Assembly (NCBI RefSeq): GCF_001530125.1
Contig: NZ_LDUG01000008.1
Span: forward strand, 1-64,000
Reading direction: 5' to 3'
DNA from: Thiobacillus denitrificans
GTDB taxonomy: Bacteria; Pseudomonadota; Gammaproteobacteria; Burkholderiales; Thiobacillaceae
DNA length: 64,000 nucleotides
Of the stretch, positions 1 through 64,000 are shown in pieces (positions within the stretch are counted from its first letter, which is position 1; each line of letters opens with the position of its first letter). Under the pieces are notes generated by a model. The model saw nothing but the letters and a program-made list of their open reading frames with translations. It was not told where the DNA came from and did no database searches. The translations under genes and the position numbers were made by a program.

Positions 1-396
1 CAGCAACCGTGGCGTGTGGTCGGGCGCCAGCAGGCGGCCGCCGAGCGCGGCGGCGAGCGCCAGCGCGAGCAGGCTGCCGGCGAACGCCAGCGCCGACACC
101 CACGGCCAGGCCAGGCCGGCCGCCATGCCAAGCAGCGCGAGCAGGCCGGCGCCGCCGGACACGCCGAGCAGGTAGGGTTCGGCCAGCGGGTTGCGGAACA
201 GCGTCTGCATCAGTGCGCCCGCCAGTGCCAGCAGGCCGCCGCAGGCGAACGCTGCCGCCACGCGCGGGCCGCGCAGTTCGGCGAGGATCTGCATGGCCAA
301 CGCGTGATCGGCCGGCAGCGAGCCGGCCATCAGGCCGAGCGCGATGGCGAGCGGCGCGGCCAGCCCGAGCAGCAGCAGTCTGGTGGTGGGGGTCAG
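1..396 (-). CDS. FecCD/BtuC-type ABC transporter permease (partial, N-terminal part)
   Basis: The reverse strand encodes the N-terminal ~130 residues of a very hydrophobic protein that runs off the left edge. After a first membrane segment it carries RGPRVAAAFACGGLLALAGA and then LFRNPLAEPYLLGVSGGAG, the signature of the FecCD/BtuC family, the membrane subunit of vitamin B12, haem or iron-siderophore importers. The likely start is a CTG at 396-394 that overlaps the stop of the upstream cyclophilin gene as CTGA; an in-frame TAA at 402-400 excludes anything longer, and a GAGG lies about 11 bases upstream. The next in-frame ATG would remove the first membrane helix. Substrate cannot be told from this fragment; the ATPase and binding protein are presumably beyond the edge. 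Confidence 0.8.
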   Translation of the reverse strand, partial: MTPTTRLLLLGLAAPLAIALGLMAGSLPADHALAMQILAELRGPRVAAAFACGGLLALAGALMQTLFRNPLAEPYLLGVSGGAGLLALLGMAAGLAWPWVSALAFAGSLLALALAAALGGRLLAPDHTPRLL

Positions 397-1037
397 GGTT
401 TAGCCGCCTCGGGCAGCACGCTGACGCGCTGCATCACGATGGGCTCAACGGGGACATCGCCATGCGGGCCGCGATTGCCGCGCGGCACCGCGACGATGGC
501 GTCGATCACGTCCATGCCGTCGACCACCTGGCCGAACACGGCGTAGCCCCAGCCCTGGGGCGTTTTTCCGCGATGGTCGAGAAAGGCGTTGTCCGCCACG
601 TTGATGAAGAACTGCGAGCTGGCCGAATGCGGGTCGCCGGTGCGCGCCATCGCCAGGGTGCCGCGCAGGTTTTTCAGGCCGTTGTCGGCCTCGTTCTGGA
701 TCGGCGCGTTCTTGGGCTTTTCTGCCATGTCCGCCGTCATGCCGCCGGTCTGGATCATGAAGTTGGGGATGACGCGATGGAACACCAGGCCGTCGTAAAA
801 CCCGGTCTTCACGTAGTTGAGGAAGTTGCCGGCCGATTGCGGCGCCTGACTTGGGAACACTTCTACCGTGATGTTGCCCTTGCTGGTTTCGATCAGCACG
901 CGCGGGTTGGCCGGCTGGCTGGCGGCAGGGGCGGTGGAGACGGTCTGCGTGGTGGGTTCGCTGGCGCCGCAGCCGGAGATGCCGAGCATCAGCGTGCCGA
1001 GAAAGAAGGTGGAGAGAAACAGGGACAGGCGGGTCAT
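393..1037 (-). CDS. Lipoprotein cyclophilin-type peptidyl-prolyl cis-trans isomerase
   Basis: A 214-residue protein with a lipoprotein signal peptide (LGISGC lipobox, Cys about residue 23) followed by a single cyclophilin domain. Family motifs are visible: FHRVIPNFMIQTGG, the Arg/Phe/Met active-site segment, and ASSQFFINVADN. It should catalyse proline isomerisation during folding of envelope proteins, anchored by lipid in the periplasm. The ATG at 1037 was chosen because AGGAG lies just upstream and it gives a proper signal sequence; a longer frame to 1169 only adds low-quality sequence. It sits between the amidohydrolase and the permease in one leftward gene run, overlapping the permease by four bases. 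Confidence 0.93.
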   Translation of the reverse strand: MTRLSLFLSTFFLGTLMLGISGCGASEPTTQTVSTAPAASQPANPRVLIETSKGNITVEVFPSQAPQSAGNFLNYVKTGFYDGLVFHRVIPNFMIQTGGMTADMAEKPKNAPIQNEADNGLKNLRGTLAMARTGDPHSASSQFFINVADNAFLDHRGKTPQGWGYAVFGQVVDGMDVIDAIVAVPRGNRGPHGDVPVEPIVMQRVSVLPEAAKP

Positions 1038-1069
1038 CGGAAAGGCTCCTGGCAAAAGGTGGGGGGATT

Positions 1070-1915
1070 CTACCGGCGAGCGCGCGGCGGCATAAAAGAT
1101 TCGAACAGCTGTGCCGCATTGTCGTGCAGCAGATTGTCTTTCAGCGGCTGCGGCAAGGGGTCGACCCAACTGCGGATTTGCGCCACCACGGTTTCATACT
1201 GCTGCCAGCGGTTGACGCTGAAGGTGTCGACGGCGACCACGAAGCGCTCGGGATGGCGCTCGAACAGTGCGCGCCATTCTGGCAGAAGGTGTCCGTCCGG
1301 GGCGATGCGTTCGTCACGCACCGAGGTGTCGATCCACAGTCCCGGAAAACGTGCCAGCATCGCGGCCAGCAAATCGGGCTGCGGTTCTGTGCCGAGATGC
1401 GCCCACAGCACCCGCACCTCGGGCGCGACGGCAAACGCCCGCTCGACCACTGCGGCATTACCGTGAATCATCACGACCAGCTTGCGTGCAGTGGCCAGCC
1501 GCAGCAGTTGCTCGAATACCGGCTGACGCGCGTCACGGGCAAAAAGATGCAGCTCGCCGATGCCTGCCCACTCGCCCTCTTCCAACTGCGCAGCGACCCG
1601 CGTCGGCAGGCCGGTGTCATGCACCCAGTGGGCTTTATTCAGATCCGAGCCATACACCCCGAGCAGGGGAATCACCCGGTCGGGCGCGTATTGATACAGG
1701 CGCTGCGCCAGTTGCGGCGGCGAGCTCGTCAGCACCAGCCGGCGCACCCCTGCGGCATCGAGTTTGGCCAGCATGGCAGCGGGTGACAATGCGGCCGCAT
1801 CGGGCGCGGCGTAGTGCGCGTGGGCGTCGATCATCGCGGGCAGGGGATTCGCGACAGTGCCAGCGGCGGACAATCCGCCGAGCACGGCAAGCAGGAAGAG
1901 GATGGGCGGCCTCAT
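1070..1915 (-). CDS. Exported amidohydrolase-family protein
   Basis: A 281-residue protein with a cleavable-looking signal peptide (MRPPILFLLAVLGGLSAAG) and a metal-dependent hydrolase (TIM-barrel) pattern. IDAHAHY carries the first metal-binding HxH. GIGELHLF, VVMIHGNAAV and LWAHLG provide later barrel strands with the expected Glu and His residues, and VVAVDTF gives the last Asp. This fits the amidohydrolase 2/TatD-like superfamily; the substrate is unknown. The start ATG overlaps the stop of the DsbA-like gene as ATGA, so the two are probably translationally coupled. A periplasmic location is inferred from the signal peptide. Confidence 0.75.
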   Translation of the reverse strand: MRPPILFLLAVLGGLSAAGTVANPLPAMIDAHAHYAAPDAAALSPAAMLAKLDAAGVRRLVLTSSPPQLAQRLYQYAPDRVIPLLGVYGSDLNKAHWVHDTGLPTRVAAQLEEGEWAGIGELHLFARDARQPVFEQLLRLATARKLVVMIHGNAAVVERAFAVAPEVRVLWAHLGTEPQPDLLAAMLARFPGLWIDTSVRDERIAPDGHLLPEWRALFERHPERFVVAVDTFSVNRWQQYETVVAQIRSWVDPLPQPLKDNLLHDNAAQLFESFMPPRARR

Positions 1916-2532
1916 GGGGACAGGGCGGCGTCGATTGCCGCGCGCACCGTGTCCAGTGGCTGGCAGCCGTTGCTGACCGTCTGCAGCCGGGTGTCTTGCT
2001 GAAGGATCAGCGCGGGGAAGCCGCGCACGCCGGCCTGGCGCGCCTGCCGGAAATGCGCCTGGGTGTTGGCGCGGGCGGCGTCGCTGTCGAACGCCTGCAG
2101 AAACGCGGTGGCATCGACGCCGAGTTCCACCGCCAGATCGGCGAGCACGCCGGACTGGGTGACGTCGCGCCCTGCGGCATAAAAAGCGCTTTGGATCGAC
2201 TTGAACAGCGGGAAGATCAGCGTGGGATCGAGCCCGCCCACCGTCACCACCGCGCGGCTGGCGGGCTCGGTGTCGTACACGAAGCCTGGCGGAAGCGCAT
2301 TGTCGAAACGGAAGGGCTGGCCGGTGCGGGCGTGCACCTGATGCCAGTGATGCAGGATGTCCTCGCGCCCGGCTGCCGTCAGCGGCGAGGTTTCGTGCCG
2401 CAGGCCGCCCAGCACCAGCGCGATTTTCGTGCGCTCATGGTATTCGTCGCGCAGTGTCTCGATCACCGGCGAAAAACCCCAGCACCACGAACACATCGGG
2501 TCGGCGAAATACCAGAGGAGGGGCGCGCTCAT
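1912..2532 (-). CDS. DsbA/FrnE-like thioredoxin-fold oxidoreductase
   Basis: A 206-residue protein beginning MSAPLLWYFADPMCSWCWGF. The CSWC motif close to the N-terminus and the helical middle domain fit the DsbA/FrnE (2-hydroxychromene-2-carboxylate isomerase-like) thioredoxin superfamily. GVRGFPALIL near residue 175 contains the cis-proline loop expected near the CxxC. There is no signal peptide, so a cytoplasmic dithiol-disulfide role is likely. A TTG at 2565 would add eleven residues; the ATG at 2532 is preferred because the fold starts right there. It lies 57 bases downstream of ccoS, in the same leftward run. Confidence 0.85.
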   Translation of the reverse strand: MSAPLLWYFADPMCSWCWGFSPVIETLRDEYHERTKIALVLGGLRHETSPLTAAGREDILHHWHQVHARTGQPFRFDNALPPGFVYDTEPASRAVVTVGGLDPTLIFPLFKSIQSAFYAAGRDVTQSGVLADLAVELGVDATAFLQAFDSDAARANTQAHFRQARQAGVRGFPALILQQDTRLQTVSNGCQPLDTVRAAIDAALSP

Positions 2533-2589
2533 GGGAAAACCGGCCGTGACGCGATGGGTAGGCAATTCATCCGCATACGCGATCGGGTT

Positions 2590-2763
2590 TCAGACCTTGG
2601 GCACGTCGTCCCGCTTGGGCGGGTTGTCGTCGTCCATGATGACACTGTGCGCCGGGCCTTCGAGATCGTCGAACTGGCCGCTTCTGGCCGCCCACAGCAT
2701 GACCCAGGCGATGACGCCGACGAGGACGAGGCTGAGGGGAATCAGCAGAATAAGGATGTCCAT
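2590..2763 (-). CDS. ccoS: cbb3-type cytochrome oxidase assembly protein CcoS
   Basis: A 57-residue protein starting MDILILLIPLSLVLVGVIAW, a single N-terminal membrane helix, followed by LWAARSGQFDDLEGPAHSVI, the hallmark segment of the CcoS/FixS family. CcoS is needed for insertion of haem and copper cofactors into cbb3-type cytochrome c oxidase. The start codon lies two bases after the ccoI stop (TGAAATG), so it is almost certainly co-translated with ccoI, the usual partner. The acidic and basic residues at the C-terminus follow the family pattern. The ccoNOQP oxidase genes themselves are not in the window. Confidence 0.92.
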   Translation of the reverse strand: MDILILLIPLSLVLVGVIAWVMLWAARSGQFDDLEGPAHSVIMDDDNPPKRDDVPKV

Positions 2764-2764
2764 T

Positions 2765-5281
2765 TCAGAGGCTTGCCTCTTGCGACTTGAGTCTTGAATC
2801 TTGCGCCTTGAGGCTGCTGCCATCGGCGGGTTGTTTGAAGTCGGACAGCCGCAGCGCGTTCAGCACCACCAGCAACGAACTGGCCGACATGCCGATGCCG
2901 GCCATCCACGGCGTGACAAAGCCGAGCGCGGCGGCAGGGATGGCGATGAGGTTGTAGCCGAGCGCCCAGCCCAGATTCTGGCGGATGATCTTCTGCGTTT
3001 TGCGGGCGAGCGCAACGCCCTCGGCCAGGGTGCCCAGCCGGCTGCCGAGCATCACCATGTCGGCGGCGGCCTGCGCGACGTCGGCGCCTTCGCCCATGGC
3101 GATCGACACCTGGGCACCGGCCAGCACCGGGGCGTCGTTGATGCCGTCGCCCACCATGGCGACGATGCGGCCCTGCTGCTGCAGCGCCTTGACGTAGGCG
3201 AGCTTGTCTTCCGGCAGCGCGCCGGCGTGCCACTCGGCGATGCCGAGCTGCTGTGCCACCGCCTTCACCGCAGGCTCGGCGTCACCCGACAGCAGGTGCA
3301 GGCGCACGCCCAGTTCTTGCAATGCGATGAGCGCGGCGGGGGCGTCCGCGCGCAGCGTGTCGGCCAGCGCGAACCAGGCGATGGTTTCGCCGCCTTGCGC
3401 CAGCGCTACCCAGCTCGCGTGCCCGTTTTCTGGGTGCTCGCCGCCATCGGATTCCGGCGGCGTCTCGCCGGCGGCGGCGTAGCGCGGTGAACCCAGGCGA
3501 TAGGTCCGGCCGTCGATCGAGCCTTCGACGCCGCGTCCCGGGGTGTTGCGAAGGTCGCTGGCGCTGAGGCTTGCCGAGCCGGCTTCGCGCAGTGCGCGCG
3601 CAATGGGATGTTCGGAACCGGCTTCGAGCGCGGCGGCGATCCGGCTCACCTCATCCGCGCTGCGGCCGCCCAGCGGCAGCACGCGGCGCACGGACAGGCG
3701 GCCGTGGGTGAGCGTGCCGGTCTTGTCGAACACCAGGTCGGTGGCGCGCGCCAAGGTTTCCAGCGCGTGGCCGCGCGTGGTCAAGAGGCCCAGCCGCGTC
3801 AGCCGGCCGGTGCCGGTGGTCAGCGCGGCGGGGGTGGCCAGCCCCAGCGCGCAGGGGCAGGTAACGACCAGGATCGACACCACGATCCACAAGGTGCGGG
3901 AAGGCTCGATGAAGTACCACGCCAGTCCGACGAAGAACGTGATCACCAGCAGCAGGCCGACGAACCAGGCGGCGGCGCGATCCGCCAGCTGGCCGATGCG
4001 CGGCTTTTCGCTTTGCGCACGGTCGAGCAGGCGCACAATGGAGGCGAGGCGCGTGTCGGCGCCGAGCTTGTCGACCCGCACCACCAACGGGCTGGCCTGG
4101 TTGAGGCTGCCGCCGACCACTTTCGAGTGCACGCTTTTCGACACCGGCAGCGATTCGCCGGTCAGCAGCGCCTCGCTCACCGCGCTGTCGCCTTCGATCA
4201 CTTCGCCGTCGGCCGGCAGCGTCTCGCCCGGGCGCACCAGCACGTGGTCGCCCACCGCCAGCCTTGCCACCGGCACCTGCTCCTCGTCGCGCGCCGGCCA
4301 GTGGGGCAGCCGCGTGGTGGCAGCGGGGATGAGCTTCACCAGTTCCTCTACCGCGGCGCCGGCGCGGCGGCGCGCGTTCATTTCGAGAAAGCGGCCGGTG
4401 AGCAGCAGGAAGACGAACATGGTGACCGAGTCGTAATACACCTCGCCGTGGCCGGAAAAGGTGCTGTAGACGCTGGCGACGAAGGCGGTGCCCACGCCCA
4501 GCGCGACCGGTACGTCCATCCCCAGCATGCGCCGCTTGAAATCGCGCCAGGCGCCGATGAAGAAAGGCCATGCCGAATACCCCACCACCGGGATGGTGAG
4601 GATGAGGCTCGCCCAGCTCATCAGCAGCCGGATGTCGTCGGTCATGTCGGTCGCGGTGTAGGCGGGCAGCGCGTACATCATCACCTGCATCATGCCGAGG
4701 CCGGCGATCGCCAGCCGCTTGATCGCGGTGTTGCGCTCGCGCCGGTGAATGTCGTCGGAGCGGCCGGGGTCGAACGGATGGGCGATGTAGCCGATGTCGG
4801 AGACGGCCTTGAGGATGGCGGAGAGCTGGATGCGGCTGTTGTCCCAGCGCACCCGCGCGCGCCGGGTGGCGTAGTTGATCTCGACCGACAGCACGCCGGG
4901 CAGGCCGGCGATGTGGCGCTCGTTGAGCCAGATGCACGCGGCGCAGACGATGTTCTCCAGGATCAGCGCGGCCTCGCGGATGTGCTCCGCTTCTATGCGG
5001 ACGAAGCTTTCCTGGATTTCAGGCAGGTCATAGAGGCCCATCTGCGCCAGTTCGGCCTCGGCCTGCTGGGGCGTCGCGGGCAAGGCGGTGCGGTGGGTGT
5101 AGTAGGCGCCCTGGCCGCTGTCGATGATGGTCTGCGCCACTGCCTGGCAGCCGCGGCAGCACGTCTGTTTGGTTTCGGCTTCGAACTGGATCGGGTAGTG
5201 GGCGCCGTCCGGCACCGGCAGGCCGCAGTGAAAGCAGCCCGAAAAAGACGGGGCGTCCGTGAGCCCAGGAGAGTCGCTCAT
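2765..5281 (-). CDS. ccoI: Copper-translocating P-type ATPase CcoI (FixI)
   Basis: An 838-residue P1B-type ATPase. N-terminal Cys-rich segments (CFHCGLPV, TCCRGCQAV) are followed by a heavy-metal-associated domain with CAAC. Membrane helices come next, then the CPC metal site in VVTCPCALGLATPAAL, the phosphorylation motif DKTGTLTHG and the hinge GDGINDAPVL. The N-terminal extra Cys motif and adjacency to ccoS identify the CcoI/FixI branch, which exports copper toward the periplasm for cbb3 oxidase assembly. The ATG at 5281 starts MSDSPGL; a non-ATG start at 5308 is possible but adds nothing recognisable. All catalytic motifs are intact. Confidence 0.95.
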   Translation of the reverse strand: MSDSPGLTDAPSFSGCFHCGLPVPDGAHYPIQFEAETKQTCCRGCQAVAQTIIDSGQGAYYTHRTALPATPQQAEAELAQMGLYDLPEIQESFVRIEAEHIREAALILENIVCAACIWLNERHIAGLPGVLSVEINYATRRARVRWDNSRIQLSAILKAVSDIGYIAHPFDPGRSDDIHRRERNTAIKRLAIAGLGMMQVMMYALPAYTATDMTDDIRLLMSWASLILTIPVVGYSAWPFFIGAWRDFKRRMLGMDVPVALGVGTAFVASVYSTFSGHGEVYYDSVTMFVFLLLTGRFLEMNARRRAGAAVEELVKLIPAATTRLPHWPARDEEQVPVARLAVGDHVLVRPGETLPADGEVIEGDSAVSEALLTGESLPVSKSVHSKVVGGSLNQASPLVVRVDKLGADTRLASIVRLLDRAQSEKPRIGQLADRAAAWFVGLLLVITFFVGLAWYFIEPSRTLWIVVSILVVTCPCALGLATPAALTTGTGRLTRLGLLTTRGHALETLARATDLVFDKTGTLTHGRLSVRRVLPLGGRSADEVSRIAAALEAGSEHPIARALREAGSASLSASDLRNTPGRGVEGSIDGRTYRLGSPRYAAAGETPPESDGGEHPENGHASWVALAQGGETIAWFALADTLRADAPAALIALQELGVRLHLLSGDAEPAVKAVAQQLGIAEWHAGALPEDKLAYVKALQQQGRIVAMVGDGINDAPVLAGAQVSIAMGEGADVAQAAADMVMLGSRLGTLAEGVALARKTQKIIRQNLGWALGYNLIAIPAAALGFVTPWMAGIGMSASSLLVVLNALRLSDFKQPADGSSLKAQDSRLKSQEASL

Positions 5282-5362
5282 GAATCGCCCCGCAGAAAAA
5301 CGCGGCAACGCAGGCCCGGGAGAGAGGTCGGGCCGGTTGCCAGCGTCAGGAACAGCTTGTTG

Positions 5363-5941
5363 TCAGAAACGGAACCCGTAACCGATGCCCCAGACCACGG
5401 GGTCGATATCCAGCGTGGTGAGCTTGACGCCACCGGACTTGACGTCGGTGTCGATCCAGATTTTCTTGACGTCGAGGTTGATATAGCCATTTTTGGTGAC
5501 AGCGATGTCCACGCCTGCCTGCAAGGCGCCGCCGAAGCTGTTTTTGTCGATGCTGAGACCGGGAGCGAGATCGACATTATAGAAGCGGGTGTAGTTCACG
5601 CCCGCGCCAACATAAGGTTTGATCGTGGGTGTGGGTTGGAAGTGGTACTGCAGCGTCAGGGTGGGTGGCAGGTGGTTCAGCTTGCCGAGGCTGGCGCCGC
5701 CCAGGGTGACTTCATGGCGGGCGGTACCCAGAATCAGTTCCACGCCGATGTTGGGCGTGACGAAATAGGTGAAATCGACTTCCGGCACCCATTCGTTCGA
5801 CACGTCGAGCCCGGCCAGTGTGGGCGAAGTGGAAACGTCCGGCACGATATCGATGGCGCGCACACGCATCATCCAGTTCTCAGCCAGGGCAGTGGCGGGA
5901 AGGGCGGCAATCAATGCCAGGGCAAGCAGGTTTTTTTTCAT
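5363..5941 (-). CDS. OmpW-family outer membrane protein
   Basis: A 192-residue protein with a clear signal peptide (MKKNLLALALIAALPATALA) and a small beta-barrel pattern. It has WMMRVRAIDIVPD near the mature N-terminus, VDFTYFVTPNIGVELILGT, LQYHFQP, VGAGVNYTRFYN, and a terminal GIGYGFRF ending in phenylalanine, as expected for outer-membrane barrel insertion. These are hallmarks of OmpW, an eight-stranded barrel with a hydrophobic channel. It is separated from ccoI by about 80 bases and may be a separate transcription unit. Confidence 0.92.
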   Translation of the reverse strand: MKKNLLALALIAALPATALAENWMMRVRAIDIVPDVSTSPTLAGLDVSNEWVPEVDFTYFVTPNIGVELILGTARHEVTLGGASLGKLNHLPPTLTLQYHFQPTPTIKPYVGAGVNYTRFYNVDLAPGLSIDKNSFGGALQAGVDIAVTKNGYINLDVKKIWIDTDVKSGGVKLTTLDIDPVVWGIGYGFRF

Positions 5942-5967
5942 GTCCGGGTCTCTCTTTAAGTAAAATC

Positions 5968-5983
5968 AAGATAAGAATATCTT
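5968..5983. promoter_or_regulatory. Inverted repeat in the ompW-aat divergent promoter region
   Basis: AAGATA-agaa-TATCTT is a perfect 6-bp inverted repeat with a four-base spacer in a short AT-rich stretch (about 5955-6000). It lies between the divergently transcribed ompW and aat genes, some 25 bases upstream of the ompW start. Its placement suggests a regulator-binding site or a hairpin. It does not match the FNR consensus, which I looked for because ompW is FNR-controlled in enterics. The regulator is unknown. Confidence 0.35.
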
Positions 5984-6036
5984 AATTCTATTTTTGTATC
6001 GAGCGCAACTGAATTCGAATCCGTTACCATGACGGC

Positions 6037-6723
6037 ATGAGCGAACGTCTCCAAAACGCCACATTCTTCCCCCCGGTCGAGACCGCGCTCGCCGACCCCA
6101 ACGGTCTGCTGGCAATGGGCGGCGACCTGTCGGTGGAGCGCCTGCTCGACGCCTACCGCCACGGCATTTTCCCCTGGTTCAACCCCGGCGAACCGATCCT
6201 GTGGTGGAGCCCGGACCCGCGCATGGTGCTGGTGCCGGACCAGATCCGCGTCAGCCGCTCGCTCGCCAAGCGCATCCGCAATGGCGGCTTCGAGTTGCGC
6301 ATGGACACCGCGTTCGCCGAGGTGATGCGTGCCTGCGCCGGCCCGCGTGAAGACGCGATCGGCACCTGGATTTCGCCAGCGATGGTCGCCGCCTACACTT
6401 GCCTACACCAGCTCGGTTACGCGCATTCGGTCGAAACCTGGCGCGACGGCAAACTGGTTGGCGGCCTCTACGGCGTGGCGATCGGCCGCATGTTTTACGG
6501 CGAATCGATGTTCAGCCGCGAATCCGACGCCTCCAAGGTCGCGCTGGTGAGGCTGGCTCAGCAGTTGCAGCGCTGGGACTTCGGCCTCATCGATTGCCAG
6601 ATGGAAACGTCGCACCTCGCCAGCCTGGGCGCGCGCACGATGCCGCGCGCGGCATTCATCGCGCGGCTGGCGGAGTTGGTAAAATTGCCCCATCACCCCG
6701 GGCCGTGGACGTTTAACCCCTAA
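6037..6723 (+). CDS. aat: Leucyl/phenylalanyl-tRNA--protein transferase
   Basis: A 228-residue protein of normal family length. [40 protein letters not shown] and the C-terminal [17 protein letters not shown] are highly conserved Aat segments. The enzyme transfers Leu or Phe from tRNA to N-terminal Arg or Lys residues, marking proteins for ClpS/ClpAP degradation (bacterial N-end rule). Its stop overlaps the next start as TAATG, so aat and bpt are translationally coupled and together supply both branches of the pathway. Confidence 0.97.
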
Positions 6724-7463
6724 TGCACCCGACTGAACCCCCTTTCCAGCGCATCCAGTTCTACCTGACCGCGCAATACGACTGCAGCTATCTGCCGGGG
6801 CGGCAGGCGCGCTCGCAGGTCGCCACCCCCACCCACCTGATTGATGGCGATGCCTACAGCGCGCTGATCCGCGCCGGATTCCGCCGCAGCGGGCAGTTCA
6901 CCTATCGCCCGCACTGCGAGCAATGCCACGCCTGCGTGCCGGTGCGGGTCGAAGTGGCCGATTTTGTTCCCAACCGCACCCAGCGCCGCTGCTTCAAGCG
7001 CAATCAGCACCTCAGCGCCCGCTTTTTGCCGCTCGATTTCAAGGAAGAACACTACGCGCTGTACCGCAACTATCTCGGCAGCCGCCATGCCGGCGGCGGC
7101 ATGGACCGCGACGGCCCTGACCAGTACACACAGTTCCTGTTGTCGTCCAACGTCGACAGCGTGATGGTCGAATTCCGTGACGGCGACACGCTGATGATGG
7201 TGTCGGTGGTCGACCAGGTCGACGATGGCCTCTCTGCTGTCTACACCTTCTTCGACCCCGAGCGCGACCGTGACAGCCTCGGCGTCTACGGCGTGCTGTG
7301 GCAGATCGAACTGGCAAAACGGCTGGAACTGCCCTATCTCTATCTCGGCTACTGGATCGCTGAAAGCCGCAAGATGGCGTACAAGAAACAGTACCCGCCG
7401 CTGGAAGGGCTGGTCGACGGCCGCTGGCAGCTGATGGAGCCTGCATCGACCGACGGTGCCTGA
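6723..7463 (+). CDS. bpt: Aspartate/glutamate leucyltransferase (Bpt)
   Basis: A 246-residue protein of the arginyl/leucyl-tRNA--protein transferase family. The N-terminal [14 protein letters not shown], the Cys-rich [15 protein letters not shown] and the C-terminal [10 protein letters not shown] with [12 protein letters not shown] are diagnostic. Bpt adds Leu to N-terminal Asp or Glu, creating a destabilising residue. It overlaps the aat stop by one base and completes a two-gene N-end-rule operon. A short hairpin follows the stop. Confidence 0.96.
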
Positions 7464-7475
7464 TGGGTTAGCGCC

Positions 7476-7496
7476 CCGCTTCGATTTTTGAAGCGG
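7476..7496. terminator. Hairpin between convergent bpt and soxXA
   Basis: CCGCTTC-gattttt-GAAGCGG forms a 7-bp perfect stem just after bpt and about 70 bases beyond the soxXA stop on the other strand. There is no long T-run directly after the stem on the plus strand, so termination strength is uncertain. Confidence 0.4.
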
Positions 7497-7566
7497 TTCA
7501 CGATATGACCCAACGCGCGGCAAAAAAATGGCCCGTAGCACGCGAGCCGTCGTGTCACCAAGTTGC

Positions 7567-8850
7567 TCAGTGGCGGATGCCCGGTGCGTTCACTTTCTCT
7601 CCCTGATTGAGGGCTGCCAGGGCGAGTTCAATGTCGCCGTATTCAACAGCATCAGGCGGAAGTTCGTTGGCACGGATGGCGACGTTGCACCATTGGAAAC
7701 GTTTGCGCAAATCCCAGATTTCGCTGCGACTGGTGCGAAAAGTGGGGAAGTGGGCAATCTGTCCCTTGGTTCCGGTCAGCCACTGGCCGCGGACCCACTT
7801 GTTGGCGCCCAGGCTGTGGCAGTCCATGCAGGCAAAGTTGAGTTGCCCGATTTTTCGCGTCATCAAGGCGTTGCCGCGCTTGATCGCGGCGGCCGCGTCC
7901 TTCGACGTGGTATCGACCTTGATCGGGGTGCCGTTGGCGAGGTGTCGCAGATAAATGGACAGGTCGATATTGTCCATGCTTTGCATCAACAGGTTATCCC
8001 TCGTTGTGCTGCGTGCGTGGCGCGTGATGAACTCCTCGACACCGATGACTTTCTTCAGACGCGCTTCATATCGGGGCATGGTGGCGGCCCAGGTCTTGAA
8101 GCTTTTTTCCGGCGCGGCATGGCACGAAGCGCAGGATTTGCCGCGGGCACCGACACGCGAATAAATCAACCGGGCGCGCTCCACTGCAGCCATGCCGTCG
8201 TTCACAAAGGGGTCCAGGTTGTCACGGGTTTCGACTGGAACGGGGCGCGTGGCAGGGTTTTCCAGCTCATCCTTGAACGTGTGGGGTTCCTTAAGGGTTT
8301 TCAGGAACGCCACGATGTCATGGATCTCTTGTACGTTGAAGAGCTTGTGGGTTCCCCAGGGCGGCATCATGGAATTCGGGTTGACCTTGCGCGGGTCGTA
8401 GACATAATCGAACAGCCACTGGTCGGTTCGTCCCCAGGTGCCGACCGTGGACAAGTCGGGGCCGATATTGCCGGGCAGCGCGGGGGTGGTCTTGCCCATG
8501 ATGTGACACGCCACGCAACTGCCGCCTCGCCCCCGATCGTAAGCCAGTTTCTCGCCGTTTTTGGGGTCGCCGGTAATCGGGCCATCCAGTTTCGGCGGCG
8601 GGGCATAGACTGGCGATGCGATATTGGCCAGCGTGTTGTAATCTTTCCAGTCGGTGACAGGCCAACCGCTGTAGCGTGACCAGGGTCTGGCGGACGCCGG
8701 CTGCTCCAGTTCCATCGGCACGGCTGCCGGCGCGGCTTTCTTCTGCTGGGCATCGCTGTCGAGCGGAAACGCGACAAACGCCATCGCCCCGAGCAGGGTG
8801 GATAATGAAAGGCGCGCGGCCTTGGCGGGCGGGAAGGCTGAATTCTCCAT
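7567..8850 (-). CDS. Fused SoxX-SoxA c-type cytochrome
   Basis: A 427-residue exported protein with three haem c motifs. Residues ~95-190 look like SoxX: CVACH at 112-116, then PGNIGPDLSTVG and SMMPPWGTH supplying the likely Met ligand. Residues ~215-420 look like SoxA: CASCH at 240-244, CMDCH at 341-345, and KRFQWCNVAIRANELP with Cys388 at the place of the SoxA active-site/haem-ligand cysteine. SoxAX couples thiosulfate to the SoxY carrier in sulfur oxidation; normally the two subunits are separate genes. AGGAGG just upstream supports the start. No soxYZB genes lie nearby, so it stands alone here. The N-terminal hydrophobic stretch should direct export. Confidence 0.85.
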   Translation of the reverse strand: MENSAFPPAKAARLSLSTLLGAMAFVAFPLDSDAQQKKAAPAAVPMELEQPASARPWSRYSGWPVTDWKDYNTLANIASPVYAPPPKLDGPITGDPKNGEKLAYDRGRGGSCVACHIMGKTTPALPGNIGPDLSTVGTWGRTDQWLFDYVYDPRKVNPNSMMPPWGTHKLFNVQEIHDIVAFLKTLKEPHTFKDELENPATRPVPVETRDNLDPFVNDGMAAVERARLIYSRVGARGKSCASCHAAPEKSFKTWAATMPRYEARLKKVIGVEEFITRHARSTTRDNLLMQSMDNIDLSIYLRHLANGTPIKVDTTSKDAAAAIKRGNALMTRKIGQLNFACMDCHSLGANKWVRGQWLTGTKGQIAHFPTFRTSRSEIWDLRKRFQWCNVAIRANELPPDAVEYGDIELALAALNQGEKVNAPGIRH

Positions 8851-8938
8851 TTGAGATTCCTCCTGGGCGACGATTGAATGCGAATTCGGATAAAACGTGC
8901 CTGCGTGGCAAATCTAAATATAGACAACTTTCCGGAAG

Positions 8939-9811
8939 ATGAACTACCCGAATTCCAATACGAGAGGGTCGCTTCAAGGCGTGTTTCTGACCGCTGTATG
9001 CATGCTGCTTTCAGGCTGCGCCCTGACCGTCAGCCATCCCAGGGCGCTGCATCCGCTTGAAAACTTTGTCCCCCTCCCGGCCGATTCGCGTGTCCAGGTC
9101 GAGCCCGGTTACGAGGCGTATGGCGAGCGCGTGGCGGCGGCGCTGCCGGATGCCATCGCCGCGGTCGAGGCGGCGCATTACCTGCCATTTGCCCATGCGC
9201 CGCGCGTGCATGTGTGCGGCAGCGACGACTGCTTCAGGCGCTATGTGCTGACCCCAAAACTCTCGGCTGCGGTGGTGCCGGACAACCGCCTGATCCTGTC
9301 GCCCAATCTCGACGGCCGCGAAAAGCACCGGCTGTCTGCGCTGCTGACGCACGAACTCGCGCACCTGCATCTGGGCCAGCGCATCGGCCACTATCACAGC
9401 ACCCTGCCGATCTGGTTCCACGAAGGCTGGGCTTCGCTGACAGCCGACGGCGGCGGCGCCGACTACGCGACCGATGCCCAGGCCTACGCGGCCATCCGCG
9501 CCGGCCGCCGGGTCAATCTCGGCGCGCGCGACACCCCCGACAAACGCCACCGCGCGGGCGCATCCCAGCTCAATATCTTCGAGTTCTACCGTCAGTCCAT
9601 GCTGCTGGTCGGCTGGCTGCGTGCGCAGGACGAATCGCGCTTCAAGGCGCTTGTGCTCGCCGTGCAGGACAACACAGACTTTGAAATTGCCTTCTGGAAT
9701 GTTTACGGCCAGGGGCACGCCACCCGGCTCGCGGGGTTTTTCGACGGCGTTCAGAGCGACCCCATATTCAACGATAATCAGACGGTCCAGGCCGCGCCCG
9801 CAAAACCCTAA
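8939..9811 (+). CDS. Putative lipoprotein zinc metallopeptidase
   Basis: A 290-residue protein. LLSGC near residue 27 is a plausible lipobox after a hydrophobic segment, so it is probably membrane-anchored outside the cytoplasm. LLTHELAHLHLGQ carries an HExxH zinc motif, and about 20 residues on, WFHEGWASL supplies the glutamate expected as third ligand in gluzincin-type peptidases. I do not recognise a named family. It is divergent from soxXA and precedes thyA by only 12 bases. Its peptidase activity is inferred from the motif only. Confidence 0.7.
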   Translation: MNYPNSNTRGSLQGVFLTAVCMLLSGCALTVSHPRALHPLENFVPLPADSRVQVEPGYEAYGERVAAALPDAIAAVEAAHYLPFAHAPRVHVCGSDDCFRRYVLTPKLSAAVVPDNRLILSPNLDGREKHRLSALLTHELAHLHLGQRIGHYHSTLPIWFHEGWASLTADGGGADYATDAQAYAAIRAGRRVNLGARDTPDKRHRAGASQLNIFEFYRQSMLLVGWLRAQDESRFKALVLAVQDNTDFEIAFWNVYGQGHATRLAGFFDGVQSDPIFNDNQTVQAAPAKP

Positions 9812-9823
9812 CCCCAACTCGCC

Positions 9824-10618
9824 ATGAAACCCTACCTCGACCTGATGCGCCACGTGCTCGAGCACGGCACGAAAAAAGACGACCGCACCGGCACCGGCAC
9901 CCTGTCGGTATTCGGCTGGCAGATGCGCTACAACCTCGCCGAAGGCTTCCCGCTCGTCACCACCAAGAAATGCCACCTGCGTTCCATCCTCCACGAACTG
10001 TTGTGGTTCCTGCAGGGCGACACCAACATCAAATACCTGAAGGAAAACGGCGTCTCGATCTGGGACGAATGGGCTGACGAAAACGGCAACCTCGGCCCGG
10101 TCTACGGCCACCAGTGGCGCAACTGGCCGAAGCCCGACGGCGGCACCATCGACCAGATCAGCGAAGTGGTGAACACGCTCAAGACCAACCCCGATTCGCG
10201 CCGCATCATCGTCTCGGCGTGGAACGTCGCCGACCTCGACAAAATGGCGCTGGCGCCGTGCCACGCCTTCTTCCAGTTCTACGTCGCCGACGGCAAGCTG
10301 AGTTGCCAGCTGTATCAGCGCAGCGCCGACATCTTCCTCGGCGTGCCGTTCAACATCGCCTCCTACGCGCTGCTCACATTGATGATGGCGCAGGTCACCG
10401 GACTCAAGCCGGGCGATTTCGTCCACACCCTGGGCGATGCCCACCTGTATCTGAATCACCTCGACCAGGCGCGCGAACAACTGAGCCGCGACCCGCGCCC
10501 GCTGCCGACGATGACGCTGAATCCCGAGGTAAAAGACATCTTCGCGTTCCGCTTCGAGGACTTCAGCTTGAGCGGCTACGACCCGCACCCGGCGATCAAG
10601 GCGCCGGTCGCCGTATGA
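9824..10618 (+). CDS. thyA: Thymidylate synthase
   Basis: A 264-residue ThyA of standard length. The folate/dUMP-binding Arg is in [15 protein letters not shown], the catalytic Cys in [12 protein letters not shown], and the dUMP site in [18 protein letters not shown]. It converts dUMP to dTMP using methylene-tetrahydrofolate and yields dihydrofolate. The dihydrofolate reductase that regenerates the cofactor is the next gene (folA), a frequent pairing. Confidence 0.98.
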
Positions 10619-10627
10619 GCAAACCCT

Positions 10628-10737
10628 TTAACCACGAAGGCACAAAGATATGTCCCGCAGGGACGGTATCCCTTGGGATACAAAGGAAAAAACCTGTCCC
10701 GTTTTTATTGGTGCCTTTGTGTCTTTGTGGTGAGATG
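10628..10737. repeat. CACAGAG-type long inverted repeat, copy A
   Basis: An imperfect inverted repeat of about 110 bp fills the thyA-folA gap. The left arm reads ACCACGAAGGCACAAAG and the right arm, near 10718-10735, is its approximate reverse complement (CCTTTGTGTCTTTGTGGT). Just inside the left arm a ~40-bp core (10648-10687) contains two small palindromes, GTCCC-gca-GGGAC and TATCCC-tt-GGGATA. The core is almost identical to one in copy B (18618-18657). Confidence 0.7.
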
Positions 10738-10741
10738 TTTT

Positions 10742-11251
10742 ATGACCCCAGCTAAGCACCCCCGCATCAGCGTCATCGCCGCGCTCGCCAAGAACCGCGT
10801 CATCGGCATCGAAAACCGCCTGCCGTGGCGGCTGCCGGAAGACCTCGCCCACTTCAAGGCACTCACCCTCGGCCACCCCATCCTCATGGGTCGCAAAACC
10901 TTCGAATCGCTCGGTCGCCCGCTGCCCGGGCGCACCAACATCGTCATCACCCGCAACCCAGACTACTGCAAGGATGGTTGTCTGGTCGCCGCTTCCATTT
11001 CCGCCGCGCTCGCGCTGTGCAAGGACGCCGACGAAGTCTTCTTCATCGGCGGCGCCGACCTCTACGCCCAGGCCATCCCGCTCGCCGATCGTCTATACCT
11101 GACCGAAGTGGATATCGAAGCCGAGGGTGACGCCTGGTTCCCCGACTACGACCGCAGCGTGTTCAGGGAAGTCTCGCGCGATTCGCACACTGGCGAGAAA
11201 GGCGATGTGTTGGGGTTTGATTTTGTGGTGTATGGAAGAAGGTCGCGGTGA
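10742..11251 (+). CDS. folA: Dihydrofolate reductase
   Basis: A 169-residue DHFR. ISVIAALAKNRVIGIENRLPW opens the fold, followed by LPEDLAHFKALTLGHPILMG, the conserved GRKTFESLGRPLPGR and FFIGGADLYAQAI. It reduces dihydrofolate to tetrahydrofolate, recycling the product of ThyA encoded just upstream. The ATG at 10742 (MTPAKHPRIS) is right for the family; an upstream in-frame ATG at 10673 lies inside the repeat and is rejected. Confidence 0.97.
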   Translation: MTPAKHPRISVIAALAKNRVIGIENRLPWRLPEDLAHFKALTLGHPILMGRKTFESLGRPLPGRTNIVITRNPDYCKDGCLVAASISAALALCKDADEVFFIGGADLYAQAIPLADRLYLTEVDIEAEGDAWFPDYDRSVFREVSRDSHTGEKGDVLGFDFVVYGRRSR

Positions 11252-11265
11252 ATTTCGCGAGGGGT

Positions 11266-11285
11266 GTTGGGCTTGGCAGCCCAAC
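11266..11285. repeat. REP-like palindrome 1
   Basis: GTTGGGCTTGGCAGCCCAAC is a palindromic unit just after folA. The same GTTGGGCT/AGCCCAAC arms recur at 11405-11431 and 11987-12006, bracketing a REP-associated transposase relic, as expected for REP elements and their RAYT. Confidence 0.7.
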
Positions 11286-11404
11286 TTATGATGCGGCCCC
11301 TCATGCCACGTTAGGTGTTCAAAAGGGAGCAAATGGAACTCTTTTCAAAACAAGATCCCGCAGTCCGGCAGAGCCTCAACGGCCATGTAAATCAGCCCGC
11401 GTAG

Positions 11405-11431
11405 GTTGGGCTGAATGAAATGAAGCCCAAC
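11405..11431. repeat. REP-like palindrome 2 (longer loop)
   Basis: GTTGGGCT and AGCCCAAC are separated by an 11-base loop, directly upstream of the transposase relic. Preceded by GTAG, which is also the outer flank (in reverse) of palindrome 3. Confidence 0.65.
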
Positions 11432-11447
11432 ACAACCCCCGCATGAC

Positions 11448-11976
11448 ATGCACTATCGGCGAGCGCTGATTCCGGGCAGCACTTATTTCTTCACTGTTGC
11501 GCTTGCGGACCGTAAAAGCGCATTGCTGATCGATCAGGCAGACCGGTTGCGCGAAGCCATCCGCGTCGTCAAACTCCGTCACCCGTTCGAGATTGTGGCC
11601 ATGGTGGTGCTGCCGGATCATCTTCATGCGGTCTGGCGGTTGCCGCCCGGGGACGCGGACTATCCGACGCGCTGGTCGCTGATCAAGGCGGGCTTCTCGC
11701 GCAGCATTCAATCAAAAGGATGAGCGCATTCGCCCGAGCCGCACCGCGAAACGGGAGCGCGGTATCTGGCAACGCCGCTATTGGGAGCATCTGATACGGG
11801 ATGATGAGGATTTGCAGGCGCACGTTGATTACATTCATCACAATCTGGTCAAGCATGGTTATGTGACGCAGGCATCGGCGTGGCAGCATTCGAGTATCCA
11901 CCGTTATATTCGAATGGGGTGGATGAAGGAAGACTGGGGTGTTGGGATCGAGGTGAGCGGGGGGTATGGCGAGTGA
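11448..11976 (+). pseudogene. REP-associated tyrosine transposase (RAYT, Y1/IS200-like), frameshifted
   Basis: The first frame (11448-11723) begins MHYRRALIPGSTYFFTVAL and includes MVVLPDHLHAVWRLP, the HUH-type motif (HLH) of Y1 transposases. It stops at 11723 in a run of A residues. A +1 shift at about 11715-11720 restores the family's C-terminal half (DERIRPSRTAKRERGIWQ, YWEHLIRDD, HVDYIHHN, IHRYIRMGW) up to a TGA at 11974-11976. One extra base in the AAAAGG run explains the break. GTTGGGCT palindromes flank it, as for RAYT/REP pairs. It is probably inactive; a programmed +1 shift cannot be excluded but is unlikely. Confidence 0.8.
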
Positions 11977-11986
11977 GACGGGAGGC

Positions 11987-12010
11987 GTTGGGCTTGTCAG
12001 CCCAACCTAC
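11987..12010. repeat. REP-like palindrome 3
   Basis: GTTGGGCTTGTCAGCCCAAC followed by CTAC lies 10 bases after the transposase relic. It is almost identical to palindrome 1 and carries the CTAC flank seen inverted at palindrome 2. Confidence 0.7.
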
Positions 12011-12084
12011 GAGTTTGATGAGGGGTTAAAGGAACGCATTATGGATCTGAAAGACAGCAACGCAACTTTGCAACGGAGTGCAGC

Positions 12085-12423
12085 ATGAGCGGTTTGCCTA
12101 AATGCCCCCAGTGCGGTTCGGAATACGCTTACGAAGACGGCACCATGTATGTGTGCCCGGAATGCGCGCATGAATGGGCCAAGGATGCGCCGGCGGGCGC
12201 GGATGACGCACGTGTCGTGCGCGATGCCAACGGCAATGTTCTGCAGGACGGCGATACGGTCACGGTGATCAAGGACCTGAAGGTCAAAGGCTCGTCATCA
12301 GTCGTCAAGGTGGGAACCAAGGTGAAGAATATCCGCATCGTCGAAGGCGATCATGACATCGACTGCAAGGTCGATGGCATTGGCGCCATGCAGTTGAAAT
12401 CGGAATTTGTCAGGAAGGCGTAA
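12085..12423 (+). CDS. YjdM/PhnA-family zinc ribbon protein
   Basis: A 112-residue protein. The N-terminal [22 protein letters not shown] is a four-cysteine zinc ribbon. The C-terminal [20 protein letters not shown] and [19 protein letters not shown] match the PhnA/YjdM domain, named for its early association with phosphonate use but of uncertain function. It is a single gene followed by a strong terminator; the upstream region carries the REP element. Confidence 0.9.
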
Positions 12424-12434
12424 TGGATGGCGCC

Positions 12435-12491
12435 GCCGGACCGCTATCGGTCCGGCAAACAAAAACGGGGCCGTGGCCCCGTTTTTGTTTG
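12435..12491. terminator. Double hairpin, bidirectional terminator between yjdM and fccB
   Basis: GCCGGACCG-ctat-CGGTCCGGC (12435-12456) is followed by a 17-bp perfect stem, CAAACAAAAACGGGGCC-gt and its complement (12456-12491). The A-run and T-run on opposite sides let it work in both directions for the convergent genes yjdM and fccB. Confidence 0.85.
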
Positions 12492-12506
12492 CCCCCTCAA
12501 CTGCAA

Positions 12507-13772
12507 TCAGCTCAGTACTTCGGCCCAGATGTTCTTGGCCCAGGACGCGTTGTAGGAAAAGTTGAGTTCGTCGCCCTTGCCGGTGGCGCCGCCTTCGGGC
12601 TGGTTGACGTAGCCTTTGCCAGCCTCGAAGCGGTACACGTTGGCGACATAGCCGGAGGTGGTGCCGGAGGTGGCCGAGTAGCAGGTGTTGGCGACGACCG
12701 GGATGGGGTCGGGCTGACGGCCTGCCAGCAGTTCGACGATGGCGGCGGCGCAGACCTTGGCCATGTTGGTGGCCATGTGCCCGGACTTCGGCAGGCTGGA
12801 CAGCACCGAGTCGCCGATGATGTGGACGTTGGGCACAGTGGTCGACTCGAACGTGGCGAAGTTCACCGTGCACCAGTTGCCGGCGCTGTCGTTGCGTGCG
12901 CCGGCCAGGGCGCAGAGTTCGCCCGCGCGCTGTTTGGGAACGACGTTCAACACGTCGCCCTTGACCGCGTCGAACTCGGTGGTGACGGTCATCGTGCCGC
13001 CGTCCACTGCGAGCGGGGCGTTGTTGGGTCGGTAATCGATCATGCCTGGATAGAAGGTGTTCCAGGCATCCATGAACAGAGCTTTCTTGGAGGCGATGTC
13101 GGGGTTGCCGTCGAGCAGGGTGATCTTGGACCTGGGCTTGGCCTGCTTGAAGTAGTGGGCGACCATGCAGGCGCGCTCGTAGGGGCCGGGCGGGCAGCGG
13201 TAGGGCGCGGTCGGCACCGACATGACGAAGGTGCCGCCGTCGGGCATGGCTTCGAGCTGCTTGCGCAGTTGCGCGGTCTGTGCGCCGGCTTTCCAGGCGT
13301 GGACGACCTTGCCGGCGGCTTCGGCTTCCTTGAAGCCTTTCACCGTGTCGGTGAGGATTTCGATGCCGGGGGCGAGCACCAGGCGGTCGTAGCCGATGCT
13401 GGCACCGCCGCGGGTCTTGATGGTGCGCTTGGCGGGGTCGATGGCGACGACGGTGTCCTTCACCATCTTGATGCCGTGCCTAGGCAGCTTGTCGTAGCCG
13501 TGGGTGATGTCATCCATGCTGCGCAGGCCGCCGATCACCCAGTTGGAAATCGGGCAGGAGACGAACTTGTCGTTCGGCTCGATCAGGGTGACGTCGATGT
13601 TGGGCCCCCACTGGCGCAGGTATTTGGCGCAGGTGGCGCCGCCGAAGCCGGCACCAACCACGACGACGCGGGCACGGGCTGCCGAGGCGCCGGGCTGGGT
13701 GGCGCAGCCGGTGAGCGCTGCCGCTGCACCTGCGCCGGAAATTTTCAGAAAACCGCGACGATTCAGAGTCAT
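12507..13772 (-). CDS. fccB: Flavocytochrome c sulfide dehydrogenase, flavoprotein subunit
   Basis: A 421-residue protein with a twin-arginine signal (NRRGFLKISGAGAAAAL) and an FAD-binding GxGxxG (VVVVGAGFGGATCAKYL). FVSCPISNWVIGG and APYRCPPGPYERACM match the redox-active cysteine regions of the FccB/sulfide:quinone reductase superfamily. The C-terminal part with HIIGDSVLSSLPKSGHMA and NTCYSA fits FccB. It oxidises sulfide in the periplasm and passes electrons to the cytochrome subunit encoded directly upstream (fccA). Confidence 0.93.
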   Translation of the reverse strand: MTLNRRGFLKISGAGAAAALTGCATQPGASAARARVVVVGAGFGGATCAKYLRQWGPNIDVTLIEPNDKFVSCPISNWVIGGLRSMDDITHGYDKLPRHGIKMVKDTVVAIDPAKRTIKTRGGASIGYDRLVLAPGIEILTDTVKGFKEAEAAGKVVHAWKAGAQTAQLRKQLEAMPDGGTFVMSVPTAPYRCPPGPYERACMVAHYFKQAKPRSKITLLDGNPDIASKKALFMDAWNTFYPGMIDYRPNNAPLAVDGGTMTVTTEFDAVKGDVLNVVPKQRAGELCALAGARNDSAGNWCTVNFATFESTTVPNVHIIGDSVLSSLPKSGHMATNMAKVCAAAIVELLAGRQPDPIPVVANTCYSATSGTTSGYVANVYRFEAGKGYVNQPEGGATGKGDELNFSYNASWAKNIWAEVLS

Positions 13773-13794
13773 GTTATCGGTCTCCTAGAGGGGA

Positions 13795-14106
13795 TTACTT
13801 CAGGCTGGCGAAATAGGCAGCCATGGCCTCGATTTCGGCGTCGGTGTAGCCGGCTGCGTGGCGTTTCATGATGGTCGCGGCGCGGGTGCCGGCCTTGAAG
13901 TCCTTCATGGACTTCACGAAGTAATCCTTGTCCAGTCCGGCCAGGCTGGGGATAGTGCCCAGGCTCTTGCCGCCGGGGCCGTGGCAGGACATGCAGGTGG
14001 ATGAGATCGATTTAGTATGGATATCCGCAGCGCCGGCGATGCCGGAAAGCGCGAGGCCGACGAAGCCGGCAAGCGCCAGGGTGGTTTTCTTGTACATAGA
14101 CTCCAT
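13795..14106 (-). CDS. fccA: Cytochrome c subunit of sulfide dehydrogenase (monohaem)
   Basis: A 103-residue exported cytochrome c with one CMSCH haem site and likely Met ligand in AATIMKRHAAGYTDAEIEAMA. Placement 22 bases upstream of fccB identifies it as the electron-accepting subunit. Some FccA proteins have two haems; this one has one. The start may be the ATG at 14106 or the ATG at 14097 (MYKKTT); GGAG precedes the latter by only three bases, so neither is secure. The signal peptide is MYKKTTLALAGFVGLALSG with cleavage near AGA. Confidence 0.88.
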   Translation of the reverse strand: MESMYKKTTLALAGFVGLALSGIAGAADIHTKSISSTCMSCHGPGGKSLGTIPSLAGLDKDYFVKSMKDFKAGTRAATIMKRHAAGYTDAEIEAMAAYFASLK

Positions 14107-14308
14107 CCATGGAATTGAGGGACAGAAACGGGGGGGATGCCCCGGAAGCCTCTAAACTAGCCCGCCTTGGAGGCTGGTAGTTTATATATACTATGCTTGG
14201 GTAGTGGGAAAAGCTTGCCAACAAGCAGGCGCTTATATCGCTTATATAGCGCGGTTATCCAGCGTGCTGAATGGGTATTTCTTTAAGACTAGTATATTGA
14301 CACAATAA

Positions 14309-14968
14309 TTACGAGACATAATGTCGAGCCATTTTCTTGTCTGCGTCCTGCCGGGTGAACGACCATGCGATGCCTCGCTGGTCGGCATTCCTGCGCTGCT
14401 GCCAGGCATCGACCTCGGCAACGAGTACGGCGCGGTTGGGCAAGCGCCGATTCAGGCACTGGCGATCCAGAATGCCGATTTCGATTTCCGCCATGTTGAG
14501 CCAACTGGCGTGTTTCGGGGTGTAGTGAAAGACGACCCGGCGCAGAAGTGCTTGCGCCTCCTTGACGCCGAGCACTTCCTCGAAGCACTTGCGGAAATGG
14601 GTATTGAGGTTGTCCATGACCAGATGGACGCGACGCGCCGTGGCATAGACCTGTTCGAGCAGATACCGGACGAAGGCCACGAAGTCGGGCTTGGCGCGGC
14701 GGTCGGTAACCAAGACCGTTCGCCGCCCGCCCTTGGACTCCACTGCCACGAACAGATTGCAGGTGCCGGCGCGCACATATTCGTAATCTTGCCGGACAGG
14801 GGTTCCCGGATGGATCGGCAAAGGCGCGCGGGAGTCCCCAAGCAGTTGTTTGCTTTTCTCGTCCAGGCAAACGACAGGCTCTCCCGGCCTGAACGGACGG
14901 GCATAGAGATCGAGCAGATCGTACATCCGTTGCCGATATTCCTTCGTCATTCTGCCGATGCACCACAT
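14309..14968 (-). CDS. IS630 transposase, catalytic part (orfB)
   Basis: A 219-residue frame carrying the DDE domain: VVCLDEKSKQLLG (first Asp), HLVMDNLNTHFRK (second Asp) and SWLNMAEIEIGILDRQ (Glu). In the same frame upstream of its first ATG lies KPWRKLMWC, which shows that the natural protein starts in orfA and reaches this frame by a -1 shift on an A8 run at about 14991-14998. All three catalytic residues are present, so the element may be active. Confidence 0.88.
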   Translation of the reverse strand: MWCIGRMTKEYRQRMYDLLDLYARPFRPGEPVVCLDEKSKQLLGDSRAPLPIHPGTPVRQDYEYVRAGTCNLFVAVESKGGRRTVLVTDRRAKPDFVAFVRYLLEQVYATARRVHLVMDNLNTHFRKCFEEVLGVKEAQALLRRVVFHYTPKHASWLNMAEIEIGILDRQCLNRRLPNRAVLVAEVDAWQQRRNADQRGIAWSFTRQDADKKMARHYVS

Positions 14969-15411
14969 CAGTTTGCGCCACGGCTTGAGGCAGTTTTTTT
15001 TAGCAGCCGACGGACGGTTTCGCGGCTGATCGAGTCAATCCCCGGCTGTGCTCGCGCGGCTTGCTCCAGCAATGCAATCGTCCAGCGCCGGGCACCCGCT
15101 GGAGGCGTCGAGCAAGCCAGGGCGGAGATTTGCGCTTCGACATCGGTGTCGTACTGCCGGGGCTTGCCCGGGCGCGCAGCATCGCGCAGTGCGTATTCCG
15201 CACCGCCCTCCAAGTATGCGGATCGCGTCCGCCAGACAAGCATCCGCCCAACGCCGAGAACCGCCATGATCTGGGCCTCCGGAATGCCGCGATCAAGCGC
15301 GGAAAGAACATGCGCCCGATTGACCTCTCGTGCGTGGTGCAAACCCTTGGTCCGGTACGACTCAATCAACTCGCGTTCCTCATCGGTAAGATGCAATTCG
15401 GTCTGTCGCAT
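14968..15411 (-). CDS. IS630 transposase, N-terminal helix-turn-helix part (orfA)
   Basis: A 147-residue frame (MRQTELHLTDEERELIESY...) with helix-turn-helix regions typical of IS630 transposase N-termini (REVNRAHVLSALDRGI, QIMAVLGVGRMLVWR). It ends soon after CTAAAAAAAAC, where a -1 slip leads into orfB. An upstream in-frame ATG at 15456 would add 15 residues; the later ATG is preferred by family length. Confidence 0.8.
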   Translation of the reverse strand: MRQTELHLTDEERELIESYRTKGLHHAREVNRAHVLSALDRGIPEAQIMAVLGVGRMLVWRTRSAYLEGGAEYALRDAARPGKPRQYDTDVEAQISALACSTPPAGARRWTIALLEQAARAQPGIDSISRETVRRLLKKTASSRGAN

Positions 15412-15490
15412 GGCCAACTCCTCAGCTCTGGATGGATATGCAACAGCATAATACATGTATCGTTATTTATGTGTTCTTATACTAGACTAT

Positions 15491-16591
15491 TTAGCGCCGC
15501 GCCAGGTTCAGGGCCAGATTTTTGCTGGTCTGGCGCGCCTGTTCGTCGGCGTCGCGATCCCAGGTTTCGCTGACCCAGCCGCCCAGATTGTCCAGCGCGA
15601 TTTGCCCCAGCGCGGCGATCCATTGCGGATGTTCGTTGAGCGCGGGGATGTAATGAAATTCCTTGCCGCCTGTCGCAAGAAAACCGGCGCGGCCTTCCAT
15701 CGCCAGTTCTTCCAGGGTTTCCAGGCAGTCGGCGGTGAAGCCGGGCGCGACCACGTCGACGCGGCCCACGCCCTCGCGGCCGAGCGCTTCCAGCGTCTTG
15801 TCGGTGTAGGGCTGTAGCCATTCGGCGCGGCCGAAGCGCGACTGGAAGGTGAGGCGGAACTGGCCGGGTTCGAGGCCGAGCGCCTCGCTCAGCAGACGCC
15901 CGGTCTTCTGGCATTCGCAGTGGTAGGGGTCGCCCTTGTCGAGCGTGTAGCGCGGCACGCCGTGAAAGCTCATCAAGAGCACATCGGGGCGGCCGTGCAT
16001 CTGCCAGTAGTCGCGGATGTTGGCAGTCAGCGCGTGGATGTAGGCGGGGTGGTCGTGGTAGTGCTTGAGTGTGCGCAGTGCCGGCTGGTTGCGCGTTTTC
16101 AACAGCCAGGCATAGGCGGCATCGAACGCGGTGGCGGTGCTGGAGGCGGCGTACTGCGGGTAGGACGGCAGGATCAGGATGCGGTCACAGCCGGCGGCCT
16201 TCATGCGCGCCAGCGTGGCGGACACCGACGGCTTGCCGTAGCGCATGGCATATTCGACCATCAAGGGGCTGGCGACTTTCTCGCCGAGCCAGCCTTTCAA
16301 CAGCTTGGCCTGTTTCTCGGTGTGGACTCTTAATGGCGAGCCGTCGGTGGTCCAGATCGCGGCGTATTTCGCGGCGGATTTTTTCGGCCGGGTGTTGAGG
16401 ATGATGCCGTTGAGGATCAGCCACCACACCGCGCGCGGGATTTCCACCACCCGCGGGTCGGACAGGAATTCCTTCAGGTAGGGCCGCAGTGCCTTGGCGG
16501 TGGGCGCCTCGGGCGTGCCGAGGTTGACCAGCAGGATGCCGGTTTTGGACTGCTGGCCGTGGCTGTAATCGGGTTCTTTTAAGTATTTCAT
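15491..16591 (-). CDS. hemH: Ferrochelatase
   Basis: A 366-residue Hem[24 protein letters not shown] and [12 protein letters not shown] open the fold. [38 protein letters not shown] with the metal-site His, and [14 protein letters not shown] with the catalytic Glu follow. It inserts Fe2+ into protoporphyrin IX, the last step of haem synthesis, consistent with the many cytochromes here. Its start overlaps the hrcA stop as TAATG. An IS630 element lies just after its stop. Confidence 0.96.
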
Positions 16592-17607
16592 TAGTGGTGG
16601 GACAGCGCGCTCGATAAAAGTTTGGCGGTGATGTCAACAATCGGCACCACGCGTTCGTAGGCCATGCGGGTGGGTCCGACGACGCCGAGGGTGCCGACCA
16701 CCTGACCGTTGACCGAATAGGGCGCGCTAACCAAGCTGCATTCGTCGAATGGCAGCATGTCGGATTCGCCGCCGATGAAAATTTGCACGCCGGTGGCATT
16801 GCGCGAGCGGTCGAGCAGTTGCAGCAGTCCGGTTTTCTGCTCGAAGGCGTCGAACAGACGGCGCAGGCTGCCCATGTTGCTGGAGAGCTCCTGCACGTCG
16901 AGCAGCTTACGGCTGCCCGACACCACCACGCTTTCCTGGCTACCGTCGAGCGCCTTGCTGCCGGCGTCGACCGCGGCGGCCATCAGCTGGGTGATGTCGT
17001 CGCGCATGCGGCCGAGTTCGTCGCGCAGCTTGCCGCGCACCTGGTCGAAGCTGTGGCCGGCAAAATTCTTGTTGAAAAAGTTGGCGGCCTCGGTCAGCGC
17101 GGAGGCGCTGTAGGGCTGGTCGGTGAGGATGACGCGGTTTTCGACCTCGCCTTCCAGCGTGACGATGATGAGCAGGATGCGCTTGTCCGACAGGCTGAGG
17201 AATTCGATCTGGCGAAACGCCGGATTGCGGCGCGGCGTCATCACCAGCCCGGTAAACTGGCTGAGGTCGGACAGCAGAGTCGACGCCGCAGTCATCAGCC
17301 GCGCCGGGTCGGATGGCGTCAGGCTGCTTTCGAGTTGGCTGACCGCGCTCTGCTCCAACGGGCGCACCGTCAGCAGCGTGTCGACAAAAAAACGGTAGCC
17401 GAGCGTCGTCGGCACCCGTCCGGCCGAGGTGTGCGGGCTGGTGACAAAGCCGATTTCCTCGAGGTCGGACATGATGTTGCGGATGCTGGCGGGCGACAGA
17501 TCCAGCCCGGCGTGCTTCGACAGGGTGCGCGATCCCACCGGTTCGCCGTCGGCGATGTAGCGTTCCACCAGGGCTTTCAGCAGGATTCGGGCGCGGTCGT
17601 TGAGCAT
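16591..17607 (-). CDS. hrcA: Heat-inducible transcription repressor HrcA
   Basis: A 338-residue HrcA: N-terminal winged helix ([61 protein letters not shown]) and C-terminal domain with [19 protein letters not shown] and [18 protein letters not shown]. HrcA represses groESL and dnaK operons through CIRCE sites. No CIRCE site is visible next to it. A TATAAT-like box lies six bases before the start (see the inverted repeat). It shares one base with hemH downstream. Confidence 0.96.
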
Positions 17608-17612
17608 GTCTG

Positions 17613-17706
17613 GATTATATAGGGGTCAGGGGGCGCATTGGTTTGATCAAAAAACGCGCAGCACATTCCCTGAATCCCGAATCCTGGCCCCTGACCCCTT
17701 TATAAT
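17613..17706. promoter_or_regulatory. Symmetric divergent promoter region of hrcA and nadK
   Basis: Two arms of about 20 bases, GATTATATAGGGGTCAGGGG at 17613-17632 and its near-perfect complement at 17688-17707, face each other between hrcA and nadK. Each arm carries a TATAAT box: 17614-17619 on the minus strand and 17701-17706 on the plus strand. They lie only six and eight bases from the two start codons. If these are real -10 boxes, both mRNAs would be nearly leaderless. Confidence 0.55.
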
Positions 17707-17714
17707 CGTCCCTC

Positions 17715-18587
17715 ATGCAAACCCCTTTCCACACCATCGGCCTCGTTGGCAAATACGATAACCAGGACATGGAAGCATCCGTGCGCGCGCTGGGGGAGTT
17801 TCTGCGCGCGCGCGGGCATGCGGTGCTGCTTGCCAGCCAGACTGCGGAGCATCTCGGGATCGAGGATTTTCCCCGGCGCGCCCTGCACGATCTGGCGACC
17901 GAAAGCGATGCCGTCGTGGTGCTGGGCGGCGACGGCACCATGCTGTCGATCGCGCGCGAACTGGCGCCCCACGGGGTGCCGCTGATCGGGATCAACCAGG
18001 GGCGGCTGGGCTTTCTCACCGACATCATGGTCGATGACATGTTCGACGCCGTCGCCGAAATCCTCAGCGGCCAGTACGTGGCGGAAGAACGCATCCTGCT
18101 GAACGGGCAGGTCCGCCGTGGCGGCGAGTGTGTGTTCGAGGCCACCGCGTTCAACGATGTGGTGGTGGGCAAGGGCGGTTCGGGGCGCGTGATCGATCTG
18201 GAAATCGCCATCAACAGCGAGTTCGTCTACAGTCAGCGGGCCGACGGCCTGGTGGTCACCAGCCCCACCGGCACCACGGCGTATGCGCTGTCGGCTGGCG
18301 GCCCCATCGTGCATCCGACGCTGGAAGCCGTTGCGCTGGTGCCGATCTGCCCGCACACCCTGTCGGCGCGCCCCATCGTGGTCAGCAGCCATTCGCGCAT
18401 CGAACTGCACCTGACCTATGCCGACGACGCGCGCGTGCATTTCGATGGCCAGCATCATTTCGACCTGATGAGCGGCGACCATGTGTGGATCACCCGCGCC
18501 AGCCGCACGGTTACCCTGCTGCATCCGCATTCCTACAGTTACTACGATACCCTGCGGCAGAAGCTGCACTGGGGCAAAAAGCTTTGA
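17715..18587 (+). CDS. nadK: NAD kinase
   Basis: A 290-residue NadK. VVVLGGDGTMLSIAREL is the GGDG catalytic loop, followed by LIGINQGRLGFLTDI, NDVVVGKGGSGRVIDLEI and TSPTGTTAYALSAGGPIVHP. It phosphorylates NAD to NADP. The start ATG follows a TATAAT box by eight bases. It is divergent from hrcA and followed by a CACAGAG repeat and then recN, a gene order common in betaproteobacteria. Confidence 0.97.
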   Translation: MQTPFHTIGLVGKYDNQDMEASVRALGEFLRARGHAVLLASQTAEHLGIEDFPRRALHDLATESDAVVVLGGDGTMLSIARELAPHGVPLIGINQGRLGFLTDIMVDDMFDAVAEILSGQYVAEERILLNGQVRRGGECVFEATAFNDVVVGKGGSGRVIDLEIAINSEFVYSQRADGLVVTSPTGTTAYALSAGGPIVHPTLEAVALVPICPHTLSARPIVVSSHSRIELHLTYADDARVHFDGQHHFDLMSGDHVWITRASRTVTLLHPHSYSYYDTLRQKLHWGKKL

Positions 18588-18602
18588 AGCGGGAAATCGA
18601 AA

Positions 18603-18772
18603 ACCCTTCACCACAGAGATATGTCCCGCAGGGACGGTATCCCTTGGGACACAGAGGCACAGAGAAATCCCCTGTGCAGCGTTTTTCCTTGCCTGCCAAT
18701 GGGGCTCGACCGGCGCGATCACAATTTGATGTTTCTCCTCTGTGCCTCTGTGCCTCTGTGGTTAAACGGTTT
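18603..18772. repeat. CACAGAG-type long inverted repeat, copy B
   Basis: The left arm CACCACAGAGA begins the unit and the right arm CTCTGTGCCTCTGTGGTT closes it, with CTCTGTGCCT repeated in tandem. Inside the left arm lies the same ~40-base core as in copy A (18618-18657, differing at two or three bases). It fills most of the nadK-recN gap; the unique middle (about 18675-18740) has no recognisable gene. Confidence 0.7.
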
Positions 18773-18791
18773 TTTCCAGGTTGAGCAGTTC

Positions 18792-20447
18792 ATGCTCGTT
18801 CATCTGTCCATCCGCAATTACCTGCTGGTCGAATCGGTCGAGCTCGATTTCGCGCCGGGGCTCACCGTGCTCACCGGCGAGACCGGCGCCGGCAAGTCGA
18901 TTCTGATCGACGCGCTGGCGCTGGCGCTGGGCGACCGTGCCGAGGGCGGCGTGGTGCGCCAGGGTGCGCCGCGCGCCGAGATCGCCGCCGAATTCATGAT
19001 CGACGGCCTGCCGCAACTTGCGGCCTGGCTTGAAGAAGCCGGCTTCGCGTCGGACGACGGCGCGCTGATCCTGCGCCGCGTGATCGACGCCGGCGGCCGT
19101 TCGCGCGCCTTCATTAACGGCAGCGCCGCGCCGCTGGCGCAGCTGAAGGATGCCGCCGAATTCCTGCTCGACATCCACGGCCAGCATGCGCATCACGCGC
19201 TGCTGCGCCCGCAGACCCAGCGCGAAGTGCTCGATGCCTATGCCGGCGCGCAGCAGTCGGCCGCCGCGGTTAGCGCTGCCTGGTATGCCTGGCAGGTGGC
19301 GCGGGCGCAGCGCCAGGACGCCGAATCCCACAGCCAGGCGCGGCAGATCGAACGCGAGGGTCTGAATCTGGCGGTGGAGGAATTGCGCGCGCTCGGCGAC
19401 GACCTCGCGCGCTGGGACGAAATCCAGATCGAACATGCGCGGCTGGCGCACGTCACCACCCTGCTCGAAGGCAGCCATGCGCTGATTCACGGGCTGGACG
19501 AGGGCGAGGCGGCGGTGTTCGGCCGGCTCGGCGAGATGAGCGCGCGGCTCGACGCCATGCAGGCGGTGGACGACAGCTTGAGCGAAGTTTCCACCCTGCT
19601 GAATTCGGCCAGCGCCGATCTGGCCGAAGCGGTGCATGCACTACGCCGCTATGCGGGCAACCTGAACCTCGACCCCGAGCGCCTCGGCGAACTCGACCGC
19701 AGCTTGAGCGACATGCACCGGATGGCGCGCAAGCACCGGGTGCAGCCGGACGCGCTGGCCGCGTTGCTGCAGCAGTTCGAGACACGGCTGGGCGAACTCG
19801 CCGCTAGCGACGACCTCGACGCGCTGCAGGCACATGAAGCCGCCGCCTGGACGCAATATCAGGCCGCCGCCAAACAGCTCAGCGCGCTGCGCCGCAAGGC
19901 TGCGACGGCGCTGTCGAAGCAGGTGACGGTGGCGATGCACGAACTCGCGCTGGCCGGCGGCAAGCTCGACATCCAGTTGCAGCCGGTGAGCGAGCCGCGC
20001 ACGCACGGCCTGGAAGACGTGGGCTTTCTCGTCGCCAGCCATCCCGGTCTGGCGCCGGGGCCGCTTGGAAAGGTGGCCTCGGGCGGCGAGCTGTCGCGCA
20101 TCAGCCTGGCGATCCAGACCGCGCTGTCCGGCGTGGCCGGGGTGCCGACGCTGATTTTCGACGAGGTCGATGTCGGCATCGGCGGCAGCGTGGCCGAGGC
20201 GGTCGGACGGCGCCTGGCGAAGCTGGGGGAAACCCGCCAGGTGCTGGTCATTACCCACCTGCCGCAGGTGGCCGCGCGCGGCACCCAGCACTTGCGGGTC
20301 GCCAAGCAGGCCAGCGGTGGCTTCGTGTCGTCCAACATCGAATCACTCGATGCGGACGCGCGGGTGGAAGAGCTCGCGCGCATGCTGGGCGGGCTCAAAA
20401 TCACCGACACGACGCGCCAGCACGCCGCAGAAATGCTCGCCGGGTGA
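18792..20447 (+). CDS. recN: DNA repair protein RecN
   Basis: A 551-residue SMC-like ATPase: Walker A in VLTGETGAGKSILIDALALALG, RAFINGSAAPL, LLDIHGQHAHHALL, a central coiled-coil region, and the C-terminal ABC signature region GKVASGGELSRISLAI and LIFDEVDVGIGG. It acts in double-strand break repair. The ATG at 18792 begins MLVHLSIRNYLL, the normal RecN start; a longer frame reads through the repeat and is rejected. The stop overlaps a GTG start of the next gene (GTGA). Confidence 0.95.
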   Translation: MLVHLSIRNYLLVESVELDFAPGLTVLTGETGAGKSILIDALALALGDRAEGGVVRQGAPRAEIAAEFMIDGLPQLAAWLEEAGFASDDGALILRRVIDAGGRSRAFINGSAAPLAQLKDAAEFLLDIHGQHAHHALLRPQTQREVLDAYAGAQQSAAAVSAAWYAWQVARAQRQDAESHSQARQIEREGLNLAVEELRALGDDLARWDEIQIEHARLAHVTTLLEGSHALIHGLDEGEAAVFGRLGEMSARLDAMQAVDDSLSEVSTLLNSASADLAEAVHALRRYAGNLNLDPERLGELDRSLSDMHRMARKHRVQPDALAALLQQFETRLGELAASDDLDALQAHEAAAWTQYQAAAKQLSALRRKAATALSKQVTVAMHELALAGGKLDIQLQPVSEPRTHGLEDVGFLVASHPGLAPGPLGKVASGGELSRISLAIQTALSGVAGVPTLIFDEVDVGIGGSVAEAVGRRLAKLGETRQVLVITHLPQVAARGTQHLRVAKQASGGFVSSNIESLDADARVEELARMLGGLKITDTTRQHAAEMLAG

Positions 20448-21103
20448 GCGTCCTGCCCGGGCTGTACCTGCAAGGCGTACGCCGCCAGACACTGCGGAAG
20501 GGTCGCTGCGCAGCAGCGGGGAACCCTCCGGCGTACCCCTTGCGGGTGCTGCGCCAAGACCGCCTGCAGGGCGAGTGTCTGGCGGCGTACCCCTTGCGGG
20601 TGCTCGCCCTTCGGGCGGTCTTGGCGCTGTGCCTGCTGTTCGCGCTGGCTGCCGCAGCCGGCGCAGCCCCGGTCGCGGGCGTCGTCTTCGTGGTGATCGA
20701 CGGCGATACCGTACTGTTCAAACCGGACCACTCTTCCCCCGGATCGCGCGCCTTCCTGAAACTCCGCCTGGCCGACATCGACGCGCCGGAACAGGATCAG
20801 CCGCATGGCAAGGCTGCCACGCGTGCGCTATCGGCGCTGCTGCTGAATCAGCGGGTTGAGGCCGACACGGTTGCCATCGACACCTACGGCCGCACGATCG
20901 CGCGCATTCGGGTGGGGGCGGTTCGGGTCAACCAGGAAATGGTGCGGCGCGGCCTTGCCTGGGCGTCGACACGCGGTGGAGATCACCATGACCTGTTGGC
21001 GTTGCAGCGCGAGGCGCGGCGTCAACGGATCGGGCTGTGGCAGGATGCCGCGCCGACGCCGCCGTGGGCGTGGCGGCGCGCACAGTCTGAGCCCGCTTCT
21101 TAG
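20444..21103 (+). CDS. Exported thermonuclease-like (SNase) nuclease
   Basis: Residues from about 50 on show a signal-like hydrophobic stretch (LALCLLFALAAAAGA) followed by a staphylococcal-nuclease fold: VFVVIDGDTVLFK, LRLADIDAPEQDQPHG, TYGRTIARI and ASTRGGDHHDLLALQREAR with the catalytic Arg/Glu pattern. It should be a secreted or periplasmic nuclease. The GTG at 20444 overlaps recN, but the first ~50 residues come from a dispersed repeat (20470-20612). The true start may be a GTG near 20600, just before the signal-like helix, so the N-terminus is uncertain. Confidence 0.8.
   Translation: MSVLPGLYLQGVRRQTLRKGRCAAAGNPPAYPLRVLRQDRLQGECLAAYPLRVLALRAVLALCLLFALAAAAGAAPVAGVVFVVIDGDTVLFKPDHSSPGSRAFLKLRLADIDAPEQDQPHGKAATRALSALLLNQRVEADTVAIDTYGRTIARIRVGAVRVNQEMVRRGLAWASTRGGDHHDLLALQREARRQRIGLWQDAAPTPPWAWRRAQSEPAS
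20549..20610. repeat. 60-bp dispersed repeat, copy at the recN/nuclease junction
   Basis: About 60 bases here, including GGCGAGTGTCTGGCGGCGTA and CCCCTTGCGGGTGC, match the reverse complement of 50853-50913 inside hrpA with only a few differences. A partial related segment (GGCGTACGCCGCCAGACACT, 20475-20494) precedes it in the opposite orientation, so the junction holds nested or inverted copies. Confidence 0.75.
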
Positions 21104-22905
21104 CCAGCCGCTTCGCGCGGCGTGCCGTCCGGCAGCGCGATGTGGCATTCGCGGAAAACCCGGACCCTGCAGGTGCGGCAGATCTCGCTGTCCAGCCGCG
21201 GGTAGATCGCCTGGATGGCGTCGCCCTTGCGGCGGAAAATCTGTTCCTCGCCGATGGTGTCGACCTGGCCGCTGCGGCGCAGCATCTCGCACAGGTCCGG
21301 CTGCACCCCCACCAGATACAGGCCGCCACCCAGCTTGCGCCGCCGTGCGGCCTCCTTGGCCAGCAGCTCGGCGCCGGCCAGGTCGATGAAGCCGATCGCG
21401 CGCGAGGTCAGCAGCAGGTGCTTTTTCTGCGGGTCGGATTCGTCGACGTTGCGGAAATGCTTCTGCACGTGCTCGACCGCGCCGAAGAAGATCGATCCTT
21501 CCACGCGCAGCATGGTCAGCTGCGGGCAGCCCGGCGTATCAATGTCGGCCGGCACGAACTTGCGGCGCGGGTTGTCGCGGTTGACGTGGGACGGCACCAG
21601 TTCACGGATCGACGGCTGCGAAGTGCGATACAGATAGAACATCAGCGACACCAGAATGCCGAGAAAAATGCCTTTTTCCAGGTCGACCAGGGTGCCGATG
21701 AAGGTGAGCGCGAGCACGATGCGCTCGCGCTTGTGGCGCTTGATGATTTCGCCGATGTGGTGGAAGTCGATCAGGCTCCACGCCACGATGAACAGGATCG
21801 CCGCCATCGACGGCACCGGCAGGTAGGCCGCGAGCGGCGCAACCAGCAGCACGATCAGGAGCAGGAACACCGCCGACATTGCGGCGGCCAGCGGCGTCCT
21901 GGCGCCCGAGGCGTAATTCACCCCGCTGCGGTTGAACGAGCCGCTGGCGGCGTAGCCGGAGAAAAAGCTGCCGGCGATATTGGACAAGCCCTGGCCGACG
22001 AATTCCTGGTTGCTGTCGATGCGCTGGTCGGACTTGGTGGCGACCGAACGCGCAATCGCCACCGCCTCGGTCAGCGCCAGGATCGCGATGATGGTGGCCG
22101 GAAACAGGGTTTGTTTGATTGCGGTGAGCGAGAAATCCGGCAGCGACAACGGCGGGAATGACGCCACCAGCGCGCCGACGGTGCGGATGTTGGTCGCATC
22201 GCTGCCGAATTGAGCGTTGAGGATCGCCGCCACGACGCCACCCACCACCATGGCAACGATCATGTACGGCAGCTTCTGCAGATAGCGTTTCGCCAGCACG
22301 CCCGACACCAGGGTGACCACGCCGACCGCCAGCACCCAGGGCTGGATGTCCGGGATATGCGAGCCGAACTGGATCAGCACCTCGTGGAAATGCGCGCCGC
22401 GCGGCATGTCGAGGCCGAAGAAATTCTTGATCTGGCTGGCCGCGATGAGAATCGCCGCGCCGGCAGTGAAGCCGATGATGACGCTGTGCGAGATGAAATT
22501 GACCAGCATGCCCAGCCGCGCCAGGCCCATCGCCAGCTGGATCAGGCCGGCGAGCAGCGTCAGCGTGAGCACCAGGCCGATGAATTGCGGGCTGCCGGGT
22601 TCGGCCAGCGGGCTGATCGAGGCAAACACCACGATCGAGATCGCGGTCGTCGGCCCCGACACCAGATGCCAGCTCGACCCCCACAGCGCCGCGACGATGG
22701 CGGGTACCATCGCCGCATACAGGCCGTACTCCGGCGGCAGTCCGGCGATGGTGGCAAACGCCACCGCCTGCGGCAGCACGATGAGCGCGCCGGTGAACGC
22801 GGCGATCGTGTCGGCCTTGAAGGCCTGCGGGGTGACGTTGGGCAACCAGCGCAAAAAGGGAAACAGGCGGTAGAGCCAGAGCGGGCAGGCCTTGAGATCG
22901 ATCAT
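21100..22905 (-). CDS. SulP-family anion (sulfate/bicarbonate) transporter with STAS domain
   Basis: A 601-residue SulP protein. The N-terminus FTGALIVLPQAVAFATIAGLPPEYGLYAAM is typical, followed by 10-12 membrane segments, a NRSGVNYASGARTPLAA loop, and a C-terminal STAS domain (about residues 450-560, RAIGFIDLAGAELLAKEA). The last ~30 residues carry ICRTCRVRVFRECH, an extra cysteine cluster whose role I do not recognise. Sulfate or bicarbonate are the likely substrates. It is convergent with the nuclease gene (four-base overlap of stops) and divergent from the cytochromes. Confidence 0.9.
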   Translation of the reverse strand: MIDLKACPLWLYRLFPFLRWLPNVTPQAFKADTIAAFTGALIVLPQAVAFATIAGLPPEYGLYAAMVPAIVAALWGSSWHLVSGPTTAISIVVFASISPLAEPGSPQFIGLVLTLTLLAGLIQLAMGLARLGMLVNFISHSVIIGFTAGAAILIAASQIKNFFGLDMPRGAHFHEVLIQFGSHIPDIQPWVLAVGVVTLVSGVLAKRYLQKLPYMIVAMVVGGVVAAILNAQFGSDATNIRTVGALVASFPPLSLPDFSLTAIKQTLFPATIIAILALTEAVAIARSVATKSDQRIDSNQEFVGQGLSNIAGSFFSGYAASGSFNRSGVNYASGARTPLAAAMSAVFLLLIVLLVAPLAAYLPVPSMAAILFIVAWSLIDFHHIGEIIKRHKRERIVLALTFIGTLVDLEKGIFLGILVSLMFYLYRTSQPSIRELVPSHVNRDNPRRKFVPADIDTPGCPQLTMLRVEGSIFFGAVEHVQKHFRNVDESDPQKKHLLLTSRAIGFIDLAGAELLAKEAARRRKLGGGLYLVGVQPDLCEMLRRSGQVDTIGEEQIFRRKGDAIQAIYPRLDSEICRTCRVRVFRECHIALPDGTPREAAG

Positions 22906-23002
22906 GTAAAGTCCAGAAGCATATTAGTGAATAATACTATAACTCGTTGGTATAAAAGGATTTTTACATGGGGGTGCGTTCGTCAATTGGGTCGTCAGGC
23001 TT

Positions 23003-23008
23003 TATAAT
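23003..23008 (+). promoter_or_regulatory. Candidate -10 box upstream of the tandem cytochromes
   Basis: TATAAT sits about 60 bases before the start of the first cytochrome gene. No strong -35 box is apparent. The untranslated stretch contains a small hairpin, ACCCTG-cattaga-CAGGGT (23018-23036). Confidence 0.45.
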
Positions 23009-23069
23009 TGGCCCCAAACCCTGCATTAGACAGGGTCTGACGACAACACAACCAGAGAGAGCGAGGAAG

Positions 23070-23405
23070 ATGAAAACCATCACGATGACGCTGTGCGCGT
23101 CCGTGCTGATGGCGTTGGCCGTGCCGGTACAGGCAGCGGGCGACCCGAAGGCCGGACAACTCAAAACTTCGATGTGTGCAGGCTGCCACGGCATTCCCGG
23201 CTGGCGCACCGCCTATCCCACTGTATACAGCGTTCCCAAGCTGGGCGGACAGCACGCCGAATACATGGTGGCCGCGCTCAAAGCCTACAAGAGCGGCGAG
23301 CGTAGCCATCCCAGCATGGTGGGCATTGCGGGCAGCCTGTCCGAGCAGGACATGGAAGACCTCGCGGCGTACTACGCGTCGTCCTACACCGGCCCTGCCA
23401 ACTAA
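23070..23405 (+). CDS. Small exported class I cytochrome c
   Basis: A 111-residue protein with a signal peptide (MKTITMTLCASVLMALAVPVQA) and one CAGCH haem site followed by HGIPGWRT. The sixth ligand is probably the Met in SMVGIAGSLSEQDMEDLAAYYAS, a cytochrome c4/c553-type C-terminus. GAGGAAG just upstream supports the ATG at 23070 rather than the longer frame. It is followed 17 bases later by a second cytochrome of similar build. It likely carries electrons between periplasmic dehydrogenases (for example FccAB or SoxXA) and a terminal oxidase. Confidence 0.9.
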   Translation: MKTITMTLCASVLMALAVPVQAAGDPKAGQLKTSMCAGCHGIPGWRTAYPTVYSVPKLGGQHAEYMVAALKAYKSGERSHPSMVGIAGSLSEQDMEDLAAYYASSYTGPAN

Positions 23406-23422
23406 CCACCGAGGATAACACC

Positions 23423-23746
23423 ATGAAAAAAACATTGTTCATCCTCGCTGCGGTCGCGCTGGGTGCTTCACTGCCGGTTCACGCCAAGGGCAATTATGAA
23501 GCGGGCAAGGCCAAGTCGACCACCTGCGCCGCCTGTCACGGCGCGGACGGCAACAGCACCGTGCCCTCTTTTCCCAAGCTGGCGGGTCAGAACCGCGATT
23601 ATCTTTTTCACTCACTCAAGGACTACAAGTCGGGCAAGCGCAACAACCCGATCATGGCTGGCCAGGTGCAAACCCTGTCCGATGCCGACATGCTTGATCT
23701 GGCGCTTTACTTCTCCAAACAGAAAGGCCTGTATCTGAAGTATTGA
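23423..23746 (+). CDS. Small exported class I cytochrome c (second of a tandem pair)
   Basis: A 107-residue protein with a signal peptide (MKKTLFILAAVALGASLPVHA), a CAACHGADGNS haem site and a Met ligand probably in NPIMAGQVQTLSDADMLDLALYFS. It resembles cytochrome c553/c4 halves. AGGATAA precedes the start. It is probably co-transcribed with the upstream cytochrome and ends before a rho-independent terminator. The two are similar in design but clearly diverged, which suggests distinct partners. Confidence 0.9.
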   Translation: MKKTLFILAAVALGASLPVHAKGNYEAGKAKSTTCAACHGADGNSTVPSFPKLAGQNRDYLFHSLKDYKSGKRNNPIMAGQVQTLSDADMLDLALYFSKQKGLYLKY

Positions 23747-23766
23747 ATTGAGGGTGCGGGAAGAAA

Positions 23767-23802
23767 ACGGGTGCGGCTGAACAGGCGGCGCCCGTTTTTT
23801 AT
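23767..23802 (+). terminator. Rho-independent terminator after the cytochrome pair
   Basis: ACGGGTGC and GCGCCCGT pair (with one G-T wobble) around a loop of about 13 bases, followed by TTTTTTATT. It closes the two-cytochrome transcript and marks the left border of the accessory island. Confidence 0.8.
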
Positions 23803-23803
23803 T

Positions 23804-24103
23804 GGGTCTCTTGAACTGGGAGTGGGGGGATGCCTGATTAACGGGTGGCGGCCATCAGTGATGGAATCCGATATAAGCGGCGGTTTTCGACCCTGAAGGG
23901 CCGTTCGGCCATCGGTGCCATGAAGGTCAGCAATCTGAGGCGGAGCCGCCGTTCGCCAGTTGGCCGTGGACTTCGGCTCCTCGGCCATTGCGGCCGCTGA
24001 AGTACCCTACCGCGAACGACGGTTCAAGATTTGGAGCAGACGTTCAACGCCCGACTTCATTTGCTACCGAGGGCAGCTCACAGGAAATTGGGAATGTTAG
24101 AAC
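23804..24103. other. Noncoding stretch at the left border of the accessory island
   Basis: No convincing reading frame. Base composition falls toward AT to the right. Contains several short G/C palindromic words (for example GGGCCGTTCGGCC) but no clear attachment site or tRNA. I looked for a direct repeat shared with the right border (28572-28946) and saw none. Confidence 0.5.
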
Positions 24104-24841
24104 TTACCAACGTGCCTTGTCTTCGACCAAAGAGTATGGGTCGATCGATTCTGATCTTAGGTAAGTCTGAAAACTCGCGATTGCCCGTTGAAGCAACGAT
24201 TCAAAGAGAAGCGAGGGATATACCAGATACCATTTCGGATCACCGATGTAGCCATGATAATAGGGATCACTGGAGGACGTAAAAACCTCCATTGCCTCAC
24301 CGGGCTCACGCAACTCGTGGACTAAGCTGTTTCTGTAGCGATAAAGAAGCGCGTGGTGTTGATAATCGCGAACCGCCTTTTTCTCCTCCTCAACTGAGGC
24401 TAACGCCAGTAGGTCAGAGACAGGTTCGTCAATCCTGGAAACTGGGAGCGCCCCACCGTCCTCGGTCGAGAACGAGCTCAGCTTTTCCGTCACGTACTGC
24501 CCGAGCGGGCGTTGCAAGAGCTTCAATGCTTCGAGTTCGTCTCGCAGAAATGGAAGACTAACAAGCTCACCTTCTGGCCAGGCGCCATGCTCTTTCACGA
24601 AACGCACAAATCGCTCGCGATTCTGTCGTGAAAGTTGTGGGTACGTTGATTTGTGATACCTAATCCCCGCTAGAGTATCAATAGCGGACACGTAAAGTAC
24701 CTTCCTGTGACGAGATTCACTATCGGCCCTACTGTCTACATCACCAGTCAATGGCGTGATCTTCACGCGTCCAATTTCTGAAACCTGGCGGTAGAAGTAT
24801 GCGCAGAAGTGTTCGATGCTCGCGGCATTGGTCTGAGTCAC
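24104..24841 (-). CDS. Hypothetical protein with a HEPN-like RxxxxH motif
   Basis: A 245-residue cytoplasmic protein of no family I recognise. Near the C-terminal third, ALLYRYRNSLVHELREPGE contains R170-x4-H175. This is the Rx4-6H pattern of HEPN domains, often RNases in toxin or defence systems, set in a predicted helix with the usual Asn after the Arg. It starts at a GTG overlapping the stop of the upstream membrane-protein gene (GTGA), so the two are coupled. Codon use is more AT-rich than the flanking chromosome. The HEPN reading is a motif-level inference. Confidence 0.65.
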   Translation of the reverse strand: MTQTNAASIEHFCAYFYRQVSEIGRVKITPLTGDVDSRADSESRHRKVLYVSAIDTLAGIRYHKSTYPQLSRQNRERFVRFVKEHGAWPEGELVSLPFLRDELEALKLLQRPLGQYVTEKLSSFSTEDGGALPVSRIDEPVSDLLALASVEEEKKAVRDYQHHALLYRYRNSLVHELREPGEAMEVFTSSSDPYYHGYIGDPKWYLVYPSLLFESLLQRAIASFQTYLRSESIDPYSLVEDKARW

Positions 24842-25083
24842 TTATTTCTCCGTATCGTGCGCGGCAAGATGCTACCCCCCAGTAAGGCACAAACCATGGC
24901 AGCAAATCCGCCTGCCATCGTGCCTCCGTGCAGCATAAACACGAGCGCAAACACAGACACCTCTACAGTAAAGCCGAGAACTTGGCCGTGTGTAATCTTG
25001 TGCCACATGCTCCACAACCCAAGGAACATTACAACGCCGTAAAACAAAGGCGTAAAGTCCATGTGTGCCAGCCCGATTCCCAT
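24838..25083 (-). CDS. Small two- or three-helix membrane protein
   Basis: An 81-residue protein, MGIGLAHMDFTPLFYGVVMF, with hydrophobic segments LFYGVVMFLGLWSMW, FTVEVSVFALVFMLHGG and MAGGFAAMVCALLGGSIL, ending in the basic tail PRTIRRNK. The ATG at 25083 is preceded by GGAG; a longer frame to 25134 is possible. It overlaps the HEPN-motif gene by four bases. I do not recognise a named family. Its coupling to a possible toxin suggests a membrane partner, but this is inference. Confidence 0.7.
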   Translation of the reverse strand: MGIGLAHMDFTPLFYGVVMFLGLWSMWHKITHGQVLGFTVEVSVFALVFMLHGGTMAGGFAAMVCALLGGSILPRTIRRNK

Positions 25084-25265
25084 TACGCTCTCCTTGATGG
25101 CATCTGATTGCAGATAACAGCTTTGTGGTTCCATCCCAAGCCGTTTATTTGCCGTCTACCACGAATATTTTCGATAACGGAATGGCTTTAGGAAACGGTC
25201 TGGATGGTACGCAGTTCATGTTCGACGCATAACTAACGACGTGCAAGAAAAATCGTAGGGGAAAA

Positions 25266-25829
25266 ATGAGAATCTCGCGCAGCACCATGGCAGGATTGCA
25301 GTTGGATTCCAACACCCGTCTATCGGAGTTGATTCCAGCGCGCGATTACAGCAATTTGAACCGGCAGGATTGTCAGCTACGAGTCTGGCTTCCAGACCCC
25401 GCTAAGCGGGCATTGGAAGAGGTGTGCGAAATAAACGAAACATCGATGACTGTTTATTTGACCGAATACTTCGCAACCTATCTTTTTGGTAGTCACGAAC
25501 TGCTGCGAATGCGCTCAGGTGGTGTTGGGTTGTACGAGCCAAAGCCTGTGACGCGCTATAACCTGGAATCTGCTGGTGTGCCAGCGGAACCCAACCTTGG
25601 CAAAAACATCTTTGCGCTAAAAATTTGGGTGCCCGAGAAAATCAAGGGTGGTCTTCGGTCTCTGGCGGAACGCGCCGGAGTGACTCTCGGTGAATTTACA
25701 CGTGCTTTGATCTGTGCGCACTTGTTCGGACACGAGTATGGGGAAGGCAAATTAATGAACAACGCAATGTTGAATGAGAATGTGGCGCAGGACTGGGAGA
25801 ATGCGCTGATTGATAATGAAGCATTTTAG
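25266..25829 (+). CDS. Protein with two tandem ribbon-helix-helix-like repeats
   Basis: A 187-residue protein with an internal duplication. Residues 37-77 (QLRVWLPDPAKRALEEVC... TVYLTEYFATYLFG) and 117-157 (ALKIWVPEKIKGGLRSLAE... GEFTRALICAHLFG) align segment by segment: a beta strand with LxxWxP, then two helices. This looks like a pseudo-dimeric ribbon-helix-helix DNA-binding protein in one chain. GGGG shortly before the ATG serves as ribosome site. It is 48 bases upstream of the helicase gene and probably in the same operon, so it is a candidate autoregulator or a partner for the helicase. Confidence 0.72.
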   Translation: MRISRSTMAGLQLDSNTRLSELIPARDYSNLNRQDCQLRVWLPDPAKRALEEVCEINETSMTVYLTEYFATYLFGSHELLRMRSGGVGLYEPKPVTRYNLESAGVPAEPNLGKNIFALKIWVPEKIKGGLRSLAERAGVTLGEFTRALICAHLFGHEYGEGKLMNNAMLNENVAQDWENALIDNEAF

Positions 25830-25877
25830 AGCGCAGCTAAATCGGTCATCAATGACAAGATTAACTCGAAAACAAAA

Positions 25878-28571
25878 ATGAAAATCGGAGAGCAAGTCCG
25901 CCACCGTAGCCGTCCAGATATGGGGGCAGGAAAAATTGCCGAACTATATCCTGATGGTACTTGCCAAATTGTTTTCCTGCATGGCAGGTTTAGCGGCATC
26001 CCGATCGACACAGTTGTTTCAATTGAAGCGGAAATAGCTGCAGCTCAGAGTCGCAAATACCTGCTCGAAGAGATTCATGGAGAGTTTGAGACCGCATTTA
26101 TGGATGCAGATGCTTTTTTCAACGCATCCTGCGCACACCTAATCGATCAAAATGATTATGAATCAGAGAAAACAACGTTCATTCAATCATGGTTCGCAGC
26201 TAACATCACGCGCTCTATAGACGATGAACAGGCCGCAGCCATCGCAGCCGTTCATGGCCATGTTCAGGTGGTGGCCCGCGCTGGCAGCGGAAAAACAGCC
26301 ACGCTGGTTAATCGCGCCTATTTCCTGCAAAAACACTGTGGTGTCAGACCCAGCGAAATAATGTTGCTCGCCTTCAACAAGAAGGCGGCAGAAGAAATGG
26401 AGCATCGGCTTGGAAAGTTGCTTGATGGTCAGCCAACGCCCTATGTCATGACGTTCCATGCGCTGGCACATTCCCTCGTCCATCCCGAGCAAAATCTAAT
26501 CCACGACAGTTCGGATGGCAGCAGTCTGGCTCTCAGCAGCTTCGTGCAGAAAGTTATTGATGATCGACTGAGGCATCCAGAATTCATGCACCTCATCCGC
26601 AAGGTGATGGTGGCCAGCTTTCAGGAAGACTGGGACAAGATTGAGGCGGGGGGCTACCACCTGAGCAAGGACGAAATGCTCGACTATCGCCGTTCGCTTA
26701 AACGCGAATCGCTGGACGGGAAATTCGTCAAGTCATTTGGTGAAAAGCTGATCGCGAATTTTTTGTTTGAACATCAGGTTGACTACCTCTATGAGCCGGC
26801 CGAACGAGGCTGGCTGAAGAACTATCATCCTGACTTCAAAATCCTACGCGGAGATGGAACCGGTGTTGCCATCGAGTACTTCGGTATGTCTGGTGATCCA
26901 GACTACGATGAAATGTCTGAAACAAAGCGGGGCTATTGGCGCAAGAAGCCTGGCTGGACCCTGATCGAATGTTCGCCTGATGGCATCAGGATGTATGGCA
27001 TAGATGGTTTTTTGCGCATGCTGCAGACAGCCTTGGAAAGAGAGGGATGCGTTTTTCGGCGCATGAGCGAGGATGAAATATGGCACCAGATTTCCAGGCG
27101 ATCCATCGACCGCTTTTCGACAATGACAAAAAGTTTCATTGCCCGCTGCCGGAAGCTGGAATTAACACCACAGTCGTTGCAAATTCGTATCGATGGGGAC
27201 AAGGCGCGTTGGCAGGTTGAGGCGGATTTTCTGGGAATCATTCAGCCTATCTACAGCGATTACCTTGAACGCCTCGACGTTGACGACAAGGAAGATTTCG
27301 ATGGACTGATGCACCGCGCCACAAGAGCAGTGGAAGATGGCAGGACATCTTTCTCACGTCACATAAAAAAACAGCAGGGTGATTTGGCGAATCTACGCTT
27401 CATTCTGATCGATGAATATCAGGACTTTTCCAAGCCGTTCCATTCGATGGTCAATGCAATTTTAAGTAAGAACTCTAGTCTGCAGCTATTCTGCGTTGGC
27501 GATGATTGGCAGGCCATAAATGGCTATGCCGGTTCAGACCTTAAGTATTACAAAGACTTCAAGACCTATTTCCCGTCTTCCGAGCGATTACATATCTCGA
27601 CTAATTACCGATCGTCGGCAGGTATCGTCGAGATTGGAAATGCAGTCATGAAGAAACAGGGAGGAAAACCGGCGTCTGCGCATTCGACATCTGCAGGAAG
27701 TATCTGGCTTGCGGAAAAAGATAATTTCCAGTCATCCCCATCCGAAGAAGCGCGCCATGGCGACGACAAAATTACACCGATGGTGTTACGTCTCGTTGCC
27801 AAGGCCCTGGACCAAGGGAAGAAGGATGTCGTTTTGCTTTCCCGCACCAATAATGCGCCAGGATATATCGACTATGGCGCTCATCAGGGGAGCGACGGCG
27901 ATGCCCATGAAAAGTACATTGTGCGCTTCGGAAAGTTGATTCGATCTTACTTTCCTGAGCACCAAAGGCCACGCATAAAGGTTTCCACAGCGCATGGATT
28001 TAAAGGGCTCCAGGCGGATCTCGTTGTGGTGTTAGATGCTGTGGCAGGCTGCTATCCATTGATTCACCAAGATTGGATTTTTCTGCGTGTTCTAGGGGAA
28101 AACATTGCACAAATCACTGAAGAGTCACGCCGGCTCTTTTATGTCGCTCTGACGCGGGCGGTCGATACGTTGGTGATATTTACCGAGAAGAACAAAAAAT
28201 CTCCGTTCCTTGAGGACATTGAGAAGCAAAAGCCACTCATGCCGATACGCTGGTCGGACTACCCACCCGTTGTTGCGCAGTCCGATCGACTGCTCGTGAT
28301 GGTCGGGAACCAGCCATATCGGGGCAGCACGCCGACCGTCAGTATCAAAGATTTTCTGAAGCAAGATGGTTATTCACCAGCAAGGCCGGATGGGAAGTGG
28401 TTCTGGGTAAAAACCTTCCCATGCGAGGACTTCTCCGTTGAATCAATCAGGGATTCTGCGTGGTCATGCAATGCGGATGGAGTGGAGGTACGGATACTCG
28501 ACGAGCAAGACAATTTAGTTGAAAAATATTTCATCGACCATAGTGTCTGGATCCTTCAGCCTAGCGAGTGA
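25878..28571 (+). CDS. UvrD-type (SF1) helicase with inserted nuclease-like domain
   Basis: An 897-residue protein. Residues 1-50 (VRHRSRPDMGAGKIAELYPDG) look like a DUF3553-type beta-barrel. Helicase motifs follow: Walker A ARAGSGKTATL (134-143), LLAFNKKAAEEM, then after a long insertion DEYQDF (512-517), CVGDDWQAINGYAG, ISTNYRSSAGI, STAHGFKGLQADLVVVLDA and RRLFYVALTRA. The insertion (about 285-375) has SFGEKLIANFLFEHQVDYLYE, YHPDFKIL (D319) and AIEYFG (E333), the pattern of PD-(D/E)xK nucleases found in some UvrD-like helicases. A helicase-nuclease acting on DNA is likely; a defence role is inferred from context. Confidence 0.85.
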   Translation: MKIGEQVRHRSRPDMGAGKIAELYPDGTCQIVFLHGRFSGIPIDTVVSIEAEIAAAQSRKYLLEEIHGEFETAFMDADAFFNASCAHLIDQNDYESEKTTFIQSWFAANITRSIDDEQAAAIAAVHGHVQVVARAGSGKTATLVNRAYFLQKHCGVRPSEIMLLAFNKKAAEEMEHRLGKLLDGQPTPYVMTFHALAHSLVHPEQNLIHDSSDGSSLALSSFVQKVIDDRLRHPEFMHLIRKVMVASFQEDWDKIEAGGYHLSKDEMLDYRRSLKRESLDGKFVKSFGEKLIANFLFEHQVDYLYEPAERGWLKNYHPDFKILRGDGTGVAIEYFGMSGDPDYDEMSETKRGYWRKKPGWTLIECSPDGIRMYGIDGFLRMLQTALEREGCVFRRMSEDEIWHQISRRSIDRFSTMTKSFIARCRKLELTPQSLQIRIDGDKARWQVEADFLGIIQPIYSDYLERLDVDDKEDFDGLMHRATRAVEDGRTSFSRHIKKQQGDLANLRFILIDEYQDFSKPFHSMVNAILSKNSSLQLFCVGDDWQAINGYAGSDLKYYKDFKTYFPSSERLHISTNYRSSAGIVEIGNAVMKKQGGKPASAHSTSAGSIWLAEKDNFQSSPSEEARHGDDKITPMVLRLVAKALDQGKKDVVLLSRTNNAPGYIDYGAHQGSDGDAHEKYIVRFGKLIRSYFPEHQRPRIKVSTAHGFKGLQADLVVVLDAVAGCYPLIHQDWIFLRVLGENIAQITEESRRLFYVALTRAVDTLVIFTEKNKKSPFLEDIEKQKPLMPIRWSDYPPVVAQSDRLLVMVGNQPYRGSTPTVSIKDFLKQDGYSPARPDGKWFWVKTFPCEDFSVESIRDSAWSCNADGVEVRILDEQDNLVEKYFIDHSVWILQPSE

Positions 28572-28946
28572 GAAAGATGAATGAGCCAACGTGGTTCCAT
28601 TAACAAATTCCTTTCGCTTTTAATACATCATAGCTAGTCACGCAGGTTTGTCCCGAAGGGCAGAAGTCAGTTCTGCCGTTGGCACAGTGAAAGAAAGGAA
28701 TGTCTGCTCCCGCTGCGAAGCTGTCTTCCCCCAGCAAAACCTGAACGACGGCTTAGGCCGATCAACAGAAGTACGCGCTGGTTCCACGGCCGACCGCTTA
28801 CTGGCCTACACCGGCCGCCCAGTAACGCATTTTTACCGCTCCGCCAGTGACGGCTGATGGCCGAACCCGGCCTGTCACGTTTGGCTAATACCCACGCCCC
28901 ATTCAGGATCCTGCTGATTCAGTCCGCGAAGGCCACGAAGCGCGGT
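28572..28946. other. Noncoding right border of the accessory island
   Basis: No convincing gene. A 69-codon open frame at 28648-28857 has no recognisable features or ribosome site. No attachment site, tRNA or transposon end was identified. Composition returns to GC-rich toward the deacetylase gene. Confidence 0.5.
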
Positions 28947-29870
28947 TTATAACGCCGCCATTGTCTTGATGTGCGCCGCCACGCTGCGCCCCAGGGCGCT
29001 GAGGTCGTAGCCGCCTTCGAGCACCGAGACGATGCGGCCTTCGGCGTGGCGTGCGGCCACATCCATCACCTGCTCGGTGATCCAGACGTAATCCACTTCG
29101 ACCAGGCCGAACTGCGCCATATCGTCTTCGCGGTGACCGTCGAAGCCGGCGGAGAAAAACAGCATTTGCGGCCGGTGCGCTTCCAGGCGCGGCATGATCT
29201 GCGCGCTGAAGGCTTCGCGGTAGGCATTGCCGGTGGTGCCGGCAGGCAGCGGCACGTTGACGATGTGCGCGCTGGCAGTGTCGGCGCCGCAGTGGGGGTA
29301 GAAGGGATGCTGGAAGGTGGAGCAGAGCATCACGCGCGGATCGTCCGTGAAGATGTCCTCGGTGCCGTTGCCGTGGTGGACGTCGAAATCGACGATGGCG
29401 ACCCGTTCGAGGCCGTGTGCTTCCAGCGCGTGCGCGACGGCGACGGCAACATTGTTGAAGAGGCAGAAGCCCATGGCCTGGTTGCGGGTGGCGTGGTGGC
29501 CGGGAGGGCGGCAGGCGACGAAGGCGTTGGCCACTTCACCGCGCATCACCCAATCCACCGCCATGACTGCGCCGCCCGCAGCATGCAAGGCGGCGTCCAA
29601 GGTATGCGGGTTCATGCGGGTGTCGGGGTCGAGCGCGTGGAAGCCTTCGCTGGGCGAGGCAGCTTCGATGGTGTCGATGTAAGCGGCGTCGTGCACCCGC
29701 AGCAGCTGGCTGCGATGCACCAGCTGGGCTTCGAGATGCGTCAGGTAATCGAACAGGTGGGCGGCATGCAGCCGGTCGTCGATGGCGCGCAGCCGCTCGG
29801 GACTCTCCGGATGCCAGCTTCCCATGTTGTGCAGGAGATAGCTGGGGTGGGTGATGTAGGCGGTATGCAT
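28947..29870 (-). CDS. Histone deacetylase-family protein (class II-like lysine/acetylpolyamine deacetylase)
   Basis: A 307-residue HDAC-fold enzyme. HNMGSWHPESPERLRAID opens it; FVACRPPGHHATRNQAMGFC gives the catalytic His-His pair; VAIVDFDVHHGNGTEDIF the zinc-binding Asp and His; FFSAGFDGHREDDMA the second Asp; and SVLEGGYDLSALG the closing Gly-Tyr. It should remove acetyl groups from lysines or polyamines. The ATG at 29870 (MHTAYITHP) suits the family; the frame extends further upstream without support. It is divergent from a Pat-like acetyltransferase, 124 bases away. Confidence 0.92.
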   Translation of the reverse strand: MHTAYITHPSYLLHNMGSWHPESPERLRAIDDRLHAAHLFDYLTHLEAQLVHRSQLLRVHDAAYIDTIEAASPSEGFHALDPDTRMNPHTLDAALHAAGGAVMAVDWVMRGEVANAFVACRPPGHHATRNQAMGFCLFNNVAVAVAHALEAHGLERVAIVDFDVHHGNGTEDIFTDDPRVMLCSTFQHPFYPHCGADTASAHIVNVPLPAGTTGNAYREAFSAQIMPRLEAHRPQMLFFSAGFDGHREDDMAQFGLVEVDYVWITEQVMDVAARHAEGRIVSVLEGGYDLSALGRSVAAHIKTMAAL

Positions 29871-29994
29871 GGCGCGGGGGAAGCAAGGGAATAACAAACT
29901 ATACGCCCGGCGTGATGGCGCGGTAACAGGGGATGGCCTAGCATAGGCTGTTCCCGATCCAATTGATTTGCCGTACTCCATCCCAAAGCAAACC

Positions 29995-32673
29995 ATGCCC
30001 CAACACTATCTTCACCCCCTGTTCAACGCGCGTTCGGTGGCGGTCTTCGGCGCCAGCGAACGCGCGGACTCGGTCGCCGGCATCCTGTTCAGGAACCTGC
30101 GCAATGCCGGCTACCAAGGCGAGGTCTATCCGGTCAATCCCAAGCACGAGACGGTGTTCGGTGCGCGCTGCTACGCCTCGGCCAGCGAATTGCCGGCGGT
30201 CCCGGAACTGGCGCTGATCGCCACCCCAGCGCCGACGGTGGCGCAGGTCATGGAGGAATGCGGACAGCGCGGCATCCGCCATGCCATCGTGCTGTCCGCC
30301 GGTTTTCGCGAGGTGGGCGAGAAGGGCGCGGCGCTGGAAGACAGCGTGAAGGCAGTTGCCAAAAAACACGGCATCCGCTTCATCGGCCCCAACTGCCTGG
30401 GCATCCAGCGGCCTTCCATCGGGCTGAACGCTACCTTCAGCCAGGGTGCGACCCTGTCCGGCGACCTCGCGCTGGTGTCGCAGTCCGGCGCGATCTGCAC
30501 CGCCATGCTGGACTGGGCGGAAACCAACGGCATCGGCTTTTCCAGCGTGATCTCCACCGGCGCGTCGGCCGACCTGGATTTCGGCGAAATCCTCGACTAC
30601 CTCGCCTTTGACACGCAGACCCGCGGCGTTCTGCTTTACATCGAGGGCATTCGTGACGCGCGCCGTTTCATGAGCGCGCTGCGTGCGATCTCCCGTTTCA
30701 AGCCCGTCGTCATGGTGAAGGTGGGGCGCCACGCGACGGGGGGCCGCGCGGTGCTGTCGCACACCGGCGCGCTGGTCGGCTCGGACGCGGTGTTCGACGC
30801 GCTGGTGCGGCGTGCCGGCGTGGTGCGGGTCAACACCATCCTGCAGCTGTTTGCCTCGGCACGCGCGCTGTCCACCCACATCAAGCCCACCGGCAACCGC
30901 CTCGCCATCGTCACCAATGGCGGCGGCCCTGGCGTCATGGCGACCGACCTCGCGGTGGACCTGGGGGTGCGCATGACCGAGCTGTCACCGGCGACGATCG
31001 CGACGCTCAATGGCGTGTTGCCGCCCAACTGGTCGCAGGCCAATCCGCTCGACATCATCGGCGATGCGACTGCCGAGCGCTATCGTGCGGCGGTCGGCGC
31101 CTGCCTCGCCGACGACAACGTCGACGGCGTGCTGGCGATGCTGACGCCGCAGGCGATGACCCGGCCATCCGAGGCGGCGCAGGCCGTGATCGAGGTGGCG
31201 AAGACCTCGAGCAAGCCGGTGCTGACCTGCTGGATGGGCGAGGCGCAGGTGCACGAGGGCCGGCGTCTGTTCAAGCAGGCCGGGATTCCCTACTTCACCA
31301 CGCCGGAACCGGCGGTCGAGGTGTTCTCTTATCTTTCCGCCTTTTACGAGAACCAGCGGCTCTTGATGCAGACGCCGGGGCCACTGTCGCAGCAGGCCGA
31401 GCCGGACGTCGAAGGCGCGCGCCTGATCATCGAGAGCGCCCTGGCGCACGGCCGCCACCTGTTGAACGAGGTGGAATCGAAGGCGCTGCTGGCGGCGTTC
31501 CACATCCCCATCGCACAGACCCTGATCGCACGCGATCCCATGGAAGCGATGCTAATGGCGCAGCAGATGGGCTTTCCGGTGGCGATGAAAATCAATTCGC
31601 CGGACATCACTCACAAGTCCGACGTCAACGGCGTGCGCCTCGGTTTGTCGAGCGGCCAGGCAGTGCGCGCCGCCTTCGGCGAGATGCTCGCCGATGTGAA
31701 GCGCCTGCGCCCCGACGCCACCCTTGAAGGCATCGTCATCGAGCCCATGGCGGCCCGCCCGCACGCGCGCGAGGTGCTGTTGGGCATGACCTCGGACCCG
31801 GTGCTGGGTCCGGTGATCGTGTTCGGCGCCGGCGGCGTCGATGTCGAAGCCTTCCGGGATCGTGCGGTGACCTTGCCGCCGCTCAACCGCTACCTGGCGC
31901 GCGATCTGATCCAGCGTACCCGCGTCGCGACCCTGCTGGGCCCGTTCCGCAATCGCCCGCCGGTCGACATGGATGCGCTGGAGAACGTGCTGCTGCGCCT
32001 GTCGGAAATGGTCTGCGAGCTGCCCTGGCTGGCGGAGCTGGACATCAACCCCCTGCTGGTGGACGAACACGGCGCGCTGGCGCTTGATGCGCGCATCGTC
32101 ATCGCGCCGCGCGTGCCGATGGCCGACCGCTACGGCCACATGGCGATCCACCCCTATCCGGCGCATCTGGTGACGCACTGGCAATTGCCGAGCGGCAACG
32201 ACGTCGTCATTCGCCCGATCCGCCCCGAGGATGCCGATCTGACCCAGGGCTTCGTGAAGAGCCTGTCCGCGGAAACCAAATATTTCCGTTTCATGGATGC
32301 GGTGAGCGAGCTGTCGCCGACCGAGCTGGCGCGCCTGACCCAGATTGACTACACGCGCGAAATGGCGCTGCTGGCGTTGACCGAGGTCGATGGCCGGGAA
32401 ATGGAGCTCGGCGTGGCGCGCTATGCCATCAATCCGGATGGCGAGACCTGCGAATTTGCCCTGGTGGTCAACGACCAGTGGCAGAAGCAGGGGATCGGCC
32501 ACAAGCTCATGGACGTGCTGATGGACGTGGCGCGCGGCCGCGGCCTCAAGGTGATGGAAGGCGAAGTGCTGAAAACCAATCGCCCCATGCTGAAGCTGGT
32601 GGAAGCCCTGGGGTTTCAGATCGAGCCGCATCCCGAGGATGAGACGGTGCGAAAGATTTCACGCGCGTTGTAG
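29995..32673 (+). CDS. Pat-like protein lysine acetyltransferase (acyl-CoA synthetase-like domain plus GNAT)
   Basis: An 892-residue protein. The N-terminal CoA-binding Rossmann domain (SVAVFGASERADSVAGILFRN), succinyl-CoA ligase-like region (RFIGPNCLGI, LVSQSGAICTAMLDWA) and ATP-grasp-like region (AMKINSPDITHKSDVNGVRLG) together resemble NDP-forming acetyl-CoA synthetase. From about residue 730 a GNAT domain follows (DVVIRPIRPEDADLTQGF, FALVVNDQWQKQGIGHKLMDVL). This layout matches Salmonella Pat/YfiQ, which acetylates metabolic enzymes such as acetyl-CoA synthetase. The ATG at 29995 is preferred over 29968. Confidence 0.9.
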   Translation: MPQHYLHPLFNARSVAVFGASERADSVAGILFRNLRNAGYQGEVYPVNPKHETVFGARCYASASELPAVPELALIATPAPTVAQVMEECGQRGIRHAIVLSAGFREVGEKGAALEDSVKAVAKKHGIRFIGPNCLGIQRPSIGLNATFSQGATLSGDLALVSQSGAICTAMLDWAETNGIGFSSVISTGASADLDFGEILDYLAFDTQTRGVLLYIEGIRDARRFMSALRAISRFKPVVMVKVGRHATGGRAVLSHTGALVGSDAVFDALVRRAGVVRVNTILQLFASARALSTHIKPTGNRLAIVTNGGGPGVMATDLAVDLGVRMTELSPATIATLNGVLPPNWSQANPLDIIGDATAERYRAAVGACLADDNVDGVLAMLTPQAMTRPSEAAQAVIEVAKTSSKPVLTCWMGEAQVHEGRRLFKQAGIPYFTTPEPAVEVFSYLSAFYENQRLLMQTPGPLSQQAEPDVEGARLIIESALAHGRHLLNEVESKALLAAFHIPIAQTLIARDPMEAMLMAQQMGFPVAMKINSPDITHKSDVNGVRLGLSSGQAVRAAFGEMLADVKRLRPDATLEGIVIEPMAARPHAREVLLGMTSDPVLGPVIVFGAGGVDVEAFRDRAVTLPPLNRYLARDLIQRTRVATLLGPFRNRPPVDMDALENVLLRLSEMVCELPWLAELDINPLLVDEHGALALDARIVIAPRVPMADRYGHMAIHPYPAHLVTHWQLPSGNDVVIRPIRPEDADLTQGFVKSLSAETKYFRFMDAVSELSPTELARLTQIDYTREMALLALTEVDGREMELGVARYAINPDGETCEFALVVNDQWQKQGIGHKLMDVLMDVARGRGLKVMEGEVLKTNRPMLKLVEALGFQIEPHPEDETVRKISRAL

Positions 32674-32698
32674 CGCGGTCAGGCGAACTTTACAACCT

Positions 32699-32842
32699 TA
32701 GTCATTCACCACAGAGACACAGAGACACAGAGGAAACAATCGGTTGCAGGAAGACCTGCCACCCCAACCCGTGAATGACGGCCACAGGACTTTTTCCTTG
32801 TTTTTCAACTCTGTGTCTCTGTGCCTCTGTGGTGAATGGTTT
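32699..32842. repeat. CACAGAG-type long inverted repeat, copy C
   Basis: AGTCATTCACCACAGAGACA with tandem ACACAGAG words at the left, and CTCTGTGTCTCTGTGCCTCT then GTGGTGAATGG at the right, form a long stem. It lacks the ~40-base core shared by copies A and B. It lies between the convergent pat-like and GGDEF genes and is followed by a T-run, so it may end both transcripts. Confidence 0.7.
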
Positions 32843-32852
32843 TTTTTCAGGA

Positions 32853-34754
32853 TCAAGGGAACAGGCTCTGCTGCCGGGTGCAAGTCAGGTTGCGACCAGC
32901 CTCCTTGGCCGCATACAGCGCCTGGTCGGCCAGGCTCACCAGCACGTCCATGTCGGCGATGCCGGATTCGCGCGTTGCCACGCCGATGCTGACGGTGAGC
33001 GTTTTTTCCGTTTGCCCGATGGCCATCCGTTTGGCGCCCAGGTTCACGCGCAGGCGTTCGGCCGATTGCATCGCGGACTTGAGGTCGGTGTTGGGACAAA
33101 TGACCAGGAATTCCTCGCCGCCGATGCGGCAGACGCTGTCTTCGCGGCGTGCCGATGCGCGCAGGGTCGCCGCGGCCTCGCGCAGCACCAAATCGCCGGC
33201 GGCGTGGCCGTGGCTGTCGTTGATCTGCTTGAAGTGATCGATGTCGATCACCATCACCGAAAGTGGCAGGCCGGAGCGCGAAGCGGCACTCCAGGCCTGT
33301 TCGAGTTGATCCATGGCCGAGCGACGGTTGGGCAGCCCGGTCAACTGGTCGGTGAGCGCGGCCGTGGCCAGCCGCCGGTTGGCCACGACCAGCTCGGCCG
33401 CAATCTGGCGCAGCTGCATGCGGTCTTTTTCCCAGGCGGCCTGTAACTGCACCAGTCGCTGTGCGGCGCACAGCCGGATGCGCAGACCCTTGGCGCTGAT
33501 GGCGTTGGGCACATAGCCGTCGGCGCCCGCCTCGAAGGCGTTGATCAACTGTTCTTCGCCGTGCTCGTCGGCCGTCAGCAGGATATGCATGCGACGGCCT
33601 TCTTCGGTTGCGCGCAGGGCCTGGCACAACTCCAGGCCGTCGAGCAGCGGCAGGTCGACATGCGCAATGATGACGTGGGGCAGCACTTCCATCGCCAGCG
33701 CCAGCGCAGTGTTGCCGTTTTCGGCCGGGTACACGGTGTGCTCGCTGTCCTCGACCAGCAGCGCCATGGTTTTGCGGCGGTTGATGGCGTTGCCATCCGC
33801 CACCACGATGCGCAGCGGGATGTCGCTTTCCTTCGTTTCCTCCTTGGTCTCGTGGTAGCCGTGACAGATTTCGGCAAATGACGGCAGCGCTGTCGCCGGA
33901 ATCTTCAGCAGTTCGCTCCATTCCCGCCAGCTGTCGATGACTTGGTCGATAAAGCGTCCGGCGTCTTCCTGCGGAATGTCGAGCTCGGTTGCCAGCGCCA
34001 TCCATTCCTTCAACAGCTTCGGGCGCACGTCGGCATTGGCCAGCCCGAGATCGGCCAGACGATGCGACAGACGCAGCATCAGCATCAAGCTGTTGGAGCG
34101 CGAATCCTGAGGATAACTCGGGTGCCCCGGATATTCGTATTGGGTGAGCGGCCCGGTGAAGACCTTGGGCATGCCCCAGTCGCACAGCATGACGATGCCC
34201 AGTTCCGTGTGGTCGGTTTCCAGGCGGGCACGCTCATGGACGATGATCGCCTGCGCGGGATCGGCGTGTTGCGCCATCAGAACCGCGTTGTACTCATCGG
34301 GGTACACCGTCGCCAGCGCCAGCCGGCCCACCTGCGCCAGCAGGCCGCAGACAAACAGTTCGTCCGCAGCCGCCACGTGCAGCCGCATGCCAAGCGCCTG
34401 CATGCCCAGGGCCATCAGCAGCGAATGCGACCAGTATTCCTGATAGTCAAATGCCTTGCAGGCGCCATTTCGATACTGGTCCACCAGGGAAAACCCCAAT
34501 GCTAGCTGGCGCACCGTCGCCATGCCCTGGCGCACCACGGCTTCCTGTACCGACACCACCGGGCGTGCGATGTGCGAAGCGGTGTTGGCCAGCTTGATCA
34601 GCCGCCCGGACAGCGCGGGATCGGTCTGCACCACCCGCGCAATTTCACCCAGCGTCGCATTCTCGCGCTGGGAGAGCTCAAGTATCGCCAACGCGACCCC
34701 GCGCGGCGTGGGCAGCTGCCCGCTGAGTTTGAGTTGTTCAAGCTGTGCCATCAA
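32853..34754 (-). CDS. HDOD - degenerate receiver - GGDEF signalling protein
   Basis: A 633-residue protein. Residues ~5-290 form an HDOD domain (LPTPRGVALAILEL, LIKLANTASH, LLAQVGRLALATVYPDEY). Residues ~315-430 form a receiver-like domain. Residues ~460-630 form a diguanylate cyclase with RIGGEEF at 543-549 and VMVIDIDHFKQINDSHGHAAGD. In the receiver, IIAHVDLPLLDG puts His365 where the phosphoacceptor Asp should be, and VPNAIS lacks the conserved Lys, so phosphorylation is unlikely. The active cyclase motif suggests c-di-GMP production controlled by HDOD or partner binding. The start is one of two adjacent ATGs at 34754/34751. Confidence 0.9.
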   Translation of the reverse strand: MMAQLEQLKLSGQLPTPRGVALAILELSQRENATLGEIARVVQTDPALSGRLIKLANTASHIARPVVSVQEAVVRQGMATVRQLALGFSLVDQYRNGACKAFDYQEYWSHSLLMALGMQALGMRLHVAAADELFVCGLLAQVGRLALATVYPDEYNAVLMAQHADPAQAIIVHERARLETDHTELGIVMLCDWGMPKVFTGPLTQYEYPGHPSYPQDSRSNSLMLMLRLSHRLADLGLANADVRPKLLKEWMALATELDIPQEDAGRFIDQVIDSWREWSELLKIPATALPSFAEICHGYHETKEETKESDIPLRIVVADGNAINRRKTMALLVEDSEHTVYPAENGNTALALAMEVLPHVIIAHVDLPLLDGLELCQALRATEEGRRMHILLTADEHGEEQLINAFEAGADGYVPNAISAKGLRIRLCAAQRLVQLQAAWEKDRMQLRQIAAELVVANRRLATAALTDQLTGLPNRRSAMDQLEQAWSAASRSGLPLSVMVIDIDHFKQINDSHGHAAGDLVLREAAATLRASARREDSVCRIGGEEFLVICPNTDLKSAMQSAERLRVNLGAKRMAIGQTEKTLTVSIGVATRESGIADMDVLVSLADQALYAAKEAGRNLTCTRQQSLFP

Positions 34755-34999
34755 TCAACCTGTTTCGATGAAGCGAATGCGCCGCTGTTATTTACGGATG
34801 GGTGGACCGAATCAGCCCCGATGGCCGCACGACGAGGAATGACTTTGGCTGCGTTTTAGCCGAGTCGATCAAAGACCGTAGGGGGCAGGCAGACAGTGGG
34901 TGCTGGGAGGCGCCAAACGTCATGCGTCCATCAGGGATATCGGCAGAATTCCGACAAAATGAAGCCCGCCATGCGCCGACCGGGGCGCTGACCGGCCGC

Positions 35000-35434
35000 T
35001 CAGGTCTCGCCGAGTTTGAGGTCCAGACAGCGCAGATAAGCCGCCGAATCAAACGCCGTCTGGTAGCGCTGAACCTGCCAGATCATCTCGGCCAGGCAGT
35101 CCATCACCGCGTGCTGGGCTTCCATCGCATCGCCATGCTGTTTCAGCAGGCGCTGGTAGCGGTCGCGGATGCCCGGCGGCTGGTCGACCGACAGCTGCTC
35201 ACTGATGGCGAGGTGGATCGACAGGTGCAGAAAGGGGTTGGTCTCGCCGGATTCCGGCTGGTAATCCCGTTCGATATAACGATCAGGCTGATCGAGCAGG
35301 TCGTGGTATTCGGGGTGCGCCAGCACGGCGTCGAGCGCCGGCAGTTCAGCGCCCGTCAGCGGCTGCCCGGCACGGTATTTTGCCCACACGTCGAAGAAGA
35401 ACTGGCGAACCTGGTCGCGGCTTGGATTAAACAT
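35000..35434 (-). CDS. DUF1841-family protein
   Basis: A 144-residue protein, MFNPSRDQVRQFFFDVWAKY, with NPFLHLSIHLAISEQLSVDQP and HAVMDCLAEMIWQVQR. These are hallmarks of the DUF1841 family, of unknown function and found in beta- and gammaproteobacteria. The ATG at 35434 shares a base with the nth stop (TAATG). It is the last gene of the leftward rnf-nth run. Confidence 0.85.
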   Translation of the reverse strand: MFNPSRDQVRQFFFDVWAKYRAGQPLTGAELPALDAVLAHPEYHDLLDQPDRYIERDYQPESGETNPFLHLSIHLAISEQLSVDQPPGIRDRYQRLLKQHGDAMEAQHAVMDCLAEMIWQVQRYQTAFDSAAYLRCLDLKLGET

Positions 35435-36198
35435 TAGCCGGTTTGGGTGGGCGCAGCCCGACGTTTGCTCCCTCCCCCGTTCGGGGGGAGGGTTGGGGAG
35501 AGGGAGGCGGAGCCATCGGTTTGGGCCTGGCGTTTGCGCCCGCCTCCGCTTGCGGGAGCAGGAGCGGGCCATGTCTTGCCCTTGTACTCGCACAGGTCCG
35601 CAATGAGGCACTCGCCGCATCTGGGCTTTCTGGCCTGGCACACATAGCGCCCGTGCAGGATCAGCCAGTGATGCGCGTCGATGCGGAATTCATCCGGGAT
35701 GGTCTTGAGCAGCTTCTTTTCCACCTCCAGTACGGTTTTGCCTGGGGCGAGGCCGGTGCGGTTGGCGACGCGGAAGATATGGGTGTCGACCGCCATGGTG
35801 GGCTGGCCGAACGCGGTGTTCAGAATGACGTTCGCAGTCTTGCGCCCCACGCCTGGTAGCGCCTCGAGCGCGGCACGGTCGACGGGCACCTGACTGCCGT
35901 GCAGCTCGATCAGCATTTTGCAAGCGGCGATAAGGTGGCGGGCCTTGCTCTTGTAGAGGCCGATCGTCTTGATGAACTCGGCAAGACCCGCTTCGTCCAG
36001 CGCGTAAATGGCTTCAGGCGTGTTGGCGACCGGAAACAGCCTGCGCGTCGCCAGGTTGACGCCCTTGTCGGTAGCTTGCGCCGACAGCACCACCGCCACC
36101 AGCAGCTCGAACGGCGTGCTGTATTCAAGCTCAGTGGTGGGGTGCGGATTGGCGGCGGCGAAGCGGTTGAATATTTCGCGACGTTTGGCGGCGTTCAT
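35434..36198 (-). CDS. nth: Endonuclease III with a repeat-derived C-terminal tail
   Basis: A 254-residue DNA glycosylase/AP lyase. LPGVGRKTANVIL is the helix-hairpin-helix with catalytic Lys, VDTHIFRVANR holds the catalytic Asp, and CQARKPRCGECLIADLC is the 4Fe-4S loop (C-x6-C-x2-C-x5-C). Standard enzymes end near here, about 211 residues; this one continues ~43 residues (PAPAPASGGGRKRQAQ... SLSPTLPPNGGG) encoded by a dispersed repeat. It is last in the rnf operon, as in Escherichia coli, and its stop overlaps the DUF1841 start. The tail is probably nonfunctional addition. Confidence 0.95.
   Translation of the reverse strand: MNAAKRREIFNRFAAANPHPTTELEYSTPFELLVAVVLSAQATDKGVNLATRRLFPVANTPEAIYALDEAGLAEFIKTIGLYKSKARHLIAACKMLIELHGSQVPVDRAALEALPGVGRKTANVILNTAFGQPTMAVDTHIFRVANRTGLAPGKTVLEVEKKLLKTIPDEFRIDAHHWLILHGRYVCQARKPRCGECLIADLCEYKGKTWPAPAPASGGGRKRQAQTDGSASLSPTLPPNGGGSKRRAAPTQTG
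35469..35506. repeat. G/C-rich hairpin repeat inside the 3' end of nth
   Basis: CTCCCTCCCCCGTTC and GGGGGGAGGGTTGGGGAG with a further AGGG form an imperfect hairpin. The encoded peptide SLSPTLPPNGGG resembles a common intergenic repeat of proteobacteria that here is translated as part of nth. Confidence 0.6.
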
Positions 36199-36229
36199 CG
36201 TTCGGCCCGGCGCCTTTTCAGCGGCGGCT

Positions 36230-36907
36230 TCATGCAGGCATCGGGGCGGCGGCATGGACCCGCCGCTCGGCGCGGGCCTTCTGCCAGTTGTTCACGGCGA
36301 TCAGCAGGCCCAGCGCGATGAAGGCGCCGGGCGGCAGGATGGCGAGCAGAAAGCCCTGGTAATCGGGCAGCACGTGCAGCACGAACTGTTTGGCCTCTTC
36401 GCCAAACACCAGGTCGATGCCGGACAACAGCGTGCCCTGGCCGGCGAGTTCGCGGATGCCGCCCAGCACCACCAGCACCATCGTCAGGCCCAGGCCCATC
36501 GCGACGGCGTCGACCACGCTGTGCAGCGGACGGTTCTTCGAGGCGAAGGCGTCGGCGCGCGCCAGCACGATGCAGTTGGTGGTGATGAGCGGAATGAAAA
36601 TCCCCAGCACCAGATACAGCGGGTGCACGAAAGCATTCATCAGCAGGTCGATCACCGTGACCAGCGCGGCGATGATGAGGACAAACACCGGGATGCGGAT
36701 TTCGTTCGGCACAAAATTGCGCACGCTCGACACCGCGCCGCTGGAGGCCGCCATCACCAGCGTCGTTGCCAGCCCCAGCGACAGCGCGTTGATGATGTTG
36801 TTGCTGATCGCCAGCAGCGGGCACAGGCCGAGCAGCTGCACCAGCCCGGTGTTCTGCTTGACGAGGCCGTTATGGAACAGGCTGCGGAATTCGTTCATCG
36901 TCATCAT
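36230..36907 (-). CDS. rnfE: Rnf electron transport complex subunit E
   Basis: A 225-residue membrane protein. LVQLLGLCPLLAISNNIINALSLG and FIPLITTNCIVLARADAFAS are typical of RnfE/RsxE, a close relative of RnfA. Six hydrophobic segments are visible. ATG at 36907 overlaps the rnfG stop (ATGA) and is preceded by AGGAG. It forms, with RnfA and D, the membrane core of the ion-pumping ferredoxin:NAD oxidoreductase. A short gap leads to nth. Confidence 0.95.
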   Translation of the reverse strand: MMTMNEFRSLFHNGLVKQNTGLVQLLGLCPLLAISNNIINALSLGLATTLVMAASSGAVSSVRNFVPNEIRIPVFVLIIAALVTVIDLLMNAFVHPLYLVLGIFIPLITTNCIVLARADAFASKNRPLHSVVDAVAMGLGLTMVLVVLGGIRELAGQGTLLSGIDLVFGEEAKQFVLHVLPDYQGFLLAILPPGAFIALGLLIAVNNWQKARAERRVHAAAPMPA

Positions 36908-37560
36908 GCGATTTTCTCCTTGGCTGGCGGTGGTGCGACGAATGCCGCGCGATGCCGTGCGAAATAATCGAGCGCGTTCCTGACGGCCTTGACCACCGCG
37001 CGCGGGGTGATGGTGGCGCCGGCGCGGGCGTCGAAGGCGCCGCCGTCCTTGGCGACTTTCCAGTGCTTGGGCGCCGGGTTCGTCAGCGACTTGTCGGCAA
37101 ACTGGTCGATCCACGCGCTCTTGGCGCGATCGATGTAATCGCCCAGGCCCGGCGTTTCGCGGTGGGCGGTGACGCGCACGCCGGTCACGTTGCCGTCGAT
37201 GCCAATGCCGATCAGCAGGGCGATGTCGCCACTGTAGCCGTCCGGTGCGATCGCTTCCAGCACCACGGCGGTGACCGCGTCGCCGCGGCGGGCGATCCAT
37301 CTGGCCGAGGGCTGGCGGGTGCCCAGCAGGTCATCCGGCAGCACGCTTTGCTGGCTGGCTAGCAGGTCGTTGTCGTACAGCGCGGCGGGCAGCACCTGGT
37401 TGATGAGCGCGAGTTTTTCGGCCTGCTGGCTGCGGGTGATGGTCGGTTCGGTGCGGTCGTGGGTAAACGCCAGCATGGCGGTGCCGAAGAGCGCGAACAC
37501 GAACAGGATGGTGCCGGTGCGCAGCGCATTCTTCAGGGCAAACTGAATTGGCGATGTCAT
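36904..37560 (-). CDS. rnfG: Rnf electron transport complex subunit G
   Basis: A 218-residue protein with one N-terminal membrane helix (TGTILFVFALFGTAMLAFT) and a soluble periplasmic FMN-binding domain. GDYIDRAKSAWIDQFADKS and GGAFDARAGATITPRAVVKAV are present; the Thr in GATIT is the covalent FMN site of this family. Start ATG at 37560 overlaps the rnfD stop by four bases. The upstream part of the longer open frame is a shadow. Confidence 0.94.
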   Translation of the reverse strand: MTSPIQFALKNALRTGTILFVFALFGTAMLAFTHDRTEPTITRSQQAEKLALINQVLPAALYDNDLLASQQSVLPDDLLGTRQPSARWIARRGDAVTAVVLEAIAPDGYSGDIALLIGIGIDGNVTGVRVTAHRETPGLGDYIDRAKSAWIDQFADKSLTNPAPKHWKVAKDGGAFDARAGATITPRAVVKAVRNALDYFARHRAAFVAPPPAKEKIA

Positions 37561-38591
37561 GCCTGCGGTTCCTTGCCTTTGCGTGCCCCGCCATAAACGC
37601 GCGGTTGGGTGTACTGGTCGATCAGCGGCACGGCGAGGTTCAGCAGCAGGATCGCGAAGGCCACGCCGTCCGGGTAGCCGCCCCAGGTGCGGATGACGAT
37701 GGTGAGGAAGCCTGCGCCGAGGCCGAAAATCAGCTTGCCGCGCGGCGTCGTCGCGCCGGAAACGGGGTCGGTGGCGATGAAGAAGGCGCCCAGCATCACC
37801 GACGGCGCGAACAGGTGGAACCACGGCGCGCCGAAGCGCCCGGCGTCGAAGAAATGCAGGAAGCCGGCGGTGAGCCAGACGCCGGCGAGAAACGCCAGCG
37901 GCACGTGCCAGCTGATGATGCGCAGCGCCCACAGCACGAGGCCGCCGAGCAGGAACGCCGCCGCCAGCCACTCGAAGCCGGTGCCGCCGTAGTGGCCGAA
38001 AATCGGCTGTGTCATCACTTCGTCCACGGTCAACTGCTGCAGCAGGCCGGTTCGCAGCGCATCCAGCGGGGTGGCCATGGTGACGGCGTCGAGCGTGGTT
38101 TTGGGGACGTCGCCGCCGAAAATCACCGTTGCGCTCTGCTCCAGCGTGAGGGAGGCCGAGGTCAGTTCGAGCGGCCCCGCCCACTGTGTCATCTGCAGCG
38201 GGAACGACACGATCAGCACCGCGTAGCCCACCATCGCCGGGTTGAAGATGTTCTGCCCCAGTCCGCCATACAGGTGCTTGGCGACCACGATGGCGAACAG
38301 CGTGCCGGTGACGATCAGCCACCACGGCGCCAGCGCAGGCAGCGACAAGGCCAGCAGCCAGGCGGTGACGATGGCGGAGAGATCGAGGAGGAAGGGCTTG
38401 GCCGGATAGCCGCGTGCCTTCAGCATTGCGGCTTCGCCCGCCAGCGCGGTGACGGTGGCGAGCGCAAGCGTCACCAGAATGCCCGGCCCGAACAGCCAGA
38501 CATACACCGCGATGCCCGGGAGCAGGGCCGCCAGCACCCAGGCCATGACCTGGGTGACGCTACTGCGGTCGAGAATGAAAGGAGCGGGCAT
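37557..38591 (-). CDS. rnfD: Rnf electron transport complex subunit D
   Basis: A 344-residue polytopic protein of the RnfD/NqrB family. FGGLGQN-like YGGLGQNIFNPAMVGYA and AVTMATPLDALRTG (with the Thr position for covalent FMN) are conserved, as is PVSGATTPRGKLIFGLG. The ATG at 38591 starts MPAPFILDRSSV; an upstream frame reads into the repeat and is rejected. It belongs to the contiguous rnfABCDGE cluster. Confidence 0.94.
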   Translation of the reverse strand: MPAPFILDRSSVTQVMAWVLAALLPGIAVYVWLFGPGILVTLALATVTALAGEAAMLKARGYPAKPFLLDLSAIVTAWLLALSLPALAPWWLIVTGTLFAIVVAKHLYGGLGQNIFNPAMVGYAVLIVSFPLQMTQWAGPLELTSASLTLEQSATVIFGGDVPKTTLDAVTMATPLDALRTGLLQQLTVDEVMTQPIFGHYGGTGFEWLAAAFLLGGLVLWALRIISWHVPLAFLAGVWLTAGFLHFFDAGRFGAPWFHLFAPSVMLGAFFIATDPVSGATTPRGKLIFGLGAGFLTIVIRTWGGYPDGVAFAILLLNLAVPLIDQYTQPRVYGGARKGKEPQA

Positions 38592-38637
38592 GGATTGTTT
38601 TCTTTTCTGACGCCTGAAGGAAATTCTGATTAATCCC

Positions 38638-38723
38638 GTCATCGCGAGGCCCGCAGGGCCGTGGCGATCCAGAGCTGATTGATGCCGCTGGCATTCTGGA
38701 TTGCTTCGCTACGCTCGCAATGA
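38638..38723. repeat. GTCATTGCGAGG-type hairpin repeat, copy 1
   Basis: Left arm GTCATCGCGAGGC... GGCGATCCAGA and right arm CTGGATTGCTTCGCTACGCT-CGCAATGAC pair as an imperfect long hairpin. CTGATTAAT precedes it, as at copy 2 (56341). It fills the rnfC-rnfD gap. Confidence 0.7.
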
Positions 38724-38749
38724 CAAGGAATGAATGGTTATGCATTTCC

Positions 38750-40450
38750 TTAATTCTTCTCTTGGGTGTCAAGCGGCTGGCGCGCCTGTTCGAGGATTTT
38801 AGCCCGGCGTGCCTCGATTTCCTCGATCTCGCGCCGGGTGTCGGGCGACAGTTGGTCGGTGTTCTTTGGGGCAAGCTCGGCCTTTTTCGCCTGCGCGCGC
38901 GCCAGCGCAGCCGCGATCAGCGCTTTCTTGGCGTCGGCGTCGCTGGGTGCGGCGCCCTCGGCCGCGGGGGCTGCAGCGAGTTCGGCGCGCCGCGTTTGAT
39001 CCTGCGCAGCTTGCGCCCGCGCGGCCTGCGCCTTGGCGGCGAGCTTCTCGGCCTTTTCCTTCTTCTCGCGCTCCAGCCGGAACTGGCGGAATTCGTGGCG
39101 TTCGCGCGCCAGGTCGGCAGCGCGCTTTTCCTTTTCGCGCGCCCAGATCTCGCTCTTGGCGTAGCGATAGAAATCGACCAGCGGGATATGGCTGGGGCAG
39201 ACATAGCTGCAGCCGCCGCATTCGATGCAGTCGAACAGGTGATATTCCTGTGCGTGGCCGAAGTCGCCGGCCTTGGCAAAGCGGAACAGTTCCTGCGGCT
39301 GCAGTTCGGCCGGGCAGACATCGGCGCAGCGGGTGCAGCGGATGCATGGCAGGGCTTTAGGCAGCGGCGGGAACAGCTCGTTTGACTGCACCAGGATGCA
39401 GTTGGTGGCCTTGACCACCGGCACCTCCAGGTTCGGCATCGGCACGCCCATCATCGGGCCGCCCATCAGCACGCCGGTGGTGCCGTCGCGGTCGCCTGCC
39501 AGCGTGATCAGCGTGTGCATCGGGGTGCCGATCAGCACCCCGAAATTCTGCCGGCGCAGTACGTGGCCGGTGACCGTGACCAGGCGCGAAATAAGCGGTT
39601 CGCCGTGGTGCACCGCACGCGCCAGCGCATGGGCGGTGCCGACGTTGAACACCTGGATGCCGATGTCGGTGGACAGCTTGCCGGAGGGGACTTGCTTGCC
39701 GGTGAGCGTCTCGATCATTTGCTTGGCGCCGCCGCCGGGGTAGATCGTCGGCACGGCGACGACTTCCACTGCAAAATCCACTTTTTGTGCGGCGGCCTGC
39801 ATCGCGGCGATGGCTTCGGGCTTGTTGTCCTCGATGCCGACCAGAATTTCCGTGCTGCCCAGCAGATGCCGCATCACCGCCACGCCCTGCAGGATTTCGT
39901 CGGCGTGGTGGCGCATCAGCGCGTCATCGCAGGTGATCCACGGCTCGCATTCGCCGCCGTTGAGGATGAGTGTGGGGCAGTGGTGTGCCGTGCCGGGGTC
40001 GAGTTTGACTGCGCTGGGAAACACCGCGCCACCGAGACCGGTCAATCCCATGTCGCGCAGTTGCATGCGCAGCTCGGCCGGCGCCATCGTCCGGTAATCG
40101 AGCGGCGCGTGGTCTATCCATTCGTCGCGGCCGTCGGTTTCGAGGGTGATGCACAGGTCGGGCAGGCCGGAGATATGCGGAACCGGCTGCAGGCCGATCG
40201 CGGTGACCACGCCCGAACTCGATGCATGGACGGCTGCGGAAATATAACCATCTGCCGCACCGATCATCTGCCCTTTCAGTACCCGATCGCCCACGTTGAC
40301 CACCGGCTTGGCCGCTTGGCCGATGTGCTGGCGCAGCGGGATGACCAGTTTTCTGGGCAGCGGCGCGGCATGAATCGGGTGGGTGCTCGATTCCGACTTG
40401 TGCTCGGGCGGGTGCACGCCGCCCTTGAATCTGAACAATTCTCGGCTCAT
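38750..40450 (-). CDS. rnfC: Rnf electron transport complex subunit C
   Basis: A 566-residue protein. The N-terminus MSRELFRFKGGVHPPEHK is typical. The NADH/FMN region includes LILNGGECEPWITCDDALM. Two 4Fe-4S motifs follow: CIRCTRCADVCPAELQP and CIECGGCSYVCPSHIPL. The last ~110 residues are Ala/Lys/Glu-rich and likely helical, as in longer RnfC proteins. It is the NADH-facing subunit. Confidence 0.95.
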   Translation of the reverse strand: MSRELFRFKGGVHPPEHKSESSTHPIHAAPLPRKLVIPLRQHIGQAAKPVVNVGDRVLKGQMIGAADGYISAAVHASSSGVVTAIGLQPVPHISGLPDLCITLETDGRDEWIDHAPLDYRTMAPAELRMQLRDMGLTGLGGAVFPSAVKLDPGTAHHCPTLILNGGECEPWITCDDALMRHHADEILQGVAVMRHLLGSTEILVGIEDNKPEAIAAMQAAAQKVDFAVEVVAVPTIYPGGGAKQMIETLTGKQVPSGKLSTDIGIQVFNVGTAHALARAVHHGEPLISRLVTVTGHVLRRQNFGVLIGTPMHTLITLAGDRDGTTGVLMGGPMMGVPMPNLEVPVVKATNCILVQSNELFPPLPKALPCIRCTRCADVCPAELQPQELFRFAKAGDFGHAQEYHLFDCIECGGCSYVCPSHIPLVDFYRYAKSEIWAREKEKRAADLARERHEFRQFRLEREKKEKAEKLAAKAQAARAQAAQDQTRRAELAAAPAAEGAAPSDADAKKALIAAALARAQAKKAELAPKNTDQLSPDTRREIEEIEARRAKILEQARQPLDTQEKN

Positions 40451-40547
40451 GCGACTTCCCCCTCCGGCAAGATGGCGAAAGGGCGCTCGCCATCGCGTCG
40501 GGGGAGGCGCGCATTCGCAGCCACTCGCACGTTCCGAGGCTCGCTGC

Positions 40548-41099
40548 TCATGCGACGCGCTTCAACTCGATCACCGGATGCTTCCATTTCCAGTGCGGCA
40601 GGTCTTCGGCGAGCGGCACCATCGAGATGCAGTCGACCGGGCACGGCGGCAGGCACAACTCGCAGCCGGTGCATTCGGCGGCGATGATGGTATGCATCTG
40701 CTTGGCCGCGCCGGAAATCGCGTCGACCGGGCAGGCCTGGATGCACAGGGTGCAGCCGATGCAGATCTGTTCGTCGATGAAAGCCACCGATTTCGGCTTG
40801 GGCGTGCCATGGGTTTCGTCGAGCGACTTGGGTTCCACGCCGAGCAGTTCGGCCAGTTTTTTCACCCCTTCCTCGCCGCCCGGCGGGCACTGGTTGATGT
40901 CGGCTTCGCCCTTGGCAATCGCTTCGGCATAGGGCCGGCAGCCGGGGAAGCCGCACTGCCCGCACTGCGTCTGCGGCAGGATGGCGTCGATTTTTTCCGC
41001 CAGCGGGTTGCCCTCCACCTTGAAGCGGATCGCCGACCAGCCGAGCACCAGGCCGATCACCACCGCGATGCCGACCATCACCAGAATGGCAGTGAGCAT
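40548..41099 (-). CDS. rnfB: Rnf electron transport complex subunit B
   Basis: A 183-residue protein with one N-terminal membrane helix, a [13 protein letters not shown] cluster motif and two 4Fe-4S ferredoxin motifs ([16 protein letters not shown] and [16 protein letters not shown]). It is the iron-sulfur entry subunit of Rnf. The start overlaps the rnfA stop as TAATG. A 97-base gap with a small hairpin separates it from rnfC. Confidence 0.95.
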
Positions 41100-41701
41100 T
41101 ATTTCACCAGCCCGGAGAAGCCCATGAAGGCGAGCGACATCAGCCCCGCGGTGATCATCGCAATGCTGGTGCCCTTGAACGGCGCAGGGACATCACACGT
41201 CTCCAGCCGTTCGCGGATGCCGGCAAACAGGATCAGCACCAGGGTGAAGCCGAGCGCCCCGCCGGCGCCGAAAAATAGAGATTCGACAAAATTGTGCTGC
41301 GCCTGCGCGTTCAGCAGCGGAATCCCCAGCACCGCGCAGTTGGTGGTGATCAGCGGCAGATAGATGCCCAGCACCTGGTACAGCACCGGGCTGGTCTTGT
41401 GGATGAACATCTCGGTGAACTGCACGATGCCGGCAATCACCACGATGAACGACAGCGTGCGCAGATAGATCAGTTCGGTGCCGAGCAGGTATTCGTTGAC
41501 GAGATAACTCGCGCCGGACGCCAGCGTCAACACGAAGGCCGTCGCCAGCCCCATGCCGATCGCCGCTTCCAGCTTTTTCGACACGCCCATGAAGGGACAC
41601 AGGCCGAGAATCTTGGCCATCACGATGTTGTTCACGAACACCGTGGAAATGAGGATGAGGAGGTAGGTTTCCAAAGCAGGCAGCCCGACGCAATGACGCA
41701 T
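41099..41701 (-). CDS. rnfA: Rnf electron transport complex subunit A
   Basis: A 200-residue membrane protein. [20 protein letters not shown] and [20 protein letters not shown] are diagnostic of RnfA/RsxA, as is [18 protein letters not shown]. The family usually starts at the ETYLL segment. Here the ATG at 41701 adds ten residues ([10 protein letters not shown]); a TTG at 41674 directly before ETYLL is an alternative start. It is the first gene of the rnfABCDGE-nth operon. Confidence 0.93.
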
Positions 41702-41817
41702 TATCCGCTGATGTGGTGGTGGGGTTCAACCCTGTCCGCGCAGCGTGTTTAACGAAGATCAAGCCGATACTCGGGGTATCCGTAATCAGCTCGCGAGGTG
41801 TCGATGTACATCGAGGG

Positions 41818-43713
41818 TCAAATCTCGATCTGCGTGCCCAACTCGACCACCCGGTTGACGGGTAGTTTGAAAAACCGCATGGCCGATTCGGCGTTTTGCG
41901 CCATGGTCGCGAAAATGTTTTCTCGCCACAGTGCCATGCCAGGCATTTTGGTGGGGATCAGGGTTTCGCGAGACAGGAAGAAACTGGTTTCCATCATTGC
42001 GAAATGCAGGCCCAGGGCGTCACACAGTTGGAGCGCCTTGGGAATGTCCGGTTCCTCGCGGAAGCCGAAGCGGATTTCCAGTCGGTAAAAGCCGCTGCCC
42101 AGTTCGGTCAGGCGGATACGTTCCGCGTCGGGGATGCTGGGCACTTCTTCGGTGATGGCGCGCAGGATCACCACCCGTTCATGCAGCACCTTGTTATGCG
42201 ACAGGTTGTGCAGCAGGGCGTGGGGCACGCCTTTGCCGGTGGCGTGAAGAAAAATAGCGGTGCCCGATACACGCTGATGGTCGAAGGCGGTAATCCCCTC
42301 GATGAAGCTGGCAAGGTCGATGTCGTCGCTTTGCATGCGCTGTAAGAGCAGTTCGCGGCCGCGCTTCCAGGTGGTGAGCAGGGTAAAGATCACTAGCCCG
42401 ATGACCAGCGGAAACCAGCCGCCATGAACGACCTTGGGCACGTTGGCACCAAAGAAGGCGAGGTCGATGATGAGGAAAAAAGCCGCGCCGCTGATAACGG
42501 TGGGAAGCGACCATTTCCATAAGGCCCATGCCACGGTGAAGGCCAGAATGGTGTCAATCGCCATGGTACCGGTCACGGCGATGCCGTAGGCCGAGGCCAG
42601 GTTGCTGGAGGACTGGAAGCCCAGAATCAGCAGCGCAACACCGGCCAGCAGCGTCCAGTTGATGAAGGGAATATAGATTTGCCCTATGGCCTGATCCGAG
42701 GTGTGGCGCACCTGCATGCGTGGGAGATAACCGAGCAGGATGGCCTGGCGGGTGACGGAAAACGCGCCGGAGATCACCGCCTGCGAGGCGATGATGGTGG
42801 CTAGCGTCGCCAGCAAAATCATGGGGTAAAGCGCCCATTCCGGGGCCAGAAGATAAAAGGGATTTTTGGCGGCGGCGGGGTCGCGTAGCAGCAGGGCGCC
42901 CTGGCCCAGATAGTTGAGCGCCAGCGCGGGAAAGACAAATCCCAGCCAGGCATAACGAATGGGGCGTTTGCCGAAGTGGCCCATGTCGGCATACAGCGCT
43001 TCGCCGCCGGTGACGGCCAGCACCACCGCGCCAAGGATGACAAGGCCGGTGATGCCATGGGTTTGAAAGTAAGCGAATCCATTGAGCGGGTTGAACGCGG
43101 CCAGCACCGCGGGCGTCTCGGCAATGCTGAGCAGCCCCAGCAGGGCCAGCACGATGAACCAGAGAATCATGACCGGGCCGAATAGTTTTCCTACCAACGC
43201 GGTGCCCTGACTCTGGATCAGGAACAGCCCCACCAGCACGCTCAATGCAATCGGGATGATATAGTGATGCAAGGCAGGCGCGGCGACTTCCAGGCCTTCC
43301 ACGGCGGACAGCACCGAGATGGCAGGCGTGATCATGCTGTCGCCATAGAACAGCGCGGCGCCGAACAACCCCAGCGTGAGCAACACCCATTTGCGCCGCG
43401 AATTTGCGTGGAATAGCCGCTGGGTCAGCGCGATCAGCGCCATGATGCCGCCTTCGCCCTTGTTGTCGGCGCGCATGATGAAGAGCACGTATTTCAGCGA
43501 CACCACCAGGATCAGCGCCCACAGCATGAGCGAGAGCACCCCGAGGATATTGGCGGGATTGATGTCCGCGCCGTGTGGGCCATTGAAGGCTTCCTTCAGC
43601 GCATACAGCGGGCTGGTGCCGATATCCCCGAAGACCACGCCGACAGCGCCAAGGACCAAGGTGAGCAGTTTATTGTTTTGGGAATCGTTGTTCCGGGAAT
43701 GGGGGGCGCTCAT
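41818..43713 (-). CDS. kup: Kup-type potassium transporter
   Basis: A 631-residue protein. VVFGDIGTSPLYALKEAF, a K+-selective hydrophobic core of about 12 helices (GEGGIMALIALTQRL, YGDSMITPAISVLSAVEGLE, GQGALLLRDP) and a C-terminal soluble domain with RLEIRFGFREEPDIPKAL identify the KUP/HAK/KT family. It takes up potassium, probably with protons. It is a single gene; the downstream 116 bases before rnfA hold no gene. Confidence 0.95.
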   Translation of the reverse strand: MSAPHSRNNDSQNNKLLTLVLGAVGVVFGDIGTSPLYALKEAFNGPHGADINPANILGVLSLMLWALILVVSLKYVLFIMRADNKGEGGIMALIALTQRLFHANSRRKWVLLTLGLFGAALFYGDSMITPAISVLSAVEGLEVAAPALHHYIIPIALSVLVGLFLIQSQGTALVGKLFGPVMILWFIVLALLGLLSIAETPAVLAAFNPLNGFAYFQTHGITGLVILGAVVLAVTGGEALYADMGHFGKRPIRYAWLGFVFPALALNYLGQGALLLRDPAAAKNPFYLLAPEWALYPMILLATLATIIASQAVISGAFSVTRQAILLGYLPRMQVRHTSDQAIGQIYIPFINWTLLAGVALLILGFQSSSNLASAYGIAVTGTMAIDTILAFTVAWALWKWSLPTVISGAAFFLIIDLAFFGANVPKVVHGGWFPLVIGLVIFTLLTTWKRGRELLLQRMQSDDIDLASFIEGITAFDHQRVSGTAIFLHATGKGVPHALLHNLSHNKVLHERVVILRAITEEVPSIPDAERIRLTELGSGFYRLEIRFGFREEPDIPKALQLCDALGLHFAMMETSFFLSRETLIPTKMPGMALWRENIFATMAQNAESAMRFFKLPVNRVVELGTQIEI

Positions 43714-43850
43714 CGATTCTTGTTGTCGCGGCAGGAAGACCCGGTTGGGCGGTGGGCAATTCTAGACGGAATGGCTGTAAAGAGGGGAACCGTTCGGCAG
43801 CATGGACGACTAGGCGCCGAGGGCGCGTGACCTGAGCGCAGGCAATGCAG

Positions 43851-44000
43851 GAGATCACCAAGTACATCGATATCTTCTATAAACCGGCAGCGGAAACACG
43901 TACGCCCCGGCTACTGTCATCCGCCGCTTTCACACAGCGATTCTTTGAAAATCTGCTCGCTGCTTAACTCGTTGGACCCCACTATTTCCAACTGACCCCA
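43851..44000 (+). mobile_element. Remnant of an IS3-type transposase 3' end
   Basis: ITKYIDIFY (43854-43880) followed, after a one-base shift, by NRQRKHVRPGYCHPP resembles the C-terminal end of IS3-family OrfB (YxxxYNxxRxHxxLGYxxP). Downstream TTGGACCCCACTATTTCCAA-CTGACCCCA looks like an IS3-type terminal inverted repeat. No other part of the element remains. It occupies the otherwise empty 43714-44118 gap. Confidence 0.5.
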
Positions 44001-44118
44001 GGGGATGAGGATGTGGGTTTTCAAGGCAGGTCGGCCGAGGGTAGCTGACTATCTGCCGTGAAGGGCGCCAAATTCAAGCTGTTGTGGGTAGGGATATTGG
44101 AACTCCGGTCCGACTCGG

Positions 44119-45111
44119 TCAGCCGAGCGCCTTGCCGCTGGCCCAGAAATCGTAGCCCTTGCTGAGGAATTCGTCCCACGGCAGGTAGTGCGAGCCGTCG
44201 CACGAGAAGGTGAGGCCGACCATGCCGTTAAAGATGTTGAGCGATCCGGCGCGCAGGTAAAACGTCTCGTCCATGAAGCGCAGCGCGCGCAGGCCGTCGA
44301 GCACCGGGCGGATCTTGTCGCGCGGCACCACGGCGTCGGCCGGGTAATCGTGGTGCGGGTAGATCAGGCAGGTGTCGGGGTCGGTCAGCGCGTCGATGTC
44401 GAGCAGGCGGTAGCGATAGGGGTCGTCGACCAGCCAGAGGGTGGCGCGGCTGCTGGAAAAATGCAGCTTGCCGTGGAAGATGCCGTGATCGGTCATCAGC
44501 TCTGCCATCACCCCCAGCACGGTGTCGAGGTTGAGGTCCATCTGGCTGTCGACGCGGGTCTGGTGGAACACCGCGCCGCGGATTGCCGGGTCGCCCTTGA
44601 TCTGCCGCCAGTAGGTGGGTTCGTCATACAGCTTGCCGGTGATCGGCAGGTCGCGCAGGTCGAAGTCGGCGCCGACGAAGCCGAGCACCTGGCCGTCGTC
44701 GTCGCGCACGATCTGGACCGCGGTGAGCGACGGCCGCTTGGCGCGCAGGCTGATGTAGGCCTGGGTCAGCAGAAAGCCCTGGTTCGGCACCGCCTCGCGC
44801 ATGTAGGGGCGGTCGGAGCGGTCGCGCCCGTAATCCGTCTCGATCAGGCCCTCGCGGCTGATGTTGTCGGAAAGCTGAATTGCCCGGGTGTCCAGCGCAT
44901 ACAGATATTTGCACGCGGGCATGGTTGACAGCGCATGCATCAGCGCGGCGTTGAGGCCGGCACGGCTCGGCCAGGCCCGGCTGCAGGCCTGGGCGGCCAG
45001 CGCCAGCGGTTCGCGCAGCAGATTGGCCAGCGCTTCGCGTTGTTTGGTGACGCTTTCGGCAAGGGTGGTGGAGGGGGACATGGGCGATCGATCTGCGACG
45101 GTAGCCTGCAT
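44119..45111 (-). CDS. Soluble PDC/Cache sensor-domain protein
   Basis: A protein of 330 residues (320 if the ATG at 45081 is used). DTRAIQLSDNISREG, YGRDRSDRPYMREAV, LLTQAYISLRAKRPSLTAVQ and VLGFVGADFDLRDLP are the conserved parts of a PDC/dCache sensory fold. There is no membrane segment and no output domain, which is unusual because Cache domains are usually extracytoplasmic parts of receptors. The start at 45111 is 12 bases after the HAD gene stop with GAAG nearby, implying an operon. The ligand is unknown. Confidence 0.75.
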   Translation of the reverse strand: MQATVADRSPMSPSTTLAESVTKQREALANLLREPLALAAQACSRAWPSRAGLNAALMHALSTMPACKYLYALDTRAIQLSDNISREGLIETDYGRDRSDRPYMREAVPNQGFLLTQAYISLRAKRPSLTAVQIVRDDDGQVLGFVGADFDLRDLPITGKLYDEPTYWRQIKGDPAIRGAVFHQTRVDSQMDLNLDTVLGVMAELMTDHGIFHGKLHFSSSRATLWLVDDPYRYRLLDIDALTDPDTCLIYPHHDYPADAVVPRDKIRPVLDGLRALRFMDETFYLRAGSLNIFNGMVGLTFSCDGSHYLPWDEFLSKGYDFWASGKALG

Positions 45112-45122
45112 TATCTTCAATA

Positions 45123-45788
45123 TTAATGACGCAATGAAATCACCGGCCAGCCGCGGGCCTCGGCCTGGGCAAGCAGGGTGGGGTCGGGGTCGACGGCGAC
45201 CGGGTGGCGGACTTTTTCCAGCAGCGGCAGGTCGTTGTGCGAGTCGCTGTAGAACCAGCTGGTATCGAGGCGGTCCAGCCGGGTGCCGTGGGCTTGGAGG
45301 AAGTGCTCGATGCGCACGACCTTGCCCTCGCGGAAGCACGGGGTGCCGGCGACTTCGCCGGTGAAACGGCCGTCGATTTCCTCGGGATCGGTGGCGATCA
45401 AATGGGGAATGCCGAATTCCCTGGCGATCGGCCCGGTGACGAAGCTGTTGGTGGCGGTGATGACGGCGACCAGGTCGGCTTCGTTCAGGTGCTTGTTGAC
45501 GAGGTCGCGCGCGGCCTGGGGGATCATCGGCTTGATGCGTGTTTCCATGTATTCGGCATGCCAGGCGTCGAGCTGTTCGCGGGTGTGGGTGGCGAGCGGG
45601 CGCAGGGCAAACGCGAGGAAGGCGTAGATGTCGAGTTCACCGGCCTTGTAGTCCTCGTAGAACGCCTTGTTCTTGGCTTCGTAATGCGGGCCGTTGACCG
45701 CGCCCTTGGCGATGAGGAATTGCCCCCATTCATAGTCGGAGTCGCCGGCGAGCAGGGTGTTGTCGAGATCGAAGAGGACGAGTTTCAT
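45123..45788 (-). CDS. HAD-IB family hydrolase (SerB-like phosphatase)
   Basis: A 221-residue protein with HAD motifs: LVLFDLDNTLLAGDSDYEW (nucleophile Asp), VAVITATNSFV (Thr), a Lys in CFREGKVVRI, and YSDSHNDLPLLEKV (acidic motif). The EADLVAVITATNSF and FGIPHLIATDPE segments suit the HAD-IB group related to phosphoserine phosphatase. The substrate is not evident. It may be co-transcribed with the sensor-like gene that follows. Confidence 0.88.
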   Translation of the reverse strand: MKLVLFDLDNTLLAGDSDYEWGQFLIAKGAVNGPHYEAKNKAFYEDYKAGELDIYAFLAFALRPLATHTREQLDAWHAEYMETRIKPMIPQAARDLVNKHLNEADLVAVITATNSFVTGPIAREFGIPHLIATDPEEIDGRFTGEVAGTPCFREGKVVRIEHFLQAHGTRLDRLDTSWFYSDSHNDLPLLEKVRHPVAVDPDPTLLAQAEARGWPVISLRH

Positions 45789-45822
45789 CAGATTCAGCTT
45801 ACAGGATTCACGTTACAAGTAT

Positions 45823-46506
45823 TCAGCTGCGCGGTCCCTGGCCGCGGTCGAGCCAGAATTCGCGCAGTTCGTAGGCGCCCCAGAGGGCGAGGGCGAGGTG
45901 ATCTTCGCGGCGGACGGCCAGCTCTTCGGGGCTGAGTTCGTCGAGCGGCGCCGCCAGCACATAGAACGGATCGAGCACTTCGTCGACGAAGGCTTCGTCC
46001 TTGCTGCCGACGGGCAGGGTCCAGTCGTCCTCCCAGTGCTCCACTGCCAGCAGGAAGCCGCCGGCCCACAACTGGGCATAGGGCGGAATACCGGCGGCCT
46101 GCAGGCATTTGGCCTCGTCCGGCGGCAGTTCGGCCAGCAGGCCGTCCCAGTCCATCACCAGCGGCGATAGCGCCTTGGGGTCGGCCAGGTTCTCGATCGG
46201 CGCACCGAGCGCGCGGTCGATCTCCTTGCGGCGGCGATTGAACAGCATCAGAAAGCGCGCCTCGTCGGCTGCGTCCTCGAACAACGTGGCGAGGCCGTCG
46301 GCGCGGTCGAGCAGCACCGGGAAATATTCTTCGGGCGGGATCGCGCGCGGGCTGCAGGCCAGCGCGGTGATGAAGCCGTCGAGGCCTTCCAGCGAGAGCG
46401 GCACGTCGGTGCGCTCGTCGATCAGGTCGACCAGGTCGGCCAGCGCGTCGATCTCGTCGTCGCCGAGCGGGGCATTGGGGGATTTTGATACAGGGCTGGC
46501 GGACAT
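45823..46506 (-). CDS. UPF0149 (YecA/YgfB-like) family protein
   Basis: A 227-residue acidic protein. LSLEGLDGFITALACSPRAIPPEEYFPVL is characteristic of the UPF0149/YecA family, followed by WAGGFLLAVEHWEDDW. Family members often end in a Cys-rich SEC-C zinc motif; none is present here. Function is unknown. It is divergent from the CbiM-like gene, with about 47 bases between them. Confidence 0.85.
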   Translation of the reverse strand: MSASPVSKSPNAPLGDDEIDALADLVDLIDERTDVPLSLEGLDGFITALACSPRAIPPEEYFPVLLDRADGLATLFEDAADEARFLMLFNRRRKEIDRALGAPIENLADPKALSPLVMDWDGLLAELPPDEAKCLQAAGIPPYAQLWAGGFLLAVEHWEDDWTLPVGSKDEAFVDEVLDPFYVLAAPLDELSPEELAVRREDHLALALWGAYELREFWLDRGQGPRS

Positions 46507-46553
46507 GGCTGGGACTCGAAGAAAGGGGGCGGCGCATCGCGTAAAATCGACTC

Positions 46554-47237
46554 ATGAATTTTACCGCGCTGGGCTTATCTGCAACGGTATTGCCCGAATC
46601 CTTTTATCTGATCGGTTGGCTGGGGCTGGCTTTGCTGGCCTGGCGCTGGCTGATGTCGGGCGACTGGCGCCGCCTGGCTGAGCCGCCGCGGCTGAACCTG
46701 TTTCTGGCCGCCACAGTGGCGGTGCTGGCGCTGTGGCAGATCCGCACCGGCATCAAGCCGGGTCTGACATTTCACTTTTATGGCGTGGCGGCGCTGACAC
46801 TGATGTTCGGGTTCTGGCGCGCCACCTTTGCCGGCGTGCTGATCCTGCTGGCGAACGCGGCCTTCGGGCGCGGCAGCTGGACCGCGCTGGGTTTCGATGC
46901 GCTGTTGACGGCGGCGCTGCCCGCGGCGGTGAGCTGGGGCGTTTTTCGTCTGCTGGAACGCCGCCTGCCGAACCATTTCTTCGTTTACGTGATGGGCAAC
47001 GGCTTTTTCGGCGCGGCGCTGTCGGTGGCGGCAATCGGCCTTGCCACCACCGCGCTGATGACCGTTGCCGACGCGTATTCGCTCGACTATCTGCTCACCC
47101 ACTACACGCCTTATGCCACGCTGATGCTCAGCTGGGCGGAGGCCTTTTCCACCGGCATGGCGATCACCGTGATGGCGGTGTATCGGCCGGCTTGGCTGGA
47201 AACCTTCGATGACGCCCAATACATTCAGAACAAGTAG
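46554..47237 (+). CDS. CbiM/energy-coupling-factor-like membrane protein
   Basis: A 227-residue protein with six or seven hydrophobic segments. GLTFHFYGVAALTLMFGFWRA, LLANAAFGRGSWTALGFDALLTAALPA and HYTPYATLMLSWAEAFSTGMAITVMAVYRP fit the CbiM-like energy-coupling permease group of small membrane proteins. ECF partners are not in the neighbourhood, so transport of cobalt, nickel or another substrate is uncertain. hrpA begins inside its last codons. Confidence 0.75.
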   Translation: MNFTALGLSATVLPESFYLIGWLGLALLAWRWLMSGDWRRLAEPPRLNLFLAATVAVLALWQIRTGIKPGLTFHFYGVAALTLMFGFWRATFAGVLILLANAAFGRGSWTALGFDALLTAALPAAVSWGVFRLLERRLPNHFFVYVMGNGFFGAALSVAAIGLATTALMTVADAYSLDYLLTHYTPYATLMLSWAEAFSTGMAITVMAVYRPAWLETFDDAQYIQNK

Positions 47238-50200
47238 CCCCTTGCACATCACCTATCCCGACCTGCCGGTCAGCGCGCGCCGCGACGACATCCTCGCCGC
47301 GCTGCAGGCCAACCGCGTGCTGATCCTGTGCGGCGAGACTGGCTCCGGCAAGACCACGCAGATTCCCAAGATGTGTCTTGAAGCTGGCGTTCGTCCGGGG
47401 AAACTGATCGGCTGCACTCAGCCGCGCCGCATCGCCGCGCGTTCGGTGGCGGCGCGCATTGCGCAGGAACTGGGCGGCGAGCTCGGCGGCGTGGTCGGCT
47501 ACAAGGTGCGTTTCACCGACAAGGTGCGCTTTGATACCGCGATCAAGGTGATGACAGACGGCATCCTCCTGGCCGAAAGCCAGGGCGACCCGCTGCTCTC
47601 GCGCTACGACACCATCATCATCGACGAGGCGCACGAGCGCAGCCTCAACATCGATTTCCTGCTCGGTTATCTGAAAACGCTGGTGGAAAAGCGCAGCGAT
47701 CTGCGCGTGGTGATCACGTCGGCCACCATCGACGCCGAGCGCTTCTCCAAGCACTTCAACGACGCGCCGGTGATCGAGGTGTCGGGGCGCACCTACCCGG
47801 TGGAAATCCGCTGGCGGCCGATCGAACGCGAGGAGCCCGCGCCGTCCCCAAAAGGCGAGAAAAAGGACAAGGACGCCCCCGACCAGATCGCGGCCATCCT
47901 CGACGCCACTGACGAACTGGCGCGGCTCGGCGCCGGCGACATTCTGGTGTTTCTGCCGGGCGAGCGCGAGATCCGCGACACTGCCGAGGCGCTGCGCAAG
48001 CACCATCCGCCCGGCACCGAAATCCTGCCGTTGTTTTCCCGGCTGTCGGTCGCCGAGCAGGACGCGATCTTCAAGCCCACGAATGCGCTGCGCCGCATCG
48101 TGCTGGCGACCAACGTGGCGGAGACCTCGCTCACCGTGCCGGGCATCCGCTACGTGATCGACCCCGGCAGCGCGCGGGTGAAGCGCTATTCGGCGCGGAA
48201 CAAGGTCGAGCAGCTCCTGATCGAGAAGGTGTCGCAGGCGTCGGCCAACCAGCGCGCCGGGCGCTGCGGCCGGGTCGCCGACGGCATCTGCATCCGCCTC
48301 TACGACGAGGCCGATTTCGGCAGCCGCCCACGCTTCACCGACCCCGAACTGCTGCGCTCGTCGCTGGCCGGCGTCATCCTGCGCATGAAGTCGCTCGGCC
48401 TGGGCGACGTAGTGGGCTTTCCCTTCATCGATCCGCCGAGTTCAAGACTCGTCACTGACGGCTACCAGCTGCTGGCCGAGCTGCACGCGTTGGACGAAGC
48501 CGGGCAGCTCACCGCGGTCGGCAAGAAACTCGGCAAGCTGCCGCTTGACCCGCGCATCGCAAGAATGCTGCTGGCGGCGGAACAGCAGCGCTGCGTGCGA
48601 GAAGTGCTGATCATCGCCAGCGCGCTGTCGGTGCAGGACCCGCGCGACCGCCCGATGGAGCGCGCGCAGGCAGCCGACGAGAAGCACAAGCTGTTCGCCG
48701 ACGAGCGTTCCGACTTCATGGGCTGGCTGAAACTGTGGCGCTGGTACGAGGAGCAGGTGCAGCACAAGAAGACCAACCGCCAGCTGCAGACGCTGCTGCA
48801 GGACCATTTCCTGTCGCCGCGCCGGATGCGCGAATGGCGCGACATCCACGGCCAGCTGCACGCGCAGACGAGCGAGCTGGGTTTGCGGGAAAACGAGAAG
48901 GACGCCGGCTACGACACGATCCACCAGGCGCTGCTGACGGGGCTCCTGGGCAACATCGGCTTCAAGTCGGACGACGCGAAGGGCCGCGTCAGGTTGGGTG
49001 AAGGCGCGGGCCGCGCCAGGCCCGGCGAGGGAAATTACCAGGGCGCGCGCGGCATCAAGCTGTCGATCCACCCCGGCTCGGCGCTGGCGAAAAAAGGCCC
49101 GAAGTGGGTCATGGCGGCCGAGCTCACCGACACCGGCCGCCTGCTCGCGCGCACCGTCGCCGAGGTGCGCCCGGAATGGATCGAGGCGGCGGGGCGTCAT
49201 TTATTGACGCGCATGTTCATCGAGCCGCACTGGGAGCAGGACGGCGCGCGCGTGGTGGCGTTCGAGCGGGTGAGCCTGTACGGCATCACCCTGGTGCCGC
49301 GGCGCAAGATCCACTACGGCCCCATCGACCCGGTGCTGTCGCGCGAGCTGTTCATTCGCGGCGCGCTGGTGGCCGGGGAATACGACACGAGTGCGCCGTG
49401 GTTCGCGCACAATCGCGCGCTGATCCAGGAAATCGAGGACCTCGAACACAAGGCGCGCAAGTCAGGCGTGTGGCTGGACGAGGAACGAATCTTTCGCCTG
49501 TTCGACGCGCGCGTGCCGCAAGACCTCCACAACGGCGCAGCGTTCGAGGCCTGGCGGAGTGAGGCCGAAGCCGCCAACCCGAACATCCTGTTCCTGCAGC
49601 GCGAGGACATCCTCGGCGAGGCGCTCGGCGCCGACCACGCGCTGTTTCCCGAAACGATGCAGGTCGACGGCGTCGCGTGCAAGCTCAAGTATCGCTTCGA
49701 GCCCGGCCACCCGCTCGACGGCGTGACGCTGCACCTGCCGCTGTATCTGCTCAACCGCATCGAGCCGGCGCAGGTCGACTGGCTGGTGCCCGGCCTCATC
49801 CGCGAAAAACTCACCCTGCTCCTGAAGTCGCTGCCCAAGGACCGCCGCCGCCCGCTGATTCCCCTGCCCGACACGGTGACGGCGTTTCTCTCGGTGGCGA
49901 AGCCGGGCGAGCAGACACTGACCGCCGCGCTCGCGGCCTTCATCCACAGGAAAATCGGCGCCGACATCCATCCCGACGAATGGAAGGGCGAGCTGCCGGC
50001 GCACCTGCAAATGAACCTCAGCGTGATCGACGACAGCGGGCAGGAGCTCGCCAGCGGGCGCGATCTTGCCAGCCTGCGCCAGCAGCTCGGGGGGGCTGCG
50101 CGCATCACCTACGGCGGCGGCGCCGAGGACAGCGAATTCGAGCGCACCGGTCTCGTCGAATGGAATTTCGGCGACCTGCCGGAGCAGGTGAAATTCAAAC

Positions 50201-51060
50201 GCGGCGGACGCGAACTGGTCGGCTATCCGGCGCTGGTCGACAACGGCGAGAGCGTCGACCTGCGCCTGCTCGACGCCGCCGACGTGGCAGAGGCCGAAAC
50301 CCGCCGTGGCGTGGTGCGGCTGCTGCGGATTGCGCTCGCCGCGCAGTTCAAGCAGCTCGACAAGGACCTCGCCCGCGAAACCGCGCTGGCACTGAAATAC
50401 CGTAGCTTCGGCAGCCCCGAGCAGCTGCGCGCCGCGCTCATCGATGCCATCGCTACACGCGCGCTGCTGGGCGACGACGACACCCCGCGCGACGCGAAGA
50501 CCTTCAACAAGCAGAAGGAACGCGCCAAACCAAAAATTTCAGTGGTGAAACAGGCGCTGTTGCGCGACGTCGCGGAGATTCTCGATCTGCATGCGCAGGT
50601 GGCGGCGCGCCTTGCCGCCAAGCCGCAGTTCACCGCCGCGATGCGCGACGAAACCGCGCACCTGGCGGCGCTGGTGCCCCCCGACTTCATCACCGCCACG
50701 CCGTGGACGCACCTGAAGGACTTACCGCGCTATTTGAGGGGCATCCTCAAGCGGCTGGAAAAGCTGTCCGCGTCCGAGCAGCGCGACTCACGCGGCATGG
50801 CCGGCGTGCTGACGCTGCAGAACAAGTATCTGGCGCGGCGCGCGCAGATGAAGGGCGAGGCACCCGCAAGGGGTACGCCGCCAGACACTCGCCTTTCAGG
50901 CGGTCTTGGCGCAGTGCCTGCGGCGCTGGAGGATTTCCGCTGGCAGCTGGAAGAACTGCGCATTTCCCTGTTCGCCCAGGAACTGAAAACGCCGTACCCG
51001 GTGTCGGCCAAGCGGCTCGACAAGCTGTGGGGCGAGCTTGCCAGACAGCCCTTGTACTGA
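47209..51060 (+). CDS. hrpA: ATP-dependent RNA helicase HrpA
   Basis: A 1283-residue DEAH helicase, similar in length to Escherichia coli HrpA (1300). LILCGETGSGKTTQIPKMCL is Walker A, DEAHERSLNIDFLL motif II, TSATIDAERFS motif III, and NQRAGRCGRVADGICIRLY motif VI, followed by the HA2/OB-fold region and the long DUF3418 C-terminus. The ATG at 47209 overlaps the preceding gene; a TTG at 47242 is an alternative. Residues 1216-1236 (GEAPARGTPPDT...) are encoded by a dispersed repeat inserted in frame. It likely remodels structured RNA or stalled ribosomes. Confidence 0.95.
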   Translation: MTPNTFRTSSPLHITYPDLPVSARRDDILAALQANRVLILCGETGSGKTTQIPKMCLEAGVRPGKLIGCTQPRRIAARSVAARIAQELGGELGGVVGYKVRFTDKVRFDTAIKVMTDGILLAESQGDPLLSRYDTIIIDEAHERSLNIDFLLGYLKTLVEKRSDLRVVITSATIDAERFSKHFNDAPVIEVSGRTYPVEIRWRPIEREEPAPSPKGEKKDKDAPDQIAAILDATDELARLGAGDILVFLPGEREIRDTAEALRKHHPPGTEILPLFSRLSVAEQDAIFKPTNALRRIVLATNVAETSLTVPGIRYVIDPGSARVKRYSARNKVEQLLIEKVSQASANQRAGRCGRVADGICIRLYDEADFGSRPRFTDPELLRSSLAGVILRMKSLGLGDVVGFPFIDPPSSRLVTDGYQLLAELHALDEAGQLTAVGKKLGKLPLDPRIARMLLAAEQQRCVREVLIIASALSVQDPRDRPMERAQAADEKHKLFADERSDFMGWLKLWRWYEEQVQHKKTNRQLQTLLQDHFLSPRRMREWRDIHGQLHAQTSELGLRENEKDAGYDTIHQALLTGLLGNIGFKSDDAKGRVRLGEGAGRARPGEGNYQGARGIKLSIHPGSALAKKGPKWVMAAELTDTGRLLARTVAEVRPEWIEAAGRHLLTRMFIEPHWEQDGARVVAFERVSLYGITLVPRRKIHYGPIDPVLSRELFIRGALVAGEYDTSAPWFAHNRALIQEIEDLEHKARKSGVWLDEERIFRLFDARVPQDLHNGAAFEAWRSEAEAANPNILFLQREDILGEALGADHALFPETMQVDGVACKLKYRFEPGHPLDGVTLHLPLYLLNRIEPAQVDWLVPGLIREKLTLLLKSLPKDRRRPLIPLPDTVTAFLSVAKPGEQTLTAALAAFIHRKIGADIHPDEWKGELPAHLQMNLSVIDDSGQELASGRDLASLRQQLGGAARITYGGGAEDSEFERTGLVEWNFGDLPEQVKFKRGGRELVGYPALVDNGESVDLRLLDAADVAEAETRRGVVRLLRIALAAQFKQLDKDLARETALALKYRSFGSPEQLRAALIDAIATRALLGDDDTPRDAKTFNKQKERAKPKISVVKQALLRDVAEILDLHAQVAARLAAKPQFTAAMRDETAHLAALVPPDFITATPWTHLKDLPRYLRGILKRLEKLSASEQRDSRGMAGVLTLQNKYLARRAQMKGEAPARGTPPDTRLSGGLGAVPAALEDFRWQLEELRISLFAQELKTPYPVSAKRLDKLWGELARQPLY
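50853..50913. repeat. 60-bp dispersed repeat inserted in frame in hrpA
   Basis: CACCCGCAAGGGGTACGCCG and CCAGACACTCGCC plus CAGGCGGTCTTGGCGCAG are the near-identical reverse complement of 20549-20610. Reading stays open through the insert, adding about 21 residues between conserved C-terminal segments. Confidence 0.75.
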
Positions 51061-51235
51061 GTAGCGTTTCGGTGTCTGTTTGAGCAAGCCTTGCTATATT
51101 CGGCCAGTCTTTGACACGCCTGGCTTTGTCGGCAATCTTCGCCATAGAATGACTATGGCTGCGGTTGCCTTCGCGCCAGACACGCCAAATCCTTGGCCTC
51201 TATATTGACGCAGACTTACTCAACCAGATACCCGC

Positions 51236-51823
51236 ATGAGCGAACGCGTATTCAACCTGCCGAACATCATCACCCTGCTGCGGATCGCCGCCGTGCCGGT
51301 GGTGGGGTGGTTGATCCTGCAGCAGCGCTGGGAAGCGGCCTGCTGGCTGTTCCTCGCCGCCGCGGTCTCGGACGGCATCGACGGCCTGCTGGCGCGCTGG
51401 CTCAATCAGATGACCCAGCTCGGCGCCGCGCTCGACACCGTCGCCGACAAGGCGCTGGGCGTGGTAACGCTGGTGATGCTGACGCAGGCGGGCGCGATCC
51501 CGCTGTGGGTGACGCTGGCGATCCTGCTACGCGACAGCGTCATCGTGCTGGGTGCGCTGAGCTACCGCGGGCTGGCCGGGCATCTTGAGATTCACCCGAC
51601 CTGGCTCGGCAAGACGCACATGTTTGCCGAGTTTTCGCTGCTGGCGCTGGTACTGGGCGGACTGGCCGGTCTGCTGGCGCTCGACGACTGGCGGTTGCCG
51701 TTATTTGTGACGGTATTCGTCATCGCCGTGGCCTCCGGCATGCAGTATGTGTGGATATGGGGTGCCAAGGCGCGCCGCGAGCGCGGGGCGGCTCGCCTCA
51801 GCCACACTGACGGGCTTCACTGA
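51236..51823 (+). CDS. CDP-alcohol phosphatidyltransferase
   Basis: A 195-residue membrane protein. The N-terminus NLPNIITLLRIAAVPVVGW and the catalytic motif DGIDGLLARWLNQMTQLGAALDTVADK (D-G-x2-A-R-x8-G-x3-D-x3-D) place it in the CDP-alcohol phosphatidyltransferase family, most similar to PgsA-like enzymes making phosphatidylglycerol phosphate. The exact headgroup cannot be read from the sequence. The stop overlaps the convergent GGDEF gene by seven bases. Confidence 0.88.
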   Translation: MSERVFNLPNIITLLRIAAVPVVGWLILQQRWEAACWLFLAAAVSDGIDGLLARWLNQMTQLGAALDTVADKALGVVTLVMLTQAGAIPLWVTLAILLRDSVIVLGALSYRGLAGHLEIHPTWLGKTHMFAEFSLLALVLGGLAGLLALDDWRLPLFVTVFVIAVASGMQYVWIWGAKARRERGAARLSHTDGLH

Positions 51824-53028
51824 AACGGCAGGCGGTGCTGCTGCGCCGACTCGCTGCCGGATTTGACCCGGTACATGGCGGCGTCGGCGGCGCGAATCAG
51901 GGCGTCTTCGTCGGTGCCGTCGTCGGGGTATAGCGCATGGCCGATGCTCGCAGCGATTTCCACATCGAGTCCGTAGAAACTCGTTTCCCCGTTCAGCGAC
52001 TGCTCGATCTTGCGCGCGGCGGCAAGGCAGTCCTGCCGCCCCTGCACCGCTTCCAGCAACATCACGAACTCGTCACCCCCCAGGCGCGCAACCGAATCGG
52101 AGTCGCGAATGTTGGTGGTGAGGCGTTTCGCCACTTCGGTCAGCACGGTGTCGCCCACATGGTGGCCAAGCCGGTCATTGATGTCCTTGAAGCGGTCCAG
52201 GTCCACATACAGAATGCCCACCTTGCCGCCGTAGCGATGGGCGTGGCGGATCGCCTGGTGCAGCCGGTCATAAAACAGCCGCCGGTTGGCCAGCCCGGTG
52301 AGCGGATCGTGCGTGGCCTCCTCACGCAGCGCCGCGCGCGAGCGCTCAAGCTCTCCCATCTGTTCGCGTATCAGCTGTGACCTCAGTCGCGCTCCCCGTA
52401 GCGTGTGCCGGGCGATCAGCAGCGCCAGGACAACCGCCGCGATGCCGAGTGCCAACGTGAATAAAAAGGTGTTCTGGTAAGTTTGCTGCGCCTGCTGCTG
52501 GGCGGTCAGGTTAACCTGTTGATACAGATTGCGCATGTCGGCTAGCTGCTGGTTGAAGGCTTCCTGGAGCGGGATGGCTTCCTGCACCAATACCCGGCGC
52601 GCGTCTGCACTGCGTTCTGCATTGAGCAGATCGATCACCTGTTTCTGCACCGATTCAATGTCGTTGACCAGACGGGTCTGCGTATCGAAGCTGCGCTGCT
52701 CGGCCGCGGAGAGTCCCATCTGGCGCAGGAGGTTGCGTCCGCTTCCGACCAGGAAGCCGGCGCGATTAAATTCATGAAAATAGGCATCGTGCTCAAATGG
52801 ATCGTTGGCCAGCGCCATGCGGAACAGGCTGTCGGTGCGAAGGTGCGCCGCCACCTGGATTTTGGTGATGAGATCGATCTTGCGGTTGTGAATCTCGAGC
52901 ACCGTGCGTATCTGCGAGCCCAGCGTTTGCAACTGCAGCAAACCGTTTAAAGTGAGCCCGCAAATCAAGGCGATCAACACGGCGAAGGCCATGCTGGTGG
53001 TGAGGGAAAATCCGCGCTGCAGGGGCAT
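51817..53028 (-). CDS. Membrane-bound diguanylate cyclase (four-helix-bundle sensor plus GGDEF)
   Basis: A 403-residue protein. One N-terminal membrane helix (AFAVLIALICGLTLNGLLQL), a helical periplasmic domain of about 140 residues like chemoreceptor four-helix-bundle sensors, a second helix (TFLFTLALGIAAVVLALLIA), and a GGDEF domain with RLGGDEFVMLLEAV and GILYVDLDRFKDINDRLGHHVGD. It likely makes c-di-GMP in response to an external cue. No inhibitory RxxD site was identified with certainty. Confidence 0.9.
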   Translation of the reverse strand: MPLQRGFSLTTSMAFAVLIALICGLTLNGLLQLQTLGSQIRTVLEIHNRKIDLITKIQVAAHLRTDSLFRMALANDPFEHDAYFHEFNRAGFLVGSGRNLLRQMGLSAAEQRSFDTQTRLVNDIESVQKQVIDLLNAERSADARRVLVQEAIPLQEAFNQQLADMRNLYQQVNLTAQQQAQQTYQNTFLFTLALGIAAVVLALLIARHTLRGARLRSQLIREQMGELERSRAALREEATHDPLTGLANRRLFYDRLHQAIRHAHRYGGKVGILYVDLDRFKDINDRLGHHVGDTVLTEVAKRLTTNIRDSDSVARLGGDEFVMLLEAVQGRQDCLAAARKIEQSLNGETSFYGLDVEIAASIGHALYPDDGTDEDALIRAADAAMYRVKSGSESAQQHRLPFQ

Positions 53029-53066
53029 ATACGCTCGCGATCAGACCATCATTGAAATTTAGTTCA

Positions 53067-53639
53067 TTATTGGCGGGATAGCTGGGCTGCATGCGCCGTC
53101 CCGGCATGTTGCAAGGCCCGCAGGGTGCGGGCCACTTCCTGCACGTGGCTTGCCGGATCGACCTTGTCAAAGCGTGCCGCGATACGGCCGTCCGGCGCAA
53201 TGATGAGGGTATGGCGGCGCGCAAAGCGCACCACACCCAGATTCAGCAGGCTGTCGTAGGCGGCAGCCGTTTGCCCGTCGGGGTCCGACAGCAGCGGAAA
53301 CGGCAGTTGGTATTTGCGGGCGAAAACGGCATGTGAGCGGGTGTCGTTGAGGCTGACCCCGACCACCGCCGCGTCGAGATCGCCCAGGACGCCGATGTCA
53401 TCGCGAAAGCGGCATGCCTCCTGGGTGCAAATTGGCGTGTCGTCCCGGGGGTAGAAATACAGCACCAGCCAGCGCCCGGCATAATCGCCCAGGCGATGGG
53501 TTTGGCCATTCTGGTCCGGCAAGGCGAAGTCCGGCGCGGCGCTGCCCCCCAGTCGCTGCGCGCCCGGCCGCAGCATCCACAGAACCGCGCTCGCCACCAG
53601 CAACAGCGCTGCCAATCCACCCAGCACCAGTTTCAGCAT
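53067..53639 (-). CDS. Membrane-anchored peroxiredoxin (BCP/AhpC-TSA type)
   Basis: A 190-residue protein. An N-terminal hydrophobic anchor (LVLGGLAALLLVASAVLW) is followed by a peroxiredoxin fold: APDFALPDQNGQTHRLGDYAG, VLYFYPRDDTPICTQEACRFRDD (peroxidatic Cys in the TPxC motif, plus a second Cys four residues on) and PFPLLSDPDGQTA. It should reduce peroxides at the membrane, facing the periplasm. GGAGGAACAC before the ATG supports this start. The anchor is unusual for BCP proteins. Confidence 0.88.
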   Translation of the reverse strand: MLKLVLGGLAALLLVASAVLWMLRPGAQRLGGSAAPDFALPDQNGQTHRLGDYAGRWLVLYFYPRDDTPICTQEACRFRDDIGVLGDLDAAVVGVSLNDTRSHAVFARKYQLPFPLLSDPDGQTAAAYDSLLNLGVVRFARRHTLIIAPDGRIAARFDKVDPASHVQEVARTLRALQHAGTAHAAQLSRQ

Positions 53640-53727
53640 GTGTTCCTCCAACCCGCATCATATAGCGGGATCGAAACAAGCGGCGGGCTTCGGTAATCCA
53701 TGCGGGATTCGGTACAATGCGCGCCAC

Positions 53728-53803
53728 GCCCCGGTAGCTCAGTGGATAGAGCAACCCCCTCCTAAGGGGTAGGTCGGACGTTCGATTCGTCTTCGGGGCG
53801 CCA
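53728..53803 (+). tRNA. tRNA-Arg (CCT)
   Basis: A 76-base cloverleaf with the acceptor GCCCCGG paired to TCGGGGC, D-loop TAGCTCAGTGGATAGAGC, anticodon stem-loop CCCCCTCCTAAGGGG giving anticodon CCT, T-loop GTTCGATTC and encoded CCA. TTCGGTACAATGC upstream resembles a promoter. Confidence 0.95.
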
Positions 53804-53932
53804 CATTCGATCGGTGCGCGACGCACAAACACAAATGAAAATAGCGGCCTTGGCCGCTATGATTATTTCCACATCTGCTTTGTGTCACAACCCGGGAAGG
53901 GCTGGATATTGAGCACCTTACAGGGTGTAAGG

Positions 53933-54008
53933 TGGCGTCCCCACGGGGATTCGAACCCCGGTACCTACCGTGAAAGGGTAGTGTCCTAGGCCTCTAGACG
54001 ATGGGGAC
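53933..54008 (-). tRNA. tRNA-Glu (TTC)
   Basis: On the minus strand, a 76-base cloverleaf starting GTCCCCATCGTCTAGAGGCC, with anticodon loop CCCTTTCACGG (anticodon TTC), T-loop GGTTCGAATCC and encoded CCA. Confidence 0.95.
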
Positions 54009-54055
54009 CCGGACGGCAGTGTGAACCGCCAATTTTTACTACACGACTTGCGTCG

Positions 54056-54241
54056 CTACTGCTTGTTGGAAAGCTGGGTCAAGGTAACGCCGAGCAACAA
54101 TCCGACGAACCCCAATGGTACCAGCGAGATCCAGACTTCGGCATTCTCACTGCCATTCAGCATTTTCCAAAACCCAACAACCAATCCTACAACGCTCAGC
54201 ATCAACCCCAGCAGCGTGGTGATGACGCCAAGCTTGTGCAT
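54056..54241 (-). CDS. Small two-helix membrane protein between tRNA genes
   Basis: A 61-residue protein with two hydrophobic segments, LGVITTLLGLMLSVVGLVVGF and WISLVPLGFVGLLLGVTL. AAGGAAG seven bases before the ATG is a good ribosome site, which supports a real gene despite its size. It lies between tRNA-Glu and tRNA-Ala on the same strand. No family recognised. Confidence 0.7.
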   Translation of the reverse strand: MHKLGVITTLLGLMLSVVGLVVGFWKMLNGSENAEVWISLVPLGFVGLLLGVTLTQLSNKQ

Positions 54242-54258
54242 CGTACTTCCTTGTTAGT

Positions 54259-54334
<76 letters not shown>

Positions 54335-54390
54335 AACGAAGCCGCGCATTCTATAGAGGACCCGCGCGCTTGTAAAGTCTCCGCGCCATC

Positions 54391-55773
54391 TCAATCAGGA
54401 AAAAGTTTGCCGGGGTTGAGCAGGCCGTGCGGATCGAACTGCAGCTTGATCGCGCGCATCAGGTCCAGCGTGGGAGGATCGATTTCGCGGTCGACAAAGC
54501 GGCGTTTTTCGGTGCCGATGCCGTGTTCGCCCGACAGGGTGCCGCCCAGTGCCAGCACGCGCAACAGGATGGCGTCGTGCGCCAGGTGGGCGCGTTCCAT
54601 TTCATCGGCATCGTCGGGGTGCACCATGAGGTTGACGTGCAGGTTGCCGTTGCCGGCGTGGCCGAACGACACCACAGCCAGCCGATGCGCATGCGCGGTG
54701 TGGTCGATGAAGTCGACGAGGTCGGCAAGCTGCGACACCGGCACCACGACATCCTCGTTGATCTTGAGCGGGGCGATCTGCTTGACCGCGTGCGACAGCG
54801 ATTTGCGCGCGGTCCACAGTAGCGTGATTTCGTCGCGCTCGAAGCCGCTCTTCATGCCGAGCAGGCCGTCGCCTGCGAGCGCTTGTTCCAGCGCGGCGAT
54901 CTGGCGCGGCACGTCCTCGGCGGCGCCGTCGGCTTCGACCATCAGCAATGCCCGCGTGCCGGGCGGCAGGTCGTCCGCCGCGCCGGTCGGGCGGATGGCG
55001 TCGATGGCGCGGTGATCCATGAATTCGAGCGCGCAGGGCACGACGGCCTGCTGCATGACGCGGCTGACCGCGTCGAGCGCGGCGCGGTTGCTGTTAAAGC
55101 ACACGCGCAGGGTGGCGACGGCTTCGGGCGCGGGCAGCAGTTTCAGCGTGGCTTCGGTGATGAGGGCGAGGGTGCCGCCGGAGCCGACCAGCAGGCGGCT
55201 GAGGTCGTAGCCGGTGACACCCTTGGTGGTGCGGCAGCCGGTGCGGATTTCCTGCCCGCTGCCGGTGACGGCGCGCAGCCCCAGCACGTAGTCGCGGGTG
55301 ACGCCGTACTTGACGGCGCGCGGGCCGGCGGCGTTCATCGCGAGGTTGCCGCCGATGCGGCAATACGTACTACTGCCGGGGTCGGGTGGGTAGAACAGGC
55401 CGGCGCTGCGCGCGATGCGGTCGATTTCTCCGGTGACCACGCCGGCCTCGACGACGATGAGGCGGTTGGCAGGATCGAATTCGAGCACGCGCCGCATGCA
55501 CTCGAAACTGACGACCACGCTGCCGGGCGCGGGCAGGGCGCCGCCGACGTTGCCGGAGCCGGCGCCGCGCGGGGTCAATGCAATGCGGTGTTCGAAGGCG
55601 ATGCGCGCGAGCGCGACGACCTCATCGTGCGAGGTCGGAAACAGCACGGCGTCGGGTTCGACCCGGCGCGGGGTCTCGTCGCAGGCGTAGACCGCGCGGG
55701 TGGCGGCGTCGTCGAAGACGCGATCGGCGCCGAGGGCGGAACGGAAAGCGGCAAGCGCGCGATCGGACAGCAT
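54391..55773 (-). CDS. FAD-linked oxidase, GlcD/D-lactate dehydrogenase-like
   Basis: A 460-residue flavoprotein. The FAD-binding domain carries TPRGAGSGNVGGALPAPG and PPDPGSSTYCRIGGNLAMNAAGP. The C-terminal substrate domain has SFGHAGNGNLHVNLMVHP and TLSGEHGIGTEKRRFV with GLLNPGKLFP at the end. This fits the GlcD/Dld family that oxidises 2-hydroxy acids such as glycolate or D-lactate. GlcE/GlcF partners are not adjacent. Substrate is inferred only to class level. Confidence 0.9.
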   Translation of the reverse strand: MLSDRALAAFRSALGADRVFDDAATRAVYACDETPRRVEPDAVLFPTSHDEVVALARIAFEHRIALTPRGAGSGNVGGALPAPGSVVVSFECMRRVLEFDPANRLIVVEAGVVTGEIDRIARSAGLFYPPDPGSSTYCRIGGNLAMNAAGPRAVKYGVTRDYVLGLRAVTGSGQEIRTGCRTTKGVTGYDLSRLLVGSGGTLALITEATLKLLPAPEAVATLRVCFNSNRAALDAVSRVMQQAVVPCALEFMDHRAIDAIRPTGAADDLPPGTRALLMVEADGAAEDVPRQIAALEQALAGDGLLGMKSGFERDEITLLWTARKSLSHAVKQIAPLKINEDVVVPVSQLADLVDFIDHTAHAHRLAVVSFGHAGNGNLHVNLMVHPDDADEMERAHLAHDAILLRVLALGGTLSGEHGIGTEKRRFVDREIDPPTLDLMRAIKLQFDPHGLLNPGKLFPD

Positions 55774-55792
55774 GGTTAAGGCTCGGTGCGGG

Positions 55793-56212
55793 TCAGACCG
55801 GATGTTCGGGGGGCAACTGCGCGATCAACTGGCCGACCATGTCGGCGTCGAGGTCCATGCCGATGTCCCAGCCTGGATTCAGCGAGATTGGCACGCCGCC
55901 GCCGATGCGGCGCAGCAGCCAGGAAAATTCGGTCAACAGGCCGCCCGAGAAATCGGGGTAATGCTCGGCAAAAGGCTTGGCGCGCTCGGGGCTGGTGAAG
56001 ACGACCAGCACGCGCTCGCCGTCCTCGTCCTCGATGATCAGCGGTTCGGCCTGGGTGGTGCGCTGGAAGCCCTGGATGGGATTCTTCTCGTCGCGCACCG
56101 GCATGAACAACTGCTGGTCGACCAGTTGCAGCACGAATGTCTCGGGATCCAACGTGCCGGCGTGGACGGCGACGAGTTGTTCTTCAAGCGCGTTGTGGGG
56201 AGTGAAGTTCAT
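55793..56212 (-). CDS. SseB-domain protein
   Basis: A 139-residue protein with the SseB N-terminal domain pattern: NALEEQLVAVHAGTLDPETF, LFMPVRDE, and LIIEDEDGERVLVVFTSPERAKPF. Function is unknown in most members. It follows the GlcD-like gene's start by about 20 bases in the same leftward direction and could be its upstream co-transcribed neighbour. Confidence 0.8.
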   Translation of the reverse strand: MNFTPHNALEEQLVAVHAGTLDPETFVLQLVDQQLFMPVRDEKNPIQGFQRTTQAEPLIIEDEDGERVLVVFTSPERAKPFAEHYPDFSGGLLTEFSWLLRRIGGGVPISLNPGWDIGMDLDADMVGQLIAQLPPEHPV

Positions 56213-56360
56213 GGTCTTGGAACGGATGCAGGGGGTACGGCCAGTGTAACGTAAGCCATGGCGCTTGCGGGGGCGGCGGTCAGGGCATACGACTCCACAT
56301 GTGCTTCAGCGCATAGTGGATCGGAGTCCTTTAGGGAAACGCTGATTAATTCGGTGTGAC

Positions 56361-56447
56361 TGTCATTGCGAGCGAAGCGCGGCAATCCAGCGCATTGACT
56401 AAGCAGACATTTCTGGATTGCCGCGTCGCTACGCTCCTCGCAACGAC
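56361..56447. repeat. GTCATTGCGAGG-type hairpin repeat, copy 2
   Basis: Left arm GTCATTGCGAGCGAAGCGCG-GCAATCCAG and right arm TCTGGATTGCCGCGTCGCTA-CGCTCCTCGCAACGAC pair over about 30 bases. CTGATTAAT precedes the left arm as at copy 1. It lies between the SseB gene and the next gene and reaches close to that gene's stop. Confidence 0.75.
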
Positions 56448-56465
56448 GGATTGATCAGCATCGCC

Positions 56466-56897
56466 TTAGGGCTCCCAGCGTTCCGGGTTGGCCCAATGGC
56501 GGGCATTGAGCCAGTCCGGCACCGTCTTGTAGGTGTCGAGATCATAGTAGTGGACACGCACGTTTGCTGACGTGTCGGTTGCGGACAGCGTGAAGCCGAG
56601 TGCGATAAACATGTCCTCGTTCAGCGCGCAATCCGATCGCACGGCGAGCAGGATGCGCGGGGCGGTGTAAAGACGCGTCTGGCTGATCAAATGCTGGGCT
56701 TGCTGAGCGTCCAGCCCGTTCAATGCATCGATCCCCAGAGCCAGCTCGGCCGCCTGCCCCGGCTGATTTCCATGCAGATGCATGGGCGTGTTCCGCAGCA
56801 CACCGCCGGCCAGTTGATGGGCGGCCGCATCGAGCGCGCACACGCTTGCGGGCCGGATGTCCAGCAGGCGTGCCTGCAGGTGATCGCGCCAGTTCAT
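56466..56897 (-). CDS. Conserved-looking hypothetical protein
   Basis: A 143-residue soluble protein, MNWRDHLQARLLDIRPASVC, with LISQTRLYTAPRILLAVRSDCALNED and the end VRVHYYDLDTYKTVPDWLN. I do not recognise the family. Its composition and codon use match flanking genes. It begins three bases after the RDD gene's stop, so the two are in one operon. Function unknown. Confidence 0.65.
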   Translation of the reverse strand: MNWRDHLQARLLDIRPASVCALDAAAHQLAGGVLRNTPMHLHGNQPGQAAELALGIDALNGLDAQQAQHLISQTRLYTAPRILLAVRSDCALNEDMFIALGFTLSATDTSANVRVHYYDLDTYKTVPDWLNARHWANPERWEP

Positions 56898-56900
56898 GCT

Positions 56901-57338
56901 TCAGGCCTTGTGCGGCACGCGCACCAGTCGGGTGCCCGCGACCCGGTCGTGAAGGAACTGCCGGTCGCGGTCGATCAGGGCCCACCAGAAGCCGATTCCC
57001 GCCAGCAGCAGGCCGAACAAGGCGAGGCAGAAACGCAGCAGGGCCTGCTTGAAGCTGATGCGGCCGCCGTTCTGGTCGACCAGGCGAATGCGCCAGGTTT
57101 TCATTGCCAGCGTCTGCCCGCTGCGCAGCCAGAACGCGCTGAAATAGGCGAACAGCACGCCCACGATGTAGAACTGGAACAGGTGGCGCTGCCACGCTGC
57201 GTGCATCTCGCCGACGACCGGAATGATGATGAATGACGCTACGAATACCACTGCCGTGACGAGCAGCGATTCATAGATCATGGCGGCGATGCGTGCCAGC
57301 AAGGGTGCCGGGGTGGAGGCTATTGCGTTGTCTTGCAT
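56901..57338 (-). CDS. RDD-family membrane protein
   Basis: A 145-residue protein with three to four hydrophobic segments. LLARIAAMIYESLLVTAVVF (the R-x-D region is changed to A-M-I-Y here), GQTLAMKTWRIRLVDQNGGRISFKQALLR and QFLHDRVAGTRLVRVP are typical of RDD proteins. ATG at 57338 is preferred; an upstream frame extends to 57389. It may carry a small ion or lipid, but this is not known. It is followed by the hypothetical gene and is divergent from the DUF2173 genes. Confidence 0.82.
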   Translation of the reverse strand: MQDNAIASTPAPLLARIAAMIYESLLVTAVVFVASFIIIPVVGEMHAAWQRHLFQFYIVGVLFAYFSAFWLRSGQTLAMKTWRIRLVDQNGGRISFKQALLRFCLALFGLLLAGIGFWWALIDRDRQFLHDRVAGTRLVRVPHKA

Positions 57339-57417
57339 GGTGGCTCTATATTGCGGATTGGTGCGATACTTTGCCACAATGGACCGCAACCATAATCAAA
57401 ATCAAAGAGGGGGCTGA

Positions 57418-57822
57418 ATGCGTATCGTAAAGCAACTCATGGCGATTCCCGGTGTGATCGCCGCTGGCGAATATGCCTATCGTGGCGACCGTTTCTCGTA
57501 TGAAGGCGCGCTTACCGACGAATTCGCGCGCATGGCATCGATCATGTGTCGTGCCAACACGCTGTCGGTCAACATGCAATCTGAAATTTTCGATTCCTTT
57601 TCCGAAAACTGCGGCTGCCGCCCGGTGCAGGGCTGGATCGTGCGTGGTGCGCAGCTCACCGTTTGCGCGGTGGGCAATTATTTCGCCTTCATCGACAACC
57701 GTGACGAGTTGCTGAACGATGTCATGACCATCATGCGCGCCAAGGTCGGTGACGTGCAGGACGACTTGCTGGTCAATCTGTACGCCAGGCTGGGCGGCGA
57801 CACCAAGGAAGCGTTGTACTGA
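57418..57822 (+). CDS. DUF2173 protein 1 of 3
   Basis: A 134-residue protein, MRIVKQLMAIPGVIAAGEYA, with a two-part layout: an N-terminal GVIAAGEY-type strand and a C-terminal CGCRPVQGWIVRGAQLTVCAVGNYFAFID. This matches the DUF2173 family, a roadblock/LC7-like fold. I know it mainly from sulfur-oxidising bacteria. AGAGGGGG precedes the start. It is followed by two paralogues, spaced 23 and 9 bases. Confidence 0.8.
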   Translation: MRIVKQLMAIPGVIAAGEYAYRGDRFSYEGALTDEFARMASIMCRANTLSVNMQSEIFDSFSENCGCRPVQGWIVRGAQLTVCAVGNYFAFIDNRDELLNDVMTIMRAKVGDVQDDLLVNLYARLGGDTKEALY

Positions 57823-57845
57823 ACTGATACCAAATAGGGGGGGAT

Positions 57846-58184
57846 ATGGATCTGCAAAAAATGATGGATTTGCCGGGCGCGCTGGCGGCGTTCACCTATA
57901 GCGACAAGGGCGATCTGCAGTCGCATGTGCTGCGCGAGGGCACCGAACTGACGCCGCAGGTGCTGGATTTGCTGGCCCGCTCGTGCGTCGCCAATCTGGC
58001 GATCGCCGGCATGGAAGCACGCGGCTGGGAAGCGCTCACCGGACAGAGCGGGTTTCAGCCGATCAAGGGCTTCTCGGTGGTGGGGCTGGAATGGTCGGTC
58101 GTCGTCAATGGCAACTGCGGCGTGGTCGTCAAGAACCGCGACGCCGACTACGAAGCCACCTTCAATGCCGTCCAGGCTGACTGA
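57846..58184 (+). CDS. DUF2173 protein 2 of 3
   Basis: A 112-residue protein, MDLQKMMDLPGALAAFTYSD, with FQPIKGFSVVGLEWSVVVNGNCGVVVKN. It shares the layout of its neighbours (start PGALAAF, central QPIKGFSVVG, hydrophobic last strand) but only partly their residues, so the duplication is old. GGGGGGATATG serves as ribosome site. Confidence 0.8.
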   Translation: MDLQKMMDLPGALAAFTYSDKGDLQSHVLREGTELTPQVLDLLARSCVANLAIAGMEARGWEALTGQSGFQPIKGFSVVGLEWSVVVNGNCGVVVKNRDADYEATFNAVQAD

Positions 58185-58193
58185 GGAGCGCGT

Positions 58194-58529
58194 ATGTCGC
58201 TAAGAAAAATCCTGGTCCTCGATGGCGTGACGGCTGTGTGTCGCTTTCGTGACGATGGCGTGGTCATGGAGGCCGAAGGCGTGCTGCCGCAGGAGCTGAT
58301 GGAGCGCCTGGCGAAGTTTGCCCAGTGGTATCGCCGCATGGTGTCGGGCAACACCGATCTGTTGTCCCTGTTTACCCAGATGCGCGGCTGGTCGCCGTCA
58401 CAGGGCTGGATCGTGCAGGGCGAGGGAATGACGGTGTGCAGTGCAGGCAACCTGGTTTGCATGTTCGAGAATGCACAGGGCTCGCTGAATCAAATCATGC
58501 AGGCGCTGGGCGACGCCGCGCACGAATAA
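58194..58529 (+). CDS. DUF2173 protein 3 of 3
   Basis: A 111-residue protein, MSLRKILVLDGVTAVCRFRD, with MRGWSPSQGWIVQGEGMTVCSAGNLVCMF. The QGWIVQG... TVC pattern matches the first protein (QGWIVRG... TVC), suggesting a closer tie to it than to the middle protein. AGGAGCG precedes the start. A rho-independent terminator follows, so the three form one short operon. Confidence 0.8.
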   Translation: MSLRKILVLDGVTAVCRFRDDGVVMEAEGVLPQELMERLAKFAQWYRRMVSGNTDLLSLFTQMRGWSPSQGWIVQGEGMTVCSAGNLVCMFENAQGSLNQIMQALGDAAHE

Positions 58530-58597
58530 TCGGGCACGGCCGATCTTTCGCACTTGCCGCAATATGCCCAGCGGCGGTGCGTTGCAGGCAATCAACT

Positions 58598-58621
58598 CCT
58601 CCGTGCGCGGAGGGGTTTTTT
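58598..58621 (+). terminator. Rho-independent terminator after the DUF2173 operon
   Basis: CCTCCG-tgcg-CGGAGG followed by GGTTTTTTAT is a compact stem-loop with a T-run. Confidence 0.88.
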
Positions 58622-58704
58622 ATGGTTGCCGGGTGGTTTTTCCCGATATCGGGGCGGCTGGCGGCGCGCGAAAGCCGGCCGGATAACCGCTGCGGCATGA
58701 TTTC

Positions 58705-58734
58705 TTGACCGGATCAGGGCAAAGCGATTACTCT
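58705..58734 (+). promoter_or_regulatory. Candidate sigma-70 promoter of ilvBNC
   Basis: TTGACC and TACTCT are separated by 18 bases, about 37 bases before the ilvB start. The -35 is good and the -10 moderate. Confidence 0.5.
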
Positions 58735-58770
58735 CGCAGGTCCACCAACGAATTGATTTATTGCCATTTT

Positions 58771-60483
58771 ATGGAAGTCACGGGCGCCGAGATCGTCGTA
58801 CGTTGTCTGGCCGAAGAGGGGGTCGAGTTTGTGTTCGGCTATCCCGGCGGAGCCGTGCTCAACATTTACGACGAAATCTTCAAGCAGAATAAATTCAAGC
58901 ACGTGCTGGTTCGCCATGAGCAGGCCGCGGTGCATGCTGCCGATGCCTATGCGCGAGCCACCGGCCGGGTTGGCGTGGCGCTGGTGACCTCGGGACCGGG
59001 CGTCACCAATGCCGTGACCGGGATTGCCACGGCCTACATGGATTCCATTCCCATCGTCGTCGTCACCGGCCAGGTGCCGACCCCGGCGATCGGCCTGGAT
59101 GCGTTCCAGGAAGTCGATACCGTTGGCATCACGCGTCCCTGCGTCAAGCACAACTTTCTGGTCAAGGACGTGAAAGATCTGGCAGTCACGATGAAGAAGG
59201 CCTTCATCATTGCCGCCACCGGCCGTCCCGGTCCGGTGGTGGTCGACGTGCCCAAGGACGTGACCGCGCACCTCACCGAATTCGTTTATCCGGCCACGGT
59301 CGAGATGCGCTCGTACAACCCGGTGGTCAAGGGCCACAGCGGCCAGCTGAAGCGCGCGGTGCAGATGCTGCTCGAAGCCGAGCGCCCGATGATCTACGCC
59401 GGCGGCGGCGTGGTGCTGGGCGATGCCTCGCCGCAGCTGGTCGAGTTGACCCGCCTGCTCGGCTTCCCCATCACCAACACGCTGATGGGGCTGGGTGGCC
59501 ATCCCGCCACCGACAGGCAGAACCTCGGCATGCTGGGGATGCACGGCACCTACGAAGCCAACATGGCGATGCAGCACTGTGACGTGCTGCTGGCCGTCGG
59601 CGCGCGCTTCGATGACCGCGTGATCGGCGACCCCGCTCACTTTGCTCGCGAACAGCGCCGTATCATCCATATCGACGTCGACCCGTCGTCGATTTCAAAG
59701 CGGGTCAAGGTCGACGTGCCCATCGTCGGCGACGTGCAAAACGTGCTGACCGACATACTGGCCCTTTTGAAGCAGGCCAAGGAAAAGCCCGCCGCCGCCG
59801 CGCTCAATGCCTGGTGGACGCAGATCGAATTGTGGCGCTCGAAAAACTGTCTGAAGTACAACCAGAGCGGCGCCATCATCAAGCCGCAATACGTGGTCGA
59901 AAAACTGTGGGAGGTGACCAAGGGCGACGCCTACATCACCTCCGATGTCGGCCAGCACCAGATGTGGGCGGCGCAGTATTACAAGTTCGACAAGCCGCGC
60001 CGCTGGATCAATTCTGGCGGTCTCGGTACCATGGGCGTCGGCCTGCCGTATGCCATGGGCGTGCAGCTCGCGTTCCCCGACGCGCAGGTCGCCTGCATCA
60101 CCGGCGAATCGAGCATCCAGATGTGCATCCAGGAATTGTCGACTTGCAAGCAGTACCGCATCCCGGTCAAGGTCGTCACGCTCAACAACCGCTACATGGG
60201 CATGGTGCGGCAGTGGCAGGAGTTCTTCTACGGCAGCCGCTACGCCGAGTCCTACATGGAGTCCTTGCCCGACTTCGTCAAGCTGGCCGAAGCCTATGGC
60301 CACGTCGGCATGCGCATCGACAAGCCGGAAGACGTCGAGGCCGCGCTGAAGGAAGCGTTCTCGCCCGCGCTGAAGGAGCGTCTGGTGTTCATGGACTTCC
60401 AGACCGACCAGACCGAAAACGTCTTCCCCATGGTGGAAGGCGGCAAGGGCCTGTCCGAAATGATTCTGGCGGAGGAGCTATGA
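58771..60483 (+). CDS. ilvB: Acetolactate synthase large subunit
   Basis: A 570-residue ThDP enzyme. MEVTGAEIVVRCLAEEGVEF opens it; FGYPGGAVLNIYDE, RHEQAAVHAADAYARATGRVG (catalytic Glu) and GLGTMGVGLPYAMGVQLAFP follow. GESSIQMCIQELSTCKQYRI-PVKVVTLNN is the ThDP Mg2+ motif, here reading GES rather than GD. It makes acetolactate for valine, leucine and isoleucine. The ATG at 58771 fits the family; the upstream frame is rejected. Its stop overlaps ilvN (ATGA). Confidence 0.97.
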   Translation: MEVTGAEIVVRCLAEEGVEFVFGYPGGAVLNIYDEIFKQNKFKHVLVRHEQAAVHAADAYARATGRVGVALVTSGPGVTNAVTGIATAYMDSIPIVVVTGQVPTPAIGLDAFQEVDTVGITRPCVKHNFLVKDVKDLAVTMKKAFIIAATGRPGPVVVDVPKDVTAHLTEFVYPATVEMRSYNPVVKGHSGQLKRAVQMLLEAERPMIYAGGGVVLGDASPQLVELTRLLGFPITNTLMGLGGHPATDRQNLGMLGMHGTYEANMAMQHCDVLLAVGARFDDRVIGDPAHFAREQRRIIHIDVDPSSISKRVKVDVPIVGDVQNVLTDILALLKQAKEKPAAAALNAWWTQIELWRSKNCLKYNQSGAIIKPQYVVEKLWEVTKGDAYITSDVGQHQMWAAQYYKFDKPRRWINSGGLGTMGVGLPYAMGVQLAFPDAQVACITGESSIQMCIQELSTCKQYRIPVKVVTLNNRYMGMVRQWQEFFYGSRYAESYMESLPDFVKLAEAYGHVGMRIDKPEDVEAALKEAFSPALKERLVFMDFQTDQTENVFPMVEGGKGLSEMILAEEL

Positions 60484-60971
60484 GACACATTATTTCGCTC
60501 CTCATGGAAAACGAGGCCGGTGCGCTGTCGCGCGTGGCCGGGCTGTTCTCGGCGCGCGGCTACAACATCGAGTCGCTCACCGTTGCGCCGACCGAAGACG
60601 CCACGCTGTCGCGCATGACCATCGTCACCGTGGGCTCGGAAGACGTCATCGAGCAGATCACCAAGCAGTTGAACAAGCTGGTGGACGTGATCAAGGTCAT
60701 GGACTTGTCCGATGGCCGCCACATCGAGCGCGAACTGATGCTGGTCAAGGTCAAAGCGGTTGGCCTGGCGCGCGAGGAAATGAAGCGCACCGCCGACATT
60801 TTCCGCGGCCGCATCATCGACGTCACCGATGCGACCTACACCATCGAGCTGACCGGCACCGGCTCCAAGCTCGACGCCTTCCTGGAAGCGATCGACCCCG
60901 CCTTCATTATCGAAACCGTGCGCACCGGCGCGTCTGGCATCGGGCGCGGGGAGCGTAGCCTCAAAATCTGA
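60480..60971 (+). CDS. ilvN: Acetolactate synthase small (regulatory) subunit
   Basis: A 163-residue ACT-domain protein. MRHIISLLMENEAGALSRVAGLFSARGYNIESL is the classic ACT start that binds valine for feedback inhibition, and RGRIIDVTDATYTIELTGTG the second domain. It overlaps the ilvB stop by four bases. Sequence style (IlvH-like) suits the name ilvH equally well. Confidence 0.96.
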   Translation: MRHIISLLMENEAGALSRVAGLFSARGYNIESLTVAPTEDATLSRMTIVTVGSEDVIEQITKQLNKLVDVIKVMDLSDGRHIERELMLVKVKAVGLAREEMKRTADIFRGRIIDVTDATYTIELTGTGSKLDAFLEAIDPAFIIETVRTGASGIGRGERSLKI

Positions 60972-62030
<1,059 letters not shown>

Positions 62031-62045
62031 TGTGCGTGAGGCGTC

Positions 62046-62089
62046 AGGGGTGAGGCGTGCGGGGAGCTTAGCCCGCGTGCCTCACCCCT
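62046..62089. terminator. Long hairpin after ilvC
   Basis: AGGGGTGAGGCGTGCGGG pairs with CCCGCGTGCCTCACCCCT with two G-T wobbles, an 18-base stem with a loop of about eight bases. It is followed by TTCTCCTC rather than a strong T-run, so it may attenuate or protect the mRNA rather than fully terminate. Confidence 0.55.
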
Positions 62090-62113
62090 TTCTCCTCACC
62101 CCCCACTGAATCT

Positions 62114-62740
62114 ATGACACATCCCCTCATTGCCCGCGAAGGCTGGCTGGTTTTGCTGGCCGCGTTTGCAGCCGCCCTGATCACGACCTGGCTGATCGGC
62201 TGGTGGTCGGTTCCGTTCTGGATCTGGGCGGTGTTCGCGCTGCAGTTCTTCCGCGACCCGGCGCGCGTGCCGCCGATGGATGCCGACGCAGTGATCTCGC
62301 CGGCCGACGGCCGCATTGTTGCGGTGGAAAAGGTCAGCGATCCCTATCTGGAACGCGAGGCGCTGAAGATCAGCGTGTTCATGAACGTGTTCAACGTGCA
62401 TTCCAACAAGAGCCCGGTCGACGGCGAGGTCAAGGGCGTCTGGTACACCCCGGGCAGCTTCGTCAATGCCGACCTTGACAAGGCCTCCACCGAAAACGAG
62501 CGCAATGCACTGTGGATCCAGTCAGTGCGCGGCGATGTCACCTCGGTGCAGATTGCCGGGCTGATCGCGCGGCGCATCCTGTGTTACGTGCGCACCGGCG
62601 ACAAACTGGTGCGCGGCCAGCGTTACGGCTTCATCCGCTTCGGCTCAAGGGTGGATGTCTATCTGCCGACGACGGCGCGCGCCGAAGTCTCGATTGGCCA
62701 GAAAGTGACCGGCGGGCGTACCATACTGGCTCGCTGGTAG
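62114..62740 (+). CDS. psd: Phosphatidylserine decarboxylase proenzyme (short type)
   Basis: A 208-residue protein. [33 protein letters not shown] and the maturation site [11 protein letters not shown] (cleavage before Ser to form the pyruvoyl group) identify the short, archaeal-like Psd found in many betaproteobacteria. Two membrane helices near the N-terminus. It turns phosphatidylserine into phosphatidylethanolamine and is followed by pssA, which makes its substrate. Confidence 0.96.
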
Positions 62741-62752
62741 CCAAGGTTCGCC

Positions 62753-63535
62753 ATGCTCGAATTCGATCACCGCAAGACCGATATGACGCGACCGCGGATG
62801 CGTGACCGCGGCATTTACCTGCTGCCGAACCTGTTCACCACCGGTGCGCTGTTCGCCGGCTTCTACGCCATCGTCCAGGCGATGAACGAGCGGTTCGAGT
62901 ATGCCGCGGTGGCGATTTTCATCGCCATGGTGCTCGACGGCCTCGACGGCCGCGTCGCCCGCATGACGCACACGCAAAGTGCCTTTGGCGCCGAGTACGA
63001 CAGCCTGTCCGACATGGTGTCGTTCGGCGTTGCCCCCGCACTGGTGATTTATGAATTTGCCCTGCAGGGCATGGGCAAGCTCGGCTGGATCGCCGCCTTT
63101 GTCTATTGTGCCGGCGCGGCCTTGCGTCTGGCGCGCTTCAATACCCAGCTCGACACCATCACCGACAAGCGTTTCTTCCAGGGGCTGCCGAGTCCGGCTT
63201 CGGCGGCGCTGATCGCCGGTTTTGTCTGGGTGATGGTCGAATACAACGTGGCAGGCGGCGACGTGCGCTGGCTGGCCGCAGTGATTGCGCTGTTCGGCGG
63301 GCTCACCATGGTCAGCAATTTCCGCTTTTACAGCGGCAAGGAAATCAACCTGCGGAAAAGCGTGCCCTTCTTCGTGATCCTGCTGATCGTGCTGGCCTTC
63401 ATCCTGGTGTCGACCAGCCCGCCCGAGGTGCTGTTCGGCGTGTTCGTTCTGTATGGCCTGTCGGGCTATGCCGATGCGCTGTGGCGGCTGTCGCGCCGCA
63501 AAAAAACGCCCCCCTTGCAGGGCGGCGAAAAATAG
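62753..63535 (+). CDS. pssA: CDP-diacylglycerol--serine O-phosphatidyltransferase
   Basis: A 260-residue membrane enzyme. The N-terminus RGIYLLPNLFTTGALFAGFY and the catalytic DGLDGRVARMTHTQSAFGAEYDSLSDMVSFG (D-G-x2-A-R...G-x3-D-x3-D) are diagnostic. It makes phosphatidylserine from CDP-diacylglycerol and serine. It is 12 bases from psd. The downstream leader peptide and leuA follow in the same direction. Confidence 0.97.
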   Translation: MLEFDHRKTDMTRPRMRDRGIYLLPNLFTTGALFAGFYAIVQAMNERFEYAAVAIFIAMVLDGLDGRVARMTHTQSAFGAEYDSLSDMVSFGVAPALVIYEFALQGMGKLGWIAAFVYCAGAALRLARFNTQLDTITDKRFFQGLPSPASAALIAGFVWVMVEYNVAGGDVRWLAAVIALFGGLTMVSNFRFYSGKEINLRKSVPFFVILLIVLAFILVSTSPPEVLFGVFVLYGLSGYADALWRLSRRKKTPPLQGGEK

Positions 63536-63549
63536 ATAGAATTTAGACT

Positions 63550-63639
63550 ATGTCTAATTGGTCGCAACCGTCCTTTCTCCTCTGCCTGCCGAGCCTTCTG
63601 TTCAGCAGCTTGCTGCTGCGCTGCGCGCGCGCATACTAA
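63550..63639 (+). CDS. Leucine-rich leader peptide upstream of leuA
   Basis: A 29-residue frame, [20 protein letters not shown] then LLLRCARAY, with eight leucines, including runs of two, two and three. It starts 14 bases after the pssA stop and ends about 110 bases before leuA. Such a peptide is the expected sensor of charged leucyl-tRNA in transcription attenuation of leucine genes. The ribosome site is weak. A G/C hairpin follows. Confidence 0.7.
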
Positions 63640-63662
63640 ACCCCCTCCCTGCAGTACCCCTC

Positions 63663-63696
63663 GCCGCCAGCTTCTCGCGGCAACCCCTTTATAATG
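63663..63696 (+). promoter_or_regulatory. Possible attenuator hairpin and -10 box before leuA
   Basis: GCCGC and GCGGC (63663-63667 and 63677-63681) form a short stem followed by AACCCCTTTATAAT. The hairpin could be the attenuator of the leucine leader. TATAAT at 63690-63695 also resembles a -10 box, and the CCCCTTTATAAT string recurs before nadK. Confidence 0.4.
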
Positions 63697-63710
63697 CGTC
63701 GGCCCGAGTC

Positions 63711-63728
63711 GACATCGACATCGACATC
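63711..63728. repeat. Three tandem GACATC units before leuA
   Basis: GACATC occurs three times in direct succession in the leuA leader, about 25 bases before the start. Confidence 0.6.
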
Positions 63729-63752
63729 GCCCCGACCCCCATGGAGCCAGCC

Positions 63753-64000
63753 ATGAAAGACCGTTTATTCATTTTTGACACCACCTTGCGCGACGGCGAG
63801 CAAAGCCCCGGCGCGTCGATGACCAAGGAAGAAAAACTCCGCATCGCGCGTCAGCTGGAAAAGCTCGGCGTCGACGTCATCGAGGCCGGCTTTGCCGCAG
63901 CCAGCCCCGGTGATGCCGGTGCCATTCGCGCGATTGCCGAAGCAATCCAGGGCTCGACCATCTGCTCGCTGGCGCGCGCCAACGAGCGCGACATCCACGC
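63753..64000 (+). CDS. leuA: 2-isopropylmalate synthase (partial, N-terminal part)
   Basis: The first 82 residues of LeuA, continuing beyond the window. [20 protein letters not shown] carries the catalytic RDGEQ loop, and [21 protein letters not shown] the second strand. The enzyme condenses 2-ketoisovalerate with acetyl-CoA in leucine synthesis, drawing on the upstream IlvBNC pathway. ATG at 63753 has GGAG seven bases upstream; an in-frame ATG at 63741 is less likely. Confidence 0.96.

Follow-up and report, generated by a model that had tools for sequence, protein, structure and literature searches.

A single-chain SoxX–SoxA cytochrome in Thiobacillus denitrificans, predicted to be a second SoxAX with a bis-histidine haem 1

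Fusion of the SoxX and SoxA cytochromes is already on record from Halorhodospira, which has a fused triheme SoxXA (PMC8877833), the only explicit statement of such a fusion that we met in the literature searched. In Beggiatoa leptomitoformis, soxAX is given as one accession (AUI69545.1), with transcripts about 15-fold up on internal sulfur and a SoxAX protein that was detected, its change not being significant (PMC11507549), and Ca. Venteria carries two SoxAX genes in scaffolds with soxY and soxZ (PMC5728499). The SoxAX heterodimer has proved refractory to mechanistic study (PMC4423706), and a version made as a single chain may be easier to handle in enzymology. Here we describe a fused soxXA gene of Thiobacillus denitrificans and interpret its product, with a probability of about 0.7, as a single-chain SoxAX that serves as a second isozyme, loading thiosulfate on SoxYZ in trans, and that has a predicted bis-His haem 1.

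The window (the whole 64 kb stretch of DNA analysed) corresponds to contig C78 in a draft genome of 3.29 Mb and 86 contigs. The fused gene occupies 7567..8850 on the minus strand, as do all features of it given below, and is one open frame from the ATG at 8850 that encodes 427 amino acids with three haem-binding motifs. A ribosome-binding box, AGGAGG (8859..8864), can be read in the sequence before this ATG, and a terminator-like hairpin with a T run (7530..7548) lies about 19 nt 3′ of the stop codon; this hit of a consensus scan is weak alone, and the four terminator-like sites in 7400-9100, against 2.2 ± 1.4 in shuffles, are likewise weak evidence. From its N-terminus, the protein comprises a signal peptide region of about residues 1-35 (8746..8850; placed by hydropathy, with the top window starting at residue 14, rather than by a cleavage-site tool), a SoxX domain at residues 110-187 (8290..8523), a linker at residues 188-211 (8218..8289) and a SoxA domain at residues 212-427 (7570..8217). 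Within the SoxX domain lie the haem motif CVACH (residues 112-116, 8503-8517) and Met162 (8365-8367), the presumed distal ligand of the SoxX haem, which is present in 51/51 fused rows of our alignment and in 58/58 other SoxX rows, the latter including duplicates and three copies of a fused fragment. The SoxA domain has the haem 1 motif CASCH (residues 240-244, 8119..8133), His278 (8017..8019) at the column of the Cys presumed to be the distal ligand of haem 1, the motif CMDCH of the catalytic haem 2 (residues 341-345, 7816..7830) and Cys388 (7687..7689), the presumed catalytic Cys ligand of haem 2, with Arg384 and Arg372 nearby. Beyond the three CXXCH motifs, which start at 112, 240 and 341, Cys388 is the one further cysteine of the chain.

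Both domain assignments exceed the curated NCBIfam cut-offs: SoxX (TIGR04485) scores 82.6 bits against a cut-off of 61 over residues 109-186, and SoxA (TIGR04484) scores 144.7 bits against 110 over residues 220-426. Pfam agrees in finding a SoxA/TsdA domain, and phmmer matches solved structures of SoxA chains at residues 208-427 and of SoxX chains at about 86-185. An N-terminal half derived from an unrelated cytochrome, one outcome that the first-pass annotation had named as fatal to its own assignment, can be set aside: the profile of one such candidate, CcoO, reaches 24.7 bits where 200.65 are required, whereas the SoxX profile clears its threshold. The gene at 7567-8850 encodes a single protein that joins SoxX to a dihaem SoxA, just as that annotation had read it (one three-haem chain with Cys388); its contrast with the normally separate subunits was too strong given that a SoxXA fusion is already in print (PMC8877833). 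No hydrophobic stretch was found between the halves: among 15-residue windows starting at 185-205 the highest hydropathy is −0.55, whereas the N-terminal signal peptide reaches +1.97. The signal peptide of a free SoxA is therefore missing, and in place of the two separate subunits of SoxAX there is one chain without an internal signal peptide, that is, a fused variant. An AF2 model from 37 aligned relatives (mean pLDDT 82, pTM 0.80) aligns with Rhodovulum sulfidophilum SoxA 1h31_A over residues 204-427 (Z 23.7, rmsd 2.1, 220 aligned) and with SoxX 1h32_B over residues 83-187 (Z 12.4, rmsd 2.3, 101 aligned), the catalytic loop being poorly predicted (pLDDT below 50 at residues 389-391). The best non-SoxAX matches among 351 chains aligned were Kustd1711 for the SoxX half (Z 11.2) and TsdA for the SoxA half (Z 11.1).

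A scan of genome contigs with six peptide patterns of the query, which is not exhaustive, found relatives at 50 loci, with both halves in one frame in 49 of 50 and the exception, L082, a fragment at a contig end. The first-pass annotation had also allowed that a sequencing error joined two genes, and apart from the fact that the genome is a draft of 86 contigs we found no evidence for such a sequencing or assembly error; 49 joined frames in other records, linker residues Pro199 and Arg202 that are invariant (51/51 fused rows) and the missing internal signal peptide refute it, and we regard it as practically excluded. The nearest named relatives are Thiobacillus metagenome bins. Hosts include, among others, Thiobacillus and other betaproteobacterial bins (bin titles can be wrong) and, by record titles, the alphaproteobacteria Enhydrobacter, Reyranella and Bradyrhizobium, the Thiotrichaceae Thiomargarita, Thioploca and Parabeggiatoa, and a few more. 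The fused frame of one such record (L079, Bradyrhizobium tropiciagri) shows two CXXCH motifs only: either the haem motif of SoxX has been lost or changed, or the frame was called too short. Within the genus the gene was found in 9/56 genomes (E ≤ 1e-40; one copy cut by a contig end), four further matches being unfused SoxA. Sampling more broadly, with up to four candidates scored per genome, such that distant members may be missed, a full-length match was found in the own genome alone of 398 across the phylum (E ≤ 1e-30), and across the class seven of 369 genomes, counting the own one, gave a full-length fused match with no stop (four with His and three with Cys at residue 278, see below); an eighth (G722) has a stop between the halves. 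Fused proteins of this kind are spread widely, yet few genomes have one.

Across the full 64 kb of the window, no SoxY, SoxZ or SoxB profile gave a hit at E ≤ 1e-8, as had been noted from the sequence at first pass. The companion claim of a locus without other sox genes is right for the window and wrong for the genome, since the search which that annotation proposed recovers soxX, soxY, soxZ, soxA and soxB on contig C9, in one direction and all over cut-off; SoxC was not found in the own genome. SoxYZ and SoxB are thus encoded in the same genome as the fusion although not beside it, and, because the genome has its own Sox cluster, the fused gene represents a second SoxAX. The canonical SoxA of contig C9 is monohaem and about 26% identical to the SoxA half of the fusion. 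Elsewhere in the genome there is a further SoxA/TsdA-type cytochrome (L003, G000:C13:47930-48169; 66.4 bits against the SoxA cut-off of 110), possibly a thiosulfate dehydrogenase. The nine fused-bearing genomes of the genus all have SoxB over cut-off and a separate SoxA-type frame, and eight of them have SoxY, over cut-off in seven. For the ninth (G675), in which SoxY was not found, we rejected loss of SoxYZ: on contig C2 its matches to soxA and soxB start as early as bases 455 and 1223, which implies that the sox cluster is cut by the contig end.

Neighbouring genes point to the same partners. Using neighbour profiles built from gene clusters, of which one member each was confirmed as SoxY, SoxZ or SoxB, we find at least one of these genes within 6 kb of the fused gene at 34 of the 51 loci covered (the window and 50 others): soxY in 32, soxZ in 31, soxB in 30 and all three in 27. 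The figure of 34 is a lower bound, as several of the 17 loci without sox neighbours, among which the unscorable fragment L082 is counted, have short flanks. At the 50 loci whose fused frame is complete, the stretches covered around it showed neither another soxA nor another soxX. In the Thiobacillus-type loci (L035-L043 and the window) none of soxY, soxZ and soxB lies within 6 kb (10/10, several of the contigs being short), and we therefore infer the SoxYZ partnership there rather than read it from gene order. The suggestion made at first pass of another sulfane-transfer role found no positive evidence and sits poorly with the 34 loci above; for annotation, an 'orphan' fused SoxXA in Thiobacillus need not signal a new pathway.

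About 3.6 kb from the fused gene, the window encodes an FAD flavoprotein (421 amino acids) and a one-haem cytochrome c (103 amino acids) in tandem (12507-14106, minus), a pair which we take to resemble a sulfide dehydrogenase pair. Between this cytochrome and a ferrochelatase-like gene are two adjoining frames (14309-15456, minus), presumably a split IS630-type transposase. It is conceivable that the fused protein is a cytochrome for the flavoprotein/cytochrome pair, acting in sulfide-derived sulfane chemistry and not in thiosulfate loading, and the same flavoprotein does occur within 5 kb in 8 of 51 loci (L035, L036, L038, L039, the window, L045, L059 and L060). However, genes of opposite orientation lie in between, the residues for thiosulfate catalysis are conserved in the fused protein, and the flavoprotein's own function is unsure, as all its NCBIfam hits, the best being type III sulfide:quinone reductase, are below cut-off; we consider this role very improbable.

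The haem 1 site sets most fused proteins apart from their unfused relatives. At the column of residue 278, our first alignment has His in 51/51 fused rows (14 duplicate or partial frames, including the stop-broken L013, being skipped) and Cys in 55/55 unfused rows. Over all rows the fused proteins have 55 His and 3 Cys (n=58), and the unfused, picked for resemblance to SoxA or the fused family rather than at random, have 98 Cys, 2 Ser and 1 His (n=101). A wider set splits the same column into 54 His and 3 Cys in fused proteins, 32 Cys, 2 Ser and 1 His in unfused dihaem SoxA (n=35), Cys in 66/66 unfused monohaem SoxA and Cys in 3/3 solved SoxA chains. This set leaves out two partial frames (of L151 and L135) and L041, which is not a duplicate of L092, is also absent from both SoxA trees and the SoxX tree, and is counted in the signature tally, whence 55 His rows there and 54 here. 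From a residue comparison that also covered the class sample, L152-L157 were omitted; starting at the first haem motif, each of them repeats the sequence of a row that was included.

We take the Cys at this column to be the distal ligand of haem 1, from structure work on R. sulfidophilum 1h31; the window protein has His278 in its stead. Haem 1 is missing in 66/101 unfused SoxA rows, in which Cys240 and His244 of the motif are gone and Cys243 and Cys278 are kept, a pattern that fits a disulfide and so places residue 278 beside the haem 1 site. Taken together with the ligand role assumed for Cys, this position argues for a bis-His haem 1 in the clade, with His278 as its predicted ligand. His/Cys haems at SoxAX active sites have potentials of −400 mV or lower, and replacing the Cys at such a site by Ala may raise the potential by more than 500 mV (PMC6879331). 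By extension, His at haem 1 would raise the potential of that haem. We found no mention of a His ligand in SoxA in the literature searched, a body that leaves aside the main reviews and structure papers. Neither of two simpler rules for His278 survives: it does not mark fusion itself, as three fused rows (L163, L164 and L165) keep Cys and fall elsewhere in the tree, nor is it unique to fused proteins, as an unfused dihaem SoxA (L147) also has His. Among unfused dihaem SoxA the presumed ligand itself varies, 3 of 35 rows being without Cys (L147 with His, L133 and L146 with Ser).

Further marks of the His clade are Trp387, Val390 and Thr373, and 53 His-type rows combine Thr373 with Val390, a pair that no unfused row and no Cys-type fused row has. 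The soxAX primers of B. leptomitoformis (PMC11507549) translate to FPTYRT and CGVAIR and carry this pair, and Beggiatoa soxAX is therefore most likely a member of the His clade; a fused family member is thus most likely expressed.

Phylogenies of the two halves, which the first-pass annotation had called for, each unite the fused proteins. In the smaller SoxA tree their SoxA halves form one group (50 rows, SH-aLRT 100), and their SoxX halves do the same in a tree with few columns (134; 51 rows, support 92), which omits six more duplicates or fragments and counts L093, a cut fused fragment, as fused. Four unfused SoxA of the genus adjoin the fused clade in the smaller tree (support 86), but the wider tree does not settle on a neighbour, and we name no firm sister group. 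In three of these four (L094, L096 and L097) soxX directly precedes soxA, so an additional soxX-soxA pair, not fused, is present in some members of the genus; L095 is SoxA alone. The wider tree keeps the 54 His-type fused rows as one group (99) with the three Cys-type fused rows elsewhere, indicating at least two origins for the fusion of SoxX and SoxA, unless losses were numerous; L163, L164 and L165 are likely fusion events independent of the His clade.

Presence in 9 of 56 genomes of the genus indicates that the gene is dispensable, and it might be a leftover of an imported or split soxYZ-XA-B cluster, redundant beside the canonical cluster and heading for loss. Nine Thiobacillus-type rows group (86) in the SoxA tree with four rows that lie in sox operons, and one genome (G017:C187, L013) has a fragment, interrupted by an in-frame stop, that shares 76% identity with the SoxA end and is either a decayed copy or an assembly fault. 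Against such decay, the window copy has intact catalytic and haem residues, its own ribosome-binding box and terminator-like site, and dN/dS values of 0.058, 0.106, 0.163 and 0.201 relative to L035, L036, L037 and L038 (415-426 codons). The control Ate gene gives 0.034, 0.059, 0.075 and 0.085 for the same four, all of these values being rough because dS exceeds 0.7 throughout; the fused gene is under purifying selection, with constraint somewhat looser than on Ate. Its setting has been kept as well, in that Ate/Aat neighbours are common to six loci (L035-L039 and the window), the fused proteins of the other five being 74-88% identical to that of the window. On balance we think it improbable that the gene is such a leftover, and favour a working second isozyme of SoxAX.

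At the catalytic site Cys341, Cys344 and His345 of the haem 2 motif, Cys388, Arg384 and Arg372 are present in 51/51 fused rows. For the Arg/Cys comparison that follows, we assumed the precursor number for the cysteine of R. sulfidophilum SoxA. The spacing of Arg384 and Cys388 equals that of Arg119 and Cys123 in TsdA (TsdA numbering), and Arg372 is the counterpart of Arg232 of R. sulfidophilum, which is invariant in SoxA (PMC4423706). Residues flanking Cys388 (Trp387 and Val390) are unlike those of canonical SoxA, a difference that could reflect another partner. A rival reading is a carrier-independent, TsdA-like thiosulfate dehydrogenase, which would turn two thiosulfates into tetrathionate, with the fused cytochrome accepting the electrons and no need of SoxYZ. 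SoxA and TsdA have a common catalytic domain and cytochrome partner, but where TsdA has an invariant Ser, four residues past the Cys (PMC4423706), the window protein has Ile392, and across 55 His-type rows the position has Val in 35, Ile in 18, Ala in 1 and Leu in 1. TsdA is fused to its own electron acceptor in Marichromatium (PMC6879331) and TsdA structures match residues 210-313 of our model (Z about 11), yet TsdA has the SoxA-like domain first and cytochrome c second, whereas the SoxX-type domain here is N-terminal. That the gene stands alone in the Thiobacillus-type loci fits an enzyme of this kind; the SoxA model over its cut-off and the sox genes near 34 of 51 loci do not, and we judge it unlikely.

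We thus return to a SoxAX isozyme acting in trans, for which the following scheme is plausible. The three-haem single-chain cytochrome would be exported to the periplasm, where the SoxA half would conjugate thiosulfate to Cys388 on haem 2 and hand it to the SoxY cysteine, with a soluble cytochrome receiving the electrons by way of the tethered SoxX haem (His116/Met162). SoxB and the SoxYZ carrier would be supplied by the soxXYZAB cluster on the other contig, making the fused enzyme a second SoxAX isozyme, and fusion would fix a 1:1 pairing of SoxX and SoxA. The change of Cys to His at residue 278 may yield a bis-histidine haem 1 of higher potential, and with it a third usable redox centre. More tentatively, the His clade could be a distinct SoxAX class in which haem 1, kept at very low potential by cysteine in ordinary dihaem SoxA, is a redox-active bis-histidine haem and the two electrons of conjugation are taken up by haem 1 and SoxX, the Thiobacillus copy having left its operon to become a stand-alone isozyme for times when the monohaem SoxAX is insufficient; we regard this as possible but rather doubtful. 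Haem 1 of SoxA is a puzzle in that many SoxA are without it and are still thought to work, and a family that keeps haem 1 with its presumed ligand changed offers a direct test of haem 1 in catalysis.

Among known systems, the SoxXA of Halorhodospira (PMC8877833) resembles the window's in joining a dihaem SoxA and SoxX in one triheme chain of a thiosulfate user; it was compared by description, and three Cys-type fused proteins in our own set lie elsewhere in the tree. The soxAX of B. leptomitoformis, compared via its primers, is likewise one SoxAX accession and has the clade signature; it works with soxB, soxY and soxZ of the same genome (PMC11507549). SoxYZ fusion carriers (PMC11237559) are also fused Sox subunits, but as carriers and not cytochromes they represent an unrelated event. 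TsdA and TsdBA have a related catalytic haem domain and fusion to an electron-accepting cytochrome, and differ in domain order and in the invariant Ser that is missing here. The SoxA and SoxX of contig C9 have the same domains and the same catalytic Cys as the fusion, but with one haem in SoxA and on separate chains. R. sulfidophilum SoxAX (1h31/1h32) and Paracoccus SoxXA (2c1d) match the window protein in folds, catalytic Cys/Arg and the two CXXCH motifs of SoxA, whereas they consist of two chains, have Cys at the His278 column and are 24-31% identical to it. Given that a SoxXA fusion is already in print, what is new here and open to test is that His stands at the haem 1 site throughout the clade.
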